From Dyella silvae (lineage in GTDB: Bacteria > Pseudomonadota > Gammaproteobacteria > Xanthomonadales > Rhodanobacteraceae): DNA of 64,000 nucleotides. Made by a program: the position numbers and the translations under genes. The first letter of the stretch is position 1; the number at the start of each line of letters is the position of its first letter. The notes under the pieces were generated by a model. It did no database searches, was not told where the DNA came from, and saw nothing but the letters and a program-made list of their open reading frames with translations. Where the stretch lies: positions 434,001 through 498,000 of the forward strand of contig NZ_JAPJBQ010000001.1 of the NCBI RefSeq assembly GCF_026421305.1. Direction: 5' to 3'. This document shows positions 1 to 64,000 of the stretch, in pieces.

Positions 1-1213
1 CCACCTGCTGCCAGCCGGCGGCCTGCCAGGTCTCGAACGGGCCGAGCTTCCAGCCGTAGCCCCAGCGGATGGCGAAGTCGACATCGCGCGCGGTGTCGGC
101 GATGTCGGCCAGGTGATAAGCGGTGTAGTGGAACAGGTCGCGGAAGGTCGCCCACAGGAACTGCGCCTGCGGATCGCTGGACGCGCGCAGCTTGCCGAAC
201 TTCTCGGCCGGGTCCTTGATGGCGAGGATGGCGGACACCTCGTCCGAAGCCTTCTGCTCGGACGCACGATAGTCCTGCTTGGCCACGTCGATCACGACGA
301 TGTCCTTGCCGGCCTTGCGATAGAATCCGGCGCCGGTCTTCTGGCCCAGTGCGCCCTTCTCGATCAGGGCGGAGAGCCATACCGGCGCCTTGAAGTACTG
401 GTGCCACGGATCGTCGGCCAGCGTGTCGGCCATGGTCTTGATCACGTGCGCCATGGTGTCCAGGCCGACCACGTCAGCGGTACGGTAGGTGGCGCTCTTC
501 GGGCGGCCCACGGCCGGGCCGGTCAGCGCGTCGACTACGTCGAAGCCCAGACCGAACTGCTGCGTGTGATGCATGGTGGCCAGCATCGAAAACACGCCGA
601 TGCGGTTGCCGATGAAGTTTGGCGTGTCCTTGGCGATGACCACGCCCTTGCCCAGCGCGGTGGTGAGGAACGCCTCAAGGCCTTCCAGCACGTTCTTGTC
701 GGTGAGCTTGGTCGGGATCAGCTCGACCAGGTGCATGTAGCGCGGCGGGTTGAAGAAGTGCACGCCGCTGAAACGGTGGCGCATCTCTTCCGGCAGTGCT
801 TCGGCCAGGCCGTTGATCGACAGGCCCGAGGTGTTGGACGCGATCACGGCGGTCGGCGACAGGTGCGAAGCGATCTTCTTGTAGAGATCCAGCTTCCAGT
901 CCATCCGTTCGGCGATCGCTTCGATCACCAGGTCGACGTCCTTCAGGTGTTGCAGATCTTCGTCGTAGTTGGCCGGGATGATCGTGGCGGCGACCGTCTT
1001 GTCGGCCAGCGGGGCAGGCGACAGCTTCTGCAGGTTGGCGATGGCCTTCAGCGCGATGCCGCTCTTGGGACCTTCCTTGGCGGCCAGGTCGAACAGCACG
1101 GTTTCGACGCCGGCATTGCTCAGGTGCGCAGCGATCTGCGCGCCCATGACGCCGGCGCCGAGTACCGCGGCCTTGCGGATACGTAGCGCTTTGGGGGTGG
1201 ATGGAGCGGTCAT
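1..1213 (-). CDS. fadN: FadN-type 3-hydroxyacyl-CoA dehydrogenase / enoyl-CoA hydratase (N-terminal part)
   Basis: About 404 codons are visible and the frame runs off the left window edge without a stop, so only the N-terminal part is present. The protein starts with a Rossmann NAD-binding site, GAGVMG at residues 19-24, and has the HCDH core motif HFFNPPRYMHLVE. Having the dehydrogenase domain first is the FadN/YusL order, the reverse of FadB, so an enoyl-CoA hydratase domain is expected beyond the edge (inference). The role is the beta-oxidation step converting 3-hydroxyacyl-CoA to 3-ketoacyl-CoA in the cytoplasm. The start is the ATG at 1213, with a GGAG ribosome-binding site just upstream. 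It lies 80 bp downstream of a PsrA-like regulator on the same strand, so the two are probably cotranscribed and controlled by the operators at 1938-1994. Confidence 0.9.
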   Translation of the reverse strand, partial: MTAPSTPKALRIRKAAVLGAGVMGAQIAAHLSNAGVETVLFDLAAKEGPKSGIALKAIANLQKLSPAPLADKTVAATIIPANYDEDLQHLKDVDLVIEAIAERMDWKLDLYKKIASHLSPTAVIASNTSGLSINGLAEALPEEMRHRFSGVHFFNPPRYMHLVELIPTKLTDKNVLEGLEAFLTTALGKGVVIAKDTPNFIGNRIGVFSMLATMHHTQQFGLGFDVVDALTGPAVGRPKSATYRTADVVGLDTMAHVIKTMADTLADDPWHQYFKAPVWLSALIEKGALGQKTGAGFYRKAGKDIVVIDVAKQDYRASEQKASDEVSAILAIKDPAEKFGKLRASSDPQAQFLWATFRDLFHYTAYHLADIADTARDVDFAIRWGYGWKLGPFETWQAAGWQQV

Positions 1214-1293
1214 TGGCTTCTCCGTAGTGCGAAACGCTTGTGTTAGTGAGACGGGCGGCCGTCGCCGGCCGAAGAAAAGTCGGTAAAGCGGAA

Positions 1294-1917
1294 TCAGGGG
1301 GACTTGAGGCCTGCCGCGGCAAAGCGGATCAGGTGCTCGGCGGTCTGCTCGCGGTGGCGATGTTCAGGGACGTCGCTCTTGCGCTGGATCATGCCGAAGC
1401 CCGACATGGCGTGGGTCAGGGCGCCGGTCACAAGGTCGACGCGCCAGTACAGCTCCTCCTTGCTCAGGCGGGGCAGCAGGCGCCCGAATTCGGCGGTGAA
1501 CTGGCGCATCACGTGGCCATAGTTTTCCGACAGGAACTTGCGAAGGGTGTCGTCGTGCTCGGCGAAGGCGCGGGCCAGCACACGCATGAACAGCGAACCG
1601 TTGCCATCGTGGGAAAGCTCCAGTGCAGGCACGATGAAGGCGCCCAGCACGTCCTCGATGGTGGTGTCCGGGTCGCCGGCAATCTTCTGCAGCGCGGCCA
1701 GTCGGCGGCCGTTCAACTGGTCCAGACGGCGGCGGAAAACCTCTTCGATCAGGCGATCCTTGGAGCCGAAGTGGTAGTTCACGGCGGCCAGATTGACCCC
1801 GGCGGCGGCGGTGAGCTGGCGCAGGGAGGCGCCTTCAAAGCCGTGGCGGGCGAACAGTTCCTCGGCGGCGCCGAGAATGCGTTCTTTGGTCGGCATGGTC
1901 GAACTGGTGACGGTCAT
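1294..1917 (-). CDS. psrA: TetR-family regulator of fatty-acid oxidation (PsrA-like)
   Basis: A 207-residue TetR protein. The N-terminal helix-turn-helix (ILGAAEELFARHGFEGASLR ... GVNLAAVNYHFGSKDRL) closely resembles PsrA, the acyl-responsive repressor of fadBA-type genes in Pseudomonas. The open frame extends to 1995, but that would place the start inside an operator palindrome, so the ATG at 1917 (or 1896) is preferred. It is followed on the same strand by the fadN-type gene. Two palindromes of the PsrA type (GAAAC or CAAAC, short spacer, GTTTG or GTTTC) lie 20-80 bp upstream, implying autoregulation and control of the downstream oxidation gene. The family and operator match are clear; the ligand, long-chain acyl-CoA or fatty acid, is inferred from family knowledge. 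Confidence 0.85.
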   Translation of the reverse strand: MTVTSSTMPTKERILGAAEELFARHGFEGASLRQLTAAAGVNLAAVNYHFGSKDRLIEEVFRRRLDQLNGRRLAALQKIAGDPDTTIEDVLGAFIVPALELSHDGNGSLFMRVLARAFAEHDDTLRKFLSENYGHVMRQFTAEFGRLLPRLSKEELYWRVDLVTGALTHAMSGFGMIQRKSDVPEHRHREQTAEHLIRFAAAGLKSP

Positions 1918-1937
1918 GTTTCGCGGCCCCGGCGAAA

Positions 1938-1953
1938 TCAAACGATCGTTTGA
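1938..1953. promoter_or_regulatory. Operator palindrome 1 (PsrA/TetR type)
   Basis: TCAAACGATCGTTTGA is a perfect 16-bp palindrome 20 bp upstream of the chosen psrA start. It fits the published PsrA pattern of CAAAC, a 2-4 bp spacer and GTTTG. It probably mediates autorepression of the psrA-fadN transcript. Confidence 0.75.
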
Positions 1954-1978
1954 GGATACGCGGGTCGATTTACGCCCG

Positions 1979-1994
1979 TCAAACGGTCGTTTCA
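1979..1994. promoter_or_regulatory. Operator palindrome 2 (PsrA/TetR type)
   Basis: TCAAACGGTCGTTTCA is a second, imperfect copy of the operator. Its centre is 41 bp (about four helical turns) from the first, so two repressor dimers could sit on the same face of the helix. It lies between psrA and the divergent ndk gene and might also affect ndk. Confidence 0.65.
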
Positions 1995-2149
1995 ACCGGC
2001 GTCAAAACCCCAACGCCTGGCTTGCGTATCAGTTAGAATCTGTCAAACTTTCGTGAGCTAAATCCGCAAATAACGGCCGGATTTGGCGTAATTTGCCGGC
2101 AACGGCCGGACCGCCCATTCAGATACCCGTTTTCCCGGAGCAGACCCTC

Positions 2150-2575
2150 ATGGCGCTGGAGCGCACCCTTTCCATCATCAAGCCCGACGCAGTTGCCAAG
2201 AACGTGATCGGTGAAATCTACGCACGCTTCGAAAAGGCTGGCCTCAAGGTTGTTGCCGCCAAGATGAAGCACCTGTCGCGCCAGGAAGCCGAAGGCTTCT
2301 ACGCCGTGCACAAGGAGCGTCCGTTCTTCAAGGCGCTGGTCGAGTTCATGATCTCTGGCCCGGTGATGATCCAGGCGCTGGAAGGCGAGAACGCCATCCT
2401 CAAGCACCGCGACCTGATGGGCGCCACCAACCCGAAGGACGCAGCGCCGGGCACCATCCGCGCTGACTTCGCAGATTCCATCGACGCCAATGCGGTGCAT
2501 GGTTCCGACGCTGCCGAAACGGCTGCCGTCGAGATCGCGTACTTCTTCGCGACGACCGAAACGTTTAGCAGGTAA
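2150..2575 (+). CDS. ndk: Nucleoside diphosphate kinase
   Basis: A 141-residue cytoplasmic kinase that transfers the gamma-phosphate from ATP to nucleoside diphosphates through a phosphohistidine. It begins [18 protein letters not shown], the family N-terminus, and contains the active-site segment [10 protein letters not shown] with the catalytic His. The frame is open further upstream (from 2093), but the ATG at 2150 gives the usual length and has a GGAG ribosome-binding site. The gene heads a same-strand block with rlmN 5 bp downstream, an arrangement usual in Xanthomonadales. Confidence 0.97.
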
Positions 2576-2580
2576 TCGTT

Positions 2581-3714
2581 GTGAACCAGGCAGTACCCAC
2601 TTCAAACGACAAGGTCAATCTGCTCGATTTCGATCGTCAGGGCCTGCGTGATTTCTTTGCGCAAATCGGCGAGAAGCCATATCGCGCCGAGCAGGTCATG
2701 AAGTGGATCTACCATCGCCTGGAAGACAACTTTGAAAACATGACCGATGTTGGCAAGGCGCTTCGAGCCAAGCTCGAAGCGTCGTGCTATGTCGGTGCGC
2801 CGAAGACCCTGTTCGACAAGGGCGCTGCCGACGGCACGCACAAGTGGCTGCTCGGCATGGATGGCGGTAATGCCATCGAGGCGGTGTACATTCCAGAGCC
2901 GACCCGCGGCACGCTTTGCGTGTCCTCGCAGGTCGGCTGCGGGCTGAACTGCCAGTTCTGCTCCACCGCAACGCAGGGCTTCAACCGCAACCTCGCCACG
3001 TCCGAAATCATCGGGCAGATGTGGGTGGCGGCCAAATACCTCGGCAACATCACGCACCAGAATCGCCGCATCACCAATGTGGTGATGATGGGCATGGGCG
3101 AGCCGCTGCTGAATTTCGACAACGTCACCAAGGCCATGAGCCTGATGCGCGATGACCTGGGCTTTGGCCTGGCATCCAAGCGCGTCACGCTGTCCACCGC
3201 CGGCCTGGTGCCGATGATCGACAAGCTTTCGGAAACCATCGACGTATCGCTGGCGGTGTCGCTGCACGCGGCCAATGATGAGCTGCGCACCGAGCTGGTG
3301 CCGCTCAACAAGCGTTACCCGATTGCCGAACTGATGGCAGCGTGCCAGCGTTGGCTGGACCGCAAGCCGCGCACATCGATCACGTTCGAGTACACCCTGA
3401 TGAAGGGTGTCAATGACCAGCCCGAGCACGCGCGCCAGCTGATCAAGCTGATGCGCCGCATGCCCAACTGCAAGGTCAATCTGATTCCGTTCAATCCATT
3501 TCCTGGCACGCGTTTTGAGCGCTCGGACGCAGAAACCATTCGCGCCTTCCAGACCCAGTTGCTTAACGCCAACGTGTTGACCATGCTTCGCCGCACCCGC
3601 GGCGATGACATCGATGCGGCATGTGGCCAGCTCAAGGGGCAGGTATTGGATCGCACCCGTCGCCAGGCCGAATTTCGCAAGCGTCTGGATGAAGGGGCGA
3701 GTCATGCGGCTTGA
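2581..3714 (+). CDS. rlmN: Dual-specificity RNA methyltransferase RlmN (23S rRNA A2503 / tRNA A37)
   Basis: A 377-residue radical-SAM enzyme with a GTG start. The 4Fe-4S motif CGLNCQFC (C120, C124, C127) and the C-terminal DAACGQL segment with the second catalytic Cys (C348) are both present. In the family these residues methylate C2 of adenine in 23S rRNA and some tRNAs by a ping-pong mechanism. It starts 5 bp after ndk, and its end overlaps the start of pilF by 11 bp, so translation is likely coupled. Confidence 0.97.
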
Positions 3715-4501
3715 TCGAATCTTGCTGGGCACCGGCGTAGCCATGCTCTTGGCAGGTTGCGTCACCACCACGACCACCGATGCCGGTGGCCTGTCCACCA
3801 AGATCCCGCAGGCCACCAAGGCCGAAAAGAAGCAAGAGGGCGCGCGCATCCACACCGAGCTGGCCCAGCAATACCTGGCCAACGGTGACCTGCAGGACGC
3901 GCTGGTCAAGATCAACAAGGCGCTGGAGTTCGATCCGAACTACGTGCCCGCGCACACCGTGGCTGCGGTGGTCTATGACCACATCAACGACATGCCGAAT
4001 GCGGAGTTGCACTACCGCAAGGCGCAGTCGCTGGGTCCGGACAAGGGCGACACCAACAACAATCTCGGCTGGTTCCTGTGCGATCGCGAAGGCAAGACGG
4101 CCGAAGCCATGCCGTATTTCCAGAAGGCGGTGGCCGACCCGTTCTACCAGACCCCGGCGTTGGCCTGGACCAATGCCGGCACCTGCCTGGTCCGAGGGAA
4201 GGACCTGGCCGGGGCCGAAGTGGACTTCCGCAAGGCGATCGAAATCGATCCCCAGAACGGCGAGGCGTTGTATCAGCTAGCCAACGTGCTTTATCTTCAG
4301 AATGATGCGTTCCGTGCTCGTGCCTTCATTCAGCGTTATGACGCGCTGGGCAGGTCGAGTGCGTCGGCGCTCAAGCTTGGCCACGACATTGAGTCTCGGT
4401 TGGGCAACAGGGATGCTGCTCTCAATTACAGCAGGCGACTGCAAAGCCAGTTCCCGGACTCGGAACAGGCGCGCGCCCTCGACGCAACTGCACGCCAATG
4501 A
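3704..4501 (+). CDS. pilF: Type IV pilus biogenesis lipoprotein PilF/PilW (TPR pilotin)
   Basis: A 265-residue lipoprotein with an N-terminal signal ending in the lipobox LAGC (Cys about residue 16). It is followed by tandem tetratricopeptide repeats, for example [19 protein letters not shown] and [20 protein letters not shown]. PilF/PilW helps place and oligomerise the secretin PilQ in the outer membrane. The ATG at 3704 lies inside the end of rlmN; a longer frame from 3605 would lack the signal peptide. The gene ends in an ATGA overlap with rodZ. The position between rlmN and rodZ is conserved in pilus-bearing gammaproteobacteria. Confidence 0.92.
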
Positions 4502-5559
4502 ACTCCCATCAGTCACATTCGGCCAACAGCGGCAAACGAGCCTTCCACTACACTGAAGCATCCGACGTCACCATGGATACGGAACACACCCTTTCGGAAG
4601 TGAGCATGGGCAGCCTGGGTGGGCGTCTGCGAGCCGCGCGCGAAGCGCGGGGCCTGGATATTGAGTCGTGCGGGCACGCTTTGCGCCTGCCGATCCGGGT
4701 GCTGCGCCAGCTCGAAAGCAATGAATACGGCGGGATTGACTACCAGGTGTACCTAGGTGGCTACCTGACCAAATATGCGCGTTACCTGGGCGTCGACGAA
4801 GCCGAGGTGAAGGCCGAGCTGGAGCGGATCAAGCCCGGCCAGCCGACCCTGGTAGCTACCGGCGGCATCTCCCATTCGCGTTACCTGCTAGAACACTACG
4901 CGCGCGCGGCGACCTACGTCGTGCTTACCGCAGCGATTGTCGTGCCGACCATTTGGTTGGGTGTGCGCGGCACGCTGGATCGCGACGTGAGCCATCTGGC
5001 CCCCCTTGATGCCGCCCCGGTGGCGCAGGTGGATGCGCCGGCGGTCCCGGCCAACGCAGCTTCCACTGGCGATGCGCCGGTCGATGCGCCCGCTACGACG
5101 GACGGCAGCGCGGTAGCTGCAGCCCCGGCCGCTAAGACGGAGCAGGCGCCGGCTCAGCCGCCCGCAGCGGCGCCGGCGCAGGATCAGCAGCCATTGATGG
5201 CCTCGATGACGCCGTTCCCCAATCTCGGCAGTGATGCGTCGCGCACGCAGTCGCAGCCGGTGGCGGCCTCCGACGCGGCTGGCAATGGCACGCACAGCCT
5301 GATGCTGAGCCTGCAAGCTGCCAGCTGGGTCGAAGTAACCACGAAGGACGGTTCGCGCCTTGAGTACGGTCTGCTGCCGGCAGGCAGTTCCAAGACCTAC
5401 CATAGCGACCAGCCGATGGAAGTTCGCATCGGCAATGCGACCGGTGCCCAGGTCACGCTGGACGGTCAGCCCATGGCCCTGGACAACTATCGCCGCTCCA
5501 ACGTCGCCCACTTCCGTATCGAAGTGCGTGACGGCAAGGCTGAGCCTACTGGCGCGTGA
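4498..5559 (+). CDS. rodZ: Cytoskeletal membrane protein RodZ
   Basis: A 353-residue single-pass inner-membrane protein. A helix-turn-helix domain spans about residues 38-105 (GGRLRAAREARGLDIESC...), one transmembrane helix lies around 140-160 (ATYVVLTAAIVVPTIWLGV), and an Ala/Pro/Gln-rich linker leads to a C-terminal periplasmic beta domain of the DUF4115 type. RodZ links MreB to the elongation machinery and rod shape. The ATG at 4498 overlaps the pilF stop (ATGA); an internal ATG at 4573 is an alternative that would remove an unconserved leader. In many gammaproteobacteria ispG and hisS follow rodZ, but here yfgM follows directly. Confidence 0.93.
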   Translation: MNSHQSHSANSGKRAFHYTEASDVTMDTEHTLSEVSMGSLGGRLRAAREARGLDIESCGHALRLPIRVLRQLESNEYGGIDYQVYLGGYLTKYARYLGVDEAEVKAELERIKPGQPTLVATGGISHSRYLLEHYARAATYVVLTAAIVVPTIWLGVRGTLDRDVSHLAPLDAAPVAQVDAPAVPANAASTGDAPVDAPATTDGSAVAAAPAAKTEQAPAQPPAAAPAQDQQPLMASMTPFPNLGSDASRTQSQPVAASDAAGNGTHSLMLSLQAASWVEVTTKDGSRLEYGLLPAGSSKTYHSDQPMEVRIGNATGAQVTLDGQPMALDNYRRSNVAHFRIEVRDGKAEPTGA

Positions 5560-5612
5560 TCCGCATGCCGGGCCTGTGCGGTCCGGCGCAATCGGTTATG
5601 CTTGCCCATTGT

Positions 5613-5683
5613 CCGTTCAATGCTGAACGGGCCATGGGCTGATTTCATTTTCCGCATGACAGGCATGGACTTCAGATGCCTGT
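5613..5683. other. Two small hairpins between rodZ and yfgM
   Basis: This 151-bp gap contains CCGTTCA-ATGC-TGAACGG (5613-5630) and ACAGGCAT-loop-ATGCCTGT (5659-5683), with stems of 7 and 8 bp. Neither has a clear U-tract. They could be a weak terminator, an mRNA-processing site or 5' UTR structure for yfgM. This is where ispG and hisS sit in the E. coli order. Confidence 0.45.
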
Positions 5684-5710
5684 GATGTGCGGTTCCCCGA
5701 GGGTGATTGC

Positions 5711-6355
5711 ATGGCATTTGAAGAGTACGACGAGTACGAACAGGGCGAACGCGTACAGCAGTGGCTGCGCCAGAACGGTCTGTCCATCGTCGTCGGCATT
5801 GCGATTGGTTTGGTCGGCATCTTCGGCTGGGGCAAGTGGAACGAGCACAAGACGGCTCACCAGACCGACGCCTCCAACCTCTATCAGCAGGTCCAGGTCG
5901 CTGTCGCTGCGGGCAAATCCGATAGCGCCGAAGCGCTCACTGAGCAGCTGACCAAGGATTACACCGACACCCCGTACGCCATGTTCGCCATGAGCGACCG
6001 TGCTGAGCGCCAGGTGAAGGCCAAGCAGCTGGACAAGGCCCTCGAGACGCTTGGCTGGGCCGAGAGCCACGCCAGCGACGACAACCTGAAGGCGCTGGTG
6101 CAGATGCGTATCGCACGCGTGCTGCTGGGGCAGGGCAAGGGCGCCGATGCGCTGGCCGCGCTCGACCGCATGCCGGCCAAGAGCTATGACGGCGTGGCGC
6201 AGGAACTACGCGGCGATGTGCTGGTCAAGCTTGGGCGTCCTGACGATGCCCGCAAGGCATACGAAGCTGCCAAGGCGGCAATGGGCGAGAGTGCGCCTCA
6301 GAGCGTGCAGATGAAAATCGATGATCTGGCCGTGGCCGGGAAGCAGGGTGCATGA
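5711..6355 (+). CDS. yfgM: YfgM-like TPR membrane protein (SecYEG ancillary subunit)
   Basis: A 214-residue protein with a short cytosolic N-terminus (MAFEEYDEYEQGERVQQWL), one transmembrane helix (residues about 23-42, LSIVVGIAIGLVGIFGWGKW) and a periplasmic TPR-like domain. YfgM associates with the SecYEG translocon and the chaperone PpiD and passes secreted proteins to periplasmic chaperones. The start at 5711 fits the family N-terminus better than the upstream ATG at 5687. It overlaps bamB by 4 bp (ATGA), matching the usual yfgM-bamB-der order. Confidence 0.92.
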   Translation: MAFEEYDEYEQGERVQQWLRQNGLSIVVGIAIGLVGIFGWGKWNEHKTAHQTDASNLYQQVQVAVAAGKSDSAEALTEQLTKDYTDTPYAMFAMSDRAERQVKAKQLDKALETLGWAESHASDDNLKALVQMRIARVLLGQGKGADALAALDRMPAKSYDGVAQELRGDVLVKLGRPDDARKAYEAAKAAMGESAPQSVQMKIDDLAVAGKQGA

Positions 6356-7578
6356 AACCTGAAGTGAAGAAGCGCGGTGCGATGAAGCGCGTGTGGCTGG
6401 TGGCGCTGATCTCCCTGGTAGCCCTTGCCGGCTGCCATTCGTTCAAGAAGGAAAACGTCCAGCCACCGACGCCGCTGGCGAAGGACTTCAAGCCCACCGT
6501 TCAGGTCACCAAGGTGTGGACCAATAGTGTAGGCAGCGGCGCTGGCGACAGCGGCGTGCGTCTGCGCCCGGCTTTTGCTGACGGCGTGCTCTACGCGGCC
6601 AGCACCGACGGCAAGCTGGCGGCTATCGATGCCACCAGCGGCAAGACCTTGTGGTCCAAGAGCTCCCGCACCCAGGGTTGGTTCGGCTGGGGCGACAAGA
6701 AGCGCGCCGATGTCCTCTATGCAGGCGGCCCGATGGTCTCCGGCGACCTGCTGGTGGTGGGTACGCTCGACGGCCACATTTACGGCATCAATGCGAAGGA
6801 CGGTAGTCCGCGTTGGGAGTCGGTGGTCAATTCCGAAGTGATTTCTTCGCCGGCCATCTCCGGCAACCTGGTGATCGCCCGCACGCAGGACGGCCGCCTG
6901 TATGGCTTTGACAGCGCCACCGGTGAGCGCCGCTGGGTGTATGACCAGGACATCGTGCCGCTGCTCAGCCTGCGCGGTAACGGCCCCCTGATGGTGGCCA
7001 ACGGCGTCGTGTTCTATGGCAGCGACGGCGGCAAGCTGGTTGCGTTGCGTCTGGATAACGGCGAAAAGCTGTGGGAGCAGACGCTCGCCAGCGGCGAAGG
7101 CCGCACCGAGATCGACCGCCTGAGCGATGTCGATGGCGGCATCTTGCTCCAGGGCACCACCCTCTACGGTGCTGCTTACCACGGCAATCTGGTCGCGGTG
7201 GATGGTCCCAGCGGCCGCCCGCTGTGGGGTCGTCCGTTCTCCACGTTTACCTCGATCGACGTCAGCAACAACGCCATCTATGGCGTGAATGACGACTCGC
7301 AGGTGTGGGCGTTCGACAAGAACGGCGGCGCCGACATGTGGAAGAACGATGCGCTGAAGTACCGCTGGCTTACTGGCCCGGCCGTGCTGGGCGATTACGT
7401 TGTCGTGGGCGATCTGGAAGGCTACGTGCATTGGCTGCAGACCGGCGACGGCGCGCTGGCCGCACGCGAGCGCCTGTCCAAGAAACCCATCCGTGCCCAG
7501 CCATTGGTGGTGGGCGACATGGTGTACGTCGAAGACGTGAAGGGCCGCATCGGCGCTTACCGTCTCGGCGCGCGCTGA
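6352..7578 (+). CDS. bamB: Outer-membrane assembly lipoprotein BamB
   Basis: A 408-residue lipoprotein with signal and lipobox (LVALAGC, Cys about residue 28) followed by repeated PQQ-like beta-propeller blades (LAAIDATSGKTLW, LYGFDSATGERRW, LVALRLDNGEKLWEQ). BamB is an outer-membrane-anchored subunit of the BAM complex that inserts beta-barrel proteins. The start at 6352 overlaps the yfgM stop; the ATG at 6382 (MKRVWLVAL) would give a more typical signal peptide. der follows after 23 bp. Confidence 0.95.
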   Translation: MKPEVKKRGAMKRVWLVALISLVALAGCHSFKKENVQPPTPLAKDFKPTVQVTKVWTNSVGSGAGDSGVRLRPAFADGVLYAASTDGKLAAIDATSGKTLWSKSSRTQGWFGWGDKKRADVLYAGGPMVSGDLLVVGTLDGHIYGINAKDGSPRWESVVNSEVISSPAISGNLVIARTQDGRLYGFDSATGERRWVYDQDIVPLLSLRGNGPLMVANGVVFYGSDGGKLVALRLDNGEKLWEQTLASGEGRTEIDRLSDVDGGILLQGTTLYGAAYHGNLVAVDGPSGRPLWGRPFSTFTSIDVSNNAIYGVNDDSQVWAFDKNGGADMWKNDALKYRWLTGPAVLGDYVVVGDLEGYVHWLQTGDGALAARERLSKKPIRAQPLVVGDMVYVEDVKGRIGAYRLGAR

Positions 7579-7601
7579 TCGTCTTCAAGGTTGTCTGAAT
7601 C

Positions 7602-9002
7602 ATGCTGCCCGTCGTTGCCCTGGTCGGTCGTCCCAATGTCGGTAAATCGACCCTATTCAATGCAATGACGCGCAGCCGTGACGCCCTGGTGGCTGATATG
7701 CCGGGCGTCACGCGAGATCGTCATTACGGCGTGTGCCGTACGGGTACACGCCCCTTCGTGGTGGTGGATACCGGCGGCCTGTCCGGCGAAGAGGAGGGCA
7801 TTGAAGGCCTGACTGCGCAACAGGTGCGTCTGGCCATCGAAGAAGCCAGCGTGCTGGTCTTCGTGGTCGACGCCCGCGACGGCCTGCTGCCGCAGGACCG
7901 AACCATCCTCGATGAGCTTCGTCGTAGCGGCAAGCCGATCATCGCCGGCGTCAACAAGACCGATGGCCTTGATCTGCAGAACGCCATGGCGGAGTTTGCC
8001 GTGTTTGGCATCGCCAACACGTTGCCGCTCGCCGCGTCTCACAACCGCGGCACGGAAGATCTCGTCGCCTCGGCGCTTGCGCTGTTGCCTGAGGATGAGC
8101 ACGAGGAAATCGAGCCTGGCGAAGCAGACAGTATTCGAGTCGCCATCGTTGGCCGTCCGAATGCAGGCAAGTCGACGCTGATCAATCGCTTGCTGGGCGA
8201 AGATCGCCTGATCGTTTCCAATGTCGCCGGCACAACACGTGATCCCATTCGCGTTTCGCTTGAGCGTGACGGCCGCAAGTACACCCTGATCGATACCGCC
8301 GGCGTGCGCCGCAAGGCGCGTGTGGAAGAGGCGGTGGAGAAGTTCAGCGTCATCAAGACGCTGCAGTCGATGGCCGCCGCGCAGGTCGTGGTGGTGATGG
8401 TCGATGCACGCGAGAACCTGGCCGACCAGGACCTCACGCTGATCGGTCATGCCGTCGACGAGGGCAGGGCGCTGGTGATCGCCGTCAACAAGTGGGACGG
8501 CATGGACAGCTACCAGCGCGAACAGTGCCAGCGAGCACTGGAGCGTCGCCTGCAGTTCGTTGACTGGGCCAAGACGGTGTTCATCTCGGCATTGCATGGC
8601 TCGGGCCTGCGCGAGCTGATGAAGGCTGTCGTGCGCGCGCATCACGCCGCCACGAAAGAGCTGGGTTCGTCCGAGCTCACCAAGACGCTCGAGCGCGCCT
8701 ACGAGAGCTACCAGCCACCGCTGGTGCGTGGTCATGCCCCCAAGTTGCGCTTTGCGCATCCGGGCGGCAGCAATCCGCCGACCATTGTCATCCACGGTAG
8801 CCGTACCAAGCACATCGCGCCGGCCTATCGCCGTTATCTGGAAAACTTCTTTCGCAAGCGATTCAAGCTCGAAGGAACGCCGGTGCGGATCGATTTCCGC
8901 GACGGCGAGAACCCCTTCGCCGGCAAGAAGAACGTGCTCACGGACAGCCAGAAGCGCAAGCGTCAGCGCATGATCCGCGAGATGAAAAAGCGCAGTCGCT
9001 AA
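7602..9002 (+). CDS. der: Ribosome assembly GTPase Der (EngA)
   Basis: A 466-residue protein with two tandem G domains and a C-terminal KH-like domain. The P-loops are GRPNVGKST (near residue 10) and GRPNAGKST (near residue 187); DTGG and DTAG switch motifs, and NKTD and NKWD specificity motifs, follow each. Der is needed for 50S subunit maturation. It closes the rodZ-yfgM-bamB-der block and ends just before a REP-like repeat. Confidence 0.97.
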   Translation: MLPVVALVGRPNVGKSTLFNAMTRSRDALVADMPGVTRDRHYGVCRTGTRPFVVVDTGGLSGEEEGIEGLTAQQVRLAIEEASVLVFVVDARDGLLPQDRTILDELRRSGKPIIAGVNKTDGLDLQNAMAEFAVFGIANTLPLAASHNRGTEDLVASALALLPEDEHEEIEPGEADSIRVAIVGRPNAGKSTLINRLLGEDRLIVSNVAGTTRDPIRVSLERDGRKYTLIDTAGVRRKARVEEAVEKFSVIKTLQSMAAAQVVVVMVDARENLADQDLTLIGHAVDEGRALVIAVNKWDGMDSYQREQCQRALERRLQFVDWAKTVFISALHGSGLRELMKAVVRAHHAATKELGSSELTKTLERAYESYQPPLVRGHAPKLRFAHPGGSNPPTIVIHGSRTKHIAPAYRRYLENFFRKRFKLEGTPVRIDFRDGENPFAGKKNVLTDSQKRKRQRMIREMKKRSR

Positions 9003-9016
9003 GCGGTACGCACTTT

Positions 9017-9160
9017 TGTAGGAGCGCACTTGTGCGCGACCGCCGCGAACTGATTTCGCGCGGTTTTTCATCTCACTGGGCGAGGCACTTCCATCCTTGC
9101 ACTCGCGGCGGCCTTCAGTCGTGTCGCCGTCTTGTGGTCGCGGACAAGTCCGCTGCTACA
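9017..9160. repeat. REP-like inverted pair
   Basis: TGTAGGAGCGCACTTGTGCG at 9017 is mirrored by CGGACAAGTCCGCTGCTACA ending at 9160, enclosing about 100 bp. This TGTAGGAGCG...ACAAGT pattern is the familiar extragenic REP/BIME type of Pseudomonas and Xanthomonadales genomes. It fills most of the 200 bp between der and the rhodanese-MoeB gene. Confidence 0.8.
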
Positions 9161-9202
9161 GGGGCAGCGGGCGTGGCTTGACGCCTGGAGTAAGCTATCG
9201 CG

Positions 9203-10369
9203 ATGACAAGCCTCAACCGCGATAGCTGGCTGGAGTCGCTGCGCGCCAGCATTCCCGAGATTTCCCCGGCCGATGCCCTGATCAGGCAGGCTCAAGGCAG
9301 CCTGCTGATCGATGTGCGTGAAGATGGCGAGCGCGCCGGCGGTACGCCAGCCGGCGCGGTGGGGTTGTCGCGGGGTTTTCTGGAACTGCGCATCGAGCAG
9401 ATCGAAGCCGACCGTGGCCGGCCGATCGTCGTGATGTGCGGCAGCGGACAGCGCTCGCTGCTCGCCTCCGAAGCACTGCAGCGCATGGGCTACCGGCAGG
9501 TGATGTCGATGTCTGGCGGCTTCCAGCGCTGGAAGGCGGAAGGGTTGCCGGTCACCCAGGGCGCTCTGGATGCGGACGCGGCCGAGCGTTACGCACGCCA
9601 GCTGGTGCTCCCTCAGGTGGGTGAAGCAGGGCAGGCGAAGCTCGCGGAGGCGCGCGTGGCGATGCTGGGTGCGGGTGGCCTGGGTGCGCCGGCTGCGCTT
9701 TACCTCGCGGCAGCGGGCGTCGGGCAGATCACGTTGATAGACGACGACCGCGTCGAGCGATCGAACCTGCATCGCCAGGTGATTCATGCCGACGCTCGCG
9801 TCGGTATGCCCAAGACCGAATCAGCGCGAATCACCCTGGCAGGGCTCAATCCCCGCGTGCGCGTGGAGGTTCGCGACGAACGGCTGCAGGCCAGCAATGT
9901 AGAGCGCCTGCTGGCGGACCATGATCTCATCATCGATGGTGCCGACAATTTTCCTGCACGCTATCTGGTGGCGGCAGCGTCCCGGCAATTGCGGCTGCCG
10001 ATGGTCTACGGTGCCGTCGAGCGTTTTACGGGGCAGGTCAGCGTATTCGATCCGCGCCGCGTGGATTCGCCGTGCTATCGCTGCCTGTTCCCGGAACCGC
10101 CTTCGGCGGCGGAGGCGCCCAATTGCAGCGAAGCCGGCGTGCTCGGTGTATTGCCCGGCATCGTGGGATTGCTGCAGGCCACCGAGGCCCTGAAGCTCAT
10201 GCTTGGCATCGGCGAGCCTCTGGTGGGGCGTCTGCTTCACTTTGATGCTTTGGCCATGCGTTTCCGCGAAACGCGCCTGCCGCGCGATCCGGGTTGTCCG
10301 GGTTGCGGCAGTCACGTCACCTTCCATGGCTACGCAGATATTGCCCAGCTGTGTGCTGCGGCGGGCTGA
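9203..10369 (+). CDS. moeB: Rhodanese-fused MoeB/ThiF-type adenylyltransferase
   Basis: A 388-residue two-domain protein. Residues about 15-115 are a rhodanese domain with the active-site loop CGSGQRS. Residues about 130-385 are an E1-like ThiF/MoeB domain with the nucleotide loop GAGGLGAPAALYLAAAGVG, an Arg-finger segment (RSNLHRQ) and two zinc-binding CxxC pairs (CYRC and CPGC). It probably adenylates the C-terminal glycine of MoaD or ThiS and transfers sulfur to it, for molybdopterin or thiamine synthesis. The N-terminal rhodanese is the reverse of eukaryotic MOCS3. No other cofactor gene lies next to it, so MoaD versus ThiS cannot be decided here. Confidence 0.88.
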   Translation: MTSLNRDSWLESLRASIPEISPADALIRQAQGSLLIDVREDGERAGGTPAGAVGLSRGFLELRIEQIEADRGRPIVVMCGSGQRSLLASEALQRMGYRQVMSMSGGFQRWKAEGLPVTQGALDADAAERYARQLVLPQVGEAGQAKLAEARVAMLGAGGLGAPAALYLAAAGVGQITLIDDDRVERSNLHRQVIHADARVGMPKTESARITLAGLNPRVRVEVRDERLQASNVERLLADHDLIIDGADNFPARYLVAAASRQLRLPMVYGAVERFTGQVSVFDPRRVDSPCYRCLFPEPPSAAEAPNCSEAGVLGVLPGIVGLLQATEALKLMLGIGEPLVGRLLHFDALAMRFRETRLPRDPGCPGCGSHVTFHGYADIAQLCAAAG

Positions 10370-10375
10370 GTCCGT

Positions 10376-11497
10376 TCAGATCACGTCGCTGGCCACGATC
10401 GAATACATCGCTGCATCCAGCGACTGGCCGTGCAGGATGAGACGGTTGCGCGTGATGCCTTCAAACTTTGCGCCGGCATTCTCTGCGGCACGGCGGCTTG
10501 CCCCGTTGTCCACTGCAGCGACGATTTCCAGTCGTTGCAACTCGGTGGATTGCAGCGCGTGCCGGGCCAGCAGGCGTACGGCGGCAGAAGCTGCGCCTTG
10601 GCCCTGCCGGGTTTTGCGCACCCAATAGCCGAGGTTGGCTGCGCCATAGTCGGGCTGCCAATGGTTGATAGCGATGCTGCCGATCAGTTCGCCGGTGTTG
10701 CGATCGATGATCGCCAGCGCACATTCGTCTCCTGTGCCGCGCCACGCGAGGCGGCTCCGCGCAATCCAGCGACGGGCATCCTCACGGGAATAGTGTGGCG
10801 TCATCCAGTCTTGCCACCGGCCGATGGTGTCGACGGATTCGTGCAGGGCCTCATACAGGGCATCCAGATCCGATAGCTGGAAAGGGCGTAGACGAATCCA
10901 TCCCTCTTCGATCACAGGGCCTGACAGAAGGTCGTCATCATCCGGCGGTAGTAGCGAGTACACGGCGGCAGGTGCGGGCCGTTGGCGATGGACGATGCGA
11001 TTGGGTGAGGTGCCGTCGAAGTGGGCGCCAACGCGTTCCGCCACGCGCTTGCTCGCTAGATTGTCGATGGCGGTGACAATCTCGATCCGGATCAGGCCCA
11101 ATACCTCGAAGCCGAACGCTGCCATGGCGCGCACGGCCCGCGATGCGATGCCTTTCCCTTGCTCCTGCTCACGCACCCAGTAGCCGAGGTTGGCATTCAG
11201 GCGCTGTGGATCCAGCCGATTGAGGCCTATGCTGCCGAGCAGCCGGCCTTGCAGGTCGAATATGCCGAAGGCGTAAAGCTCGCCGCGTTCCCAGGCGGAC
11301 TGGCAGTGCGCGATCCATCGCTCGCTGTCCTCCCGGGTGTAATCGGCATGCAGCCATGGCAGCCATTGGCCGACGGTGGCGATGGACTCTCTGGCCGCCT
11401 CATACAGCGCGTCGGCATCGCCGGATTGCCAGGGGCGCAGGCGCAGGTTGTCTGCAGCAAGTTCCAACGAAGTGGGCGGGCGAGGGATGGCAGCCAT
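10376..11497 (-). CDS. Tandem GNAT acetyltransferase (two RimJ/RimL-type domains)
   Basis: A 373-residue protein made of two homologous GNAT domains of about 180 residues. Both share the pattern LRLRPWQSGDADALYEA / IRLRPFQLSDLDALYEA, a TREDSERWIA / SREDARRWIA helix, LGYWVR, and an acetyl-CoA loop (QEQGKGIASRAVRA / TRQGQGAASAAVRL). RimJ/RimL-type enzymes acetylate N-termini of ribosomal proteins or small molecules; the substrate here is unknown. A normal family member has one domain, so this is an internal duplication. It is convergent with moeB and divergent from folD. Confidence 0.85.
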   Translation of the reverse strand: MAAIPRPPTSLELAADNLRLRPWQSGDADALYEAARESIATVGQWLPWLHADYTREDSERWIAHCQSAWERGELYAFGIFDLQGRLLGSIGLNRLDPQRLNANLGYWVREQEQGKGIASRAVRAMAAFGFEVLGLIRIEIVTAIDNLASKRVAERVGAHFDGTSPNRIVHRQRPAPAAVYSLLPPDDDDLLSGPVIEEGWIRLRPFQLSDLDALYEALHESVDTIGRWQDWMTPHYSREDARRWIARSRLAWRGTGDECALAIIDRNTGELIGSIAINHWQPDYGAANLGYWVRKTRQGQGAASAAVRLLARHALQSTELQRLEIVAAVDNGASRRAAENAGAKFEGITRNRLILHGQSLDAAMYSIVASDVI

Positions 11498-11507
11498 TCG
11501 ATTTGGT

Positions 11508-11550
11508 TTGTATGCGTGCGGTCGAGCCGGGATAATACGTCTCTTTGCAG
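11508..11550 (+). promoter_or_regulatory. Candidate folD promoter and leader motif
   Basis: A -35-like TTGTAT at 11508-11513 and a -10-like GATAAT at 11531-11536 are separated by 17 bp. The sequence TCTCTTTGCAG (11540-11550) follows and recurs, at nearly the same spacing from the -10 box, upstream of guaB. Confidence 0.6.
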
Positions 11551-11562
11551 GCAGGCCCGATC

Positions 11563-12432
11563 ATGACCGCACGCATCCTCGACGGTAAACGCATCGCCCA
11601 GGAATTGATGGATCGGATCGGCCAGCGCGTGCTCGAGCGCAAAGCCAAGGGGCTGGACGAACCCGGGCTCGCCGTGGTGCTGGTTGGCGATGACGCGGCT
11701 TCGTCCGTGTATGTACGCAATAAACGCAAAGCCTGCCATCAGGTTGGCTTCCGTTCGTTCGATTTCGATCTGCCGTCGAGCACCACCCAGGACGAATTGA
11801 TGGCACTGATCGACCGGCTCAATGCCGATCCGGCCGTGCACGGCATCCTGGTGCAGTCGCCGCTGCCCGATCATATCGACGAGGATGCACTGGTCGACCG
11901 CATCGACCCGGCAAAGGACGTGGACGGCTTTCAGGCCGTCAACGTTGGTCGCCTTGCGTTGCGTCGCTTCGGTCTGCGCCCCTGCACGCCTCGTGGTGTG
12001 ATGACTTTGCTCGGCCATACCGATCGCCCGGTGCGTGGCCAGCATGCGGTGGTGGTGGGCGTCTCCAACCACGTGGGTCGCCCCCTTGCACTCGAGCTGC
12101 TGATAGCGGGTTGCACGACCACCTGCTGCCATCGTTTCACGCGCGATCTCGAGCACTTCGTTCGTCAGGCCGACATCGTGATCGTGGCCGTGGGCAAGCC
12201 TGGTCTGGTCAAGGGCGAGTGGATCAAACCGGGTGCAGTGGTCGTCGACGTGGGTATCAATCGCCTCGAAGACGGGCGGCTGGTGGGTGACGTCGACTTT
12301 GCGGCAGCTGCCGAGCGCGCAAGCTGGATCACCCCGGTACCGGGTGGCGTGGGTCCGATGACGGTGGCAACGTTGCTGGAAAATACGCTGGAAGCGGCGG
12401 AAGCACGCACTCTTCTGCATCGCGGCGCCTGA
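11563..12432 (+). CDS. folD: Methylenetetrahydrofolate dehydrogenase / cyclohydrolase FolD
   Basis: A 289-residue bifunctional enzyme that interconverts 5,10-methylene-THF, 5,10-methenyl-THF and 10-formyl-THF with NADP. The YVxxK-type catalytic segment is present ([16 protein letters not shown]), as are the DVDGF signature ([14 protein letters not shown]), the [14 protein letters not shown] dinucleotide loop and the C-terminal [10 protein letters not shown] motif. The ATG at 11563 matches the family start; a longer frame from 11545 adds five unconserved residues. It supplies one-carbon units to purine synthesis, fitting its neighbours guaB and guaA. Confidence 0.96.
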
Positions 12433-12508
12433 GATTCGGCGCGGCGATCGTCGCGCCTGCGGCAACAAACTGTTCATGCAGCGTGTGGCGACGCAGCAGC
12501 GTTCCGCG

Positions 12509-13998
<1,490 letters not shown>

Positions 13999-14005
13999 CG
14001 GACCC

Positions 14006-14066
14006 GCGCCGGCCTTATGGCCGGCGCATCGTTTCAACGGAAGGCGACGCTCGCTGGCGTCGCCTT
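14006..14066. terminator. Two perfect hairpins between guaB and guaA
   Basis: GCGCCGGCC-TTAT-GGCCGGCGC (14006-14027, 9-bp stem) is followed by AAGGCGACGC-TCGCTG-GCGTCGCCTT (14041-14066, 10-bp stem). No U-run follows either, so these may be processing or attenuation structures rather than strict intrinsic terminators. They would set the relative levels of guaB and guaA. Confidence 0.6.
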
Positions 14067-14125
14067 CGCATTCCAAAGATTCTCGCGCAGGGCAGGGCAA
14101 GCCTGCCGCGCATCGGAGCCGGACC

Positions 14126-15706
14126 GTGACCGATATCCATAGCGACAAAATCCTCATCCTCGATTTCGGCGCGCAGTACACCCAGCTGATCGCCCGCCGC
14201 GTGCGCGAAATTGGTGTGTACTGCGAAATCTGGGCGTGGGACCACGACCCGGCGGAAATCGCTGCCTTTGGTGCCAAGGGCATCATTCTTTCGGGTGGCC
14301 CGGAGTCGACCACGCTGCCGGGTGCGCCGAGGGCGCCGCAGGAAGTGTTCGATGCAGGCTTGCCGATTCTTGGCATTTGCTACGGCATGCAGACGTTGGC
14401 TGCACAGCTGGGTGGCGCCACCGAAGCGGCCGATGCCCGCGAATTTGGGCATGCGGAAGTCGACATCGTCGCCCAGAGCCGCCTGTTTGCGGGTCTGAGC
14501 GACCACGACAGCGCGCATCGTCTGGACGTCTGGATGAGCCACGGAGACCATGTCGCCAAGGCACCACCGGGCTTCGTCATCACCGGCACCACCGACCGCA
14601 TTCCGGTGGCCGTGATGGAGAACGAAGACAAGCGCTGGTACGGCGTGCAGTTCCACCCGGAAGTAACGCATACCAAGCAGGGTACGTCGCTGCTCAAGCG
14701 TTTCGTCACGGAAATTTGCGGCTGCCAGACGCTGTGGACGGCTGCGCACATCATCGAAGACCAGATCGCCCGCGTGCGCGAGCAGGTCGGCAACGATCAT
14801 GTGCTGCTGGGCCTCTCCGGCGGCGTGGATTCCTCCGTGGTGGCCGCGCTGCTGCACCGGGCTATCGGTGACCAGCTGACCTGCGTGTTCGTCGATACGG
14901 GCCTGCTGCGCTGGCAGGAAGGCGACCAGGTCATGGCCACCATGGCTGAGCACATGGGCGTCAAGGTCATCCGCGTGAATGCCGCCGAGCGCTACTTCAG
15001 CGCGCTGGAAGGTGTGGCCGACCCGGAGGCCAAGCGCAAGATCATCGGCCGCCTGTTCGTCGAGATCTTCGACGAGGAATCGGCCAAGGTCACCAACGCC
15101 GGCCACGGCCAGGTGAAGTGGCTGGCCCAGGGCACCATCTACCCTGACGTGATCGAGTCGGCCGGCAGCAAGACCGGCAAAGCGCACGTCATCAAGAGCC
15201 ATCACAACGTGGGCGGCCTGCCGGAGCATATGAAGCTCAAGCTGGTCGAACCGCTGCGCGAGCTGTTCAAGGACGAAGTGCGCCGCATCGGCGTCGAGCT
15301 CGGCCTGCCGCGCGAGATGGTCTACCGCCATCCGTTCCCCGGCCCGGGCCTGGGTGTGCGCATCCTCGGCGAGGTGAAGCCGGAGTACGCCGAACTACTG
15401 GCCCGTGCCGACGCGATCTTCATCGAAGAACTGCGCGCCTGGGATCTGTACGACAAGACCAGCCAGGCCTTCGCCGTGTTCCTGCCGGTGAAGTCGGTGG
15501 GCGTGGTGGGTGATGCGCGTGCCTACGAGTGGGTGATTGCGCTGCGTGCGGTCGAGACTATCGACTTCATGACGGCCCATTGGTCGCACCTGCCGTATGA
15601 CTTCCTTGGCAAGGTTTCTAATCGCATTATCAATGAGTTGCGTGGTGTTTCTCGTGTTGTTTATGACATCAGTGGCAAACCACCTGCAACTATCGAATGG
15701 GAATGA
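14126..15706 (+). CDS. guaA: GMP synthase (glutamine-hydrolysing)
   Basis: A 526-residue enzyme converting XMP to GMP with glutamine and ATP. It has a class-I glutamine amidotransferase domain with nucleophile Cys85 in GICYGMQ and a His/Glu pair in QFHPEV. An ATP-pyrophosphatase domain follows with the PP-loop LSGGVDSS near residue 230, then the C-terminal dimerisation domain ending PPATIEWE. The start is GTG at 14126 with a GGAG site upstream. The last 33 codons (from 15605) switch to A/T-ending codons, unlike the rest of the gene, although the protein sequence stays canonical. Confidence 0.98.
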
Positions 15707-15785
15707 GTTTTTGCGCGCGACACTGATCCGGACTTCTTAGGAAGTTCGGTTATCTCGCTGATTTTGCGTATATTATTAGAAGACC
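15605..15785. other. AT-rich 3' end of guaA and downstream spacer (possible integration scar)
   Basis: From codon 494 of guaA, about two thirds of codons end in A or T (runs such as gtt tct aat, ggt gtt tct cgt gtt gtt tat), while the preceding gene prefers G/C. The low-GC stretch continues past the stop (tttgcgtatattattagaag) to 15785. The guaA 3' end is a known target of site-specific integrases of genomic islands, which restore the gene end with their own copy. No integrase or island remains, so this would be an empty scar. Confidence 0.55.
15728..15749 (+). terminator. Hairpin downstream of guaA
   Basis: CCGGACTTC-TTAG-GAAGTTCGG forms a 9-bp stem with one G-T pair, 22 bp after the guaA stop. 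Only a short T-containing stretch follows (TTATCTC), so it is a weak terminator candidate between the convergent guaA and SDR genes. Confidence 0.5.
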
Positions 15786-16487
15786 TCACCAAGGGACTGT
15801 TCGCCCTCGGTAATCCAGGTAACGCAGGCCGGCATGTCCGGCCTGTGCTGCGATGGTGTCGACCACGCGAGGGATGCTTTCCTCGACTGACAGCTCGGCA
15901 TCTGGACCGCCCATATCTGTGCGCACCCACCCCGGTGCCATCAACAGCAAGCAACGTGCATCACCCGCATGGCGGGCGGCAAAGCTGCGCATCAGAGTGT
16001 TGAGCGCCGCCTTGCTGGCCCGGTAGGTTTCCCAGCCGCCATCCACGTTGTCGGCCACGCTGCCGAGATCAGAGGACATCGCGGCGATGGTTCCGCTGGA
16101 AGGCACCAGGGTCTGGAGCGCCTCGATCACCCGCATGGGGCTGAGCGCATTGGTGATCATCATGTGTGTGAAGTCCTCGGTACGCACGTCGCCAATAGCC
16201 GTATCCGGATCGATGGCAATGCCGGCGTTGACGAACAGCAGGTCGATGCGTCGGTGCGCAAGCTGGCGGCGCAGGGCCGCCACTTCGTCGTCCACAGTGA
16301 TATCGACCCTGGCTACCTCCAGCTTGCCGCCAGCGGAGGCTGCGAGGTCGTGCAGGCGGGTATGGCTATCGCCACGTACCGTGGCGATCACCTGCCAGCC
16401 GCGCTTGAGGTACTCGGCGGCGAGGGCAAGGCCGAGGCCCCGTGAGGCACCGACGATGAGTGCGGTTGAAGGCAGGGCCGATGACAC
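15786..16487 (-). CDS. Short-chain dehydrogenase/reductase
   Basis: A 233-residue classical SDR. It has a Rossmann glycine motif near the N-terminus (GASRGLGLALA), an NAG motif (LLFVNAGIA), a catalytic Ser in the MSSDLGS strand and the active-site YRASK (Tyr and Lys). The C-terminus has the PGWVRTDMGG segment. The overall form resembles the C-factor/sniffer-like branch, but the substrate cannot be told from sequence. It is convergent with guaA and divergent from tadA, 78 bp away. Confidence 0.85.
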   Translation of the reverse strand: MSSALPSTALIVGASRGLGLALAAEYLKRGWQVIATVRGDSHTRLHDLAASAGGKLEVARVDITVDDEVAALRRQLAHRRIDLLFVNAGIAIDPDTAIGDVRTEDFTHMMITNALSPMRVIEALQTLVPSSGTIAAMSSDLGSVADNVDGGWETYRASKAALNTLMRSFAARHAGDARCLLLMAPGWVRTDMGGPDAELSVEESIPRVVDTIAAQAGHAGLRYLDYRGRTVPW

Positions 16488-16532
16488 GGGGTTCTCCTGG
16501 CTGGTACGGCACAGGGGCGGCGCGGACGATAG

Positions 16533-17054
<522 letters not shown>

Positions 17055-17096
17055 GAGTCTGTCCAAAATCTCCGCATAGTCCGGTTATCGCCTCTT

Positions 17097-17214
17097 CGTC
17101 ATCCCCGCGAAAGCGGGGATCCAGCGACTTTCGGGTCCTCGCGGCGTCCGCAAAGACACTGGATGACCAGCCTTCGGCTGTTGTAAGGCGCCTCCCGCTT
17201 TCGCGGGGATGACG
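17097..17214. repeat. Inverted-repeat element, MITE/REP-like
   Basis: CGTCATCCCCGCGAAAGCGG (17097) and the mirrored CCGCTTTCGCGGGGATGACG (ending 17214) bound about 118 bp. Each end is itself a small hairpin. The element is of the common 'GTCATCCCCGCGAAAGCGGGGATCCAG' family in GC-rich proteobacteria. An open frame across it (17085-17273) reads VIPAKAG and WIPAFAGMT, the typical spurious translation of this repeat. A related single hairpin lies at 50310-50337. Confidence 0.8.
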
Positions 17215-17282
17215 GTGAGGAGTAGATACGGATCGTAAGGACGCGGGACGGGGAGTTTTGAACAGGCCCTCATGCCGCGAGA

Positions 17283-18200
17283 TCACGTACGCCAGTAAAG
17301 GTCCAGTTTGCCCAGCTTGGTCAGCGATTGCGTCGCTTTTTTGGACGCTTCGTAGGCTGATTTCTTCGCCCACTTGCGGAAGGCCTTGATCGGCGCCCGA
17401 TCGCTGTCCGCCAGGGGCAGCGCGGCGACCAGTTCGCGCGCCATCATGCGATCGTGAGCCAGTCCGAAGTGCGTCTGCAAGTTGGCCAATTGCTCCAGCC
17501 AGCGCGTGACGGCCCGCTTAGGAAACTGATGCTGGTACAGCTCCATGCTGTAGCGGAGCTTTTTAATGGCGGCCCGCAGGCGATGCAGTCGCTTCTTTCC
17601 GCCGTCGAGTTTGGCGATGCGCTTTATCACGGTATGGAAACGCTCATCGATGATCTCGGCGGCGCTCTTGCGGAGGCGTTCGTTGCCCGGAGGATCGAGC
17701 GCGTCAGCCCAGTGCTGCCATGACTGCATGGGCATGGTCAGGCTGACTTTCTTCAATGCCGCGACGGCCTGGGTATGCGCCTGCTCCTGCAGTGCCATGA
17801 TCGATTGCTGCATGGTTGCCGCAGGCGGCGGTATCACTTCGCATTCGCGAAGAAATGCCGGCAGCGTTTCCAGTACAAGGATATCGATGTCACGGCAACG
17901 GCCGGTCGTTTCGCGGCACGCACGCAGGTAAGCCTGCACGTCTTCGAGTCGATCATCCGAAAGGTCGGTGACCTTGTTGATGGTCGCCGTGATGCGCCGC
18001 AGACCCACGCGCCAGGCATGCAACTGCTTTGGCGTATAGGGTTGCTCGAGCAGTTGTTTGCGGGCGTCTGCCGCTTTGGCGAAATAGCCGTCCACCATCC
18101 GGCGGACCGCGTCGAACGCCGAGTGGTTACCGGGCGCCGCCTTGGGGCGAGCCCGCGAAACACGCGATGACGAAGCGCGATGCTGCAACCTGGCATTCAT
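17283..18200 (-). CDS. CHAD domain protein
   Basis: A 305-residue, mainly helical, strongly basic protein. The CHAD fold is recognisable from its conserved His/Arg/Lys-bearing helices (VGLRRITATINK, HRLRAAIKKLRYSMELYQ, LQTHFGLAHDRMMARELV). CHAD proteins bind inorganic polyphosphate and often localise to polyP granules. No CYTH domain or ppk gene is adjacent, so this is a stand-alone CHAD. It lies 75 bp downstream of the sirtuin gene on the same strand and may be in the same transcript. Confidence 0.85.
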   Translation of the reverse strand: MNARLQHRASSSRVSRARPKAAPGNHSAFDAVRRMVDGYFAKAADARKQLLEQPYTPKQLHAWRVGLRRITATINKVTDLSDDRLEDVQAYLRACRETTGRCRDIDILVLETLPAFLRECEVIPPPAATMQQSIMALQEQAHTQAVAALKKVSLTMPMQSWQHWADALDPPGNERLRKSAAEIIDERFHTVIKRIAKLDGGKKRLHRLRAAIKKLRYSMELYQHQFPKRAVTRWLEQLANLQTHFGLAHDRMMARELVAALPLADSDRAPIKAFRKWAKKSAYEASKKATQSLTKLGKLDLYWRT

Positions 18201-18275
18201 GGAGCGATTCCAGACGACCGGTTTGTCTACTTTGCATCAAATTGTCATATTGCGCGAGCGTGCAAGATGCCGCGC

Positions 18276-19109
18276 TCAAGCGATGACCGCCAAGGCCTCC
18301 GCGCAGGATTGTTCGATTTTGAGGGTGAGCAACGGGTCGGCCCGCGTATGCCCCAGGTTGATGGCCGCAATCGGCTTGCCGTCCCGCGCGGCGGCGGCAG
18401 CGAAGCGGTAGCCGGAGAACACCATGAGCGAAGAGCCGACCACCAGCATGGCATCGGCGTCGTTCAGTGATGTGATAGCCGCGTCAACGCGTTCGCGTGG
18501 CACGTTCTCGCCAAAGAACACGACGTCGGGTTTCAGTACGCCGCCGCAGGCAGGGCATGGCGGAATGTGGAAGGTGGAGAAGTCGCGCCCCTCCAGGTCG
18601 GCGTCGCCATCCGGCGCATCGCCTGCATCCAGCAGTGCCCAGTCGGGATTGAGCTGCACCAGCTGGTGCTGGAAGGTGTTGCGCGGCAGTCGTTGTGTGC
18701 ACTGCATGCAGCGGACTTCGTCGAGACGCCCGTGCAGGTCGATCACCTTTTGCTGGCCGGCGGCCTGATGCAGGCCGTCAACGTTCTGGGTGAGCAGGCT
18801 GGTGACGCGTCCCTGTTGTTCCAGGCGGGCCAGGGCGTGATGCGTGGCGTTGGGCTGCGCGCGCCCAAAGCGGCGCCAACCCACCAGGCTGCGCGCCCAA
18901 TAGCGCTGCCGCGTCGCCTGTTCGCCCATGAAGGCCTGATAGGTCACCGGCTGCGGTCGCTTCCAGCCACCGTTGGTATCGCGGTAGTCCGGGATGCCGG
19001 AGTCGGTACTGCAGCCGGCGCCAGTCAAAACGAACAGGCGTGGATGCGCCTCGATGAACGCCTCCAGGCGCTTATGATCGTGCGCCAGGTCTGAGCGTTC
19101 GTCCGTCAT
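18276..19109 (-). CDS. NAD-dependent protein deacylase (sirtuin, Sir2 family)
   Basis: A 277-residue Sir2 protein with the NAD motif GAGCSTDSGIPDYRD, the TQNVDGLH motif, the catalytic-His segment DLHGRLDEVRC and a zinc site of two CxxC pairs (CMQC and CPAC). The VVGSSLMV strand and the C-terminal AINLG segment also match. The start at 19109 is 4 bp after the HAD gene stop, with an upstream frame rejected because it would overlap that gene. Cys in place of Ile/Val after GAG and the extended zinc region suggest a class II (SIRT4-like) enzyme, but the acyl specificity is not determined. Confidence 0.9.
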   Translation of the reverse strand: MTDERSDLAHDHKRLEAFIEAHPRLFVLTGAGCSTDSGIPDYRDTNGGWKRPQPVTYQAFMGEQATRQRYWARSLVGWRRFGRAQPNATHHALARLEQQGRVTSLLTQNVDGLHQAAGQQKVIDLHGRLDEVRCMQCTQRLPRNTFQHQLVQLNPDWALLDAGDAPDGDADLEGRDFSTFHIPPCPACGGVLKPDVVFFGENVPRERVDAAITSLNDADAMLVVGSSLMVFSGYRFAAAAARDGKPIAAINLGHTRADPLLTLKIEQSCAEALAVIA

Positions 19110-19113
19110 GGCG

Positions 19114-19830
19114 TCAGGCGGCAGCACGGACCTGCAACTCCTCGACGGCGTCCGCGATTCCACCCGGACCTTGTACTTGCACCACATGCGAATCCTGATC
19201 GACGAAATCGGTATCCGTCTCGTGGGCCCAGGTCACGTGATAAGGCATGTAGACACCCCAGCCGCCGAGCTGCACCACCGGGGCGATATCGGAGCGCAGC
19301 GAATTGCCGACCATCGCAAAGTGTTCCGGTGATAGCGCGAACTCCTCGAGAACGTTTCGATAGGCGCGCTCGTCTTTTTCCGACACGATTTCGATGCGGT
19401 GGAACAGATCGGCCAGGCCGCTGCTCGCCACCTTCTGCTCCTGATGGAACAGGTCGCCCTTGGTGATCAGCACCACCCGGTGTCTTTGGGCCACCGATTC
19501 CACCGCGGCGCGGATGCCCGGCAACAACTCCACCGGATGGGCGAGCACCTGCTTGCCAAGTTCAATGATGCGATGCAGGTCGGCTGCGCTGATGCGTTGT
19601 TCGGTGATGTCGATCGCCGATTCCAGCATCGACAGCGTCATGCCCTTGGCGCCGTAACCGAACAGCTGAATGTTGCGGCGCTCGGTGGCAAGCAGGCGGT
19701 CGTGCACGTGGATGTTGGCGATATCCACGTAGTTGCCGATGATCTGCTCGAATTCGCCGTGCGCCGACTGGTAATAGCCCTCGCTGTGCCACAGCGTGTC
19801 GTCGCCATCAAAACCTACCAGCTCAATCAC
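19114..19830 (-). CDS. HAD-superfamily hydrolase
   Basis: A 238-residue haloacid-dehalogenase-type hydrolase with GTG start. Motif I is DGDDTLW near residue 8, motif II is LITKGD and the acidic motif is in FAMVGNSLRSDI. The helical cap lies between motifs I and II, so it is a subfamily I phosphatase. The substrate is unknown. It is followed by the sirtuin gene after 4 bp, which suggests translational coupling and possibly a joint role. Confidence 0.85.
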   Translation of the reverse strand: MIELVGFDGDDTLWHSEGYYQSAHGEFEQIIGNYVDIANIHVHDRLLATERRNIQLFGYGAKGMTLSMLESAIDITEQRISAADLHRIIELGKQVLAHPVELLPGIRAAVESVAQRHRVVLITKGDLFHQEQKVASSGLADLFHRIEIVSEKDERAYRNVLEEFALSPEHFAMVGNSLRSDIAPVVQLGGWGVYMPYHVTWAHETDTDFVDQDSHVVQVQGPGGIADAVEELQVRAAA

Positions 19831-20030
19831 GTCCGTTACCTGCGCCTGACCATAGAGATCGCACGGGCGAGCCGCGCGGGTACGCCATTTTCTCAGAAAA
19901 CGCCTGAATCCATTCGTCCATACGCGGCGTCAAGCAGACCTGTGACAGGTGGCCGCAGCACAAGCTTGTCTGATCAAGCGGCATAATAGGCGGCCTCGCG
20001 CTGTCCCGGGCGCTTGTCCCCGATACCTTC

Positions 20031-20804
20031 ATGCCCAGTTCGCTGTCGATTGTGTGCCAGGAACCGCGTCCCGAGCCGGAGCCATCAGAGGGCGACGGCG
20101 AGAGATTCTGTGGCTCCTGTGCGTTTTCCAACGCTTGTCTGGCGACCGGTTATGGCAAGCGCGAGTTGTCAGCGCTGCATTGCCTGGTGGAGCACATTCA
20201 GCCGCGCGGGGATGGTGAGTACGTCTTTCGCCGCGGCGAGCCATTCCGTGCCATCTATGCCGTGCGCAGCGGTTGCGTGAAGACGTCGCTGTTTGGGCGC
20301 GATGGCCGAGAGCAGGTACTGGGTTTTTACCTGCCGGGAGAAGTGATCGGTCTGAACGGCATCTACCCGGAGAGCTACCCGTGTGATGCCATCGCGCTGG
20401 AGTCGTCGGCCTTCTGCCGCTTTTCGTTTCCGGCCGTGAGCCAGTTGGCCTCCGAATTGCCGACGGTACAACACCACTTGTTTAGCCTGTTGAGCCGCGA
20501 GCTTGGCATGGCAAGTCTGCTGGCGGGCGACCACACGGCGGACGAGCGCGTGGCGGCGTTCCTGCTGGATCTGGGCGCGCGGCAGGCCAAGCGTGGTTTG
20601 TCTGACACCGTATTCCGGTTTCCCATGTCGCGCAGCGACATGGCCAACTATCTGCGTCTGGCGTCGGAAACCGTGAGCCGCGTGCTTAGCCGTTTTCGCG
20701 AGAAGCACTGGGTGGAGATAACCGGTCGGCGGGTCACGCTGCGCGCCCCCGACGCTCTCCGTGATGTGGCCGGACCGTTGCTGCCAACCGCCGCGCAACG
20801 CTGA
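20031..20804 (+). CDS. fnr: Oxygen-sensing regulator Fnr/Anr
   Basis: A 257-residue CRP/FNR-family activator. Four cysteines for an oxygen-labile 4Fe-4S cluster are present: C27, C30 and C36 (spacing as in E. coli FNR) and C118 (YPCDAI). The recognition helix region SRSDMANYLRLASETVSRVLSRF carries the E-x-x-S-R pattern that reads TTGAT half-sites. It is convergent with the cbb3 operon, ending 9 bp from ccoS. Fnr-like dyads are found upstream of ccoN, fdxA and nnrS. Anr would be the Pseudomonas name for the same role. Confidence 0.94.
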   Translation: MPSSLSIVCQEPRPEPEPSEGDGERFCGSCAFSNACLATGYGKRELSALHCLVEHIQPRGDGEYVFRRGEPFRAIYAVRSGCVKTSLFGRDGREQVLGFYLPGEVIGLNGIYPESYPCDAIALESSAFCRFSFPAVSQLASELPTVQHHLFSLLSRELGMASLLAGDHTADERVAAFLLDLGARQAKRGLSDTVFRFPMSRSDMANYLRLASETVSRVLSRFREKHWVEITGRRVTLRAPDALRDVAGPLLPTAAQR

Positions 20805-20813
20805 CCCTGGGAT

Positions 20814-21017
20814 TTAGCGCGGCGCGACCTGATCGGTGTCCTCGTGAGGTGTCGCGGCATGCGGCGGTTTCTCTGTTTCCGCTTCTTCCATCAGTGGCAG
20901 CACGCCGGGGCTGTCCAGGTCGTCGAATTGCTGGTGATTGACTGCCCAGAAGAAGATCGCGACCGCCACGATCACGATCACCATGGTCACTGGAATCAGC
21001 ACGAGCAGGATATTCAT
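20814..21017 (-). CDS. ccoS: cbb3 oxidase assembly protein CcoS
   Basis: A 67-residue single-pass membrane protein beginning MNILLVLIPVTMVIVIVAVAIFFWAV and followed by the CcoS-typical QQFDDLDSPG segment. CcoS is needed for haem and copper insertion into the cbb3 oxidase. It overlaps the end of ccoI by 4 bp and is the last gene of the cco operon. Confidence 0.93.
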   Translation of the reverse strand: MNILLVLIPVTMVIVIVAVAIFFWAVNHQQFDDLDSPGVLPLMEEAETEKPPHAATPHEDTDQVAPR

Positions 21018-23236
21018 AGGGGCATCGCCGGCTTGACCTGATCATCGCGTCCGATGCGCCATGCGTTGAGTACCACGACGATCGAGCTGACCGACATGCC
21101 GATGGCAGCCAGCCACGGTGGCACCAAGCCAAACGCCGCGAACGGCACGGCGCACAGGTTGTAGCCCAGCGACCAGCGGCGGCCCTGGGCAATGACATCC
21201 CTCACCTGGCATGCGATGTGGCGGGCGTCGACCAGTCCATGCAGGCGTCCGTGAAGCAGCAGGAAATCCGCGTGCGCCTGTGCCAGCTCCGTGCCGGAGG
21301 CGAGTGCGGCCGAGACATCGGCGCCGGCCAGTACCGGCGCATCGTTGCTGCCGTCGCCAACGGCCAGCGTCACGTGTCCCTGGCTCCGCCGGTGCTGCAG
21401 CAGTGCGAGCTTGTCTTCTGGCGAGCAGCGTGCATGCCATTCCGTAATGCCCAGCTCGCTGGCGATCGTGGCGGCGCGCAGGGCGGTGTCGCCGCTGGCC
21501 ATGATCGTGACCATGCCTTCCTCTCGCATCGACTGCAGTGCCTGCGAGGCATCCGCGCGTAGCGTCTCGCTGACGCGGAACGCGGCGAGCGGCCCAGACG
21601 CATCGGCGAGCCAGAGATCGCCTTCGCCAGCGTGAGACGCATCGTTGCCTGTTCCGGCGAACGCTGCGTGCCCGAGACGCAGCATGTGACCACCGATTTG
21701 CCCTGCAACACCTTGGCCCTGCGACACGCGGACATCCTGCATGTCCTGATGTGCGACGGGGCCGGTGGCGCGGGCTACGGCGCGAGCGATGGGGTGGGAG
21801 CTTTCTCGCGCCAGCGCGGCGGCGAGTGGAAGCCATGCCGTCTTGTCGGACGGCCCGATGGTGCGTACTTCTGCCAGATCGATATGCGGCTCAGTCAGCG
21901 TGCCGGTTTTGTCGAACATGGCGACGTCGACGTTGGCCATGCGCGCCAACGCGCTGCTGTCCGCAACCAGTACGCCGCGCTGCGCCAATACGCCCAGCGC
22001 GCGCGTCAATGCACTGGGGGCGGTGAGGGCGAAAGCGCAAGGGCAGGCGATCACCAATACGGCCACCGCGGACTCGAACGCGCGAGAGGGCTCGAATATC
22101 AGCCAGCCGACAGCCGTCGCCAGTGTCAGCAGCAGCACACGCGCCACAAAGCGGCCGAGCTCGCTATCGTTCACTACGGACGCGGCATTACGGGCGACGC
22201 GGGTTCGTGTGCTGAGCGCACCCACGCGAGCGGCGGCGGTCTCGTCACCGCTGTGCTCGACGCGTAGCTCAGCGGGGCCATCGATGAGCACACTGCCTGC
22301 CACCAGTCGCTCACCACGCTGTCGGCATACCGGTCGTGATTCGCCCGACAGCAGGGATTCGTCCACCTGTACGGTGTCGCTTTCAAGCAGTCCGTCGGCC
22401 GGCACCGCGGCGCCTTCGCTGATGTGGACGCGATCACCCGGGAGCAGTTCGATGGCCGGAATGGTTTCCAGGCTGCCATCGTCGCGGCGGCGTTCGGCGA
22501 GCAGTGGTGTACTGTCGATCACGGCGTCGCCCAATGCGCCGCTGCGATGGCGTGCTTTGAGCTCGACGTAGCGGCCTGCGAGCAGCAGAAACACGAACAT
22601 GCTCACCGAATCGAAATAGATATCGCCGCTGCCGCGCACGGTATTGAGTGTACTGGCCAGAAACACCAGCCATACGGCCAGCGCCACCGGCAGGTTGATG
22701 CCGAGCCGGCGTTCACGCAGCTCTTGCCACGCGCCACGCACGAAGGGATGCGCAGAGTAGAACACCACAGGTGCGGTGGAGATCAGGCTTAGCCAGCGGA
22801 ACAGGCCGCGCGTGGTGAAGTCTACGAAGTCCACCACGCCGATGTAGATCACAAACGCATAGGTCATCACCTGCATGGCGCACATGCCTGCGACCAGCAG
22901 CCGCTTGAGCATGTCGTGAGCTTCGCGCGAACGCGAGTCGTCAATGCTGTCGCTACGCAACGGCTGCGCAGCGCAACGCATGGAGGCAAACGTCTGCAGG
23001 AGGGCCGGCAGCGACGTGCGCTCCCGATCCCACACCACCCGCACGCGCTTGGACGGCGCGTCGACGGAGACGCGCCGCACGCCGGGCAGGGCATGGATCA
23101 CCTGTTCAAGCCGCAGTATCTGGCGAGCGCCCTGCAGTGCATCGACACGCAGGGCGACTTCGCTGTGTCCGTCACGTCTCTTGCGTAATACCTGCGCGGC
23201 AAGCTGTGGATGCGCCCAGGCTTCGTAGGTGTTCAT
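21014..23236 (-). CDS. ccoI: Cu-exporting P1B-type ATPase CcoI
   Basis: A 740-residue heavy-metal P-type ATPase that supplies copper for cbb3 oxidase. It has the transmembrane metal site CPC (ACPCAF), the phosphorylation motif DKTGTLT, a TGES-equivalent SGES loop and the hinge GDGSNDAPVL. Unusually, the N-terminal metal-binding region is degenerate: the HMA-like stretch (ALQGARQILRLEQVIHALPGV) lacks the CxxC pair, and the N-terminal cysteine ribbon common in CcoI is missing. The membrane transport core is complete. It overlaps ccoS and the small upstream gene by 4 bp each. Confidence 0.93.
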   Translation of the reverse strand: MNTYEAWAHPQLAAQVLRKRRDGHSEVALRVDALQGARQILRLEQVIHALPGVRRVSVDAPSKRVRVVWDRERTSLPALLQTFASMRCAAQPLRSDSIDDSRSREAHDMLKRLLVAGMCAMQVMTYAFVIYIGVVDFVDFTTRGLFRWLSLISTAPVVFYSAHPFVRGAWQELRERRLGINLPVALAVWLVFLASTLNTVRGSGDIYFDSVSMFVFLLLAGRYVELKARHRSGALGDAVIDSTPLLAERRRDDGSLETIPAIELLPGDRVHISEGAAVPADGLLESDTVQVDESLLSGESRPVCRQRGERLVAGSVLIDGPAELRVEHSGDETAAARVGALSTRTRVARNAASVVNDSELGRFVARVLLLTLATAVGWLIFEPSRAFESAVAVLVIACPCAFALTAPSALTRALGVLAQRGVLVADSSALARMANVDVAMFDKTGTLTEPHIDLAEVRTIGPSDKTAWLPLAAALARESSHPIARAVARATGPVAHQDMQDVRVSQGQGVAGQIGGHMLRLGHAAFAGTGNDASHAGEGDLWLADASGPLAAFRVSETLRADASQALQSMREEGMVTIMASGDTALRAATIASELGITEWHARCSPEDKLALLQHRRSQGHVTLAVGDGSNDAPVLAGADVSAALASGTELAQAHADFLLLHGRLHGLVDARHIACQVRDVIAQGRRWSLGYNLCAVPFAAFGLVPPWLAAIGMSVSSIVVVLNAWRIGRDDQVKPAMPL

Positions 23237-23445
23237 GTGGGCTTGCGGCTGCTGTGACTGCTGGAGGGTACGCCGAACACTTTGTGCGGCGTATCCACGG
23301 GATCATCGGCGTGGCGCGAGCCCAGCACAATCAGCCATACGCAGCCTGCAAGCGAGGCACCGAAAATCGCCAGCCCCAGCCAGAGTATCGGTTGGCGGTA
23401 CCAGGCCGAGGCGGGCGATGCGGATTGAACATGGCTAGTCGACAT
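23233..23445 (-). CDS. Small membrane protein in the cco operon (FixH/CcoH position)
   Basis: A 70-residue protein with one transmembrane helix (QPILWLGLAIFGASLAGCVWLIVLG) and a short polar tail ending SSSHSSRKPT. Its start at 23445 lies 11 bp inside the end of ccoP, and its stop overlaps ccoI. Position and topology match FixH/CcoH, which is normally about 150 residues; the usual periplasmic domain is missing. It could be a minimal CcoH, a CcoH remnant or a different accessory peptide. Confidence 0.65.
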   Translation of the reverse strand: MSTSHVQSASPASAWYRQPILWLGLAIFGASLAGCVWLIVLGSRHADDPVDTPHKVFGVPSSSHSSRKPT

Positions 23446-24337
23446 GATCCTGATGGGAGAGGTGATACACGTAGGCGGCCAGCACGCGAATCTGGTCGTC
23501 GGTAAGCCGCGGACTCCATGCCGGCATCTGCCCCTGGCGGCCATCGTGAATACTCTTCTCGACGTCGGCTACGTTGCCGCCGTGCAACCAGATCTTGTCG
23601 GTGAGATTGGGCGCACCCAGGGCCTGGTTGCCCTTGCCATCCGGACCGTGGCATGCCGCGCAGGTCGCAAACAGGGGCTTGGCGGCCTCCGCTTGCTGCT
23701 CGTTGTGCGGCGAGCCTGACAGGCTGAGCACGTACTGGGCGAGGTTTTTCACGTTCTCTTCGCCGAGGCTTGCCCATGGCGGCATCACGCCGGCGCGGCC
23801 GTCGTGGATGGAGGTGAAGATCGCTTTGCCGTCACCACCGTACAGCCAGTCGTTGTCAGTGAGGTCGGGCGCACCCACCAGCTGATTGCCCTTGCCTGCA
23901 CGGCCGTGGCAGGCAGCACAGTTGTCCCGGAAAAGAACCTCTCCGAGATGCAGGGCCTGTTTATCCTGCGAGAGCTGCTCGATCGGGTAGAGCGAGAAGC
24001 GCGTCATCTCATCGCCCAGCTTGGCATTGTTGGCGGCGGTGTGTTCTGCCAGTTCATTGTGCGAGGTCCAGTCCAGCAGGCCCTTGGCCCGGCCGAAGCC
24101 GGGGAACAGAGCCAGATAGATGAAGCCGACGATGAACATGCTGGCCGACAGCACAATCCACCAGCGCGGAAGATTGCGCACGCCTTCGCGCAGTACGCCA
24201 TGCGCCCACACGTGACCGCTGGTGCCGTCTTTCTGCACCGGAATCTTGGCGCGTGGCGCCCACAGAAACAGGAACAGAGTGATGCCCAGGTTGAACACAA
24301 TCAGGAACATGATCCATAGCGACCAGAACAGGCTCAT
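23435..24337 (-). CDS. ccoP: cbb3-type cytochrome c oxidase subunit CcoP
   Basis: A 300-residue dihaem cytochrome c anchored by N-terminal membrane helices. The two haem sites are CAACH at C140-H144 and CAACH at C226-H230, with distal Met in MPPW and MPAW. CcoP passes electrons from the bc1 complex to CcoO and CcoN. It overlaps ccoQ by 4 bp. Confidence 0.97.
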   Translation of the reverse strand: MSLFWSLWIMFLIVFNLGITLFLFLWAPRAKIPVQKDGTSGHVWAHGVLREGVRNLPRWWIVLSASMFIVGFIYLALFPGFGRAKGLLDWTSHNELAEHTAANNAKLGDEMTRFSLYPIEQLSQDKQALHLGEVLFRDNCAACHGRAGKGNQLVGAPDLTDNDWLYGGDGKAIFTSIHDGRAGVMPPWASLGEENVKNLAQYVLSLSGSPHNEQQAEAAKPLFATCAACHGPDGKGNQALGAPNLTDKIWLHGGNVADVEKSIHDGRQGQMPAWSPRLTDDQIRVLAAYVYHLSHQDHVD

Positions 24338-24540
24338 GGCTGCTGATCCTTTGCGCGTGCATTCTGCGTCGCGCCGTAGTGGTCCATGTCGTCTTCCATC
24401 GGGAGTTGCGCCATGCGATCGAACGGCTTCTTATGACGGCCGCTCCACGCCCAAGCCCAGATGCAGATAAAGGTGAACATGATCACCACGATGATCACGC
24501 CGGTGAGGTGTCCCCAGAAATCGGTCCAGACATCGCTCAT
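24334..24540 (-). CDS. ccoQ: cbb3 oxidase subunit CcoQ
   Basis: A 68-residue single-pass protein ([18 protein letters not shown] then a polar tail with [18 protein letters not shown]). This matches the CcoQ family, which stabilises the CcoNOP core. It overlaps both ccoO and ccoP by 4 bp. Confidence 0.94.
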
Positions 24541-25199
24541 GGCTCACCTCCATCGCTGGCCGGTGCGGATGCTCCCGTGCCTGCGGCGACCGGTTCGTTC
24601 TTGATGCCGAGGCCTTGCAGGTAGGCGATGAGCGCCTGCATCTCCGTCTTGTCTTTCACGGCCCCCGGCACGCTGGCGATGTCGGCGTCGGTGTACGGGT
24701 CGCCCAGCTTGCGCAACCCGCGCATGCGCGCCTGGATGTCAGCGGCATCCAGCTTGGTCTTGGTCAGCCAGGGGTAGCCGGGCATATTCGATTCGGGCAC
24801 GACCTGGCGGGGGTTCGTCATGTGGAGCTCGTGCCACAGGTCGGAATACTTGCCGCCGACGCGTGCGAGGTCGGGGCCGGTGCGCTTGGAACCCCATTGG
24901 AACGGACGGTCATACACCGACTCTTCCGCGATCGAGTAGTGACCGTAGCGTTGGGTCTCGGCGCGCAGGGCACGAATCATCTGCGAATGGCACAGATAGC
25001 AGCCTTCGCGCACATAGATATCGCGCCCGGCCAGGCGCACCGGGTCATAGGGCTTCACCGTGGCGGGCGCCTTGACCGCATGGGCTTCCATGAACAGCGG
25101 GGTGATCTCGGCCAGGCCGCCGATCGACACCATCACCGCGGTAAGGATGCCGAGCAGGCCGGCGTGCTTTTCAATCGCTTCGAACTGTTTATAGGACAT
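24537..25199 (-). CDS. ccoO: cbb3-type cytochrome c oxidase subunit CcoO
   Basis: A 220-residue monohaem cytochrome c with an N-terminal membrane anchor ([19 protein letters not shown]) and the haem site CYLCH at C67-H71. The axial Met is likely in SNMPGYPWL. CcoO belongs to the catalytic core with CcoN. Ten bases separate it from ccoN. Confidence 0.97.
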
Positions 25200-25209
25200 G
25201 GCGCGCTCC

Positions 25210-26676
25210 TCAACCGGCTGCCGGCAGTGGGGCGGGCACCTGATGCGGTTCCGGCTCGGGAATCGGTACAGGAATCGGCTTGATCAAGCGGGCTCGCGCG
25301 TCAGCGGCCGTGTGCCACAGGTTCCAGGCCATCACCACCATGCCCGACAGCACCAGCACGCCGCCAAACCAGCGGATGAGATACATCGGCTTTATGGCGA
25401 TCAGGCTGTCCAGGAACGAATAGGTCAGCGAACCGTCGGCGTTGGTGGCGCGCCACATCAGGCCCTCGGTGACGCCGGCCGTCCACATCGAGCCTACATA
25501 GAGCAGCAGGCCGCTGAGGTGCAGCCAGAAGTGCAGTTCCATGCCGGCGCGCGAATACATCGCCTCCTGGCCGAGCGCGCGCGGCGCCATGGCATAGAGC
25601 GAGCCGATGGTGATCATGGCCACCCAGCCGATGGAACCCGAATGCACGTGGGCAATGGTCCAGTCGGTGTAGTGCGACAACGAATTGACCGTCTTGATCG
25701 CCATCATCGAGCCTTCGAAGGTGGCGGCGGCATAGAACACCAGCGCGAGCACCATGAATTTGGCGGCCGGGTCGGTTTTAAGTTTTGACCAGGAACCATT
25801 GAAGGTCAGCAGGCCATTGGCCGCCGAGCCCCAGCTGGGCATCAGAAGGATCAACGAGAACGCCATGCCGACCGATTGCACCCAGTCGGGCAGGGCGGTG
25901 TACATCAGGTGGTGCGAGCCGGCCCACATGTAGACCGAAATCAGCGCCCAGAAATTGACGATGGAGAAGCGGTAGCTCCACAGCGGCTGCTGGGCCTGGC
26001 GCGGCACGAAGTAATACATCATGCCCAGGAAGCCCGCCGTGAGGAAAAACGCCACGGCATTGTGGCCATACCACCACTGCACCATGGCATCGACCACGCC
26101 GGAGTACACCGGGTACGACTTGGTGAGGCTGACGGGCAGCGCGATGTTGTTGACGATATGCAGCAGGCCTACGGCGATGATGAATGCGCCGTAGTACCAA
26201 TTGGCGACGTAGATGTGCTTGATACGCCGGCGGGCCAGCGTGGCGAAGAACACGACGCCAAAGGACACCCAGACCACGGCGATCAGGATATCGACGAACC
26301 ATTCCGGTTCCGCGTATTCCTTGCTCTGGGTGATACCCAGCGGCATGGTCGTCATGGCGAGCACGCATACCAGCTGCCAACCCCAGAAGGTCATCAGGGC
26401 CAGGTTGGGCAACGCCAGCCGGGTGTGGCCTGTGCGCTGCACCACGTAGTAGCAGGTGCCCATCAAGGCCGAGCCGCCGAAGGCGAAAATCACGCCGAAG
26501 GTGTGGTCAGGACGGATGCGGCTGAAGGTCAGCCAGGGAATGTCGAAGTTCAGGGCTGGCCACATCAACTCGGCAGCGGCGTAAACGCCTACCGACATGC
26601 CGATGATTCCCCACACGGCGGCGGCCAGCAGGAACAGTCGAACTACTCTGTCGTGGTAGTACTCAGTGTTCGGCAT
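25210..26676 (-). CDS. ccoN: cbb3-type cytochrome c oxidase catalytic subunit CcoN
   Basis: A 488-residue multi-pass haem-copper oxidase subunit starting [23 protein letters not shown]. Conserved His-bearing segments for haem b and the haem b3-CuB site are visible ([41 protein letters not shown]). It reduces oxygen to water with high affinity, allowing respiration at low oxygen. The frame is open to 26772, but the ATG at 26676 gives the family N-terminus. The operon order is ccoN-O-Q-P-small gene-ccoI-ccoS. Confidence 0.97.
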
Positions 26677-26733
26677 ACGGAAACTACCCTCATTAATTGG
26701 CGGGATGTTGCCCTGCAGAAACGTCGCACTTCG

Positions 26734-26747
26734 ATGACACAGATCAT
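26734..26747 (-). promoter_or_regulatory. Fnr/Anr-like dyad upstream of ccoN
   Basis: ATGAC-ACAG-ATCAT matches 7 of 10 fixed positions of TTGAT-N4-ATCAA with the correct spacing. Its centre is about 64 bp upstream of the ccoN start, suitable for class II activation with a short leader. An fnr gene lies at the other end of the operon. Confidence 0.6.
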
Positions 26748-26852
26748 TTTTTCGCAGCGGCCCCCACACCACTCACGTGGTACGTTGCCGCAGGTTGGAG
26801 CCCCTCTGCCCATCATGCGACTTTTGCCTGCCTGTTGTCTTCAGTAATTTCT

Positions 26853-26866
26853 CTGACATGAATCAG
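26853..26866 (+). promoter_or_regulatory. Fnr/Anr-like dyad upstream of fdxA
   Basis: CTGAC-ATGA-ATCAG matches 7 of 10 fixed positions of the Fnr consensus, with correct spacing and perfectly mirrored CTGA/TCAG arms. It is centred about 61 bp upstream of the fdxA start. The 244-bp gap between divergent ccoN and fdxA thus carries one such dyad per gene. Confidence 0.5.
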
Positions 26867-26920
26867 GGAGATAGGCCCTGGTCACCGGTAGGCTGCGCGG
26901 TCAGGCCCGAGGGATAAGGC

Positions 26921-27244
26921 ATGACCCACGTCGTCACCGAAAACTGCATCAACTGCAAGCACACCGATTGCGTCGAGGTGTGCCCTGTGGACTGCTTCCA
27001 CGAGGGCCCCAATTTCCTCGTGATCGACCCCGATGAGTGCATCGACTGCACTCTGTGCGTCGACGAGTGCCCGGTAGACGCCATCTATGCCGAGGGCGAC
27101 GTGCCGTCGGACCAGTCCCTGTTTATCAAGATCAACGCGGAGCTGGCCCGTCAGTGGCCCGTGATCACCGCCAAGAAACCGGCCATGCCGGATGCTGCCG
27201 CGTGGGACGGCAAGCCCGGCAAGCGCGACCTGTTGATCCGCTAA
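26921..27244 (+). CDS. fdxA: Ferredoxin FdxA (7Fe type)
   Basis: A 107-residue ferredoxin. The N-terminal cluster motifs [18 protein letters not shown] and [14 protein letters not shown] give the pattern for one 3Fe-4S and one 4Fe-4S cluster, as in Azotobacter FdI and Pseudomonas FdxA. The C-terminal extension ([19 protein letters not shown]) is typical of the FdxA family. It is divergent from the cbb3 operon and ends 6 bp from the convergent FTR1 gene. Confidence 0.95.
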
Positions 27245-27250
27245 GGCCGC

Positions 27251-29185
27251 TCAGGCCGTACGTGCGCGCCAGCGGTTGAACGCGAATCCGGTGGCCAACA
27301 TCACCGCTACCGCAAGCTGAGCGAGCAGCGATTGCCAGGTGGGGTAGATGCCCAACAGGTCGACGGACGGCACGGGAGCCACCGTTACCGAGGTCCAGCC
27401 GGCCTCCTGCAGCGCCGCCACGCCCTTGCCGGTCAGCACCACGGCAAGCACGGCAATCACCGCCGAGCTGATGGAGAAGAACAGGCCCAGCGGCAGGCGA
27501 CGGCTGGTACGCAGCAGCGCCCAGGCGATCAGGCCCAGCAGCAGTGCGCCGGTGACGATGCCTGCGAGTAGCCATATCCCCTGGCCCTCATTCCACAGGG
27601 CTGCGTAAAACAGGATGGTCTCGAATACTTCGCGGTAGACGGAAATAAAGGTCAGGCCGAACACGAACCACGCCGAGCGGCGATCCAGTGCAGTGGTCAT
27701 TTTCGCTTTGAGGTAGGCCTGCCAGCGGCCGCCGATGCTCTTCTGATGCATCCACAGCCCCACGCCAAGCAGTACGGCAGCGGCGAACAGCGAGGAAAGC
27801 CCTTCGGTCAGTTCCCGGCTCGCGCCGCTGATCGAGATGGCGTAGCGAGCGACGGCCCAGGTGATCCCGCCGGCGAGCAACGCGAGCAGCCAGCCGGCGT
27901 GCACATAGCGCGTGGCGTCATGCCGGTCGGCCTTGCGCAAAAAGGCGAGCAACGCCACAACCACCAGCAAGGCCTCTAACCCCTCGCGTACGAGGATGGT
28001 GAACGCGCCAAGAAAAATCGTCAGCGGGTTGCTCGCCGCTTCGGCTACTACTGCATCCGCCCTGACCAATAGCGCATCGATGGACGATGCACTCGATGCG
28101 ACTTCATCAGCGCTGCCTTGTTTCGACAACAACGTGCGATAGGCGCCCATGCCTGTTTCGATAGTGGCGCGCAGCGCTGCATCATGCGCATTGAGCTGTG
28201 CTTCGACCGGCTCCACGCCGTCGAGATAGGCCGACAGCGCGAACTGGCGGGCTTCCTCGACGGAGCCGTTGCGGTAAGCGGTCACGCTCGCCGCCAGACG
28301 GGCACGCGCCAACGGAATACCCGCCAGCGCCTGATGTACGGCCTGCGGGTGGCTGCGCAGGTAGCCGACGATAAGTCTTGCCTGCTCCTGGCCCAGCGCG
28401 GGCGCCAGTTGCGTCACGCGGGCACGGGAAAGCTCATTGAGCGAGGTGATATCGCTGCGCGCGGAATCGTTGTGGTGCCATGCCTGTTCGCCTTGGCTGG
28501 GAGCGTCGGGATACGCCAGTGTGCCGACGTAGTAGGCCAGCGCCCAGCGGTCGTTATCGGAAAGCGCGGTGGCATAGCTCGCCATGGGCGTGCCTTCGAC
28601 ACCCTGTGTGATGACTTCATAGAGCGAGAGCGCACTGCGCTGGTCCGCACGTGTCTGGTCAGTGAAATCGATCGGACGGGGTGACAGGGTTTGCCCGACC
28701 GGGCCATCACCGCGGCCGCCCGTGCCATGGCACGCGGCGCACTGGGACTGGTACAGCGCGGCACCGTGGGCCAGATTCGGCGCATGGGAGGGCGCGGTGG
28801 GAACGGGATAGGCCTGCAGCAATGCATCGGCCAGCGCGTGCGCGTGTTGCGCCACATCGCCTTGCGAAGCCTTGGCATCGATCGATGCCACAAGCGTGTC
28901 TGCCTCATGCAACAGGCCCGATGATGCGGACGATGGCGGGAGGCTACGGATACGCTCGCGCGCATTGCGCGCAAATTCCTGCATTTCGGCGTATTCCGAC
29001 GGGCTCACCACCGTGCCGTCGCGAACAGCGCCCGCGTAGTCAGTCGCGAGATAGTCGAGCATCTGCCATGTCTGCGAGACGGCGGCCGATGTATCCGGCG
29101 ACTCTGCCGCGACTGTCAGACCAGTGCAGGCCAGCCACAGAACGAGCAGGCTGGCCATCCACTTACTAATGCGAGTCATTCTCAT
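27251..29185 (-). CDS. Cytochrome c-FTR1 fusion iron permease
   Basis: A 644-residue protein. After a signal peptide (ISKWMASLLVLWLACTGLTVAA) the periplasmic part carries a class I cytochrome c site, CAACH near residues 150-154. The C-terminal half is an FTR1 permease with seven or so helices and the iron motifs REGLE and YREVFE. FTR1 permeases take up iron coupled to oxidation of Fe(II), and the cytochrome could carry those electrons away. A strong Fur box overlaps the start codon. No EfeO or EfeB partner is adjacent. Confidence 0.88.
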   Translation of the reverse strand: MRMTRISKWMASLLVLWLACTGLTVAAESPDTSAAVSQTWQMLDYLATDYAGAVRDGTVVSPSEYAEMQEFARNARERIRSLPPSSASSGLLHEADTLVASIDAKASQGDVAQHAHALADALLQAYPVPTAPSHAPNLAHGAALYQSQCAACHGTGGRGDGPVGQTLSPRPIDFTDQTRADQRSALSLYEVITQGVEGTPMASYATALSDNDRWALAYYVGTLAYPDAPSQGEQAWHHNDSARSDITSLNELSRARVTQLAPALGQEQARLIVGYLRSHPQAVHQALAGIPLARARLAASVTAYRNGSVEEARQFALSAYLDGVEPVEAQLNAHDAALRATIETGMGAYRTLLSKQGSADEVASSASSIDALLVRADAVVAEAASNPLTIFLGAFTILVREGLEALLVVVALLAFLRKADRHDATRYVHAGWLLALLAGGITWAVARYAISISGASRELTEGLSSLFAAAVLLGVGLWMHQKSIGGRWQAYLKAKMTTALDRRSAWFVFGLTFISVYREVFETILFYAALWNEGQGIWLLAGIVTGALLLGLIAWALLRTSRRLPLGLFFSISSAVIAVLAVVLTGKGVAALQEAGWTSVTVAPVPSVDLLGIYPTWQSLLAQLAVAVMLATGFAFNRWRARTA

Positions 29186-29186
29186 T
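29168..29186 (-). promoter_or_regulatory. Fur box overlapping the start of the FTR1 gene
   Basis: Read on the minus strand, AATGAGAATGACTCGCATT matches the Xanthomonas-type Fur box AATGAGAATGATTCTCATT at 17 of 19 positions. It covers the start codon at 29185, so Fur with iron would block initiation or early elongation. Confidence 0.75.
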
Positions 29187-29252
29187 AAATAAGTGTACTC
29201 CTGTTTCCGTGCTCACGTGCAACGGAAAGACACCGCATTGGTTGCTGCGGTA

Positions 29253-29672
29253 TCAGGACACGATGTGCAGCGGCCCGATGACGCGCGACGGATGCTCCAG
29301 CGACAACCGCCCCATATTCATGCCCATGCTCAGGCTCTGGGCTATGCGCTCAGCCGTTCCGATAAACAGGTCGGCCGTGGGGGCTTCAAATATGTCGAGT
29401 GCGGTCTCGCGCCATAGCGCCAACCAGCGATGGAACAGCGCCTGAGGAAACGGCGGCAGCGCGCGATGCACGCCCATGGGATTGCCCTGATAACGCCGTG
29501 TACGCAGCACCAGCGACGACCAGAAGTCGCGCAGAAGGAGCTTGTGCGCGGGCCAGTCTTCAATCGCCGCGTTGAACACCGGGCCGAGCTGTTCGTCCGC
29601 TCGCACCTTGTCGTAGAAGCGATCGATCAGCGTGGCTATGCCTACCTCGTTGGCCTGCTGGAAAAGCGCCAT
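29253..29672 (-). CDS. Group III truncated haemoglobin
   Basis: A 139-residue globin with the trHb3 pattern: N-terminal helices (IATLIDRFYDKVRADEQLGPVF), a DFWSSLVLRTRRYQGNPM segment, and the proximal His in ALFHRWLALW. Group III truncated haemoglobins bind oxygen and NO and occur with NO-stress or microaerobic genes. It lies 31 bp downstream of nnrS on the same strand and is probably cotranscribed. Confidence 0.9.
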   Translation of the reverse strand: MALFQQANEVGIATLIDRFYDKVRADEQLGPVFNAAIEDWPAHKLLLRDFWSSLVLRTRRYQGNPMGVHRALPPFPQALFHRWLALWRETALDIFEAPTADLFIGTAERIAQSLSMGMNMGRLSLEHPSRVIGPLHIVS

Positions 29673-29703
29673 GCGCAGGTCCTCCTTCCAAAATGTATTT
29701 GAC

Positions 29704-30936
29704 TCAGCCGGGCTTGCCGTCGCGGCGCGGCGTCAGATAGATCCATGCCGATCGCAGCACCCACGGCAGCAGGGCGAGCAGCCAGAGCACCGCGGCTGCC
29801 ACATAGCCGGGCCAGGGATGCGCGGTGGCGTCAGCAAGCACGCGAACCACGGCCGTCAGCTGGATCCCGATAAAGGCAAACCAAGGAATGATACCCATGG
29901 CCAGCGGCCTGCCCGAGTGACCATGTGTCACACGCGTCACCATGCCCACCAACATCGAGCTGAGGAAGCCAATGGTCAGGGCGTGCAGCGGTGCGCGAGC
30001 CCAGCCGCTGGTCCCGTGCAGCAACAGCGTCAGGCTGTCCGCTGCAAACAGGGTAAAGGCCAGCGGCAACCAGGCGAGTGCGATGTGCAGCACCGCCAGT
30101 AGCCCGGGGCGGCGAGCCTTCCAGGGTTGCCAGGCCAGCCATTGCCACCACAGCAGCGCGGCGAGCGGCAGATCGGCCAGCCACCGCCAGCGGTTGGCCG
30201 CACAGAGCTCCAACACCAGATGAGCAAGCGTGAACACCCACATGCCGACCAGTGACCAGGTGGGTCGCACGACGCGATACCCCGGCACCACATTGTTGGA
30301 GAAGAACGGCACCATGCGGTGTGCCACGGTGAAGTACACCGGTACCAGCAAGCCAAAGGTGCCGATGTCGATGGCAGCCCGCATCAGCATCGGCGGCGCG
30401 CCGCAGGCATACGCCAGTGCGAGTGCCAGACCAAGAGCACCAAAGGCTACGGAAGCAAACGCCGAGCGAGCCCAGATATCGCGGTAGTGGTGCTGGTGCA
30501 GCCGTAAACCCAGGGCCGCGGTAGCCAGCAGCCAGCCCGCGAGCATCGCCAGCAGGCCGAAAGGCAAGGTGCCGGGTGCTCCGCTCTGTGCAGCCAGCAC
30601 CAACAAGCCACCACCCAAAATCAGAGCGAATACGGCGGCATAGGTACGGCGCGGCACGTCTGTCAGATTCATCCAGCGCGGAAAGACGGTGAGCAGAAAG
30701 CCGAACACGAATGGCGACAGCGTCGCGTACTGCATCAGAAAACCGTGCGCCCACGCGACCGGCATGGCTGTACGCGCAAATGGCAGCCCCTGCCATGCAG
30801 CGACCAGCGCCCACGTCCACCAGATCATGTTGCCAAGCAGGGCGAGGGCGCCCAGCAGGAACATCGGCCGGTGCGGTGCGGCCAACAGCATAGGCACAGG
30901 CGAGGTGGATCGCTGCGGCGAGGTGGCGGTGGGCAT
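29704..30936 (-). CDS. nnrS: NnrS family haem-copper membrane protein
   Basis: A 410-residue, about 12-helix inner-membrane protein. Conserved NnrS elements are visible: APHRPMFLLGAL, WAHGFLMQYATLSPFVFGFLLTVFPRW, and later HALTIGFLSSMLVGMVTRVTHGHSGRPL. NnrS proteins bind haem and copper and protect against nitrosative stress under anaerobic or denitrifying conditions. The truncated haemoglobin follows. A weak Fnr-like dyad is centred about 68 bp upstream. Confidence 0.92.
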   Translation of the reverse strand: MPTATSPQRSTSPVPMLLAAPHRPMFLLGALALLGNMIWWTWALVAAWQGLPFARTAMPVAWAHGFLMQYATLSPFVFGFLLTVFPRWMNLTDVPRRTYAAVFALILGGGLLVLAAQSGAPGTLPFGLLAMLAGWLLATAALGLRLHQHHYRDIWARSAFASVAFGALGLALALAYACGAPPMLMRAAIDIGTFGLLVPVYFTVAHRMVPFFSNNVVPGYRVVRPTWSLVGMWVFTLAHLVLELCAANRWRWLADLPLAALLWWQWLAWQPWKARRPGLLAVLHIALAWLPLAFTLFAADSLTLLLHGTSGWARAPLHALTIGFLSSMLVGMVTRVTHGHSGRPLAMGIIPWFAFIGIQLTAVVRVLADATAHPWPGYVAAAVLWLLALLPWVLRSAWIYLTPRRDGKPG

Positions 30937-30997
30937 AGGGGATGATTGCGGGTGGGGTTAGCGGACAGAGTCTGGCAATCGCAACTGGGGAGATGCT

Positions 30998-31011
30998 ATG
31001 ACCTGAGTCAG
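30998..31011 (-). promoter_or_regulatory. Weak Fnr/Anr-like dyad upstream of nnrS
   Basis: ATGAC-CTGA-GTCAG has the inner TGAC/GTCA arms perfectly mirrored and matches 6 of 10 fixed positions of the Fnr consensus. Its position, about 68 bp upstream of the start, parallels the ccoN and fdxA dyads. Alone it would be unconvincing. Confidence 0.4.
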
Positions 31012-31069
31012 ATTAGGCCGGCGGGCCGGGTTCGCAGGCGCTTGCGGGTCGCCCGGTAATCGAGGCGAA

Positions 31070-32818
31070 TCATGTGCCTGAGGCACGGCGGGGCACCGCC
31101 GCACCCGGCGCAGCTTTTTCGCATCGGCTACCGAAATTCACCGGTGACCAATCGGGCATGGGTGGCGGAGCTGCGAGATCGTGCGCGCGAAAGTCGCCAT
31201 CGGCATAGACCACGCGTCCATCCACGACAGTCAACTCGGCAACGATCTGGCGTATCTGCTCGTCTGGCACTTCAAAGTAATCCTGCGAGAGCAGGGCGAA
31301 GTCGGCCAGCTGCCCGATATCGAGCTGCCCTTTGACCCCTTCCTCGCCGGAGAACCAGGCATTCGCGCGCGTGCATAAGGCGAGTGCCGCGCCGCGGTCT
31401 ACGCAGTGGCTTGCCGGATAGAGTGCCAGCCCGCCTACCGTTCTGCCCGTCGTCAACCAGTGCAACAACGTCCACGGATCGTAGCTCGCCAGATAGGTGG
31501 CATCGGTGCCTGCGCCCACGCGGACACCCAGCTCCAGCATGCGCTTGAACGGCGGCGTGTGCGCAGCCGCATCCGCGCCGTAGCGTTCGACGAAATACTC
31601 GCCCTGAAAGGCCATGCGATGCTGCACGGCGATGCCGCCGCCGAGTTGGGCTATGCGCGCCATATTCTGGTCAGAGATGGTTTCGGCATGATCGAAAAAC
31701 CAGGGCAGCCCCTGTAGCGGCGTGTCCCGGTCGATACGCTCGAACACATCCAGCGCGCGGCTGATGGTTTCGTCATAGGTCGCATGCATGCGCCACGGCC
31801 ATTGGCGTTCGGCCAGCAAGCGAATCACCTGCTCGAGGTCGTACTCCATGCATGGCGGTATATCGGGGCGCGGCTGGCGGAAGTTGCCATGATCGATGGC
31901 CGAATGCACCAGTACTTCGCCGGCGCCCTGAAGACGATAGAACTCGTCGCCTTCGCCCTGTCGCCGGATCGACGTCCAGCGATTGAAATCGCGCAATTCT
32001 TCACCGGCCGTTGGCGCTGACAGGTGGCTGGCAAAGCGAACGGTCAACAAATGGTGCTGCTGAAGTTCTTCAATGACGCGGTAATCGTCGGGGTAACGCA
32101 AATGACTGCCTCCGGCGTCGATCACGCTGGTAACACCCAGCCGATTGAGCTCGCGCATGAAATGGCGCGTGGCATTGATTTGATATTCGTGGGGCAGCGT
32201 TGGGCCGTGCGCCAGCGCATCTTCCAGCAACGACGCGTCAGGCGCTGCCAGCAGCAGACCCGAAGGCGCCCCCGTGCTATCCCACTCGATATGCCCGCCG
32301 GGCGGGTCCGGCGTATCGCGCGTATAGCCACACGCGCGCAGCGCTGCCGCGTTGAGCAACGCGCGGTCACCCAGGTGCAGGATGAACACAGGCGTGGAAG
32401 GCGCCACCTGATTGAGCTCATCGAGCGTTGGCAGGCGGTGCTCCGCAAATTGGTGCTCGCTGAAACCGCCCGCCACCCGCACCCATTGCGGTGGGGGCGT
32501 GCGCGCCACTTGATCGGCAAGCAGGCGCATGGCATCCGCCAGCGATGGCACACCGTCCCAGCGCAGCTCCAGGTTGTAGCTGAGGCCGGCACGGATCAGG
32601 TGGATATGCGAATCGATAAGACCGGGAATGATCCGTCGCCGTCCTGCATCGATCACCTGCGTTGCCGGGCCTGCCAGGGACCGGATCTGGCCGTTGGTGC
32701 CCACGGCCGCAATGCGCCGGCCGTGCACGGCCATGGCCTGCGCTTCGGGACGATGCGACACGCCGGTGTGGATCTTCGCGTTGTAGACGATCAGCGTCGG
32801 ATACTCGGTCATGGACAT
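31070..32818 (-). CDS. Amidohydrolase, YtcJ-like (Amidohydro_3)
   Basis: A 582-residue metal-dependent hydrolase. The N-terminal small beta domain leads into the metal motif IDSHIHL (HxH), with later His residues (FDHAETISD, QHRMAF) and an Asp in GAGTDATY. YtcJ-type enzymes hydrolyse formamides, imides and similar bonds; the substrate is not known here. No signal peptide is seen, so it is cytoplasmic. It is divergent from the porin gene across 277 bp. Confidence 0.82.
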   Translation of the reverse strand: MSMTEYPTLIVYNAKIHTGVSHRPEAQAMAVHGRRIAAVGTNGQIRSLAGPATQVIDAGRRRIIPGLIDSHIHLIRAGLSYNLELRWDGVPSLADAMRLLADQVARTPPPQWVRVAGGFSEHQFAEHRLPTLDELNQVAPSTPVFILHLGDRALLNAAALRACGYTRDTPDPPGGHIEWDSTGAPSGLLLAAPDASLLEDALAHGPTLPHEYQINATRHFMRELNRLGVTSVIDAGGSHLRYPDDYRVIEELQQHHLLTVRFASHLSAPTAGEELRDFNRWTSIRRQGEGDEFYRLQGAGEVLVHSAIDHGNFRQPRPDIPPCMEYDLEQVIRLLAERQWPWRMHATYDETISRALDVFERIDRDTPLQGLPWFFDHAETISDQNMARIAQLGGGIAVQHRMAFQGEYFVERYGADAAAHTPPFKRMLELGVRVGAGTDATYLASYDPWTLLHWLTTGRTVGGLALYPASHCVDRGAALALCTRANAWFSGEEGVKGQLDIGQLADFALLSQDYFEVPDEQIRQIVAELTVVDGRVVYADGDFRAHDLAAPPPMPDWSPVNFGSRCEKAAPGAAVPRRASGT

Positions 32819-33018
32819 CGCCTCGATGCCAATCCCCTCAGCAGATCTCAGATGTAAGGCCTGACGCGTGGAGTTTTCGTGACAGAGTCCGCCCCGAGGC
32901 GTTGCTGACTGTCAAGCATTCGAAACATGTATCACGCCAGGGAAGGCATGTAGGGTGGCTCGGAGAACAAGGCGCGCGATTGGATGGCCAAACGTGGCCG
33001 CCCGGGTGCGCCGGGGCA

Positions 33019-33032
33019 TGTGCATATGCACA
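33019..33032. promoter_or_regulatory. 14-bp palindrome between amidohydrolase and porin genes
   Basis: TGTGCATATGCACA is a perfect palindrome in the 277-bp divergent spacer, 64 bp upstream of the porin start. It is a plausible operator; no regulator gene is adjacent. The rest of the spacer shows no gene. Confidence 0.4.
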
Positions 33033-33095
33033 AATGTCATTTCCTGACGCCCGACAGGTTGAACAGCATGCAATGACTCGTTGGGAGGCGAGCCC

Positions 33096-34340
33096 ATGAA
33101 CCGAAGACGACCACCTCAGGCCATGCCGAAGCAATTAGTACGCCGCGTAGTTTCATGGAGCCTGCTTTCGCTGGCCTGGCCGGTCGTCTGTTTGGCCGAC
33201 AACTACGACTTCTACAGCAACTGGCCCACCCACATCACTGCATCGGATGGTACCGACGTCGGGTTGGCCGTGCTGTATCAGTACGACGTCAACCAGTTCT
33301 CGAACGATGGCGGCCGGTTCGAAGACGCGGCCACCAATCGCCGCAAATATCTAGGCTTGTATGTGCGCAAGCCGGGCCTGTACGACGCCATCGCGCAGTA
33401 CGATTTCCAGGCCAACCAGTGGGCAGATGCCTTTGTGCGCTTCCGCAGCAGCGGCGTGATCGGTCAGGATCTCGGCAACTTCCGATTCGGCTATTCCAAG
33501 ACGCCGGTGGGCTTTGAGGGCGTCACCAGCACCTCGGCCACCACCTTCATCGAATCAGCATTGCCGACCCAGGCTGTATGGGAAGGGCGGCGCGCCGGTA
33601 TCGACTGGGCCTTTGTGCGTCCGCATTTCATTCTCAACATAGGCGACTATTTCTGGCGCAAGGATCTGGACGGCAATAATCCGGGGCGCACCTGGGCGGG
33701 CCGCGCGGCCTGGGTACCCATCAACAGGCCGGGGCAGGTCGTGCATCTCGGGGTATCCGCGTCGCGCGAAAAGCTGGACTGGGCAGACCACGGCAACGTG
33801 CCGCCTGCTGCGCGCCTGCGCGCCCGGCCCGAAGACGGGCTCTCGCCGATTCGCCTGGTGGATTCGGGGAACCTGCCGTACAGCAAAAGCGTGAACCGGC
33901 AAGGTTTCGAAGCGCTATGGATCGACGGCCCCTGGTCGGTGCAGGGTGAATATCTGCAGGCGCAGGTACAGCATTATCACGGCAAACCCGACTACAACGT
34001 GCAGGGCTTCTATGTGTTTACGACATGGACGCTGACCGGCGAAGCCCGTTACTACAGTGATGGCAACGTGGGTGATCGCCGCTACAACGGACGCGACCTG
34101 CAGACCATTCGTCCCGCACATGCCTGGGGTGCCGTGGAGCTGGCCCTGCGCTACAGCGAACTCGATCTCAATGATGGGGCGATTACCGGAGGCAAAGAGC
34201 ACGACTGGACCGTCGGTGCCAACTGGTACCTCGGCGAACATCTGAAGTTTCAGACCAACTACGTATGGGCCTTCAGCGACCGGGGCCGTCTGCAAGTGAA
34301 CCCGCATATCTTCGAAATGCGGGCACAGGTGTACTTCTGA
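33096..34340 (+). CDS. OprO/OprP-family outer-membrane porin
   Basis: A 414-residue outer-membrane barrel with signal peptide (LVRRVVSWSLLSLAWPVVCLA) and C-terminal Phe (RAQVYF), the usual BAM signal. Features such as YLGLYVRKPGLYDAIAQYDFQ, FRFGYSKTPVGFEG and the closing strands match the phosphate-selective porin O/P family, though the real solute is unknown. The start ATG at 33096 has a GGGAGG site; the frame extends to 33081 without one. Confidence 0.82.
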   Translation: MNRRRPPQAMPKQLVRRVVSWSLLSLAWPVVCLADNYDFYSNWPTHITASDGTDVGLAVLYQYDVNQFSNDGGRFEDAATNRRKYLGLYVRKPGLYDAIAQYDFQANQWADAFVRFRSSGVIGQDLGNFRFGYSKTPVGFEGVTSTSATTFIESALPTQAVWEGRRAGIDWAFVRPHFILNIGDYFWRKDLDGNNPGRTWAGRAAWVPINRPGQVVHLGVSASREKLDWADHGNVPPAARLRARPEDGLSPIRLVDSGNLPYSKSVNRQGFEALWIDGPWSVQGEYLQAQVQHYHGKPDYNVQGFYVFTTWTLTGEARYYSDGNVGDRRYNGRDLQTIRPAHAWGAVELALRYSELDLNDGAITGGKEHDWTVGANWYLGEHLKFQTNYVWAFSDRGRLQVNPHIFEMRAQVYF

Positions 34341-34360
34341 GTTCGCCTGAGGTGAGCGCG

Positions 34361-35056
34361 CTAGGCCGTGGCGGCAGCCTGCCGCGGCCTGGCGCCCACG
34401 ATGACCAGCCAGAGCACGAAGGCGACTTCGCCAAGCTGGCAGGGGAAGGCGATGGCGGATACGACGTCTTCATACTGGGGCAGCAGCAAGGTCGTGAAGC
34501 TCAGTGCGACGTAGGCGAAGCCGTTGATGGTGAGCCATACGGCAAGAAACCGTGGCAGAAAGCCCGAACGCCACACCAGGGCCGCAAGCGGCAGCAGCCA
34601 CAAGCCCCAGAAGATTTCCGCGCACGCGATGGCCTGACCGTGCAAGCGTAAGAACAGCATGGCCAGCGCCGCGCGATGAGGCTCGTCGAAGGCAGAGAAC
34701 ACATCACCTCCTTTGACGAGCAGCAGCGCAGCGATGTCATTCAGCACGTTGAAGAAGTAGAGCGGCGTATCCATGAACCCCAGCGCCACCATCAGGATGG
34801 CGAGGGGTTTGCTCACGTCCCTGAAGAGACGGTAGAGCGCAAGCACCAGAAAGAGGCTGACGGTTCCCGTGACGAGGTCGCCCACGATGCCGAAGCGGAA
34901 CAAGAGTTCATGCGCTTCGATGTTGCCCGTCGTAGCTGCAGCATTCCCGCTGACGAATAGCTTGCTGGGAATATAAACGAGGCGAAAGGGTGCAATGATC
35001 GTGAGAAGCAGATAGATGAATCCTGCGATCCGTGCATTTCGTTTGATGGCATTCAT
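34361..35056 (-). CDS. DUF4386 family membrane protein
   Basis: A 231-residue inner-membrane protein with about six helices, matching DUF4386 by its N-terminus (NARIAGFIYLLLTIIAPFRLVYIPSKL) and the GDLVTGTVSLFLVLALYRLF segment. Function is unknown. The ATG at 35056 is preferred over 35086 because the earlier start adds a non-conserved leader. It is convergent with the porin and lies 55 bp downstream of the next amidohydrolase. Confidence 0.75.
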   Translation of the reverse strand: MNAIKRNARIAGFIYLLLTIIAPFRLVYIPSKLFVSGNAAATTGNIEAHELLFRFGIVGDLVTGTVSLFLVLALYRLFRDVSKPLAILMVALGFMDTPLYFFNVLNDIAALLLVKGGDVFSAFDEPHRAALAMLFLRLHGQAIACAEIFWGLWLLPLAALVWRSGFLPRFLAVWLTINGFAYVALSFTTLLLPQYEDVVSAIAFPCQLGEVAFVLWLVIVGARPRQAAATA

Positions 35057-35111
35057 CGGCTCGTCTCTCAGGAGGTTCTGTTTCACGGTCTGCGCTGCAG
35101 GGCTGCCCTGT

Positions 35112-36545
35112 TCAATGCAAACCCACGGTGCCCCGCATCGAGTCGAAGATCTTTTGCGTGTCGTAACCGATACCGTTCTTGAACACGAGCGGCATGTGTT
35201 CGATGGCCTTGGTGTCTTTTGAGGGATCGCCTTCGATCACGGTCAGGTCGGCGCGCTTGCCGACCGTCAGCGTGCCCACGTCCTGATCGCGGCCCAGATA
35301 CTTGGCGCCGTTGTAGGTCGCGATCTTCAGTGCCTGCTGGAAATTGAAGCCGGCTTCCACCAGTAGCTCGACTTCTCGCTTGGATGAGTAGCCGGGCACC
35401 ACGCCGCCGTAGCCGGTAGGGTCTGTGCCGGCCAGTAACAGGCCGCCCGCATCGGCAAACTGTTTTTCTAGCTTCGCCAGCTTGAGATAAGTGTCGGCCG
35501 AATACCGTCCCTTGGTGTCCTGCACTTTGCTCCAGGCTTTTTCGTACTGGTCGCGTACTTCGGGAAGCATCAGATCCAGCGCACCCTGCGGTGCCTTGGG
35601 GCGGCCCGCGAGAAAGGTCTCAAACACGGTCAGCGTGGAGGTAAGCGCCACATGACGGTCCACCATCAGGCGGATCAACGCTTTGACTTCCGGCGACGAA
35701 GGGTCGAGCGCCGCCTGCGACTGGGCAACGTCGGCGCTGCGCGGACACTCGTCGGGATGTTTGTCCTTGACGAAGTCGGTGGCGACGAAGAAGCCATGTT
35801 CGAGATTGTCGATGCCCAGGTCCACGGCTTCGCGATACGTCACTGAGCACAGATGCGCGGTGACCTTGCTGCCACGCCGGTGCGCTACATCGATGACGCG
35901 CTGAAGTTCGGCGCGCGTGATCTGCATGTACGCCTTGTACGAAGTCACCCCTTCGTCGGCCCAGTAGTTGACGGTGCGCTCGGCATCGTCCGCATCCTTG
36001 AGCACGTGCACAGCAGGGATCGGCAGACCCGGACCGTTGAGGTACGGGCCAGTGATGTCCATGTCGGGGCCGATAGCGTCGCCGCGCGTGATGGCGTCGC
36101 GTACGTTGATGTCGGCGTAGGGCATCATCGAGCCAGCCGTGCGCATCGTGGTGGTGCCGCCGGCCAGATACAGACGGGGGAAGCTGAAGCTCATTTCGTT
36201 GTATTCGACGCCACCGGCCGGATAGAACATGTGCTCGTGCACCATCACGAAACCGGGCAGCAGCGTTTTGCCGTGGGCGTCGATGACCGTCGCGCCGTCA
36301 GGCACTTTCACCCGGCTGCTTTTCCCGAGCGCGGCGATGCGCCCCTTCTCGATGACCAGGGTCTGGTCCTTGGCTGGCTTGGCGCCGGTACCGTCAATGA
36401 CGGTGGCGTGAGTGAAGGCAATCACGGGTTGGTCGTACGCGATGGCGTCTTTGCCATTCACCGGCTTGTTGTCGGTCGCCACGGCGGTTGCCGACGCCAG
36501 CAAGCCAACCAGGATCATCGCGCAAAGCGAACGCTGTCGTGCCAT
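35112..36545 (-). CDS. Secreted amidohydrolase (imidazolonepropionase/prolidase-like)
   Basis: A 477-residue amidohydrolase with an N-terminal signal peptide (SLCAMILVGLLASATAVA), so likely periplasmic. The metal ligand motif is VHEHMF (HxH), a Lys that may be carboxylated lies in TSYKAYMQ, later His residues are in TAHLCS and LEHGFF, and the Asp is in LAGTDPTGYGG. The family includes Xaa-Pro dipeptidases and aryl hydrolases; the substrate is undetermined. The gene starts at 36545, 57 bp after the thiolase. Confidence 0.82.
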   Translation of the reverse strand: MARQRSLCAMILVGLLASATAVATDNKPVNGKDAIAYDQPVIAFTHATVIDGTGAKPAKDQTLVIEKGRIAALGKSSRVKVPDGATVIDAHGKTLLPGFVMVHEHMFYPAGGVEYNEMSFSFPRLYLAGGTTTMRTAGSMMPYADINVRDAITRGDAIGPDMDITGPYLNGPGLPIPAVHVLKDADDAERTVNYWADEGVTSYKAYMQITRAELQRVIDVAHRRGSKVTAHLCSVTYREAVDLGIDNLEHGFFVATDFVKDKHPDECPRSADVAQSQAALDPSSPEVKALIRLMVDRHVALTSTLTVFETFLAGRPKAPQGALDLMLPEVRDQYEKAWSKVQDTKGRYSADTYLKLAKLEKQFADAGGLLLAGTDPTGYGGVVPGYSSKREVELLVEAGFNFQQALKIATYNGAKYLGRDQDVGTLTVGKRADLTVIEGDPSKDTKAIEHMPLVFKNGIGYDTQKIFDSMRGTVGLH

Positions 36546-36602
36546 GGTGCTCCCCACCCCTGAAGATGGGGGCATCCTAGCAAACGATGACGGTCCCGCT
36601 GA

Positions 36603-37895
36603 TCAGCCCGCCTCAAGCAGCGCCACTGTGCCCTGGCCGCCATCCGCACAGATGCTGACGATGGCGCGGGTTCCGGGTGCTCGCGTGGCCAGCTCCTTGA
36701 TGGTCTGGCTGAGAATGCGCGCACCGGTCGCGCCGAACGGATGGCCGATGGCCAGGCTTCCGCCGTTGGGGTTCATAAGGTCGCGCGGGAATGCCCCGAA
36801 CTCCCGCTCAATACCGACTTTGCGCGTGAGGAAATCACGGCTTTGCAGCGCGGCAATGTGCGAAAGCACCTGTGCCGCAAAGGCCTCGTGGATCTCCCAC
36901 AAACCAATGTCCTGATAGCTGAGCCCATGGCGCGCCAGCATGCGAGGAATCGCGTATGCGGGCGCCATCAGCAGGCCTTCCGTGCGGAAGTCTACGGCGG
37001 CGATTTCCCAGTCCACCAATTTCACTCGAGGCACCTGCGGTGCGAGCCGTTCCAATCCCTTCGGCGAGGCTACCCACACGCTCGCGGCACCATCCGTGAG
37101 CGGCGAGGAGTTGCCTGCGGTGAGCGTGCCCTGACCGCTGGTGCGATCAAAGCTCGGCGGCAGCTTGGCGAGTTTTTCGAGCGAGGTGTCTGCGCGCGGA
37201 ATGCTGTCGCGGCGGAAGTCACCCACCGGTATCACCAGATCGTCGAAGAAGCCGTTGTTCCAGGCCGCGATGGCATGACGGTGGCTGTCGTAAGCGATCT
37301 GGTCCTGGTCTTCCCGGCGCAAGTGCCAGTCCTTGGCAGTGATCTCGGTATGCTCGCCCATGCTAAGTCCGGTCGTGCGATTGACGATGCCCGGAATGTA
37401 GAGGCCTATATCGCCAAGCTTGAGCGATAACGCGTGCGATACCTTCTGTCCAAGGGATCGCGCTTTCTGAAACTGGCGAATCCAGTCGGACAGACGTTGG
37501 CCCAGGCCAAGCTGGATGCGGCTGAGGCTGTCCACACCGCCCACCAGCGCCAGTTGCAGGCTGTCATCGTCCAGCATGCCGGCGGCTTCGAACACCGCGA
37601 TCATGCTGGTGGAGCAGGCCATGACGGTGGAAAACGCTGGAATCGTGGCGGGCGCGCCGGCTTCCATCAGCACCTCCCGGGCAAGATTGCTCCAGGTGAG
37701 GTTGGGCACCACCGTGCCCCATACGGCGAAATCCGGTGTCTTGCCGTCGCGCAGGCTGGCGATCATGTGCCGTACCACGGGTACCGACATGGCGATGGCG
37801 TCGAAAGAGGCCAGTGCCCCATCCACTTTTGCAAACGGTGTGCGTACCCCGGCGGCGAGCCAGACCGGGTGCCGATAGCGCGACTGCAGGCTCAT
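36603..37895 (-). CDS. fadI: Acetyl-CoA acyltransferase (thiolase, FadI-like)
   Basis: A 430-residue thiolase. The acyl-accepting Cys is in VMACSTSM, the catalytic His in WEIHEAFAAQ, and the second Cys in SICADGGQG, with the GHPFGATG motif before it. The sequence with TWSNLAREVLMEAG and the long loop resembles FadI, which cleaves 3-ketoacyl-CoA in beta-oxidation, rather than FadA. The ATG at 37895 gives the family N-terminus. It is some 35 kb from the fadN gene, so there is no shared operon here. Confidence 0.88.
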   Translation of the reverse strand: MSLQSRYRHPVWLAAGVRTPFAKVDGALASFDAIAMSVPVVRHMIASLRDGKTPDFAVWGTVVPNLTWSNLAREVLMEAGAPATIPAFSTVMACSTSMIAVFEAAGMLDDDSLQLALVGGVDSLSRIQLGLGQRLSDWIRQFQKARSLGQKVSHALSLKLGDIGLYIPGIVNRTTGLSMGEHTEITAKDWHLRREDQDQIAYDSHRHAIAAWNNGFFDDLVIPVGDFRRDSIPRADTSLEKLAKLPPSFDRTSGQGTLTAGNSSPLTDGAASVWVASPKGLERLAPQVPRVKLVDWEIAAVDFRTEGLLMAPAYAIPRMLARHGLSYQDIGLWEIHEAFAAQVLSHIAALQSRDFLTRKVGIEREFGAFPRDLMNPNGGSLAIGHPFGATGARILSQTIKELATRAPGTRAIVSICADGGQGTVALLEAG

Positions 37896-37938
37896 AGGTG
37901 CCTTCCTGGTGACGAGCGGTGGTTGAAAGCGGCGCTGT

Positions 37939-38436
37939 TCAGAATGACCAGACGGCACCTTCGGGCGCGCCTCGCTTCAGCTTGTCGGGCAGCGGGTCGG
38001 TCGCCGCCACGAATTCCAGCGAAACCGAATTAATGCAGTAGCGCTGGTGCGTAGGTGGCGGACCGTCATCGAACACATGGCCCTGATGGCTACCGCAGCG
38101 CGCGCAGCGGATTTCGGTGCGTACCATGCCGTAGCTGGAGTCGCGTACGTAGGCGAGATGGTTCTCGTTGAACGGTGCGGTAAAGCTGGGCCAGCCGGTG
38201 CGGCTGTCGAACTTGGTGCCCGCGAGAAACAATGGGAGGCCGCACATGCGGCAGCCGTACGCGCCGGCACGCTTCTCGGTAAGCAGTACACCGCAGAACG
38301 GCGCTTCCGTGCCGTGCTTGAGCAATACCTCGGCCTCGCTCGGCGTGAGCCGGGAGGCGAGCTCGTCCCATTGCTGTGGTGTAAGTGGTGACAGATCGAA
38401 CGGGGTGGTCGCGCTCACGGCAACGCTCCTCGGCAA
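37939..38436 (-). CDS. msrB: Peptide methionine-(R)-sulfoxide reductase
   Basis: A 165-residue MsrB. The catalytic Cys is in RYCINSVSLEF, and the structural zinc site is made by CRMC and CARC pairs. SRTGWPSF and GHVFDDGP are the family signature segments. It repairs oxidised methionine in proteins. The Cys of CGVLLTEKR and others could be the resolving residue. The exact start may be a few codons downstream. Confidence 0.95.
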   Translation of the reverse strand: MPRSVAVSATTPFDLSPLTPQQWDELASRLTPSEAEVLLKHGTEAPFCGVLLTEKRAGAYGCRMCGLPLFLAGTKFDSRTGWPSFTAPFNENHLAYVRDSSYGMVRTEIRCARCGSHQGHVFDDGPPPTHQRYCINSVSLEFVAATDPLPDKLKRGAPEGAVWSF

Positions 38437-38470
38437 GTTCCCTGGAGGGCTGGGGCTTGCGGCGCCACGG

Positions 38471-38851
38471 TCAGTGGCTTCGCTCGCGGGCCTTTTCCTC
38501 GTCGATCGTCAGAATGGCCTCGGGGGTGGCCTCAAGGCGCGCCTTGGGAATGGGCTTGCCACTGACATCGGAGAAGCCGTAGGTGCCGTCATCGATCTTT
38601 TGCAGGGCGCGCTCGATGTCGTTGACGCGCTGCTCGTCCACGTCGTGTTGCGCCTGGCGCACCTCTTCCTGCTCAAGGTCCTGCGCGGTGTCCTCGAACT
38701 CTTCGGCTTCGTCGCCGATCTGTTCCGTATAGGATCGCAAACGCGCGTTCTCGGTCAGCTCGCTGCCCAGCACTTGCCGGCGCAGGTGCTCAAGCCGTTC
38801 GCGTTGATGCGCAATGAACTCGGGACTCAATGGGGCCTGGTCGGCGGACAT
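38471..38851 (-). CDS. DksA/TraR-like protein lacking zinc cysteines
   Basis: A 126-residue protein with a long acidic coiled-coil N-terminal half (EQIGDEAEEFEDTAQDLEQEEVRQAQHDVDEQR) and a C-terminal GTYGFSDVSGKPIPKARLEATPEA segment. That segment aligns with the DksA zinc finger, but every Cys is replaced (usual form CxxCG...CxxC). DksA-type proteins enter the RNA polymerase secondary channel; the acidic tip DVD-type residues are a possible equivalent. It lies 34 bp downstream of a convergent-free gap with msrB next on the same strand. Confidence 0.82.
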   Translation of the reverse strand: MSADQAPLSPEFIAHQRERLEHLRRQVLGSELTENARLRSYTEQIGDEAEEFEDTAQDLEQEEVRQAQHDVDEQRVNDIERALQKIDDGTYGFSDVSGKPIPKARLEATPEAILTIDEEKARERSH

Positions 38852-38941
38852 GGTACGTCTCCATCGGACAAGGTGGACAATGGCTGGTGAGCGGTTAGCT
38901 ATCGCACAGGCATTGTTTTGGGGCAGTGAAGATATTCGCCG

Positions 38942-38977
38942 AAAAACAAATGGCGCGCATCACCCGATACGCGCCAT
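38942..38977 (-). terminator. Terminator of the TonB-receptor gene
   Basis: On the minus strand ATGGCGCG, a 12-nt loop and CGCGCCAT form an 8-bp stem followed by TTTGTTTTTC, a good U-tract. It ends transcription coming from the TonB-dependent receptor at 39004. Confidence 0.75.
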
Positions 38978-39003
38978 GCCGTTACCCGATGGGATATTGC
39001 AAT

Positions 39004-41439
39004 TTACCAGCGATAGGCCACTTTGCCGTACACGTAGGCGCCATTGAAACCGAACGGCGAAAACACGGAGTAGGGCAGCGCACCGTTGTTGTCGTTGGCG
39101 GGAATGACGTGGTCGGGGTAGGTATTGAGCACGTTGTTGCCGCCTAGCGTGAAGGTCCAGCGGTTTAGCGTGTAGTTCACCGCCAGGTCGAGTATCCACT
39201 TGGCGCCGAACGTCTGATCGAGGGCTGCGGTGGAAGAGTTGTACGACACCCAGCTGCCATAGCGCGTCAGCGTGCCATCGAAGCTCCAGCGATGGATGTT
39301 GTAGACCTCGTTGAGAATCAGCTTGCTGCGTGGCGTGGTATCGGCCAACAGGCCGTACTGGTCGCGGCGGTCGATGCGCTTCAGGTTCACGCCGAGCTGA
39401 TCGAGAATCGCCGGGTTCGGCTTGATGTCGATGACCTTGTTTTTGTTGTAGTTGTAGCTGAGCGTGCTCTGCAGCGAGCCGGCGTCGCCGAAATCGCTGA
39501 GGTAGCTGGCCACCAGGTCAACGCCACGGGTACGCGTGTTCACCGCATTGGTGAAGTAGGCGATGCCGCTGTAGTTGCTGTTGCGGATGCCATGGGCGGC
39601 GAGATAAGCCTGCACCTTGGGCGAGGTGGTGGCCAGATTGCTCGACAGCGTGATGCGGTTGTCGATGGTGATCTGGTAGACGTCCAGGCTCAGATTGAGC
39701 GCGTCGGTGGCATTCCACACGGCGCCGAAGGTGTAGTTGCGGGACTTTTCCGGCTCGAGCGGCTCGGCACCCAGCAGTTGGCCCACGGCACTGTTCACCG
39801 GTACCAGGCCGGTGTTGTAAATGCCGGCGGGCAGATGCAGCGAATTGCCGGTGCCGTAATACAGCGACGAGGTGTACGAGTAGTGCTGCTGCGCGAGCGA
39901 CGGCGCGCGAAAGCCGGTCGAAGCGCTGCCACGGAGAGCGAAGCGGTCGGTAAAGTCGAAACGGCCAGCCAGCGCGCCTGACGTGGTGCTGCCGAAGTCC
40001 GAGTAATCCTCATGGCGCAGCGACGCCGAGGCGCCGAAGCGATCGGTGAGGTTGGTTTCCAGGCTGATGTACTCGGCAATGTCGTGGCGGCTGTACGCAC
40101 CGGCGTCGGTCGGCTGGAAGCCGCCAAAGCCTTGAGCGCCACCGGAAACGCCGGAAGTGCCGGTGTACCAGGAGGAAAGATCGCCCGCTTCAATCTTGTA
40201 GGTCTGGCGAAGGTATTGGGCGCCGAACGCCAGCGTCACCGGGTTCGGCAGCCAGCTGGTGCTCAGTTCCTTGGCGATATCCACGTCGAGCGATTGTTGG
40301 GTCGAGCGCAGGATGCCGTCGTGGAACGCCGTGGGGCTGTAGCCGAAATCGTGCAGGAATGCGCGATTTACGCTGTTATCGGTGGCGTAGGAAACGCGAT
40401 TGCCGCCGTAATTGCCGCTGATGTCCCAGCGCCAGCCGCTGTCGGTTTTGCCACGCAGCCCAACGACCAGCGACTGGTCGGTGGAGTCAGCGTGCTCCAG
40501 CGGAAGATACCCATGTGGGTACAGCGAGGGCACCGAGTTGCTGCTCGCGACATTGCGGAAGAACGCGGGCGATACCGAGTTGCGGTTGCCGTAGTGTCCA
40601 AACGCGTACAGTTCCACGCCAGACGCGATGTCGTACTGCGCGTTCAGCAGCAGATTGTGGTCCTTCACCGCCGGGTCGCCAAAGCGCTGCGTCGTACCTT
40701 CCCAGGCGCGCGTTCGGTTGGGTTCGGCACGATTGGTGTAATCCTGATTGCCGTCCTGCAGGGTGAATCGAATCCAGCCCTTGTCGTTGTTCAGCGGAAC
40801 GCCGAAGCTCGCCGAGCCCAGCCATTGACGGCCGTCGCCGGCCGAGTACTGGCCGCCGCTCACGTCCACTTCGCCGCCTGCTGCACCCTTCTTCAGCACC
40901 ACATTGATCACGCCGGCAATGGCGTCGGAGCCGTATTGCGCAGACGCGCCGTCACGCAGCACCTCGATATGATCGATGGCGCCGATGGGGATGGTGTTGA
41001 GATCCACCGCCTGCGAGCCACGGCCCAGCACGCCATTGGTGAGCAGCAGCGCGCCAGGGTGCCAGCGCTTGCCGTCCACCAGCACCAGCACCTGATCCGG
41101 CGCAAGGCCGCGCAACTGCACGGGGCGTTGCGAATCGGCCGTATCGGATGCGGCCGGGCGCGGGAAGCTGATCGAGGGAATGATGCGTGCCAGCGCGGTA
41201 CTCAGCTCGGTGGTGCCGGTCTGCTGCAAGGCCTGCGCCGAGACCACATCGATCGGCGTAAGCGAGCTGTTTTCAGTGCGGTTATCGGCGCGCGTACCCG
41301 TGACGATGACCGTGCCCAGTTTCTTGGCGTTATCGGTGTCCGGCGAAGCGTCTTGTGCGGCAGCGTTGGAGACGGTTGAGAGAAGAGCGAGGGCAATCAG
41401 GCCCGGCGCGGCCTTGAAGCCGACGTGGTGCTTATCCAT
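39004..41439 (-). CDS. TonB-dependent outer-membrane receptor
   Basis: An 811-residue receptor. A signal peptide (residues 1-29, ending NAAAQ) is followed by a TonB-box-like GTVIVTGTR, a plug domain (QLRGLAPDQVLVLVDGKRWH, DLNTIPIGAIDHIEVLRDGASAQYGSDAIAGVIN) and a 22-strand barrel ending in KVAYRW. The substrate is unknown; nearby genes give no siderophore, cobalamin or sugar clue. The ATG at 41439 is chosen because the longer frame (to 41511) adds a non-signal leader. A terminator follows the stop. Confidence 0.9.
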   Translation of the reverse strand: MDKHHVGFKAAPGLIALALLSTVSNAAAQDASPDTDNAKKLGTVIVTGTRADNRTENSSLTPIDVVSAQALQQTGTTELSTALARIIPSISFPRPAASDTADSQRPVQLRGLAPDQVLVLVDGKRWHPGALLLTNGVLGRGSQAVDLNTIPIGAIDHIEVLRDGASAQYGSDAIAGVINVVLKKGAAGGEVDVSGGQYSAGDGRQWLGSASFGVPLNNDKGWIRFTLQDGNQDYTNRAEPNRTRAWEGTTQRFGDPAVKDHNLLLNAQYDIASGVELYAFGHYGNRNSVSPAFFRNVASSNSVPSLYPHGYLPLEHADSTDQSLVVGLRGKTDSGWRWDISGNYGGNRVSYATDNSVNRAFLHDFGYSPTAFHDGILRSTQQSLDVDIAKELSTSWLPNPVTLAFGAQYLRQTYKIEAGDLSSWYTGTSGVSGGAQGFGGFQPTDAGAYSRHDIAEYISLETNLTDRFGASASLRHEDYSDFGSTTSGALAGRFDFTDRFALRGSASTGFRAPSLAQQHYSYTSSLYYGTGNSLHLPAGIYNTGLVPVNSAVGQLLGAEPLEPEKSRNYTFGAVWNATDALNLSLDVYQITIDNRITLSSNLATTSPKVQAYLAAHGIRNSNYSGIAYFTNAVNTRTRGVDLVASYLSDFGDAGSLQSTLSYNYNKNKVIDIKPNPAILDQLGVNLKRIDRRDQYGLLADTTPRSKLILNEVYNIHRWSFDGTLTRYGSWVSYNSSTAALDQTFGAKWILDLAVNYTLNRWTFTLGGNNVLNTYPDHVIPANDNNGALPYSVFSPFGFNGAYVYGKVAYRW

Positions 41440-41737
41440 GTTTTGGGGAATTCCGGGGGAAGTGGGGCAGTACGGCCCTGCGAGGCTATAGATGGCCCCG
41501 GGGAAGTCCAATGGCGATTCGTTGTCTGCTCATAACCGTGTGGCATGAGACGCTGCGCGGCCTTCTGCCTGAAGCGAGGCTTGCGCTGGTGGCGGGCTAA
41601 ACCTTGGTTATTGATTCAAAAGGGATTCACGGCGCATTGATGCTGTGCTGAACGACCCTATATCCGAGCCCAGTCCGGCGGGCCACGCGGTATGGTGGGT
41701 AACCCGGTATGGCCATGAACCTTTGAGGCAGTAATAC
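41440..41737. other. 298-bp divergent spacer, no gene seen
   Basis: The region between the TonB receptor and the EF-G paralogue shows no convincing frame, Fur box or Fnr dyad. AT-richer patches (TTGGTTATTGATTCAAAAGG near 41604) may hold promoters. Confidence 0.5.
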
Positions 41738-43867
41738 ATGACACGCAAGAAAGCGCTTCACCTGTATCGCAACATCGGCATCATCGCGCACATCGATGCG
41801 GGCAAGACCACCACCACTGAGCGCATTCTTTACTACACAGGGAAGAAGCATCAGATCATCGACGTGCACGACACCAAGGAAGGCAAGGGTTCGACCACTA
41901 CCGATTACCTGGAGCAGGAGCGTAAGCGCGGCATCACCATCCAGTCTGCCGCCGTGTCGACGGAGTGGAAGGGTTACCAGCTCAACCTGATCGATACGCC
42001 AGGCCACGTCGATTTCACCATCGAGGTGAACCGCAGTCTGCGCGTGCTGGACGGCGCCGTAGTGGTGTTCGACGGCGTCGCTGGCGTTGAGCCACAGACC
42101 GAAACCAACTGGCGCCTGGCTGACCAGTACAACGTGCCCCGGATCTGCTACGTCAACAAGATGGATCGCACTGGCGCGAATTTCGCCCATTGTGTGAAGG
42201 GTATCCGCGAGCGGCTTAGCCCCAACGTATTGTTGTGCCAGGTGCCGCTGGGCAGCCACGATGAATTCGTCGGCATGGCCGATCTGGTGGCCGGCGTCGG
42301 CTATCTGTGGAACGGCGACGACAAAGACAGTACCTGGGACACTGTCCCGCTGGATCAGATTGCCAGCCGGGTGAAGTTCTCCGCCGTGGGCGACCAGACA
42401 TGGGTCCATGAATTGGCGCGGCTGCGTCAGGAGACGCTGGAGTACGCGCTCGCCATGGACGATGCTGCATTCGATCGCCTGATCGAAACGGGCGAGTTCG
42501 ACCCGGAAACACTGAAGCGTTGCATCCGCGAGGGTTGCGTATCCGGCAAGCTGGTGCCCGTATTCTGTGGTTCGTCCTACCGCAACAAGGGCGTGCAGCA
42601 GTTGCTGGATGGCGTGGTGGACTACCTGCCGTTCCCGGGCGAGAACGGCGGTATCGCGCTGGTGGATGAAGATGGCCATGTCGTTGGCGAACAAGGTGTC
42701 GTCGATGACGCGCCGGCGCGCGCGCTCGCGTTCAAAGTGATCAACGACCAGTTCGGTACGCTGACCTTCTGTCGCATCTATTCCGGCGTCATCAAGAAGG
42801 GCGACAGCTTGCTCAACGTCACGCGCGGCAAGAAAGAGCGCATCGGACGCATTGTGGAAGTGCAGGCCAATGCGACCAAAGAAATCGACGAAGTACGTGC
42901 AGGCGACATTTGCGCCTTCGTGTCGATGAAGGAAACCGAGACCGGCGATTCGCTGGCCGATCCTGCGCATCCGGCACTGCTGGAACGCATGCGCTTCCCC
43001 GATCCGGTGATCAGCGTGTCGGTGGAACCAAAGCATCGCAATGACGTGGACAAGCTGTCGGCCGCCCTCTACAAAATGGTGAAGGCCGATCCTTCGCTAC
43101 GACTGGAAGTGGATAAGGAAACCGGGCAGACCGTGCTCAAGGGCATGGGTGAGCTGCATCTGGAAGTCACCATCGACCGCATGCGTACCGAGCTGGGTGT
43201 GGATGCCAACATGGGCAAGCCCAAGGTGAGCTTCCGCGAGGCGTTTGGACGTCCGGTCGAGCACACCTATACCCACAAGAAGCAATCGGGCGGCTCGGGC
43301 CAGTTCGCCGAAGTCACCATGGTGTTCGAACCGCTGGAGTCCGGTAGCGGCGTGGTATTTGCCGACGAGATCGTTGGCGGCCGTGTGCCACGCGAATACA
43401 TTCCGGCGGTGGAGCATGCGGTACGGGTGGAATCACGCGAAGGCCAGGTGGCCGGTTACGAGGTGGTGGATTTCAAGGCGCGTCTTATTGACGGCAAGTT
43501 CCACGATGTGGATTCGTCCGCACTGGCCTTTGAAATCGCCAGCCGCCAGTGTTTCCGCGAGGCGCAGCGGCTGAGCAAGCCGAAGCTACTGGAGCCGGTG
43601 ATGCGGCTGGAAGTGGTGACCGAAGCGGATTACCTCGGCGATGTGATCGGCGACATCAATCGTCGTCGCGGCAACGTCAGCGACCAGGGGCAGCGTGGTT
43701 CGCAGGCGTTCGTGCAGGGCTTCGTGCCACTGTCGGAGATGTTCGGTTACATCAACTTCCTCCGCTCGGCGACCCGTGGGCGCGGCACGTTCACCATGGA
43801 ATTCGACCACTACGAAGATGTGCCCGCCAACATGGTGGATGTATTGATGGAGAAAGAGGCGAAGTAG
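41738..43867 (+). CDS. Elongation factor G paralogue (EF-G2-like translational GTPase)
   Basis: A 709-residue translational GTPase with all G motifs: AHIDAGKTTTTE, RGITI, DTPGH, NKMD. It has EF-G domains II-V, including the domain IV loop (FREAFGRPVEHTYTHKKQSGGSGQFAEV). It stands outside any str operon, and its switch I region (DVHDTKEGKGSTTTDYLEQERKR) differs from standard FusA, so it is probably a second EF-G. Second copies are involved in ribosome recycling or stress translation in some species. No ribosomal-protein gene adjoins it. Confidence 0.85.
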   Translation: MTRKKALHLYRNIGIIAHIDAGKTTTTERILYYTGKKHQIIDVHDTKEGKGSTTTDYLEQERKRGITIQSAAVSTEWKGYQLNLIDTPGHVDFTIEVNRSLRVLDGAVVVFDGVAGVEPQTETNWRLADQYNVPRICYVNKMDRTGANFAHCVKGIRERLSPNVLLCQVPLGSHDEFVGMADLVAGVGYLWNGDDKDSTWDTVPLDQIASRVKFSAVGDQTWVHELARLRQETLEYALAMDDAAFDRLIETGEFDPETLKRCIREGCVSGKLVPVFCGSSYRNKGVQQLLDGVVDYLPFPGENGGIALVDEDGHVVGEQGVVDDAPARALAFKVINDQFGTLTFCRIYSGVIKKGDSLLNVTRGKKERIGRIVEVQANATKEIDEVRAGDICAFVSMKETETGDSLADPAHPALLERMRFPDPVISVSVEPKHRNDVDKLSAALYKMVKADPSLRLEVDKETGQTVLKGMGELHLEVTIDRMRTELGVDANMGKPKVSFREAFGRPVEHTYTHKKQSGGSGQFAEVTMVFEPLESGSGVVFADEIVGGRVPREYIPAVEHAVRVESREGQVAGYEVVDFKARLIDGKFHDVDSSALAFEIASRQCFREAQRLSKPKLLEPVMRLEVVTEADYLGDVIGDINRRRGNVSDQGQRGSQAFVQGFVPLSEMFGYINFLRSATRGRGTFTMEFDHYEDVPANMVDVLMEKEAK

Positions 43868-43894
43868 CACCAGGCGTTCTTCGCTTGTGACGTG

Positions 43895-43929
43895 TCTTGC
43901 CGGTTCGGCCCGCAGTCGGGCCGGCAAGA
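43895..43929. terminator. Hairpin between convergent EF-G and hydroxylase genes
   Basis: TCTTGCCGG at 43895-43903 pairs with CCGGCAAGA at 43921-43929, with an inner CCCG/CGGG pair in the loop. It lies between two convergent genes and could act in both directions, although U-tracts are poor. Confidence 0.55.
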
Positions 43930-43933
43930 TGCC

Positions 43934-44617
43934 TCAGGCAAACCCGCGCCAACGCGCCACCATGCCGACGCCCGCGGTGACCGCGCGCGATAGCAGGCGC
44001 AGATCCAGCGGCATCTCGGGTCGGCGCACATCCAGCAGCAGGGCGATCCGCGACTGCTCGCTGCGGTTCCATACTTCGTGCGGATACGTGTCATCCCATA
44101 GCAGGTGTTCGCCATTGGCCAGACGATATTCGTCGCCGGCCAGCCAAAGCACGGCACCCGGCCGGCCATCGCCGTTGAGCGGGGCTTCGAGATTCAGCTG
44201 ATAACGCAGGATGCCCCGGAACGGCCCGGTGTGCTTCGGAATGTGTTTGTGCGGCGCCAGGAAAGACAGGGTGGCCGACAGCACATCCGGTGACTCGGCG
44301 ATCAGCTTCGAAAGCACTGGGCACTGCGCCTGATTCGAGCGCAGGTCCTGCCCGTACACCTTGAGCAGAAACATGCGCCAGTCCTTGCCATCGGCCGCCG
44401 AGATGTCGGCCTGGGCCGGCATGATCTCGTGGAAGCGGGGCAGGTCGTGCACCTCCCGATAAATCGTCAGCGCTTCGCGGCGAATGTCCTGCCAGGCGGC
44501 ATGAAAGCGATGGCCGTCGGGAAAGTACGTGTCAAGACTCAGCACGGGCGGCGTGCTGATGCGGGCGTCATAGAGCCGGCGAACGGCCCGCGACGAGAGG
44601 TCGTAGAGCGACTCCAT
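43934..44617 (-). CDS. Aspartyl/asparaginyl beta-hydroxylase family (LpxO-like) dioxygenase
   Basis: A 227-residue Fe(II)/2-oxoglutarate dioxygenase. Iron and 2-oxoglutarate residues lie in HKHIPKHTGPFRGILRYQLNL and WDDTYPHEVWNRSEQSRIALLLDV (His, Asp/His, Arg). LpxO hydroxylates the secondary acyl chain of lipid A; others act on peptide Asp/Asn. The frame extends to 44812, but the added part is Arg/Ser-rich and non-conserved, so the ATG at 44617 is preferred. It is divergent from the small basic protein gene. Confidence 0.8.
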   Translation of the reverse strand: MESLYDLSSRAVRRLYDARISTPPVLSLDTYFPDGHRFHAAWQDIRREALTIYREVHDLPRFHEIMPAQADISAADGKDWRMFLLKVYGQDLRSNQAQCPVLSKLIAESPDVLSATLSFLAPHKHIPKHTGPFRGILRYQLNLEAPLNGDGRPGAVLWLAGDEYRLANGEHLLWDDTYPHEVWNRSEQSRIALLLDVRRPEMPLDLRLLSRAVTAGVGMVARWRGFA

Positions 44618-44822
44618 GGTCGGCGTTCCCTCCTCGTGCTCGGTGAGCGGCAAGGCCTGGCGCCGCAAAGGCCGTCTTCTCCATCGACCGGTGCCACGCA
44701 CGGTAGCGGCTGAGAGCTCCGTGGTACGTGAACGCGCAGCCGCGGTCGCGGAGGACACGCCCCTCGCTTTTTCTCCTGAGAAAAGTGGCCTTAGTGACTG
44801 AAATGTCGTCAATTATTGCTTG

Positions 44823-44850
44823 TTATTTTACGTGACGTCACTTAAAATAA
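44823..44850. promoter_or_regulatory. 28-bp near-perfect palindrome (operator candidate)
   Basis: Half-sites TTATTTTACGTGAC and GTCACTTAAAATAA mirror at 13 of 14 positions about the centre, and the core is TGACGTCA. It sits 26 bp before the ATG of the small basic protein, overlapping the expected promoter (a -10-like TACACT lies at 44853-44858). It is AT-rich in a GC-rich chromosome. Confidence 0.75.
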
Positions 44851-44875
44851 GCTACACTTAAACGGAGGATTTGCC

Positions 44876-45133
44876 ATGGTTGATCCACTCGATCCCGGTA
44901 CGCTCGCCTTGCCGCTGAGCTTCAAGCGGTCGCGCGGCCGTCCGCGCAAACCCAATGCGTTGACGGCAGCGGAGCGCGCCCGGCGCTACCGCGCGAGAAA
45001 AAAGACTTTGTCCACGCATGTCGTGCCACTGGCCGTGCACAACCAGGTGATGCGCGAGCGCGACGAGGCGAGAGTGCAGGTGACGCATTTGCGCGCCGAG
45101 CTGGAGCAATTGCTGCGCCAGTTTTCGCAGTAA
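44876..45133 (+). CDS. Small basic protein with AT-hook-like and coiled-coil segments
   Basis: An 85-residue protein with strong ribosome-binding site GGAGG. It has an AT-hook-like core (KRSRGRPRKP, residues 18-27), a very basic stretch AAERARRYRARKK, and a C-terminal helix with heptad-like hydrophobics (VMRERDEARVQVTHLRAELEQLL). Similar ALTxAERxRRYR peptides occur in phage and plasmid regions. I do not recognise a named gene. It probably binds DNA; the adjacent 28-bp palindrome is an attractive target. Confidence 0.65.
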   Translation: MVDPLDPGTLALPLSFKRSRGRPRKPNALTAAERARRYRARKKTLSTHVVPLAVHNQVMRERDEARVQVTHLRAELEQLLRQFSQ

Positions 45134-45242
45134 GCACAAACGCCATCGGGCCGGCCGTCATCGCGACGGTCAGCTGGTGTGTTCATGGCTTATGCGAAAG
45201 GCAAGGCACTGTCAGCGGTGCCTGCATGTCGATGCTTTGGTG

Positions 45243-45731
45243 CTACTTGATGCGCCGTTGTGGCCGGCGTCTTCCCAGCACGATATGTGCGACAAGCAAC
45301 AGTGGCATGGCCAGACCCATGCTCCAGTGTGCGATGCCGCTGACATTCCGCCAGCGATCATCCGTCAAGTAGTAGAGCAGGTAGCCGGTAAGAATCAGCC
45401 AGCCAAGCACGGTGACGGCGGCGCTTCCGGAAACGCGCTGTCGACGCGTATGCCAGCCGGCGACAATGTGGACACCCCACACCAGGCCGAAACTCCACAA
45501 GGCCGCAAAAGCCAGTGCAGCGTGGATACGCAGCCACCAGGGTTCGAGCGGGTGTGGCGTATCACCGAAGTCGCCCTTGCTCATCAGAAAGTAATGAAAG
45601 AGCAGCCAGAGGGCGCCGCTGAGCCACAGCCCCCAGCCGACGGCATAGACGAAATAACGCCGCTGACGCGACAGCCGAAGTGGCGTGCGGTGCTGGCCGA
45701 TAACGCTATGGGGAGGCAGGTGCTTCGTCAT
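45243..45731 (-). CDS. 4-TM membrane protein, possible haem b electron carrier
   Basis: A 162-residue inner-membrane protein with four predicted helices (RYFVYAVGWGLWLSGALWLL, IHAALAFAALWSFGLVWGVHIVAGW, AAVTVLGWLILTGYLLYYL, AHWSMGLAMPLLLVAHIVLG). Histidines lie in several helices (FHYF, RIHAAL, GVHIVAGWH, AHWSMG, VAHIV), as expected for a dihaem cytochrome b561-like or DUF4405-like protein. It starts in a 4-bp overlap with the end of apbE, so it belongs to that operon. It could deliver electrons from quinol to the flavinylated periplasmic protein. Confidence 0.65.
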   Translation of the reverse strand: MTKHLPPHSVIGQHRTPLRLSRQRRYFVYAVGWGLWLSGALWLLFHYFLMSKGDFGDTPHPLEPWWLRIHAALAFAALWSFGLVWGVHIVAGWHTRRQRVSGSAAVTVLGWLILTGYLLYYLTDDRWRNVSGIAHWSMGLAMPLLLVAHIVLGRRRPQRRIK

Positions 45732-46606
45732 AAGGCGGTGCCGATGCCGGTCCATTGCCCGGCCTGGTTCTGCAGATAAGCCACTGCATCGAACTGTTGA
45801 AGTATCGGGGCACTTTCGCTACCCAGCGCCAGCACCACCTTGGTGAGAGCGTCGGCGTGGATGCATTGGGGCGCTACCACGGTAGCCACTTGGTAGCGAT
45901 TCACCTCGACCCGCGTGCGCCCATGGATATGTGGCGCGGCGTCCGGGGTGGCGTTGGCGCGCCCTGAGCTGGTGGCGACCGCCACTTCGCCGACTTCGAG
46001 CACCGGGATGTGGGTGACACCGGCTTCATCCGTGGCGATGGCGACGCGATGCGGACCTTCGCCGAGTGTGCGCAGATCGCCGCCGGCGTTGACGCAACCG
46101 TGCGCGACGCCGTGTGCGCGCAGTACATCAATTGCGCGATCGACGGCGTAGCCCTTGGCGATGCCGCCCAGGTCAATCCATGCGGCACGACGCAGGCGTG
46201 CGCCACCTTGTTCGTCGATCTCGATGTCTTCCCAGTTTGCATCGGAGCAGGCTGGGTGATGAGCGTCGGGAGCGGGAAGCAGACCCTTGGCCACCAGGCG
46301 TGAGCCAATGGTGACGTCGAAAACGCCGCGCGTGAGTTGAGAAAGCCTGCGCGCCTCCATCAGTACGCGGGCCGTCTGGGCATCCAGTTGCACACGTTCA
46401 CCCGGCCCAGCCGCGTGCAGACGCGACAGATCGCTTTCCGCCTCGTGAAAACTCATCAAGGCATGAACACGCTCCACCGCGGCAAAAGCCTCGGTGATCG
46501 CCGTGTGCGCGATCGCCTCGGTCATGCCGGTGACGCGAATGTTGACCGTGGTGCCCAGCAAAGGGCGCGCACGCTCAACTTCCTTGTTTGGCGAGAACGA
46601 GGTCAT
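45728..46606 (-). CDS. apbE: FAD:protein FMN transferase ApbE
   Basis: A 292-residue ApbE homologue that attaches FMN covalently to a Thr/Ser of exported FMN-binding proteins. Family elements are visible: RPLLGTTVNIRV at the N-terminus, ALMSFHEAESDLSRLH, the GVFDVTIGS segment, DLGGIAKGYAVD, VNAGGDLRTLG and the C-terminal ADALTKVVLALG. The metal and FAD residues appear intact. No lipobox or signal peptide is obvious. It overlaps the FMN-binding gene by 32 bp and the membrane protein by 4 bp. Confidence 0.93.
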   Translation of the reverse strand: MTSFSPNKEVERARPLLGTTVNIRVTGMTEAIAHTAITEAFAAVERVHALMSFHEAESDLSRLHAAGPGERVQLDAQTARVLMEARRLSQLTRGVFDVTIGSRLVAKGLLPAPDAHHPACSDANWEDIEIDEQGGARLRRAAWIDLGGIAKGYAVDRAIDVLRAHGVAHGCVNAGGDLRTLGEGPHRVAIATDEAGVTHIPVLEVGEVAVATSSGRANATPDAAPHIHGRTRVEVNRYQVATVVAPQCIHADALTKVVLALGSESAPILQQFDAVAYLQNQAGQWTGIGTAL

Positions 46607-47105
46607 ACGTGGTCAGCAGACGCTTGATGCCATCGGTGATGTGGCGGCTCGACAGGGTGGCGCCGGAGATGTTCTTGATGTCGCCGTTGAGCTTCAGCGG
46701 CGCGTCGTGGGTCTTGCCGGTGAATTGCGCGCGCCAGGCTTCGTTGCGCACCTGGTCGCCATAGGTTTCCCGATACTCGAGTATTTCCACCGACTTCACT
46801 GCGCCCTTGTCATCCAGTGCGAGTGCGAACGGAATGAACTCGTGCTTGCCCACCACCTGATCGGCAATGAACCAGCCACCCGTGGAAACCCGCCACGCCT
46901 TGAGGTTGGGGCTGAGTACGTTGACGTCGCACGCTTTCTCAATGGACTTCATCTGCTCAGGCGTCAGCGTCACGAAGTCGGGCGTGAGCGTGGCACCCGG
47001 AAACATCTGCGCCTGGGCTTGTTCGACACTCATGTACACCGTGGCCTGCACCGGGGCAGCAACGACCAGGGCGTAGGCGGGAATCAGCAGGAAACGTGAT
47101 TTCAT
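46575..47105 (-). CDS. Periplasmic FMN-binding (flavinylated) protein
   Basis: A 176-residue exported protein with a signal peptide (FLLIPAYALVVAAPVQA) and an FMN_bind domain. The flavinylation motif SGAT is at residues 147-150 (NISGATLSS), so Thr150 would carry FMN after ApbE action. The upstream segments (GGWFIADQVVGKHEFIPFALALDDKG) match the domain. It probably works as a one-electron carrier outside the cytoplasm. It sits between the outer-membrane barrel and apbE. Confidence 0.88.
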   Translation of the reverse strand: MKSRFLLIPAYALVVAAPVQATVYMSVEQAQAQMFPGATLTPDFVTLTPEQMKSIEKACDVNVLSPNLKAWRVSTGGWFIADQVVGKHEFIPFALALDDKGAVKSVEILEYRETYGDQVRNEAWRAQFTGKTHDAPLKLNGDIKNISGATLSSRHITDGIKRLLTTYDLVLAKQGS

Positions 47106-47114
47106 GGCAGTCCC

Positions 47115-48050
47115 TCAGAAGTACCAGCCGGCTTTGATGCGGACGCGGTACTTTTCAAAATCGTTGTCATAGATGCGGCGGCCGACGATGGCGCCCGGCA
47201 CGGTATCTGCGTGGGCAGTTGCCCAGGGCAATTGTTCGAGGAAGGTGGCAGTCACGAAGAATTTCTTGCCGCCATAGTGGATGACGGGGCCGACAAAGTA
47301 GCCGTCGTTCGACTCGTTGCTGAAGTTGTAGCTGTTGTATTCGTGCTCGTTGAGGAACTCGATGCCCGCTGACCAGTTGGGCGCAAAGCGATAGGACGCC
47401 GCGATGTTGAGGTTGACGTCGGTCTCTTCCTGCCAACGCTTATGGGTCTTTGCATCGTCGGCCCAGTCGTAGCGCAGTTCGGGCGCGTAGGTAAAGTTGA
47501 AAGCCGTTACCAGCCGGTCGTCGAGAAAGTTCTTCTGCAGAATCAGCTTGGTTTCCAGCTCGCGGAACTGCGGACCAATCGTCGGCTCGACGTAAATGGC
47601 CACACCCAATGGATCCGTGTAAGGACTCCACAAGCGATAGATGGCCTCGCCGGAAAAGCCGACGAAGCGCTTGGCGTTGTAGTGATCATCCGGGCCGGGT
47701 CGGTCGTAAGACAGCGGCTCGGGCGGTGTGGTCTCTTCGAAGGGGCCATTGTGATAGGCGCGCGACCATACGTAATTGGCGTAGAACGCGAGCTGGAGCT
47801 TATCGGTCATGCCGTACTCGAACTCCGTACGGCCGTCGATCTGATCGAAATAGCCAGCGATCTTCTGGTGACGCCACGTAGCCCATTGCTCCACCTCCTT
47901 CGCCCCCTGTGGCAGAAGGTCGGTGGTGTAGACGTAGCCGAACTGACTCTCCTCGGCATGAGCCGCAGAGGCGCACCCCAGGCCAGGCAGGGCAACAGAA
48001 AGCGTAGACAGCAGGCAGGTGCGTAGGCGCCGGCTAATGGGGTGCAGCAT
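47115..48050 (-). CDS. Outer-membrane beta-barrel protein of the flavin cluster
   Basis: A 311-residue protein with signal peptide (CLLSTLSVALPGLGCASAAHA) and a barrel-like alternating pattern ending RIKAGWYF. I do not recognise a named family. The strongly conserved-looking opening (GYVYTTDLLPQGAKEVEQWATWRHQK) and loops with aromatic residues suggest a channel or sensor. It is the first gene of the barrel-FMN protein-apbE-membrane protein operon and has a Fur-like box 40-58 bp upstream. Confidence 0.75.
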   Translation of the reverse strand: MLHPISRRLRTCLLSTLSVALPGLGCASAAHAEESQFGYVYTTDLLPQGAKEVEQWATWRHQKIAGYFDQIDGRTEFEYGMTDKLQLAFYANYVWSRAYHNGPFEETTPPEPLSYDRPGPDDHYNAKRFVGFSGEAIYRLWSPYTDPLGVAIYVEPTIGPQFRELETKLILQKNFLDDRLVTAFNFTYAPELRYDWADDAKTHKRWQEETDVNLNIAASYRFAPNWSAGIEFLNEHEYNSYNFSNESNDGYFVGPVIHYGGKKFFVTATFLEQLPWATAHADTVPGAIVGRRIYDNDFEKYRVRIKAGWYF

Positions 48051-48089
48051 GAAGCGTCCTTGGCAGATTTTCTTGTGGACGCGATTTTA

Positions 48090-48108
48090 AATGAGAGTAA
48101 TTCGCATA
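48090..48108 (-). promoter_or_regulatory. Fur-like box upstream of the flavin cluster
   Basis: The + strand sequence AATGAGAGTAATTCGCATA matches 15 of 19 positions of the Fur box AATGAGAATGATTCTCATT and keeps the dyad ATGxGA...TCxCAT. It is centred 49 bp upstream of the barrel gene start. The similar box at the FTR1 gene shares the TCGCAT half. Confidence 0.6.
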
Positions 48109-48585
48109 TGCAATTTTGATGTTCAATTCGCAAGTAATTGCGGGAGACATTGGGCGCAAGTGGGCTTTGATGCCAGCGTTAGCGGAGGCAGGTGGCGGCG
48201 AATACGCAACGCGGAGATAGCCGATGTGCGCGTTCCATAGCGCGCAGCTTGTCGGCGGCTCGCTGTTTTGGACGTCCATTTGATGGAGCGTTCAAGCCTG
48301 TTCAGAAAGATCGACATTTGCGTCAGCTTTGCGCAAGAAAGTCGCCTTCAATTTGCGATCTGTGTCGTGAAACGAGATGTTTTCTAACCGGCGCCTGAAG
48401 TAAATGTCGCCGATGCCTGAACAAGCGACGCAAGTCTCTTCTCACAAGAGGTCTGTTCGAGGAATATGCGGCACCGAGGCCGCGGCACATGTCTGTACAT
48501 GGCGCGCGGTAGATGCGGAGATCATCTGTAAAGCCCCCAAGGCCCCTCAACAGGAGTGTTTCTTTCCTTCTACCTGGGGTGAATC
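48109..48585. other. 477-bp spacer without a gene
   Basis: The region between the flavin cluster and the secreted repeat protein is AT-richer than its surroundings and has no convincing frame on either strand. Small open frames exist but lack a ribosome-binding site or recognisable sequence. It should hold the promoter of the secreted protein gene; no repressor site is obvious. Confidence 0.5.
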
Positions 48586-49359
48586 ATGAAAAGGCATCTG
48601 CTCGCGCTATCCGTATTCAGTGCGGTCCTTGGTTTCGGTATCGGCAGCTCAGTTGCCTTCGCGGCAGACGCGCCCGCCACATCGGATGGTGCGCAGGACG
48701 CAAGTAAGCTCACGTCGTCGTACACCACGTTCGCCGGATCCAGCACCAATGCGCAGGCATTGGTGAGCGGATTGCGCAATGGCACGTCCATTGTTCTGAT
48801 TACGCCCGCCACGGCCACCAGCCCCGCCGTGCAAACCACCTTTACGCCCGATACGGGCAAGATGGGCTACGGCAACGTCAATATCGCGCTTGCAATGGCG
48901 CAGGCGGACCTGGCCAAGGCAGGTATCACTCAGCCCACGGCCGCACAGATTGAGGCCGCATTGAATGGCGGAACTCTGGCGGGAAGCCATGGTCCGGTGC
49001 AGTTGCCAGGTGTGCTGGCACTTCGCGACAAGCACGATGGATGGGGTGGTGTTGCAAAGTCGCTCGGTCTGAAGCTTGGTGCCGTTGAGCATGCTGCCAA
49101 GGCGAACGGGCCCGTGCCGGATCACGACGACGTCGCACATGCCGACAAGGACGCTAAGGCCGACAAGGACGCCAAGGCGGATAAGGATGCCAAGGCCGAC
49201 AAGGACGCCAAGGCGGACAAGGACGCCAAGGCCGACAAGATCGCCAAGGCAGACAAAGTGGCTGACGTCAGCCACCCCGATAAAGTCGACCGCCCTGAAA
49301 AGGCTGACCGCCCGGACAAGCCGGAGCGTCCTGACAAGCCCGAGCGCAGCGGTCGCTGA
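48586..49359 (+). CDS. Secreted protein with Lys/Asp-rich C-terminal repeats
   Basis: A 257-residue protein with a signal peptide (MKRHLLALSVFSAVLGFGIGSSVAFAA). The middle part has helices with DKHDGWGGVAKSLGLKLGAVEH. From residue 186 five copies of ADKDAK follow, then ADKIAK, ADKVAD, and a DRPEKADRPDKPERPDKPERSGR tail. The charged repeats are highly soluble and alternating in charge. I do not recognise the family. It is followed by a terminator and then by a beta-barrel gene on the same strand, with which it may work as a pair. Confidence 0.75.
   Translation: MKRHLLALSVFSAVLGFGIGSSVAFAADAPATSDGAQDASKLTSSYTTFAGSSTNAQALVSGLRNGTSIVLITPATATSPAVQTTFTPDTGKMGYGNVNIALAMAQADLAKAGITQPTAAQIEAALNGGTLAGSHGPVQLPGVLALRDKHDGWGGVAKSLGLKLGAVEHAAKANGPVPDHDDVAHADKDAKADKDAKADKDAKADKDAKADKDAKADKIAKADKVADVSHPDKVDRPEKADRPDKPERPDKPERSGR
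49141..49266 (+). repeat. 18-bp tandem repeats within the secreted protein gene
   Basis: Seven units of 18 bp, typified by GCCGACAAGGACGCCAAG, encode ADKDAK, five near-identical and two diverged. Silent differences between units (gcc/gcg, gac/gat) show some age. The array is in frame, so copy-number changes would lengthen or shorten the protein. Confidence 0.9.
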
Positions 49360-49379
49360 TCTCTACTGAAAACCTCGAT

Positions 49380-49410
49380 CGAGAGGCTCCCTGAGGGCCT
49401 CTCGTGTTTT
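49380..49410 (+). terminator. Terminator after the secreted repeat protein gene
   Basis: CGAGAGGC (49380-49387) pairs with GCCTCTCG (49397-49404), an 8-bp stem with 9-nt loop followed by TGTTTTG. It lies just before the next gene, so the barrel gene may depend on read-through or its own promoter. Confidence 0.7.
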
Positions 49411-49430
49411 GTTGCGCGCAAGGAATATCC

Positions 49431-50267
49431 ATGAATTTGAAGAACACGGGCACGCTGTGTGCCTTGGGTGTGTTTGGGTTGCTGGCACAGGCGGCCCATG
49501 CTGAGGACAGCTCAACCATCAAGGTTGGCGCCGGCGTCGACTACACCACTGGCAAGTACGGCACGTCGACCACCACGGATATCACCGAAGTGCCGGTGAC
49601 GTTCGGTTACGACGTAGGCGACTGGTCGTTCAAGCTGGATGTGCCGTACATCCATGTCTCCGGTGCGGACAACGTGATTCCGGGTGTGGGTCCGGTCGAA
49701 AACAAGAACCCGAAGAAGCGCGGCCACGGCAAGAATGCCTCGGTCACGCCGACGCCGACGCCCACGACGCCGACCACCGGCTCTGCCTCCGGTCTGGGCG
49801 ACATCGTTGCCGCTGCCACGTACGAGGCCTATAGCAACAAGGCCGCGAACTTCGGCATCGATCTCACCGGCAAGATCAAGTTCGGTACCGCGAGCGCGGA
49901 CGAGGGGCTTGGTACCGGCAAGAACGACTACAGCTTCAATGTGGACATGTACAAGGGCTTCGGCGCCTGGACGCTGTTCGGCGGCGTGGGCTACACGTGG
50001 CTCGGCAGTTCGCAGTACGTGCGCTTGAACGACGTGTTCACCGCCAACGTCGGCGCGAGCTACAAGATCGATCGCCAGAGCACCATCGGTGCCTATTACG
50101 ACTATCGCGAAAAAGCTTCGAGCACCAGCTTCGCGCGCAATGAGCTGACGGGTTACTACTCGTACAAGTTCGCCAGCGCGTGGAAGGCCCAGGCGTACGT
50201 CACCAAGGGCTTTACCGATGGCAGCCCCGACTGGGGCGTTGGTGCCCACGTGGTGTATTCGTTCTAA
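49431..50267 (+). CDS. Outer-membrane beta-barrel protein
   Basis: A 278-residue protein with signal peptide (MNLKNTGTLCALGVFGLLAQAAHA) and alternating beta strands ending GVGAHVVYSF, a BAM-type C-terminal Phe. A loop with NPKKRGHGKNASVTPTPTPTTPTTGSAS (about residues 93-120) is Lys/Pro/Thr-rich and probably faces outside. The ATG at 49431 has an AAGGA site; the frame to 49404 would add a leader. It is not a member I can name. It lies immediately after the Lys/Asp-rich secreted protein gene. Confidence 0.7.
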   Translation: MNLKNTGTLCALGVFGLLAQAAHAEDSSTIKVGAGVDYTTGKYGTSTTTDITEVPVTFGYDVGDWSFKLDVPYIHVSGADNVIPGVGPVENKNPKKRGHGKNASVTPTPTPTTPTTGSASGLGDIVAAATYEAYSNKAANFGIDLTGKIKFGTASADEGLGTGKNDYSFNVDMYKGFGAWTLFGGVGYTWLGSSQYVRLNDVFTANVGASYKIDRQSTIGAYYDYREKASSTSFARNELTGYYSYKFASAWKAQAYVTKGFTDGSPDWGVGAHVVYSF

Positions 50268-50309
50268 AAGTCGCCAGGAACATCCGAGGCAGCCAGAAGT
50301 TTGCTATAC

Positions 50310-50337
50310 CGTCATCTCCGCTGTCGCGGGGATGACG
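50310..50337. repeat. Single hairpin related to the 17.1-kb inverted repeat
   Basis: CGTCATCTCCGC-TGTC-GCGGGGATGACG has 12-bp arms with one mismatch and the same CGTCATCcCCGC ends as the element at 17097-17214. The surrounding 180-bp gap (50268-50449) contains no gene. Confidence 0.6.
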
Positions 50338-50390
50338 ATGTCGCGGGGCGCTGGGTGTCTTGGGCTTTGTCGGCGGCTATAAGCGCACCA

Positions 50391-50425
50391 TAAAAGAAGT
50401 CGGCAACCTTGATGGTTGCCGACTT
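50391..50425 (-). terminator. Terminator of ahpF
   Basis: AAGTCGGCAACC pairs with GGTTGCCGACTT, a perfect 12-bp stem. On the minus strand it is followed by CTTTTA, giving a good intrinsic terminator 25 bp after the ahpF stop. Confidence 0.85.
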
Positions 50426-50449
50426 GCGTTTGCGTGATGCGGAAGAGCG

Positions 50450-52039
50450 TCAGGCGACGGCTGTTTCCCTGACTGCTTCTTCCACGGGCAGGCGAATCAG
50501 ATAGTCAAAGGCGCTCAGCGATGCCTTGGATCCTTCGCCCATGGCGATGACGATCTGCTTGTAGGGCACCGTAGTGACATCGCCCGCAGCGAACACGCCG
50601 GGTACCGACGTCTCACCGCGTGCATCTACCTCAATCTCGTGGCGCGGCGACAGCTTGACCGTACCCTTGAGCCATTCGGTGTTCGGCAACAGGCCGATCT
50701 GCACGAAGACACCTTCCAGTGCCACATGGCGGCTCTCGCCACTGCTGCGGTCGGTGTAGTTCAGACCGGTGACCTTCTGGCCGTCGCCCAGCACTTCGGT
50801 CGTCTGCGCGCTGACGATCACGTCCACGTTCGGCAGGCTTCGCAGCTTGCGCTGCAGCACTTCGTCCGCACGCAGCTTGCTGTCGAATTCGAGCAGGGTG
50901 ACGTGGCCCACGATGCCAGCCAGGTCGATCGCTGCCTCAACGCCGGAGTTGCCGCCGCCGATCACCGCCACATGCTTGCCCTTGAACAGCGGGCCGTCGC
51001 AGTGCGGGCAGTACGTCACACCCTTGTTGCGGTATTCCTGCTCGCCCGGCACGTTCATGTTGCGCCAGCGTGCGCCGGTGGAGAGGATCACCGTGCGGGC
51101 CTTCAGCGATGCGCCGTTGGCAAGGCGCACTTCATGCAGGCCGCCTTCGGTGGTGGCGGGAATCAGTTGTTCGGCGCGCTGCAGGTTCATCACGTCCACG
51201 TCGTATTCGTGCACGTGCTGTTCCAGTGCGGCAGCCAGCTTCGGGCCTTCCGTGTAGGTCACGGAAATAAAGTTCTCGATAGCCATGGTGTCCAGCACCT
51301 GGCCACCAAAGCGCTCGGCCGCCACACCCGTACGGATGCCTTTGCGTGCCGCGTAGATCGCGGCAGCAGCGCCAGCCGGGCCGCCGCCGATCACCAGCAC
51401 CTCGAACGGCGCTTTGGCTTTGATTTTTTCGGCGGCGCGGTCGGCCGCATTGCTGTCCAGCCGGCCTGCAATCTGTTCGATCGACATGCGGCCGGTGTCG
51501 AAGAGTTCGCCGTTGAGGAACACCGTCGGCACCGACATCACCTGGCGCTCGTTCACTTCGTCCTGGAACAGCGCGCCGTCAATCGCCACATGCTTGATGT
51601 TGGGATTGAGCACGCTCATCAGGTTCAGCGCCTGCACGGTATCCGGGCAGCTGTGGCAGGAGAGTGACATGAACGTCTCGAAGCGGTATTCGCCGTCGAG
51701 ATGGCGCACCTGCTCAATGACGTCCTGCGTCGCCTTGGACGGATGGCCACCAACCTGCAGCAGCGCCAGTACCAGCGAGGTGAACTCGTGGCCCATCGGA
51801 ATGCCGGCGAAACGCACGCTGACGTCGGTGCCTACGCGGTTGATCGCGAAGGAGGGCTTGCGAGCATCGTTGCCATCGAGACGCAGTGAGACCTTGTCCG
51901 ATAGCGAGGCGATGTCTTCCAGCAGGCCCTTCAGCTCCTGCGACGATGCCTGATGGTCGAGGGAGGCCACGAGCTCGATCGGGTGTACGACCTTTTCGAG
52001 ATAGGCCTGCAATTGGGTCTTCAGATCGGCTTCCAACAT
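50450..52039 (-). CDS. ahpF: Alkyl hydroperoxide reductase subunit F
   Basis: A 529-residue flavoprotein that reduces AhpC with NADH. The N-terminal double-thioredoxin-fold domain carries CHSC (C128, C131). The C-terminal thioredoxin-reductase-like part has an FAD site [17 protein letters not shown], the redox pair CPHC, an NADH site [15 protein letters not shown] and the second FAD motif GVFAAGDVT. It is 150 bp downstream of ahpC on the same strand, separated by two hairpins. Confidence 0.97.
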
Positions 52040-52122
52040 GGTGACTCCATCGTTTCTTAGGGGTGAGCACTACCCGCACCCGGCGTGGCCGGGCGTTGCG
52101 CGCGCCTTCGAATTCGGAAAGC

Positions 52123-52168
52123 GGACCCGGCGGACGCCGGGTCCCGTGGCCACCCGATGCAGCGGGTG
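52123..52168. other. Two hairpins between ahpC and ahpF
   Basis: GGACCCGGC-GGAC-GCCGGGTCC (52123-52144) and CCACCCG-ATGCAG-CGGGTGG (52149-52168) are perfect stems of 9 and 7 bp. They lack U-runs, so they may attenuate or stabilise the transcript and give more AhpC than AhpF. Confidence 0.55.
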
Positions 52169-52190
52169 GCAAGAGAGGTAAAGCGGTGAC

Positions 52191-52754
52191 TTAGATCTTG
52201 CCGACCAGGTCGAGCGACGGCTTCAGGGTCTTGTCGCCTTCCTTCCACTTGGCCGGGCACACTTCACCCGGATGGGAGGCAACGTACTGCGCGGCCTTCA
52301 CCTTGCGCAGCAGTTCGGAAGCGTCGCGGCCGATGCCGTTGTCGTGGATCTCGCACAGCTTGATCTGGCCTTCCGGATTGATCAGGAACGTGCCACGCAG
52401 CGCCAGGCCCTCTTCTTCGATCATCACGTCGAAGTTGCGGGTGATGGCACCGGTCGGGTCGCCGATCATGGTGTACTTCACCTTCTTGATCGCGTCCGAG
52501 GTGTCGTGCCACGCCTTGTGGGCGAAGTGGGTGTCGGTCGAGACCGCGTAGATTTCCACGCCCAGCTTCTGGAACTGATCGTAGAAATCGGCCAGGTCTT
52601 CCAGCTCCGTCGGGCAGACGAAGGTGAAGTCGGCGGGGTAAAACACCACCACGGACCACTTGCCCTTGAGGGAAGCATCGGTCACTTCGACAAACTGGCC
52701 ATTCTTGAGAGCCTGGGCCTTGAACGGTTTGATTTCGGTGTTGATCAACGACAT
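52191..52754 (-). CDS. ahpC: Alkyl hydroperoxide reductase subunit C (peroxiredoxin)
   Basis: A 187-residue typical 2-Cys peroxiredoxin. The peroxidatic Cys47 is in FTFVCPTEL and the resolving Cys166 is in EVCPAKW. The C-terminal tail is the long form typical of AhpC. It detoxifies hydrogen peroxide and organic hydroperoxides with AhpF. The ATG at 52754 is the family start; the longer frame to 52844 is spurious. An OxyR-type site is seen upstream. Confidence 0.97.
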
Positions 52755-52820
52755 CGTTGTTTTTCCGTTAGTTGTGGTTGGTGGAAGACAAAGCGTACGG
52801 GTTTTGTGGCGATTGATCCA

Positions 52821-52857
52821 ATTGATTGTTGAGATGGCGGCCATTGAGGTTGGCTAT
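52821..52857 (-). promoter_or_regulatory. OxyR-type binding site upstream of ahpC
   Basis: On the minus strand four tetranucleotides, ATAG, CAAT, ATCT and CAAT, are spaced by exactly 7 bp each, matching ATAG-N7-CTAT-N7-ATAG-N7-CTAT at 12 of 16 positions. The site lies 67-103 bp upstream of the ahpC start. This suggests peroxide induction through OxyR. Confidence 0.55.
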
Positions 52858-53193
52858 GGTGGTGCGCCTGGCATACCGGGCGGCGGCCGACCTGTATCGC
52901 AACAGGGTTTTGCGGTGCGATGACTTCGTAGGGTCGCTCGCCCTACGTCATTGAGGGGTGATTTTTGCGCCACGGCGGCAGGTGCCCGGCCACACTGGCG
53001 GCGCTCGTCGCCGGCCATGGGTGCCGTGTACGTGGGCGTTACCCGTCACTGCCCATTTACCCCCGCAAGCGGAGAGTAGCCCGGCAGCGGGGCCGCCCTT
53101 CAATGAACCGTCCGAGTGTCGCGTGGCAGAACGATGGGAGATGAGCAGCTGGCCTCCCGTCCACCGTATCGAGATCAAGGCGCGGAGAAGATC
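52858..53193. other. 336-bp spacer upstream of the alpha/beta hydrolase
   Basis: No convincing gene is seen. A hairpin CGTAGGG-loop-CCCTACG lies at 52927-52947. A GGAG-type ribosome-binding site for the hydrolase gene is at the right end. Confidence 0.5.
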
Positions 53194-53889
53194 ATGAGCA
53201 ACAAACCTGCTGTGGTATTGGTTCACGGGTTCTGGGGCGGTGCCGCCCACTGGGCTAAGGTCATTCTTGAACTTAAGGGCCTGGGTTACGGCGACCTGCA
53301 CGCAGTCGAGATGCCGCTGACGTCGCTCGCCGAGGATGCGGAGCGCACGCGCAAAATGCTCGCCCAGATCAATGGACCCGTCGTGCTTGTGGGTCATTCG
53401 TATGGCGGCGCCGTGATCAGTGAAGCGGGCAACCAGCCAAACGTCCGCGCGCTGGTGTTCATTGCGGCATTTGCTCCGGATGCAGGCGAAAGTCCGGGTG
53501 GCATCACACAGGAGAAGCTGCCGGAGGCGGCACCGAATCTTGCGCCGGACAGCGACGGTTACCTCTGGCTGAAGCCGGACAAGTTCCACGAAAGTTTTTG
53601 TCAGGACCTGACGGCGGACGAAGGCCTGGTCATGGCGGTGACGCAAAAGGCGCCGCTGGCAGTCACCTTCGGCAATCCGGTGACCGATCCTGCCTGGAGG
53701 CACAAGCCGGCGTGGTACCAGATCTCCAATCACGACCGGATGATCCATCCCGAGAACCAGAAGATGATGTCCGCCCGGATGAACGCGCGGAAGATCATCC
53801 ATCTTGATGCCAGTCACGCCTCGCTTGCGTCGCGGCCACGCGAAGTAGCCTCGCTGATCAACGACGCGGCATCGGCAACAGCCTCGTAA
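53194..53889 (+). CDS. Alpha/beta hydrolase
   Basis: A 231-residue hydrolase. The oxyanion region VLVHGFWGG is followed by the nucleophile elbow GHSYGG (Ser about residue 70), and the His is probably in LDASHASLASRP. It resembles non-haem chloroperoxidase and esterase-like proteins; the substrate is unknown. The frame is open to 53116, but the ATG at 53194 has CGGAGAAG upstream and begins MSNKPAVVLVHGF. Confidence 0.82.
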   Translation: MSNKPAVVLVHGFWGGAAHWAKVILELKGLGYGDLHAVEMPLTSLAEDAERTRKMLAQINGPVVLVGHSYGGAVISEAGNQPNVRALVFIAAFAPDAGESPGGITQEKLPEAAPNLAPDSDGYLWLKPDKFHESFCQDLTADEGLVMAVTQKAPLAVTFGNPVTDPAWRHKPAWYQISNHDRMIHPENQKMMSARMNARKIIHLDASHASLASRPREVASLINDAASATAS

Positions 53890-54100
53890 TGCGACGATTC
53901 GATGGCGGCGCCACCGGGACATGGCATGCCCGTCTTCAAGGCAAGGTGGCTGTGCCGCCATAAGGAGTCGCTAGCAAGCGCTGCGTGATACGGGTGTGAT
54001 CGTGCGCGGAGCAACGCGCATGGGAAGACCGATTGACTTCCACCAGCCAGAACTTGTACCAAGACAATAACAGCCGTGCATCTGGCAGTTGAGAGGCAGT

Positions 54101-54120
54101 GCCTGCTCGGGCGAGCAGGC
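54101..54120 (+). other. Hairpin in the fpr leader
   Basis: GCCTGCTC-GGGC-GAGCAGGC is a perfect 8-bp stem-loop 45 bp upstream of the fpr start. Without a U-run it may be a 5' UTR structure. The rest of the 276-bp spacer after the hydrolase shows no gene. Confidence 0.5.
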
Positions 54121-54165
54121 GCAATCGCTCGCAAAACATCTCCTGACTTCGAAAGGGTGGCAGCG

Positions 54166-54942
54166 ATGGTGGCGTTGGCGACGGAGTACGTCATCGAGGT
54201 TCATCACTGGAACGACAGCCTTTTCAGCTTTCGTACCACGCGTGATCCCGGGTTTCGTTTCGACAGCGGTCACTTCGTGATGCTTGGCCTGGAGGTGGAA
54301 GGCAAGCCGCTGCTGCGCGCTTACTCCATTGCCAGCGCCAGCTACGAAGAGCATCTTGAATTTGTCAGCATCAAGGTGCCCGACGGTCCGCTTACCTCGC
54401 GGCTGCAACATCTCAAGCCAGGCGACCCCATCATGGTCAGCCGCAAACCCACTGGCACGCTGGTGCTCAACGATCTGAGGCCCGGAAAGCACCTGTATTT
54501 GCTGGGCACGGGCACCGGGCTTGCGCCGTTTCTGAGCATTGTGCGCGACCCCGAAACGTACGAGCGCTTCGACCGGATCGTGCTCGCCCATGGCGTGCGG
54601 CGGATTAGTGATCTGGTTTACGCGAAGTATCTCGAGCATTCGCTGCCACAACACGAATACGTGGGTGAGCTGGTGCGGAAAAAATTGGTCTACTACCCCA
54701 GCGTCACCCGTGAGCCGTTCCATCATCGTGGCAGGCTCACCGATGCCATCGTGGATGGCCGGATGAGTGCGCATGCCGGCCTGCCACCCATGAATTCACA
54801 GACGGATCGCGTGATGCTGTGCGGCAGCCCGGTCATGCTGGATGACGCCTGTGCGTTGCTCGATGGCCGTGGCTTTCAGGCATCGCCGCGTACGCGTGAA
54901 CCAGGCGATTACGTGATCGAGCGCGCCTTTGTTGAAAGGTGA
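54166..54942 (+). CDS. fpr: Ferredoxin-NADP(+) reductase
   Basis: A 258-residue FAD enzyme. FAD-binding RAYSIAS, the NADP-binding GTGTGLAPFLSI and the C-terminal AFVER (with Tyr/Phe-type aromatic near the flavin) match bacterial Fpr. It exchanges electrons between NADPH and ferredoxin or flavodoxin, and helps oxidative-stress resistance. The ATG at 54166 has AAAGGGTGG upstream; the frame is open to 54076. It may partner FdxA elsewhere in the window. Confidence 0.92.
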   Translation: MVALATEYVIEVHHWNDSLFSFRTTRDPGFRFDSGHFVMLGLEVEGKPLLRAYSIASASYEEHLEFVSIKVPDGPLTSRLQHLKPGDPIMVSRKPTGTLVLNDLRPGKHLYLLGTGTGLAPFLSIVRDPETYERFDRIVLAHGVRRISDLVYAKYLEHSLPQHEYVGELVRKKLVYYPSVTREPFHHRGRLTDAIVDGRMSAHAGLPPMNSQTDRVMLCGSPVMLDDACALLDGRGFQASPRTREPGDYVIERAFVER

Positions 54943-55030
54943 GCGGAGAAGAGGGCAATGCACCAACAGGTAAGCATGTTTAGCTGAAAGGACTAGATAG
55001 AGACGCCGGCAGCGCCGAGGAGAATCCGTC

Positions 55031-55129
55031 GTGTACGATTTGTTGCAAACCATCGATTCACCCGATCAGTCACGCAAAGCGGATGCGCGTGCCTTGCATC
55101 TGCTCGCCGTGGGTGAGGTCACGACATGA
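55031..55129 (+). pseudogene. dxs: Remnant of dxs N-terminus (32 codons) coupled to dxr
   Basis: A GTG-started 32-codon frame with ribosome-binding site GAGGAGAATCC. It reads VYDLLQTIDSPDQSRKADAR and then [12 protein letters not shown]. The first part matches the N-terminus of 1-deoxy-D-xylulose-5-phosphate synthase (MYDLL-TID-P---R--D-R-L--LA-E-), for example in Burkholderia. The rest of the approximately 630-residue enzyme is missing. Its stop overlaps the dxr start by 4 bp. It may now act only as a translational leader, or be a leftover of a deletion. Confidence 0.7.
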
Positions 55130-56340
55130 GTGCCACACCGCAGCGGCTGACCATTCTGGGGTCCACGGGATCCATCGGCACCAGTACGCTGGATGTGGTG
55201 GCGCGGCACCCGGACCGTTTCACGGTATTTGCGCTCACTGCACATCACCGCGTCGATCGGTTGTACGAGCAATGCGTGGCTTTTCGTCCAGCCCTGGCAG
55301 TCGTGGGTGATGCGACGCATGCTGCGGTACTGCAGCAGAAATTGCGTGACGCACATCTGCCCACGGAAGTCGCCTACGGATCTGCTGCCTTATGCGATGC
55401 AGCAAGTCATGCGCAATGTGATTCGGTAGTAGCCGCCATCGTGGGTGCTGCGGGCCTGGCCTCGTCGCTGGCTGCCGCAAGGGCGGGGAAAAAGATCCTG
55501 TTGGCGAACAAGGAGGCGTTGGTCATGTCCGGCGCGTTGTTCATCCGCGCTGTTGCCGAGCATGGCGCCACGTTGTTGCCGCTGGACAGCGAGCACAACG
55601 CCATCTTCCAGTGTCTCGGTACGGGTGTGCGTGACGGCCGCGGCGTGGAGCGCCTGATTCTGACCGCCTCGGGCGGGCCTTTTCTGCAGCGCGACCTGAC
55701 GACGCTCGATGACGTGACACCCGATCAGGCATGCGCGCATCCGAATTGGGTGATGGGGCGCAAGATTTCCGTTGACTCGGCCACCATGATGAACAAGGGC
55801 CTTGAGGTGATCGAGGCGCGCTGGCTGTTTGATATGCCCGCCGAGCGCATCGAGGTGGTGATTCATCCGCAAAGCGTCATCCACTCCATGGTCGCTTATG
55901 CGGACCAGTCGGTACTGGCGCAGCTCGGGAATCCCGATATGCGCACGCCGATTGCCCATGCACTGGCTTATCCCGATCGCGTCGACTCCGGCGTGGCGCC
56001 GCTGAATTTTGCCGCAATGGCCCACTTGAGCTTTCAGGTACCCGACCTGGATCGGTTCCCGTGCCTGCGGCTGGGACTTCAGGTATTGCGGGAAGACTGC
56101 GTGGCCAGTGTGACGCTGAATGCCGCCAACGAAGTGGCGGTGGATGCGTTTCTGCGCGAACAAATCCGATTCACGGACATACCACGAATCGTGGAGCAGT
56201 CGTTGCAGTGTTTGCCAACACTCGTCAATCAAGCGCCGTTGGAAGACATCCTTGCCGCGGACGAGCGGGCGCGCGCCACAGCGCAGCAGTTGATCCGGGA
56301 TCTTCCAGTCAGAAAGGCACAGCCCATCGCCGTTCATTGA
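55126..56340 (+). CDS. dxr: 1-deoxy-D-xylulose-5-phosphate reductoisomerase
   Basis: A 404-residue MEP-pathway enzyme converting DXP to 2-C-methyl-D-erythritol 4-phosphate with NADPH. Motifs are intact: [14 protein letters not shown] (NADPH), [34 protein letters not shown] and [11 protein letters not shown]. It lies outside the usual cdsA-dxr-rseP neighbourhood, so it may be a second copy (inference). It is 12 bp from ispA and forms an isoprenoid operon with it. Confidence 0.96.
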
Positions 56341-56352
56341 AAGGAGAGTTGT

Positions 56353-57291
56353 GTGAGCGAAGCCGTCCAGCTGTGGCCCGAGTCGTCCACGTCAACATGT
56401 GCCGCCGATTCCTTGGAGGCATGGATGCCGGGCATTCTGCAGCGCACGGAACGCGCGCTCGATCGTTACCTTCCGTCCACGGAAAGCCTGCCCACAACGC
56501 TGCATGAGGCCATGCGCTACGCCACCCTGGGCGGAGGCAAGCGCTTGCGCGCATTACTTTGTCACGCGGCAGGCGAGCTGGTCGGTGCCGATCCCGAATG
56601 GCTCGATGGTGCAGCAAGCGCGGTCGAGATGATTCACGCCTATTCGCTGGTCCATGACGACTTGCCGGCGATGGATAACGACTTGCTGCGGCGCGGCCAG
56701 CCCACCGTGCACGTGCGCTACGGCGAGGCCGTGGCCATTCTGGTAGGGGATGGCTTGCAGGCACAGGCGTTTGCCGTGATCGGCCAACTGCCTGCTACGG
56801 CGGCGCATAAGGTGGCGCTGCTGCAGGAGTTGGCACGGGCGAGTAGTTCACTGGGGCTGGTAGGCGGTCAGGCGATCGATCTGGCGAGCGTGGGGTTGGT
56901 GCTGCCGCGCGAAGAGCTGGAACGCATGCATCGCATGAAAACCGGCGCGTTGTTCCGTGCGGCGATATTCATGGGCGCGCACTGTGGTCACGCCCCCATG
57001 GATCCGGCCGTGCATCGGGCGCTGGAGCAATATCAGTGCGCGGTGGGGCTTGCTTTTCAGGTCGTGGACGACGTGCTCGATGTGACCACCGACGCCGCCA
57101 CGCTGGGTAAAACGCCCGGCAAGGACGCGCAGGATCACAAGCCGACCTACGTCTCGCTGCTGGGGCTGGAGGCAGCACGCGAACTGGCCGAACAGCTCGG
57201 CGAGCGTGCACGCAGCGCACTACTGCCTCTGGGGTCGACGGCGACCTACCTGCACGGGCTGGTGGACATGATCGTGCATCGCATCCGTTGA
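56353..57291 (+). CDS. ispA: Farnesyl diphosphate synthase (polyprenyl synthetase)
   Basis: A 312-residue trans-prenyltransferase with GTG start and AAGGAGAG site. The first Asp-rich motif DDLPAMDND is at residues 102-110 and the second (VVDDVLD) near 236-242. LGGGKRLRALL and GLVGGQAIDL also match. It condenses IPP with DMAPP and GPP to farnesyl diphosphate, the precursor of squalene and hopanoids. The context with dxr and nearby shc supports a role in hopanoid supply. Confidence 0.93.
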   Translation: MSEAVQLWPESSTSTCAADSLEAWMPGILQRTERALDRYLPSTESLPTTLHEAMRYATLGGGKRLRALLCHAAGELVGADPEWLDGAASAVEMIHAYSLVHDDLPAMDNDLLRRGQPTVHVRYGEAVAILVGDGLQAQAFAVIGQLPATAAHKVALLQELARASSSLGLVGGQAIDLASVGLVLPREELERMHRMKTGALFRAAIFMGAHCGHAPMDPAVHRALEQYQCAVGLAFQVVDDVLDVTTDAATLGKTPGKDAQDHKPTYVSLLGLEAARELAEQLGERARSALLPLGSTATYLHGLVDMIVHRIR

Positions 57292-57334
57292 GCCAGGACA
57301 CCACGACGCGATTTGTGTCGTGGTGCCGGATCGC

Positions 57335-58990
57335 TCACGCTTCGCGATACCAGAGCAAGATCACGCCGATCAACATGAAGCAGGCTGGCCAAACGTAGCC
57401 AGCGATCTTGCCTCCGCGGCCCGGCAGGCGCAGCTCGAGCCATCGCGCCCAGCCTGCGGCGACACCGGCTAACGCCAGCGGCGTGTGCGTCAGCTCGATC
57501 AGCATTTGATCCTTGACGTTGGAAATCTGGTGGCTGTGGGTTAGCAGCATCGCGCCACCAACGGCGACCAGCAGAGGAAATACCAGCGCTGCATGGCTGT
57601 TGCGCAATCGCCCCGTACGCACCGACCATTCAAACGTGCCGAACAGGATGATCAGCAGCACGAAGCATCGGTGCTGCGCCACTTCGACATCGCGCCAGGC
57701 CACCCACCAGCCCTCCTGTCCCATGGGCCATACCTCGGGGTCGGAGCGCACCAGCAGAAAGCCGGCCAGGGCAAGAAACAGCAGCGGCCAATGCTTGGCC
57801 CATCCCACGCCACCGCGGCTGAGCAGTGCCAGCAGGCCGATCAGCAGCACGAAGATGCCGGCCCAGTGATGGTTGTATTCCGACCAGGCAATGTCTTCCG
57901 CGTTGCGCGGCGCTAGTACGCCTGAGCCGGGAATGGTGGCCGATTGCGCGACCTGGTGGTTGCGTTCGGCATCGCGATCAAGCGCTGCCTGCATTTGAGA
58001 GATGGCCAGCGTGTCGTGATCCGGTGATGTGAGTCGTGGCCATGCCGGAGCGTTGCGCTGTGCAATCTCATGGAGGCTCACCCGGTCGGTGGTCAGGTCG
58101 ATGGCGGGTGGTACCGAGGTCAGCGAGGCGGCGGCGAAGAAAATGGTGAAGCCGATGCCGATCTCCACTTCAGCAAAACGGCGCATGCGCATGACCGGTG
58201 CTTCGCCGCCTCTACGCAGTCGTTCGGTAACCATCAGATTGCCCAGGCCCAATGCCAGCAAGGCGAGGAACATGGCAATCTTGGCGCCTACCATGACGCC
58301 ATAGGCGGTGCCGTAGAAACCCGGCAGGTCGCCGATATAGAACACGCACATGGTGATGCCGGAAAGCAGGATGCAGGCTACGCCAAGCATCGACATGCGC
58401 GAGAACCGGGCGCCGACCAACCGCAGGCTCTCGCGGTCCTCCAGGTGGCGAAGCACCAGCACGAAGCTGGGGATGGCGCCGATCCAGATCGCAGCACCGA
58501 ATTGATGCAGGCCTTCCACCAGCATCAGCAGGGCGTTGTCGTCCAGTCGTGCGAAGGCGTGCGTGGTCACGGTGGCGGCAGCCAGCTCGATAATGCCGAT
58601 CAGAAGCAGAGTGGCGCGTGCGAAACCGCTGGTGAGTACTGACCCTCGCAGGCCAACGGCGATGACTAGCGCGCAGAGCATCTTTACGCCGCCAGACACG
58701 GCAAAGGATGCATGCATCACGTTGGTAAACGGCAGGTCGACGGTAGTCATCAACACCGACACCTGCAGCGCCGTGGTGGCCAGCTCGGCCAGCAGCAGGC
58801 CTGTAGCACTCCAGCGCGTGAGGCGCTGGGCGCGTTGTACCAGGGCGCCGCCCTGTGCGAGTCGTGGCGCGAGCGGATGAAGCAGACCTAGCAGGAACAA
58901 CAGGCCACCGAGGGTCATCGACTGGGCGACGATGACCAGTCCATGCAGGATGACGCTGAGGTATCCAAAAATGTCGACGAGCAGGGCCAC
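57335..58990 (-). CDS. copD: Copper resistance protein CopD-like membrane protein
   Basis: A 551-residue, roughly 12-14-helix inner-membrane protein. The N-terminal part carries a CopD domain, with EGLHQFGAAIWIGAIPSFVLVLRHL and adjacent helices; the C-terminal part adds further helices with His residues (LLTHSHQISNV, IELTHTPLAL). CopD with CopC takes part in copper uptake or resistance. It is 50 bp downstream of copC on the same strand and convergent with ispA. Confidence 0.82.
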   Translation of the reverse strand: MALLVDIFGYLSVILHGLVIVAQSMTLGGLLFLLGLLHPLAPRLAQGGALVQRAQRLTRWSATGLLLAELATTALQVSVLMTTVDLPFTNVMHASFAVSGGVKMLCALVIAVGLRGSVLTSGFARATLLLIGIIELAAATVTTHAFARLDDNALLMLVEGLHQFGAAIWIGAIPSFVLVLRHLEDRESLRLVGARFSRMSMLGVACILLSGITMCVFYIGDLPGFYGTAYGVMVGAKIAMFLALLALGLGNLMVTERLRRGGEAPVMRMRRFAEVEIGIGFTIFFAAASLTSVPPAIDLTTDRVSLHEIAQRNAPAWPRLTSPDHDTLAISQMQAALDRDAERNHQVAQSATIPGSGVLAPRNAEDIAWSEYNHHWAGIFVLLIGLLALLSRGGVGWAKHWPLLFLALAGFLLVRSDPEVWPMGQEGWWVAWRDVEVAQHRCFVLLIILFGTFEWSVRTGRLRNSHAALVFPLLVAVGGAMLLTHSHQISNVKDQMLIELTHTPLALAGVAAGWARWLELRLPGRGGKIAGYVWPACFMLIGVILLWYREA

Positions 58991-59040
58991 GAAATCCCCC
59001 GGTAGTCAGCGGTGGCGATTTAACTGGTGAGGGGTGAAAT

Positions 59041-59415
59041 CTATGGCGCGCTGGCCGTCACAGTGAAGGGCAGCTCGCCCCGCGTGATGTGTCCATCCAG
59101 TGCCAACGCTTGCCAGCGGATGACATAGGTTCCGGGCTTCAGCTCGGTTTCGCTTTCGAGCTCATTGCGCTTGTGGCTGTCGATGATGATGTGCAGCAGC
59201 GTTTCGCTGTGATCGGCTGCGATCAGTACGAGTCGCGAGCGCTCCTGGTCGATCTTGCTGTTGAACTTGAGAGTGATCGCCGCAGGGCCTGCGGGCTGGC
59301 TGCCATTAACCTTGGGCGTGCTGTCGAGCAGGATCGCGTGGGCGCTGACGCCCAGGCTGGCGAAGAGCAAGGGGGCGGCAAAGGCGAACATCGCGAGATG
59401 ACGGAAGGAACGCAT
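59041..59415 (-). CDS. copC: Copper-binding protein CopC
   Basis: A 124-residue periplasmic protein. A signal peptide (MFAFAAPLLFASLGVSA) ends just before HAILLDSTP, so mature His1 can bind Cu(II), with a second His in the DGHITRGEL motif typical of CopC. The CopC beta-sandwich segments (ITLKFNSKID, GTYVIRWQALALDGH) are visible. The long open frame that extends to 60645 is a shadow of hpnN. It lies 29 bp downstream of hpnN and is probably cotranscribed with it and copD. Confidence 0.88.
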   Translation of the reverse strand: MRSFRHLAMFAFAAPLLFASLGVSAHAILLDSTPKVNGSQPAGPAAITLKFNSKIDQERSRLVLIAADHSETLLHIIIDSHKRNELESETELKPGTYVIRWQALALDGHITRGELPFTVTASAP

Positions 59416-59444
59416 GAACGGCTCCGGCGGGTGATAAGTCTGAC

Positions 59445-62057
59445 CTAGTGAGCATGTTCCTTTCCTTCGCAAGGCCCAACGGCGTACAAAGCCGCCGGCA
59501 GAAACGCAAAGGTGGAAAGCAGTACGGCAAGCAGGCTCAGCAGCAACACCGTGCCCATGCTGGCCGTGCCAGGGTGGCGGGCGATCGCCAGGCTGCCGAA
59601 GGCGGTGCCGGTGGTGAGCGCGGAGAACAGAATGGCGCGTGCCGTCGGCGAGCCAAGAAATTGGCGCATGCCGTGGCGCCAGTTCATCACGAAGTACACG
59701 TTGAACGAAACGCCGACGCCCAGCAGCAGGGGCAGGGCAATGATGTTGGCGAAGTTGATGGCAATGCCGAACGCACGTGCCAGCAACGCGGTGAGCAGGG
59801 CTGACATCAGCAATGTGGCCAGCACCAGCCCAGCGTCTTGCAGGCGTCGGAGCACCAGCAACAACACGATGCCGATGGCGAGGGTCGCGTACACCGCGGC
59901 TTCGCGGAATGCAGTCAGGATGGTGTCGGCAGCCCTGATGGTAGCGACCGCTGAACCGGCAGCTTCCGGTGCTTCCTCCTGCACCACCTGCACGAAATGG
60001 CGCAGGCCCGCCGTGTTTTGTGCCTTGGCGGTGGGGGTGACCTGCACACGCACCCGCCCATCCGGCGCGAACCAATCGCGCTTCAGATTCTCCGGCAGGT
60101 TTTGCATGGTGATGGTTTCGGCAGACAACGAATCGCCCAATTGATGGAGCGTATAGGGAAGAAACTCCGTCAGCGCCTTGTTGGCGGTGGCCATCTGCTG
60201 ATCCGATCCCTGCGCCAGTTGCGCCAATGCCTTGCCGATGCGGCGCAACGGCGAGTTGGCTGGCAGCTTGTCGGAAACACTGGCGATGCCCTCGCTGGTG
60301 TCCTTGGCGGCCTCGCGCATGTCGGCATAGCTGGGCGCTGCCGCTTGTTCGCCGGGGTTGAGCACGGCGTACATGAGATCCGATGCCTGCTGAATCTGGT
60401 CGAGTTTGTCGGCCTGGCCGACCGGTACGAAATCGACACCGGAAACCACCTGCATGACCTGAGGTAGCTTGCCCAGGCGATCGCTGAGTTTCTTGGCCTC
60501 GTCGAGATTCTTGACGAGGATGTCCATGGTGAATGGATTGGTGTTCGGGTCGTCCATCAGCGACGCCAGCGTGCGCATCGCTTCGGTATCGGCGCGCTTG
60601 GTATGCAGCGGATTGGCGTCGAACGGAATGGTGATGGCGCACCACAGGCCGCCGGCGCCAAGCACGGCGAACGCCATAAGCACGCGCTTGCGATGGCGAT
60701 GCAGCCAGGTGTCCGCCGCTGCGCCACCAGGCAGGGCGACCTCGTGATGCGGTGAGCTATGGGCGAGCAAGCGGAGCAGGGCAGGCAGCACAGTCAGCGT
60801 GCACACCAGCGCCAGCAGCATACCGACGCCGGCAATGATGCCCAGCTCGGCGACGCCGGTGAAATCGGTGGGGCCAAAGGCAAGAAATCCACAGGAGGTG
60901 GCGAGCGCGGCAAGGCCGATCTGGCCGGCCGCGCGATCTCCCGTTTCATGCAGAGAGTCGGCAAAGGATCGCTCGCTGAATTGTCGGGCTCGCAGGCGAA
61001 CGGCGAACTGGATGCCAAAATCCACCGCAAGCCCGACGAACAGCACGGCAAACGCCACCGACACGAGGTTGAGCCGGCCCACGGCAAACGCTGCGAAGCC
61101 CAGCGTATAGATCAGGCCCACGATCAGCGTCATCACCACCGGCACGATCAGTCGCCACGAACCCAGCGCGAGCGCCAGCCAGAACACCAGTAGCAGGCTA
61201 CTGCCGACAGCAATGGGGCCGGCGCGATCGGTGAGCGAAGCGAACTCTTCGTCAGCCAGCGGCACCGAGCCTGTGTAGTTGATGTGCACGCGGCCCGAAG
61301 CCACTTCGGGTAGCTGTGCCGCCATGCGCAGCATGGCTTCCGTGGCGCTGCGCCCGGGCTGCAATGCGGCACGGTCGAGTACCGGGTGCACGAGGATGAA
61401 TTCCTGCCCGCCATTGGCATTCACAAGCTCCGGGGTGAGCAGTGCCTGCCAGGAAAGCGGCGAAGCATGGCCGGCGACCGCGTCCTCCATGGTCTTGGCG
61501 ACATTGCCAAGCGCTGCGTCGTACGAGGAAAGATCCTCCGCCATGCCCCGGCGCACGCCTTCGACCATCAGGTCGATGCCCTTGAACAAGCCGCGGGCCG
61601 AAGGGTCGGTCGCCAACGGCCCAAGCAGAGGTTGCGCTTGCAGCATGCTGTCGAGCGTGCTCGAGAGTTCCTTCGGCGGCAGCAGCAGCAAACCTTCGCG
61701 ATTGAAGAACGGGCTGATGCCGGGCGTAGAGGATGATTGGAAATGCGCGGTGTCGGCGGCAATTTTCTGGTTCAGCGCCTGGGCGACGATGCGCGCCTCC
61801 TCCGGTGTGGAGGCACGTACGACGACGGTGAGCGTGTCGCTGAATTGGGGGAACAGACGAGCAAAGGCCTGGCTCTGCTGCCGCCACGGCAGCTTCGCAG
61901 AAAACAGATGGTCGGCATCGGTGTCGACGCTCAGGTGATTTGAGGCCCCATACAGGCATACGGCGACCATTAGCGCGGCGATCGACAGCACCACAAAACG
62001 GTGCCTGCCACTGTGATCAACCAGCCATACCAGGCCTTTGTGAATCGTTGTGAACAC
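59445..62057 (-). CDS. hpnN: Hopanoid transporter HpnN (RND/MMPL family)
   Basis: An 870-residue RND-type transporter with GTG start. Two halves each have a large periplasmic domain and six helices, with the MMPL core (VSVAFAVLFVGLAVDFGIQFAVRLRAR; INFANIIALPLLLGVGVSFNVYFVMNWR). HpnN moves hopanoids from the inner to the outer membrane. It is 76 bp downstream of hpnG in the shc-hpnG-hpnN order. Confidence 0.92.
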   Translation of the reverse strand: MFTTIHKGLVWLVDHSGRHRFVVLSIAALMVAVCLYGASNHLSVDTDADHLFSAKLPWRQQSQAFARLFPQFSDTLTVVVRASTPEEARIVAQALNQKIAADTAHFQSSSTPGISPFFNREGLLLLPPKELSSTLDSMLQAQPLLGPLATDPSARGLFKGIDLMVEGVRRGMAEDLSSYDAALGNVAKTMEDAVAGHASPLSWQALLTPELVNANGGQEFILVHPVLDRAALQPGRSATEAMLRMAAQLPEVASGRVHINYTGSVPLADEEFASLTDRAGPIAVGSSLLLVFWLALALGSWRLIVPVVMTLIVGLIYTLGFAAFAVGRLNLVSVAFAVLFVGLAVDFGIQFAVRLRARQFSERSFADSLHETGDRAAGQIGLAALATSCGFLAFGPTDFTGVAELGIIAGVGMLLALVCTLTVLPALLRLLAHSSPHHEVALPGGAAADTWLHRHRKRVLMAFAVLGAGGLWCAITIPFDANPLHTKRADTEAMRTLASLMDDPNTNPFTMDILVKNLDEAKKLSDRLGKLPQVMQVVSGVDFVPVGQADKLDQIQQASDLMYAVLNPGEQAAAPSYADMREAAKDTSEGIASVSDKLPANSPLRRIGKALAQLAQGSDQQMATANKALTEFLPYTLHQLGDSLSAETITMQNLPENLKRDWFAPDGRVRVQVTPTAKAQNTAGLRHFVQVVQEEAPEAAGSAVATIRAADTILTAFREAAVYATLAIGIVLLLVLRRLQDAGLVLATLLMSALLTALLARAFGIAINFANIIALPLLLGVGVSFNVYFVMNWRHGMRQFLGSPTARAILFSALTTGTAFGSLAIARHPGTASMGTVLLLSLLAVLLSTFAFLPAALYAVGPCEGKEHAH

Positions 62058-62133
62058 GCCGCCGGGTCTCCTGGCTTTGATAGGGCCGGCCGCACGTCGA
62101 GGCCATGCCTGACATTCAAACGATGGGTAGAGG

Positions 62134-62871
62134 TTAGCAGGGGAGTACGGGGTTGCGTCCCAGTCCGCGACCCGCCGCTGCAGCAGCCGCCTGCAGCGCG
62201 TGCGTGGCCTTGTTCATGCGTGAGGCCAGTTTGGGCAACTGCGAAAGCAGGGATGGGTGGCGCAGAAGAGTGGCCGCCATGCGCCAGAGTAACGGGCGCC
62301 CCCACGCGTCGACGCCTGCCTGCAGTTCGGTGGGGATATCATCATTGCGCTCATCAACGATGGCGCGCAGCACCACAAACGGCATCCGATGTTCGCTGGC
62401 GACGGCAGCGACGGCGGCGCTTTCCATATCCACCGCAGCGGCCAGATGGTGTTCGCGCATGGCGGCCTTGTCGCCGGCGCAGAGCAGCGGTGATGGAAGG
62501 CTTAGCAGATGACCCTCCGTCAACATCGGTAAAGCTGTCGCGCGCAGGTGCTGGATCAGGGCCATACGCCACGCGGGTGTCGGCACATAGTCGTGCCCTC
62601 GCTCGTCGATGATGCACGAGGGACAAAACAGCGTGCCGCTACGAAGTCCGGGCGCCAGTGCGCCTGCGACGCCAAATGCGGCCAGCGCCGTGGCGCCTGC
62701 GGAAATCAATCCTTCTGCCGCTTGCCGCGCCGCTTGCTGGCCCATGCCGCTCAGCCAGGCAAGGTCGCCGTTGTCGAGCGCGATGGCCTGGCCCGCAGGC
62801 AACGATTTGCGGGCCAGCGCCTTTGCCTCGGCGGCAAGGGCGACCACGATGCCCACGGGGTGATGACTCAC
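62134..62871 (-). CDS. hpnG: Hopanoid-associated phosphorylase / nucleosidase HpnG
   Basis: A 245-residue member of the purine nucleoside phosphorylase family. The conserved AVDMESAAVAAVA motif and the GVAGALAPGLRSGTL and VLRAIVDERNDD segments match hopanoid cluster HpnG, which removes adenine from adenosylhopane. The start is taken as the GTG at 62871, whose GTGA overlaps the shc stop; it begins VSHHPVGIVVALAAEAKAL. An ATG at 62928 would extend 57 bp into shc. The open frame further upstream is shadow. Confidence 0.88.
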   Translation of the reverse strand: MSHHPVGIVVALAAEAKALARKSLPAGQAIALDNGDLAWLSGMGQQAARQAAEGLISAGATALAAFGVAGALAPGLRSGTLFCPSCIIDERGHDYVPTPAWRMALIQHLRATALPMLTEGHLLSLPSPLLCAGDKAAMREHHLAAAVDMESAAVAAVASEHRMPFVVLRAIVDERNDDIPTELQAGVDAWGRPLLWRMAATLLRHPSLLSQLPKLASRMNKATHALQAAAAAAGRGLGRNPVLPC

Positions 62872-64000
62872 TGCGTTGTCCGTGGCGATGTGGCGGAGGT
62901 CAGCTGTCGATAGCGCGTCAGTGCCCATAACGGAAAATACGCGGTGTAGCCGTGGTACTTGAGAAAAAAGACGCGTGGAAAGCCCGGCGCATTGAAGCTC
63001 GGGTGATACCAGAGTCCCTCTTCGCATTCGCCATCATCCTGCTGGTCGTCCAGTAACCATTGCACGCCGCGCCGCACCGCGCCGGACGCATGCTCGCCGG
63101 CGGCAAGCAGCCCCAGCAGCGCCCATGCCGTGCTATGCGCCGTACTGACGCCTCGATTCGTGCCGCGTAATGACGGGTCGTAATAGCTGTCGTTGGTTTC
63201 GCCCCAGCCGCCGTCGGCGTGCTGCATCGCAAGCAGCCAGTCCACCGACTTGCGTATCCAGGGCTGGCGCATGTCTTCACCGGCCAATGCGAGGCCAGCA
63301 AGCACGGACCACGTGCCATATATGTAGTTGGTGCCCCAGCGCCCCCAGTAGGCGCCATCGGGCGTCTGTGCCTGCCTGAGGTAGGCCACGCAGCGCCTGA
63401 TAGCTTCGCCATCCTGTGGACGCTGGAGTACGCCGAGACAGGCCAGTACGCGACCGGATACATCCTCGGTAGGCGGATCGAGCATGGCGCCGTGGTCGGC
63501 GAAGGGAATCTCATTGATGTGATAGTGCGTGTTGTTGCGGTCAAACGCCGCAAAGCCACCGTTGTCCGACTGCATGCCCACCAGCCAGTCGGCGGCGCGT
63601 TCGATGCGTTCGCGATAGGTGGCCGCCTGCGGTGTGCCGCGCACGGCGACATGCAGCAAGCCAGCAATGACCGCGGTGTCGTCGAGGTCGGGGTAATACG
63701 CATTGGCATACTGGAAAGCCCAGCCGCCCGGTGCCAAATCTGGCGCCTGGACTGCCCAGTCACCCTGAAGATCCTGTTCCTGCAGCGGTGCCAGCCAGTC
63801 CATGGCGCGCGTTACTGCGGATTGGGTGACGTCATCGGGCGAGGCTCGCAGCAACGCCATGGCTGCCCAGCCGGTATCCCACACGGGAGACACGCAAGGT
63901 TGGCAGTACGCCGTGCCATCGTCGCGATACACGATGAGCTTTTGCAGCGACTTCAGACAGGTCGCGCGGGCATCGTGATCCTTGGGATAGCCAAGCAGGT
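62868..64000 (-). CDS. shc: Squalene-hopene cyclase (C-terminal part)
   Basis: The C-terminal 377 codons of squalene-hopene cyclase; the gene continues past the right window edge. The catalytic DxDD motif is seen in YPDLDDTAVI, and QW repeats in QSDNGGFAAF, QTPDGAYWGRWG and QHADGGWGE. It cyclises squalene to hopene or hopanol on the membrane. It overlaps hpnG by 4 bp, so the two are translationally coupled. Confidence 0.97.
   Translation of the reverse strand, partial: LLGYPKDHDARATCLKSLQKLIVYRDDGTAYCQPCVSPVWDTGWAAMALLRASPDDVTQSAVTRAMDWLAPLQEQDLQGDWAVQAPDLAPGGWAFQYANAYYPDLDDTAVIAGLLHVAVRGTPQAATYRERIERAADWLVGMQSDNGGFAAFDRNNTHYHINEIPFADHGAMLDPPTEDVSGRVLACLGVLQRPQDGEAIRRCVAYLRQAQTPDGAYWGRWGTNYIYGTWSVLAGLALAGEDMRQPWIRKSVDWLLAMQHADGGWGETNDSYYDPSLRGTNRGVSTAHSTAWALLGLLAAGEHASGAVRRGVQWLLDDQQDDGECEEGLWYHPSFNAPGFPRVFFLKYHGYTAYFPLWALTRYRQLTSATSPRTTQ

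Follow-up and report, generated by a model that had tools for sequence, protein, structure and literature searches.

A candidate self-regulating AT-hook protein of Dyella and filamentous phages, its promoter palindrome, and a possible bZIP-like mode of DNA reading

A 64,000-nucleotide stretch of the Dyella silvae genome (the window) carries the gene of an 85-residue protein, P0001, beneath a promoter that is largely occupied by a palindrome. We propose, with a probability of about 0.7, that P0001 is a small, dimeric autorepressor, which would read the palindrome as its own operator by a bZIP-like contact in the major groove, helped by an AT-hook, and would thereby block RNA polymerase. The original prediction of a self-regulating small DNA-binding protein is strongly supported by sequence comparison, as homologues have retained the site next to them, a genome normally contains only one copy, and site and protein co-vary.

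The palindrome and its gene in Dyella

The features of the locus are listed in Table 1. As had been claimed, a nearly perfect palindrome lies over the promoter of the small protein: apart from TTATTTTACGTGACGTCACTTAAAATAA, the window contains no 28-bp palindrome with one mismatch or fewer among its pairs, and 200 dinucleotide-preserving shuffles gave on average 0.03 such palindromes, with a maximum of one. The octamer described as its core, TGACGTCA, was found at 44833–44840. Since the promoter hexamers are separated by the classical 17 bp, the palindrome occupies the spacer and overlaps both of them. An operator inside a spacer of this length would favor repression over activation of the MerR type.

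Table 1. Features of the regulator locus (positions are those of the window).
Feature	Position	Strand	Basis or remark
Sigma-70-type promoter of the regulator gene, TTGTTA-17-TAAAAT	44820..44848	+	Consensus scan, 9/12 matches
Proposed operator, 28-bp palindrome TTATTTTACGTGACGTCACTTAAAATAA	44823..44850	.	13/14 pairs matched; fills the -35/-10 spacer
Operator core GTGAC|GTCAC, two GTNAC half-sites with gap 0, containing TGACGTCA	44832..44841	.	
Good Shine-Dalgarno sequence, GGAGGA	44864..44869	+	Sequence
Regulator gene, 85 codons (P0001)	44876..45133	+	Single copy in own genome; 20/20 genomes of the genus; purifying selection
AT-hook motif RGRPRK, residues 20–25	44933..44950	+	Sequence; RGRP invariant in alignments A1 and A9
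Basic helix AAERARRYRARKKTLSTH, residues 31–48, proposed reading head	44966..45019	+	AF2; columns X and X-4 informative on the operator base
Ala35 codon, putative specificity position X (bZIP position -3)	44978..44980	+	Highest mutual information with operator base N, z 12.4
Coiled-coil-like helix, residues 52–84, proposed dimerization	45029..45127	+	AF2 pLDDT about 94–98

The regulator is a single-copy core gene of Dyella, and the palindrome, when looked for beside homologues, was found at the gene in all 20 genomes, and across genera as well. Among the 20 genomes, mean column identity reached 0.975 in the 10-bp core and 0.88 across the whole palindrome of 28 bp, compared to 0.56 in either flank; the palindrome is thus a phylogenetic footprint in the genus. 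We scanned the genomes with a relaxed pattern, TTTNNNGTNACGTNACNNNAAA, allowing one mismatch and using the reversed pattern as a control. Exactly one site was present in 18 genomes and two in the other 2, while the reversed pattern gave none in the Dyella genomes. In the genome of origin, a regulon search returned one site only, even at up to 3 mismatches. With about one site per genome throughout the genus, and 2 extra sites in 2 genomes, the idea of a regulon sharing the operator was rejected. In one Dyella genome, a second perfect site, TTTGTAGTTACGTTACTACAAA (G009:C33:115569-115590), is distant from the regulator gene.

In 18 of the 19 other Dyella genomes, the regulator is divergent from an aspartyl/asparaginyl-hydroxylase gene (the remaining genome had no hydroxylase match), a neighborhood that is absent from other genera. 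This fixed synteny, along with the single-copy core status, indicates an old core gene rather than a recent mobile insertion. The suggested origin from a mobile element is thus half right: the Dyella gene is old and has a fixed neighbor, but its relatives are regulators of filamentous phages.

P0001 was said to combine RGRPRK, an arginine-rich helix and a coiled coil, and all three could be located. In the AF2 model, the N-terminus, including the AT-hook, is disordered and is followed by the two predicted helices, with a pLDDT in the basic-helix region of 94 over residues 31–40 and 85 over residues 41–50. The model of a phage relative has the same two-helix plan with a longer gap between the helices. 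The ratio pN/pS was 0.17 for residues 1–45, reflecting strong constraint, and 0.50 for residues 46–82, where constraint is weaker. The N-terminal peptide MVDPxDPGTLALPL (44876–44917) is near-invariant from hosts to phages, yet has low predicted order.

Database searches with P0001 gave little. Scans with Pfam and NCBIfam returned only chance-level matches (Nup54, SdpR), as did PADLOC (coiled-coil matches); Foldseek of the model against the PDB gave no fold match, and there was no match by tblastn against phages and plasmids or in Rfam. A VIA-align Z of 4.6 between the model and a long helix was dismissed as not meaningful. The Pfam AT_hook family (PF02178) was matched by a phage relative, P0002, with 17.9 bits against a cut-off of 17.4; P0001 was not listed, though RGRPRK is present. 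Elsewhere in the window, the ORF at 48586–49359 has ADKDAKADKDAK-like repeats in tandem close to its C-terminal end (49122–49340).

Homologues and operators in other genera and filamentous phages

Homologues were found in other genera of the same family, in a neighboring family, in the Burkholderiaceae and on filamentous-phage contigs of ~7 kb. They have in common an N-terminal module of ~45 residues, M-x-D-x-x-D-P-G-T ... RGRPRK ... A-[EQ]-R-X-x-x-[YF]-R-x-R. Behind this module, the C-terminus has been swapped among relatives (coiled coil, RHH-like region or something else), while the module and the site persist. In the inovirus contig L130, genes for an HUH-type replication protein and a Zot-like protein precede the regulator, and the contig carries the exact Dyella-type operator along with Ala at position X (see below). 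The relative in Pseudomonas phage 42-1 is annotated as a “replication regulatory protein”. The PHROG families matched (10506, 9651, 6334 and 23279) have no function assigned in PHROGs. Inovirus Zot genes also occur in 6 of the 20 Dyella genomes. Descent of the Dyella gene from filamentous-phage regulators, or exchange with them, is likely.

We measured the operator form within 130 bases upstream of 116 distinct homologues. The arrangement GTNAC-(0-2)-GTNAC, with 8 or more of its 9 letters matching, was present in 74% of them and in 3.2% of dinucleotide shuffles, and perfect sites were present in 60% and 0.12%, respectively. A promoter arrangement like that in Dyella surrounded the site in 62 of 86 distinct homologues that had one, compared to 19% of random intervals. 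The half-sites are GTGAC|GTCAC in Dyella and GTTAC|GTAAC in other genera, with gaps of 1–2 bp in many relatives. A GTNAC-type site is lacking close upstream in the RHH-fused phage relatives and in many short relatives from the Burkholderiaceae.

Homologues of the phage and Burkholderiaceae type also have a further site inside the regulator gene, ~200 bases downstream (L127:5107, L124:5139, L128:5157, L110:4374, L108:5118 and L130:5305). This intragenic site, GTTACgGTAACGAAAA, codes for the conserved peptide VTVT(K/E)N. In L130, the corresponding site, GTGACGTCACGAAAAA, codes for RDVTKN and has the same half-site letter as the promoter site. In one viral-contig homologue (L131:2388-2648), the AT-hook is preceded by several VT(K/E)N repeats, which resemble repeated half-sites in translation. 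In the inovirus relatives L132, L134, L135, L137 and L177, the module is joined to a C-terminal region weakly similar to YbfE, which is LexA-regulated, and to CopB.

Several known proteins were considered alongside the family. A conserved AT-hook-motif protein of Cupriavidus and Ralstonia filamentous prophages, A3AADRAFT_00010, has an N-terminal RGR/AT-hook (PMC10011098). The inovirus homologues described here resemble it, by its description, in build and place; that paper names no operator, specificity rule or host homologues. The RHH-type inovirus relatives match the NCBIfam models PRK11675 (E = 1.6e-4) and PRK13702 (E = 0.003), corresponding to YbfE and CopB/RepA, far below the curated cut-offs; P0001 matched neither the RepB-RCR_reg/CopB nor the YbfE profile. 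RSS0 ORF13 and Pf4r, known repressors of filamentous phages, were rejected, since they are described as HTH or P2-repressor-like, which is another kind of protein.

Co-variation of a basic-helix residue with the operator

We denote by N the third base of the left GTNAC half-site, and by X one residue of the basic helix, Ala35 in P0001. In a first set of homologues, Ala at X occurred with GG in 34 of 38 cases (the other four have G in one half), Ser with one GG, Met with AA in 13 of 14 (the fourteenth, L066, reflects a register ambiguity) and Gln with TT in 28 of 33. The rule was written down beforehand and then tried on a held-out set of new loci from a Burkholderiaceae-type family. There, Ala or Ser went with GG in 8 of 9 cases and Gln in 0 of 9 (p = 4e-4). 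Just one of the 9 Gln cases had TT; the others were asymmetric or had other letters. No Met with a site was present in the held-out set. The proposition that Ala reads G and Gln does not thus held in the held-out comparison, while “Gln reads T” did not generalize, and this failure led us to reject a simple one-residue code for the whole family. Exceptions are Pseudomonas L222 and L223, which have A[EQ]KQ (i.e., Gln) with GTAAC, phage L122 with GTCAC, and the RHH-type L177.

When all sites were pooled, Ala occurred with GG in 42 of 47, Met with AA in 13 of 14, and Gln with TT in 29 of 42 and with GG in none of the 42. The Fisher p for the link between X and base ranged from 1e-9 to 6e-6 on reduced sets. 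Of 25 columns compared with N over 106 sites, X ranked first in mutual information and X-4 second (z 9.1), and they remained the top two after redundancy reduction. On a tree of the family, X changes ~11 times and N 12 times, yet only 14 joint changes are required, although this tree, from ~50 residues, is weak and the related sequences are not independent.

Likeness to bZIP factors and alternative explanations

In a HMMER search against the PDB, the best match was the bZIP factor Pap1, with a non-significant E of 0.013, and three of the top four matches were bZIPs; a reversed-sequence control profile gave E = 0.11 with a homeodomain, and composition favors such matches. Pap1 reads TTAC with NxxAQxxFR, in which Asn86, Ala89, Gln90, Phe93 and Arg94 touch the bases (PMC7261193). 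When YR-x-R of the family is laid on F-R-x-R of Pap1, a register that HMMER gave unprompted, X falls on Gln90 and X-4 on Asn86; the two most informative columns thus coincide with positions -3 and -7, at which bZIPs contact the bases. GCN4 and CREB, which read TGAC, have Ala at the position of Gln90. Ala likewise goes with TGAC in this family, and Gln mostly with the TTAC of Pap1. It is this register, with the base contacts of Pap1 and the pairing of Ala with TGAC in GCN4 and CREB, that leads us to propose a bZIP-like dimer on two GTNAC half-sites.

As in eukaryotic bZIPs, a basic helix is followed by a coiled-coil-like helix, with Arg at +1 and +3, an aromatic residue at 0 and the putative specificity residue at -3, and the target is a palindrome of two short half-sites. 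In bZIP sites, the 4-bp half-sites abut or overlap; those of the family abut too, apart from the gaps of 1–2 bp in many relatives, and position -3 appears to help set the specificity, allowing for the incomplete Gln rule. Unlike bZIPs, P0001 has Ala31 at -7 in place of the invariant Asn and Arg at -4 in place of Ala; the AT-hook in front, the Met-TAAC class and the gaps are further differences. Of the bZIP signature N-x7-[RK], the family keeps an invariant Arg at +1, but no invariant Asn, since position -7 varies (A, D, G, N, P, Q, S). No Pfam bZIP profile was matched by P0001 at E up to 10 or by ten relatives at E up to 1. The basic-to-zipper helix is interrupted in the AF2 models, at residues 49–51 in P0001 and 50–59 in the phage form, and where a first zipper Leu would follow nine residues after the Arg, residue 48 is His.

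By sequence, then, the protein is not a member of the bZIP family, but it is plausibly a bZIP in its manner of working. The original prediction took the likeness as resemblance only. This was sound with regard to membership, as the family signature is lacking, and too cautious with regard to the manner of working, where the register, the half-sites and part of the rule agree. We give slightly less than even odds to the stronger proposal of a true bZIP-type reading head in a bacterial and filamentous-phage family, converged with or distantly related to the eukaryotic one. Such a head would use the eukaryotic specificity position, follow the eukaryotic code in part (Ala TGAC, Gln TTAC) and extend it by a Met-TAAC class of its own. 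The label bZIP-like has been given to the bacterial regulators RptR and TodS (PMC12255303, citing Lau et al. 1997). They resemble the present family in their small palindromic sites, and RptR represses its own promoter. They differ from it, by description, in that RptR is a four-helix protein reading TAGCTA and TodS is a histidine kinase.

The same promoter might be bound without bZIP-like reading, by a β-strand in the style of ribbon-helix-helix proteins or by the AT-hook alone, the link to X then reflecting shared ancestry. The phage relatives that join the module to a C-terminus weakly matching YbfE and CopB, the VTVT segment between the two helices of phage forms and the lack of a universal Gln rule all point this way. 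We consider it unlikely, since the AF2 models of P0001 and of the phage form contain no strand, module and site stay together when the C-terminus is swapped, X and X-4 lead the 25 columns, and changes of X and N often coincide on the tree. That some other host regulator uses the palindrome as its operator, with the small protein only a target, is very improbable. The site does sit in an ordinary promoter; however, with no other site in 18 of the 20 genomes, such a regulator would control this gene alone, and the site accompanies the gene in other genera, at other loci and in phages, with a letter that tracks a residue of the small protein itself.

Two other explanations concern the purpose of the protein. 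Its main job could be global, as an AT-hook nucleoid protein similar in effect to H-NS or Lsr2, for which self-control would be homeostasis. The AT-hook, the strong positive charge, the single specific site per genome and the core-gene status agree with such a role, and the Cupriavidus prophage AT-hook protein was proposed to be H-NS/Lsr2-like (PMC10011098); P0001 matched no Pfam nucleoid protein, and we regard this role as possible, if doubtful. Alternatively, a domesticated filamentous-phage regulator may have been kept for immunity, the host protein binding the operators of incoming inoviruses. This would fit the Dyella-type operator and Ala in L130, the Zot genes in some Dyella genomes and the fact that in 18 of the 20 genomes prophages contribute no Dyella-type site. 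We find it rather unlikely; a housekeeping role in addition is suggested by the core status and the fixed synteny.

Under the autorepressor model that we prefer, two copies of the protein would pair through the C-terminal helix. By analogy with bZIPs, each copy would insert its basic helix into the major groove at one GTNAC half-site, residue X helping to choose the third base, while the N-terminal AT-hook may grip the A/T arms of the palindrome. With the -35/-10 spacer occupied, RNA polymerase would be blocked and the protein presumably kept at a low set level.

The invention of bZIP factors is credited to eukaryotes (PMC12255303), and bZIP-like DNA reading is scarcely known in bacteria. If the proposal is true, the family would represent a compact bacterial and phage case of convergence, or deep kinship, with bZIP DNA recognition. 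It would also provide a working annotation for the unnamed filamentous-phage proteins of the four PHROG families, along with a pattern for finding their operators.
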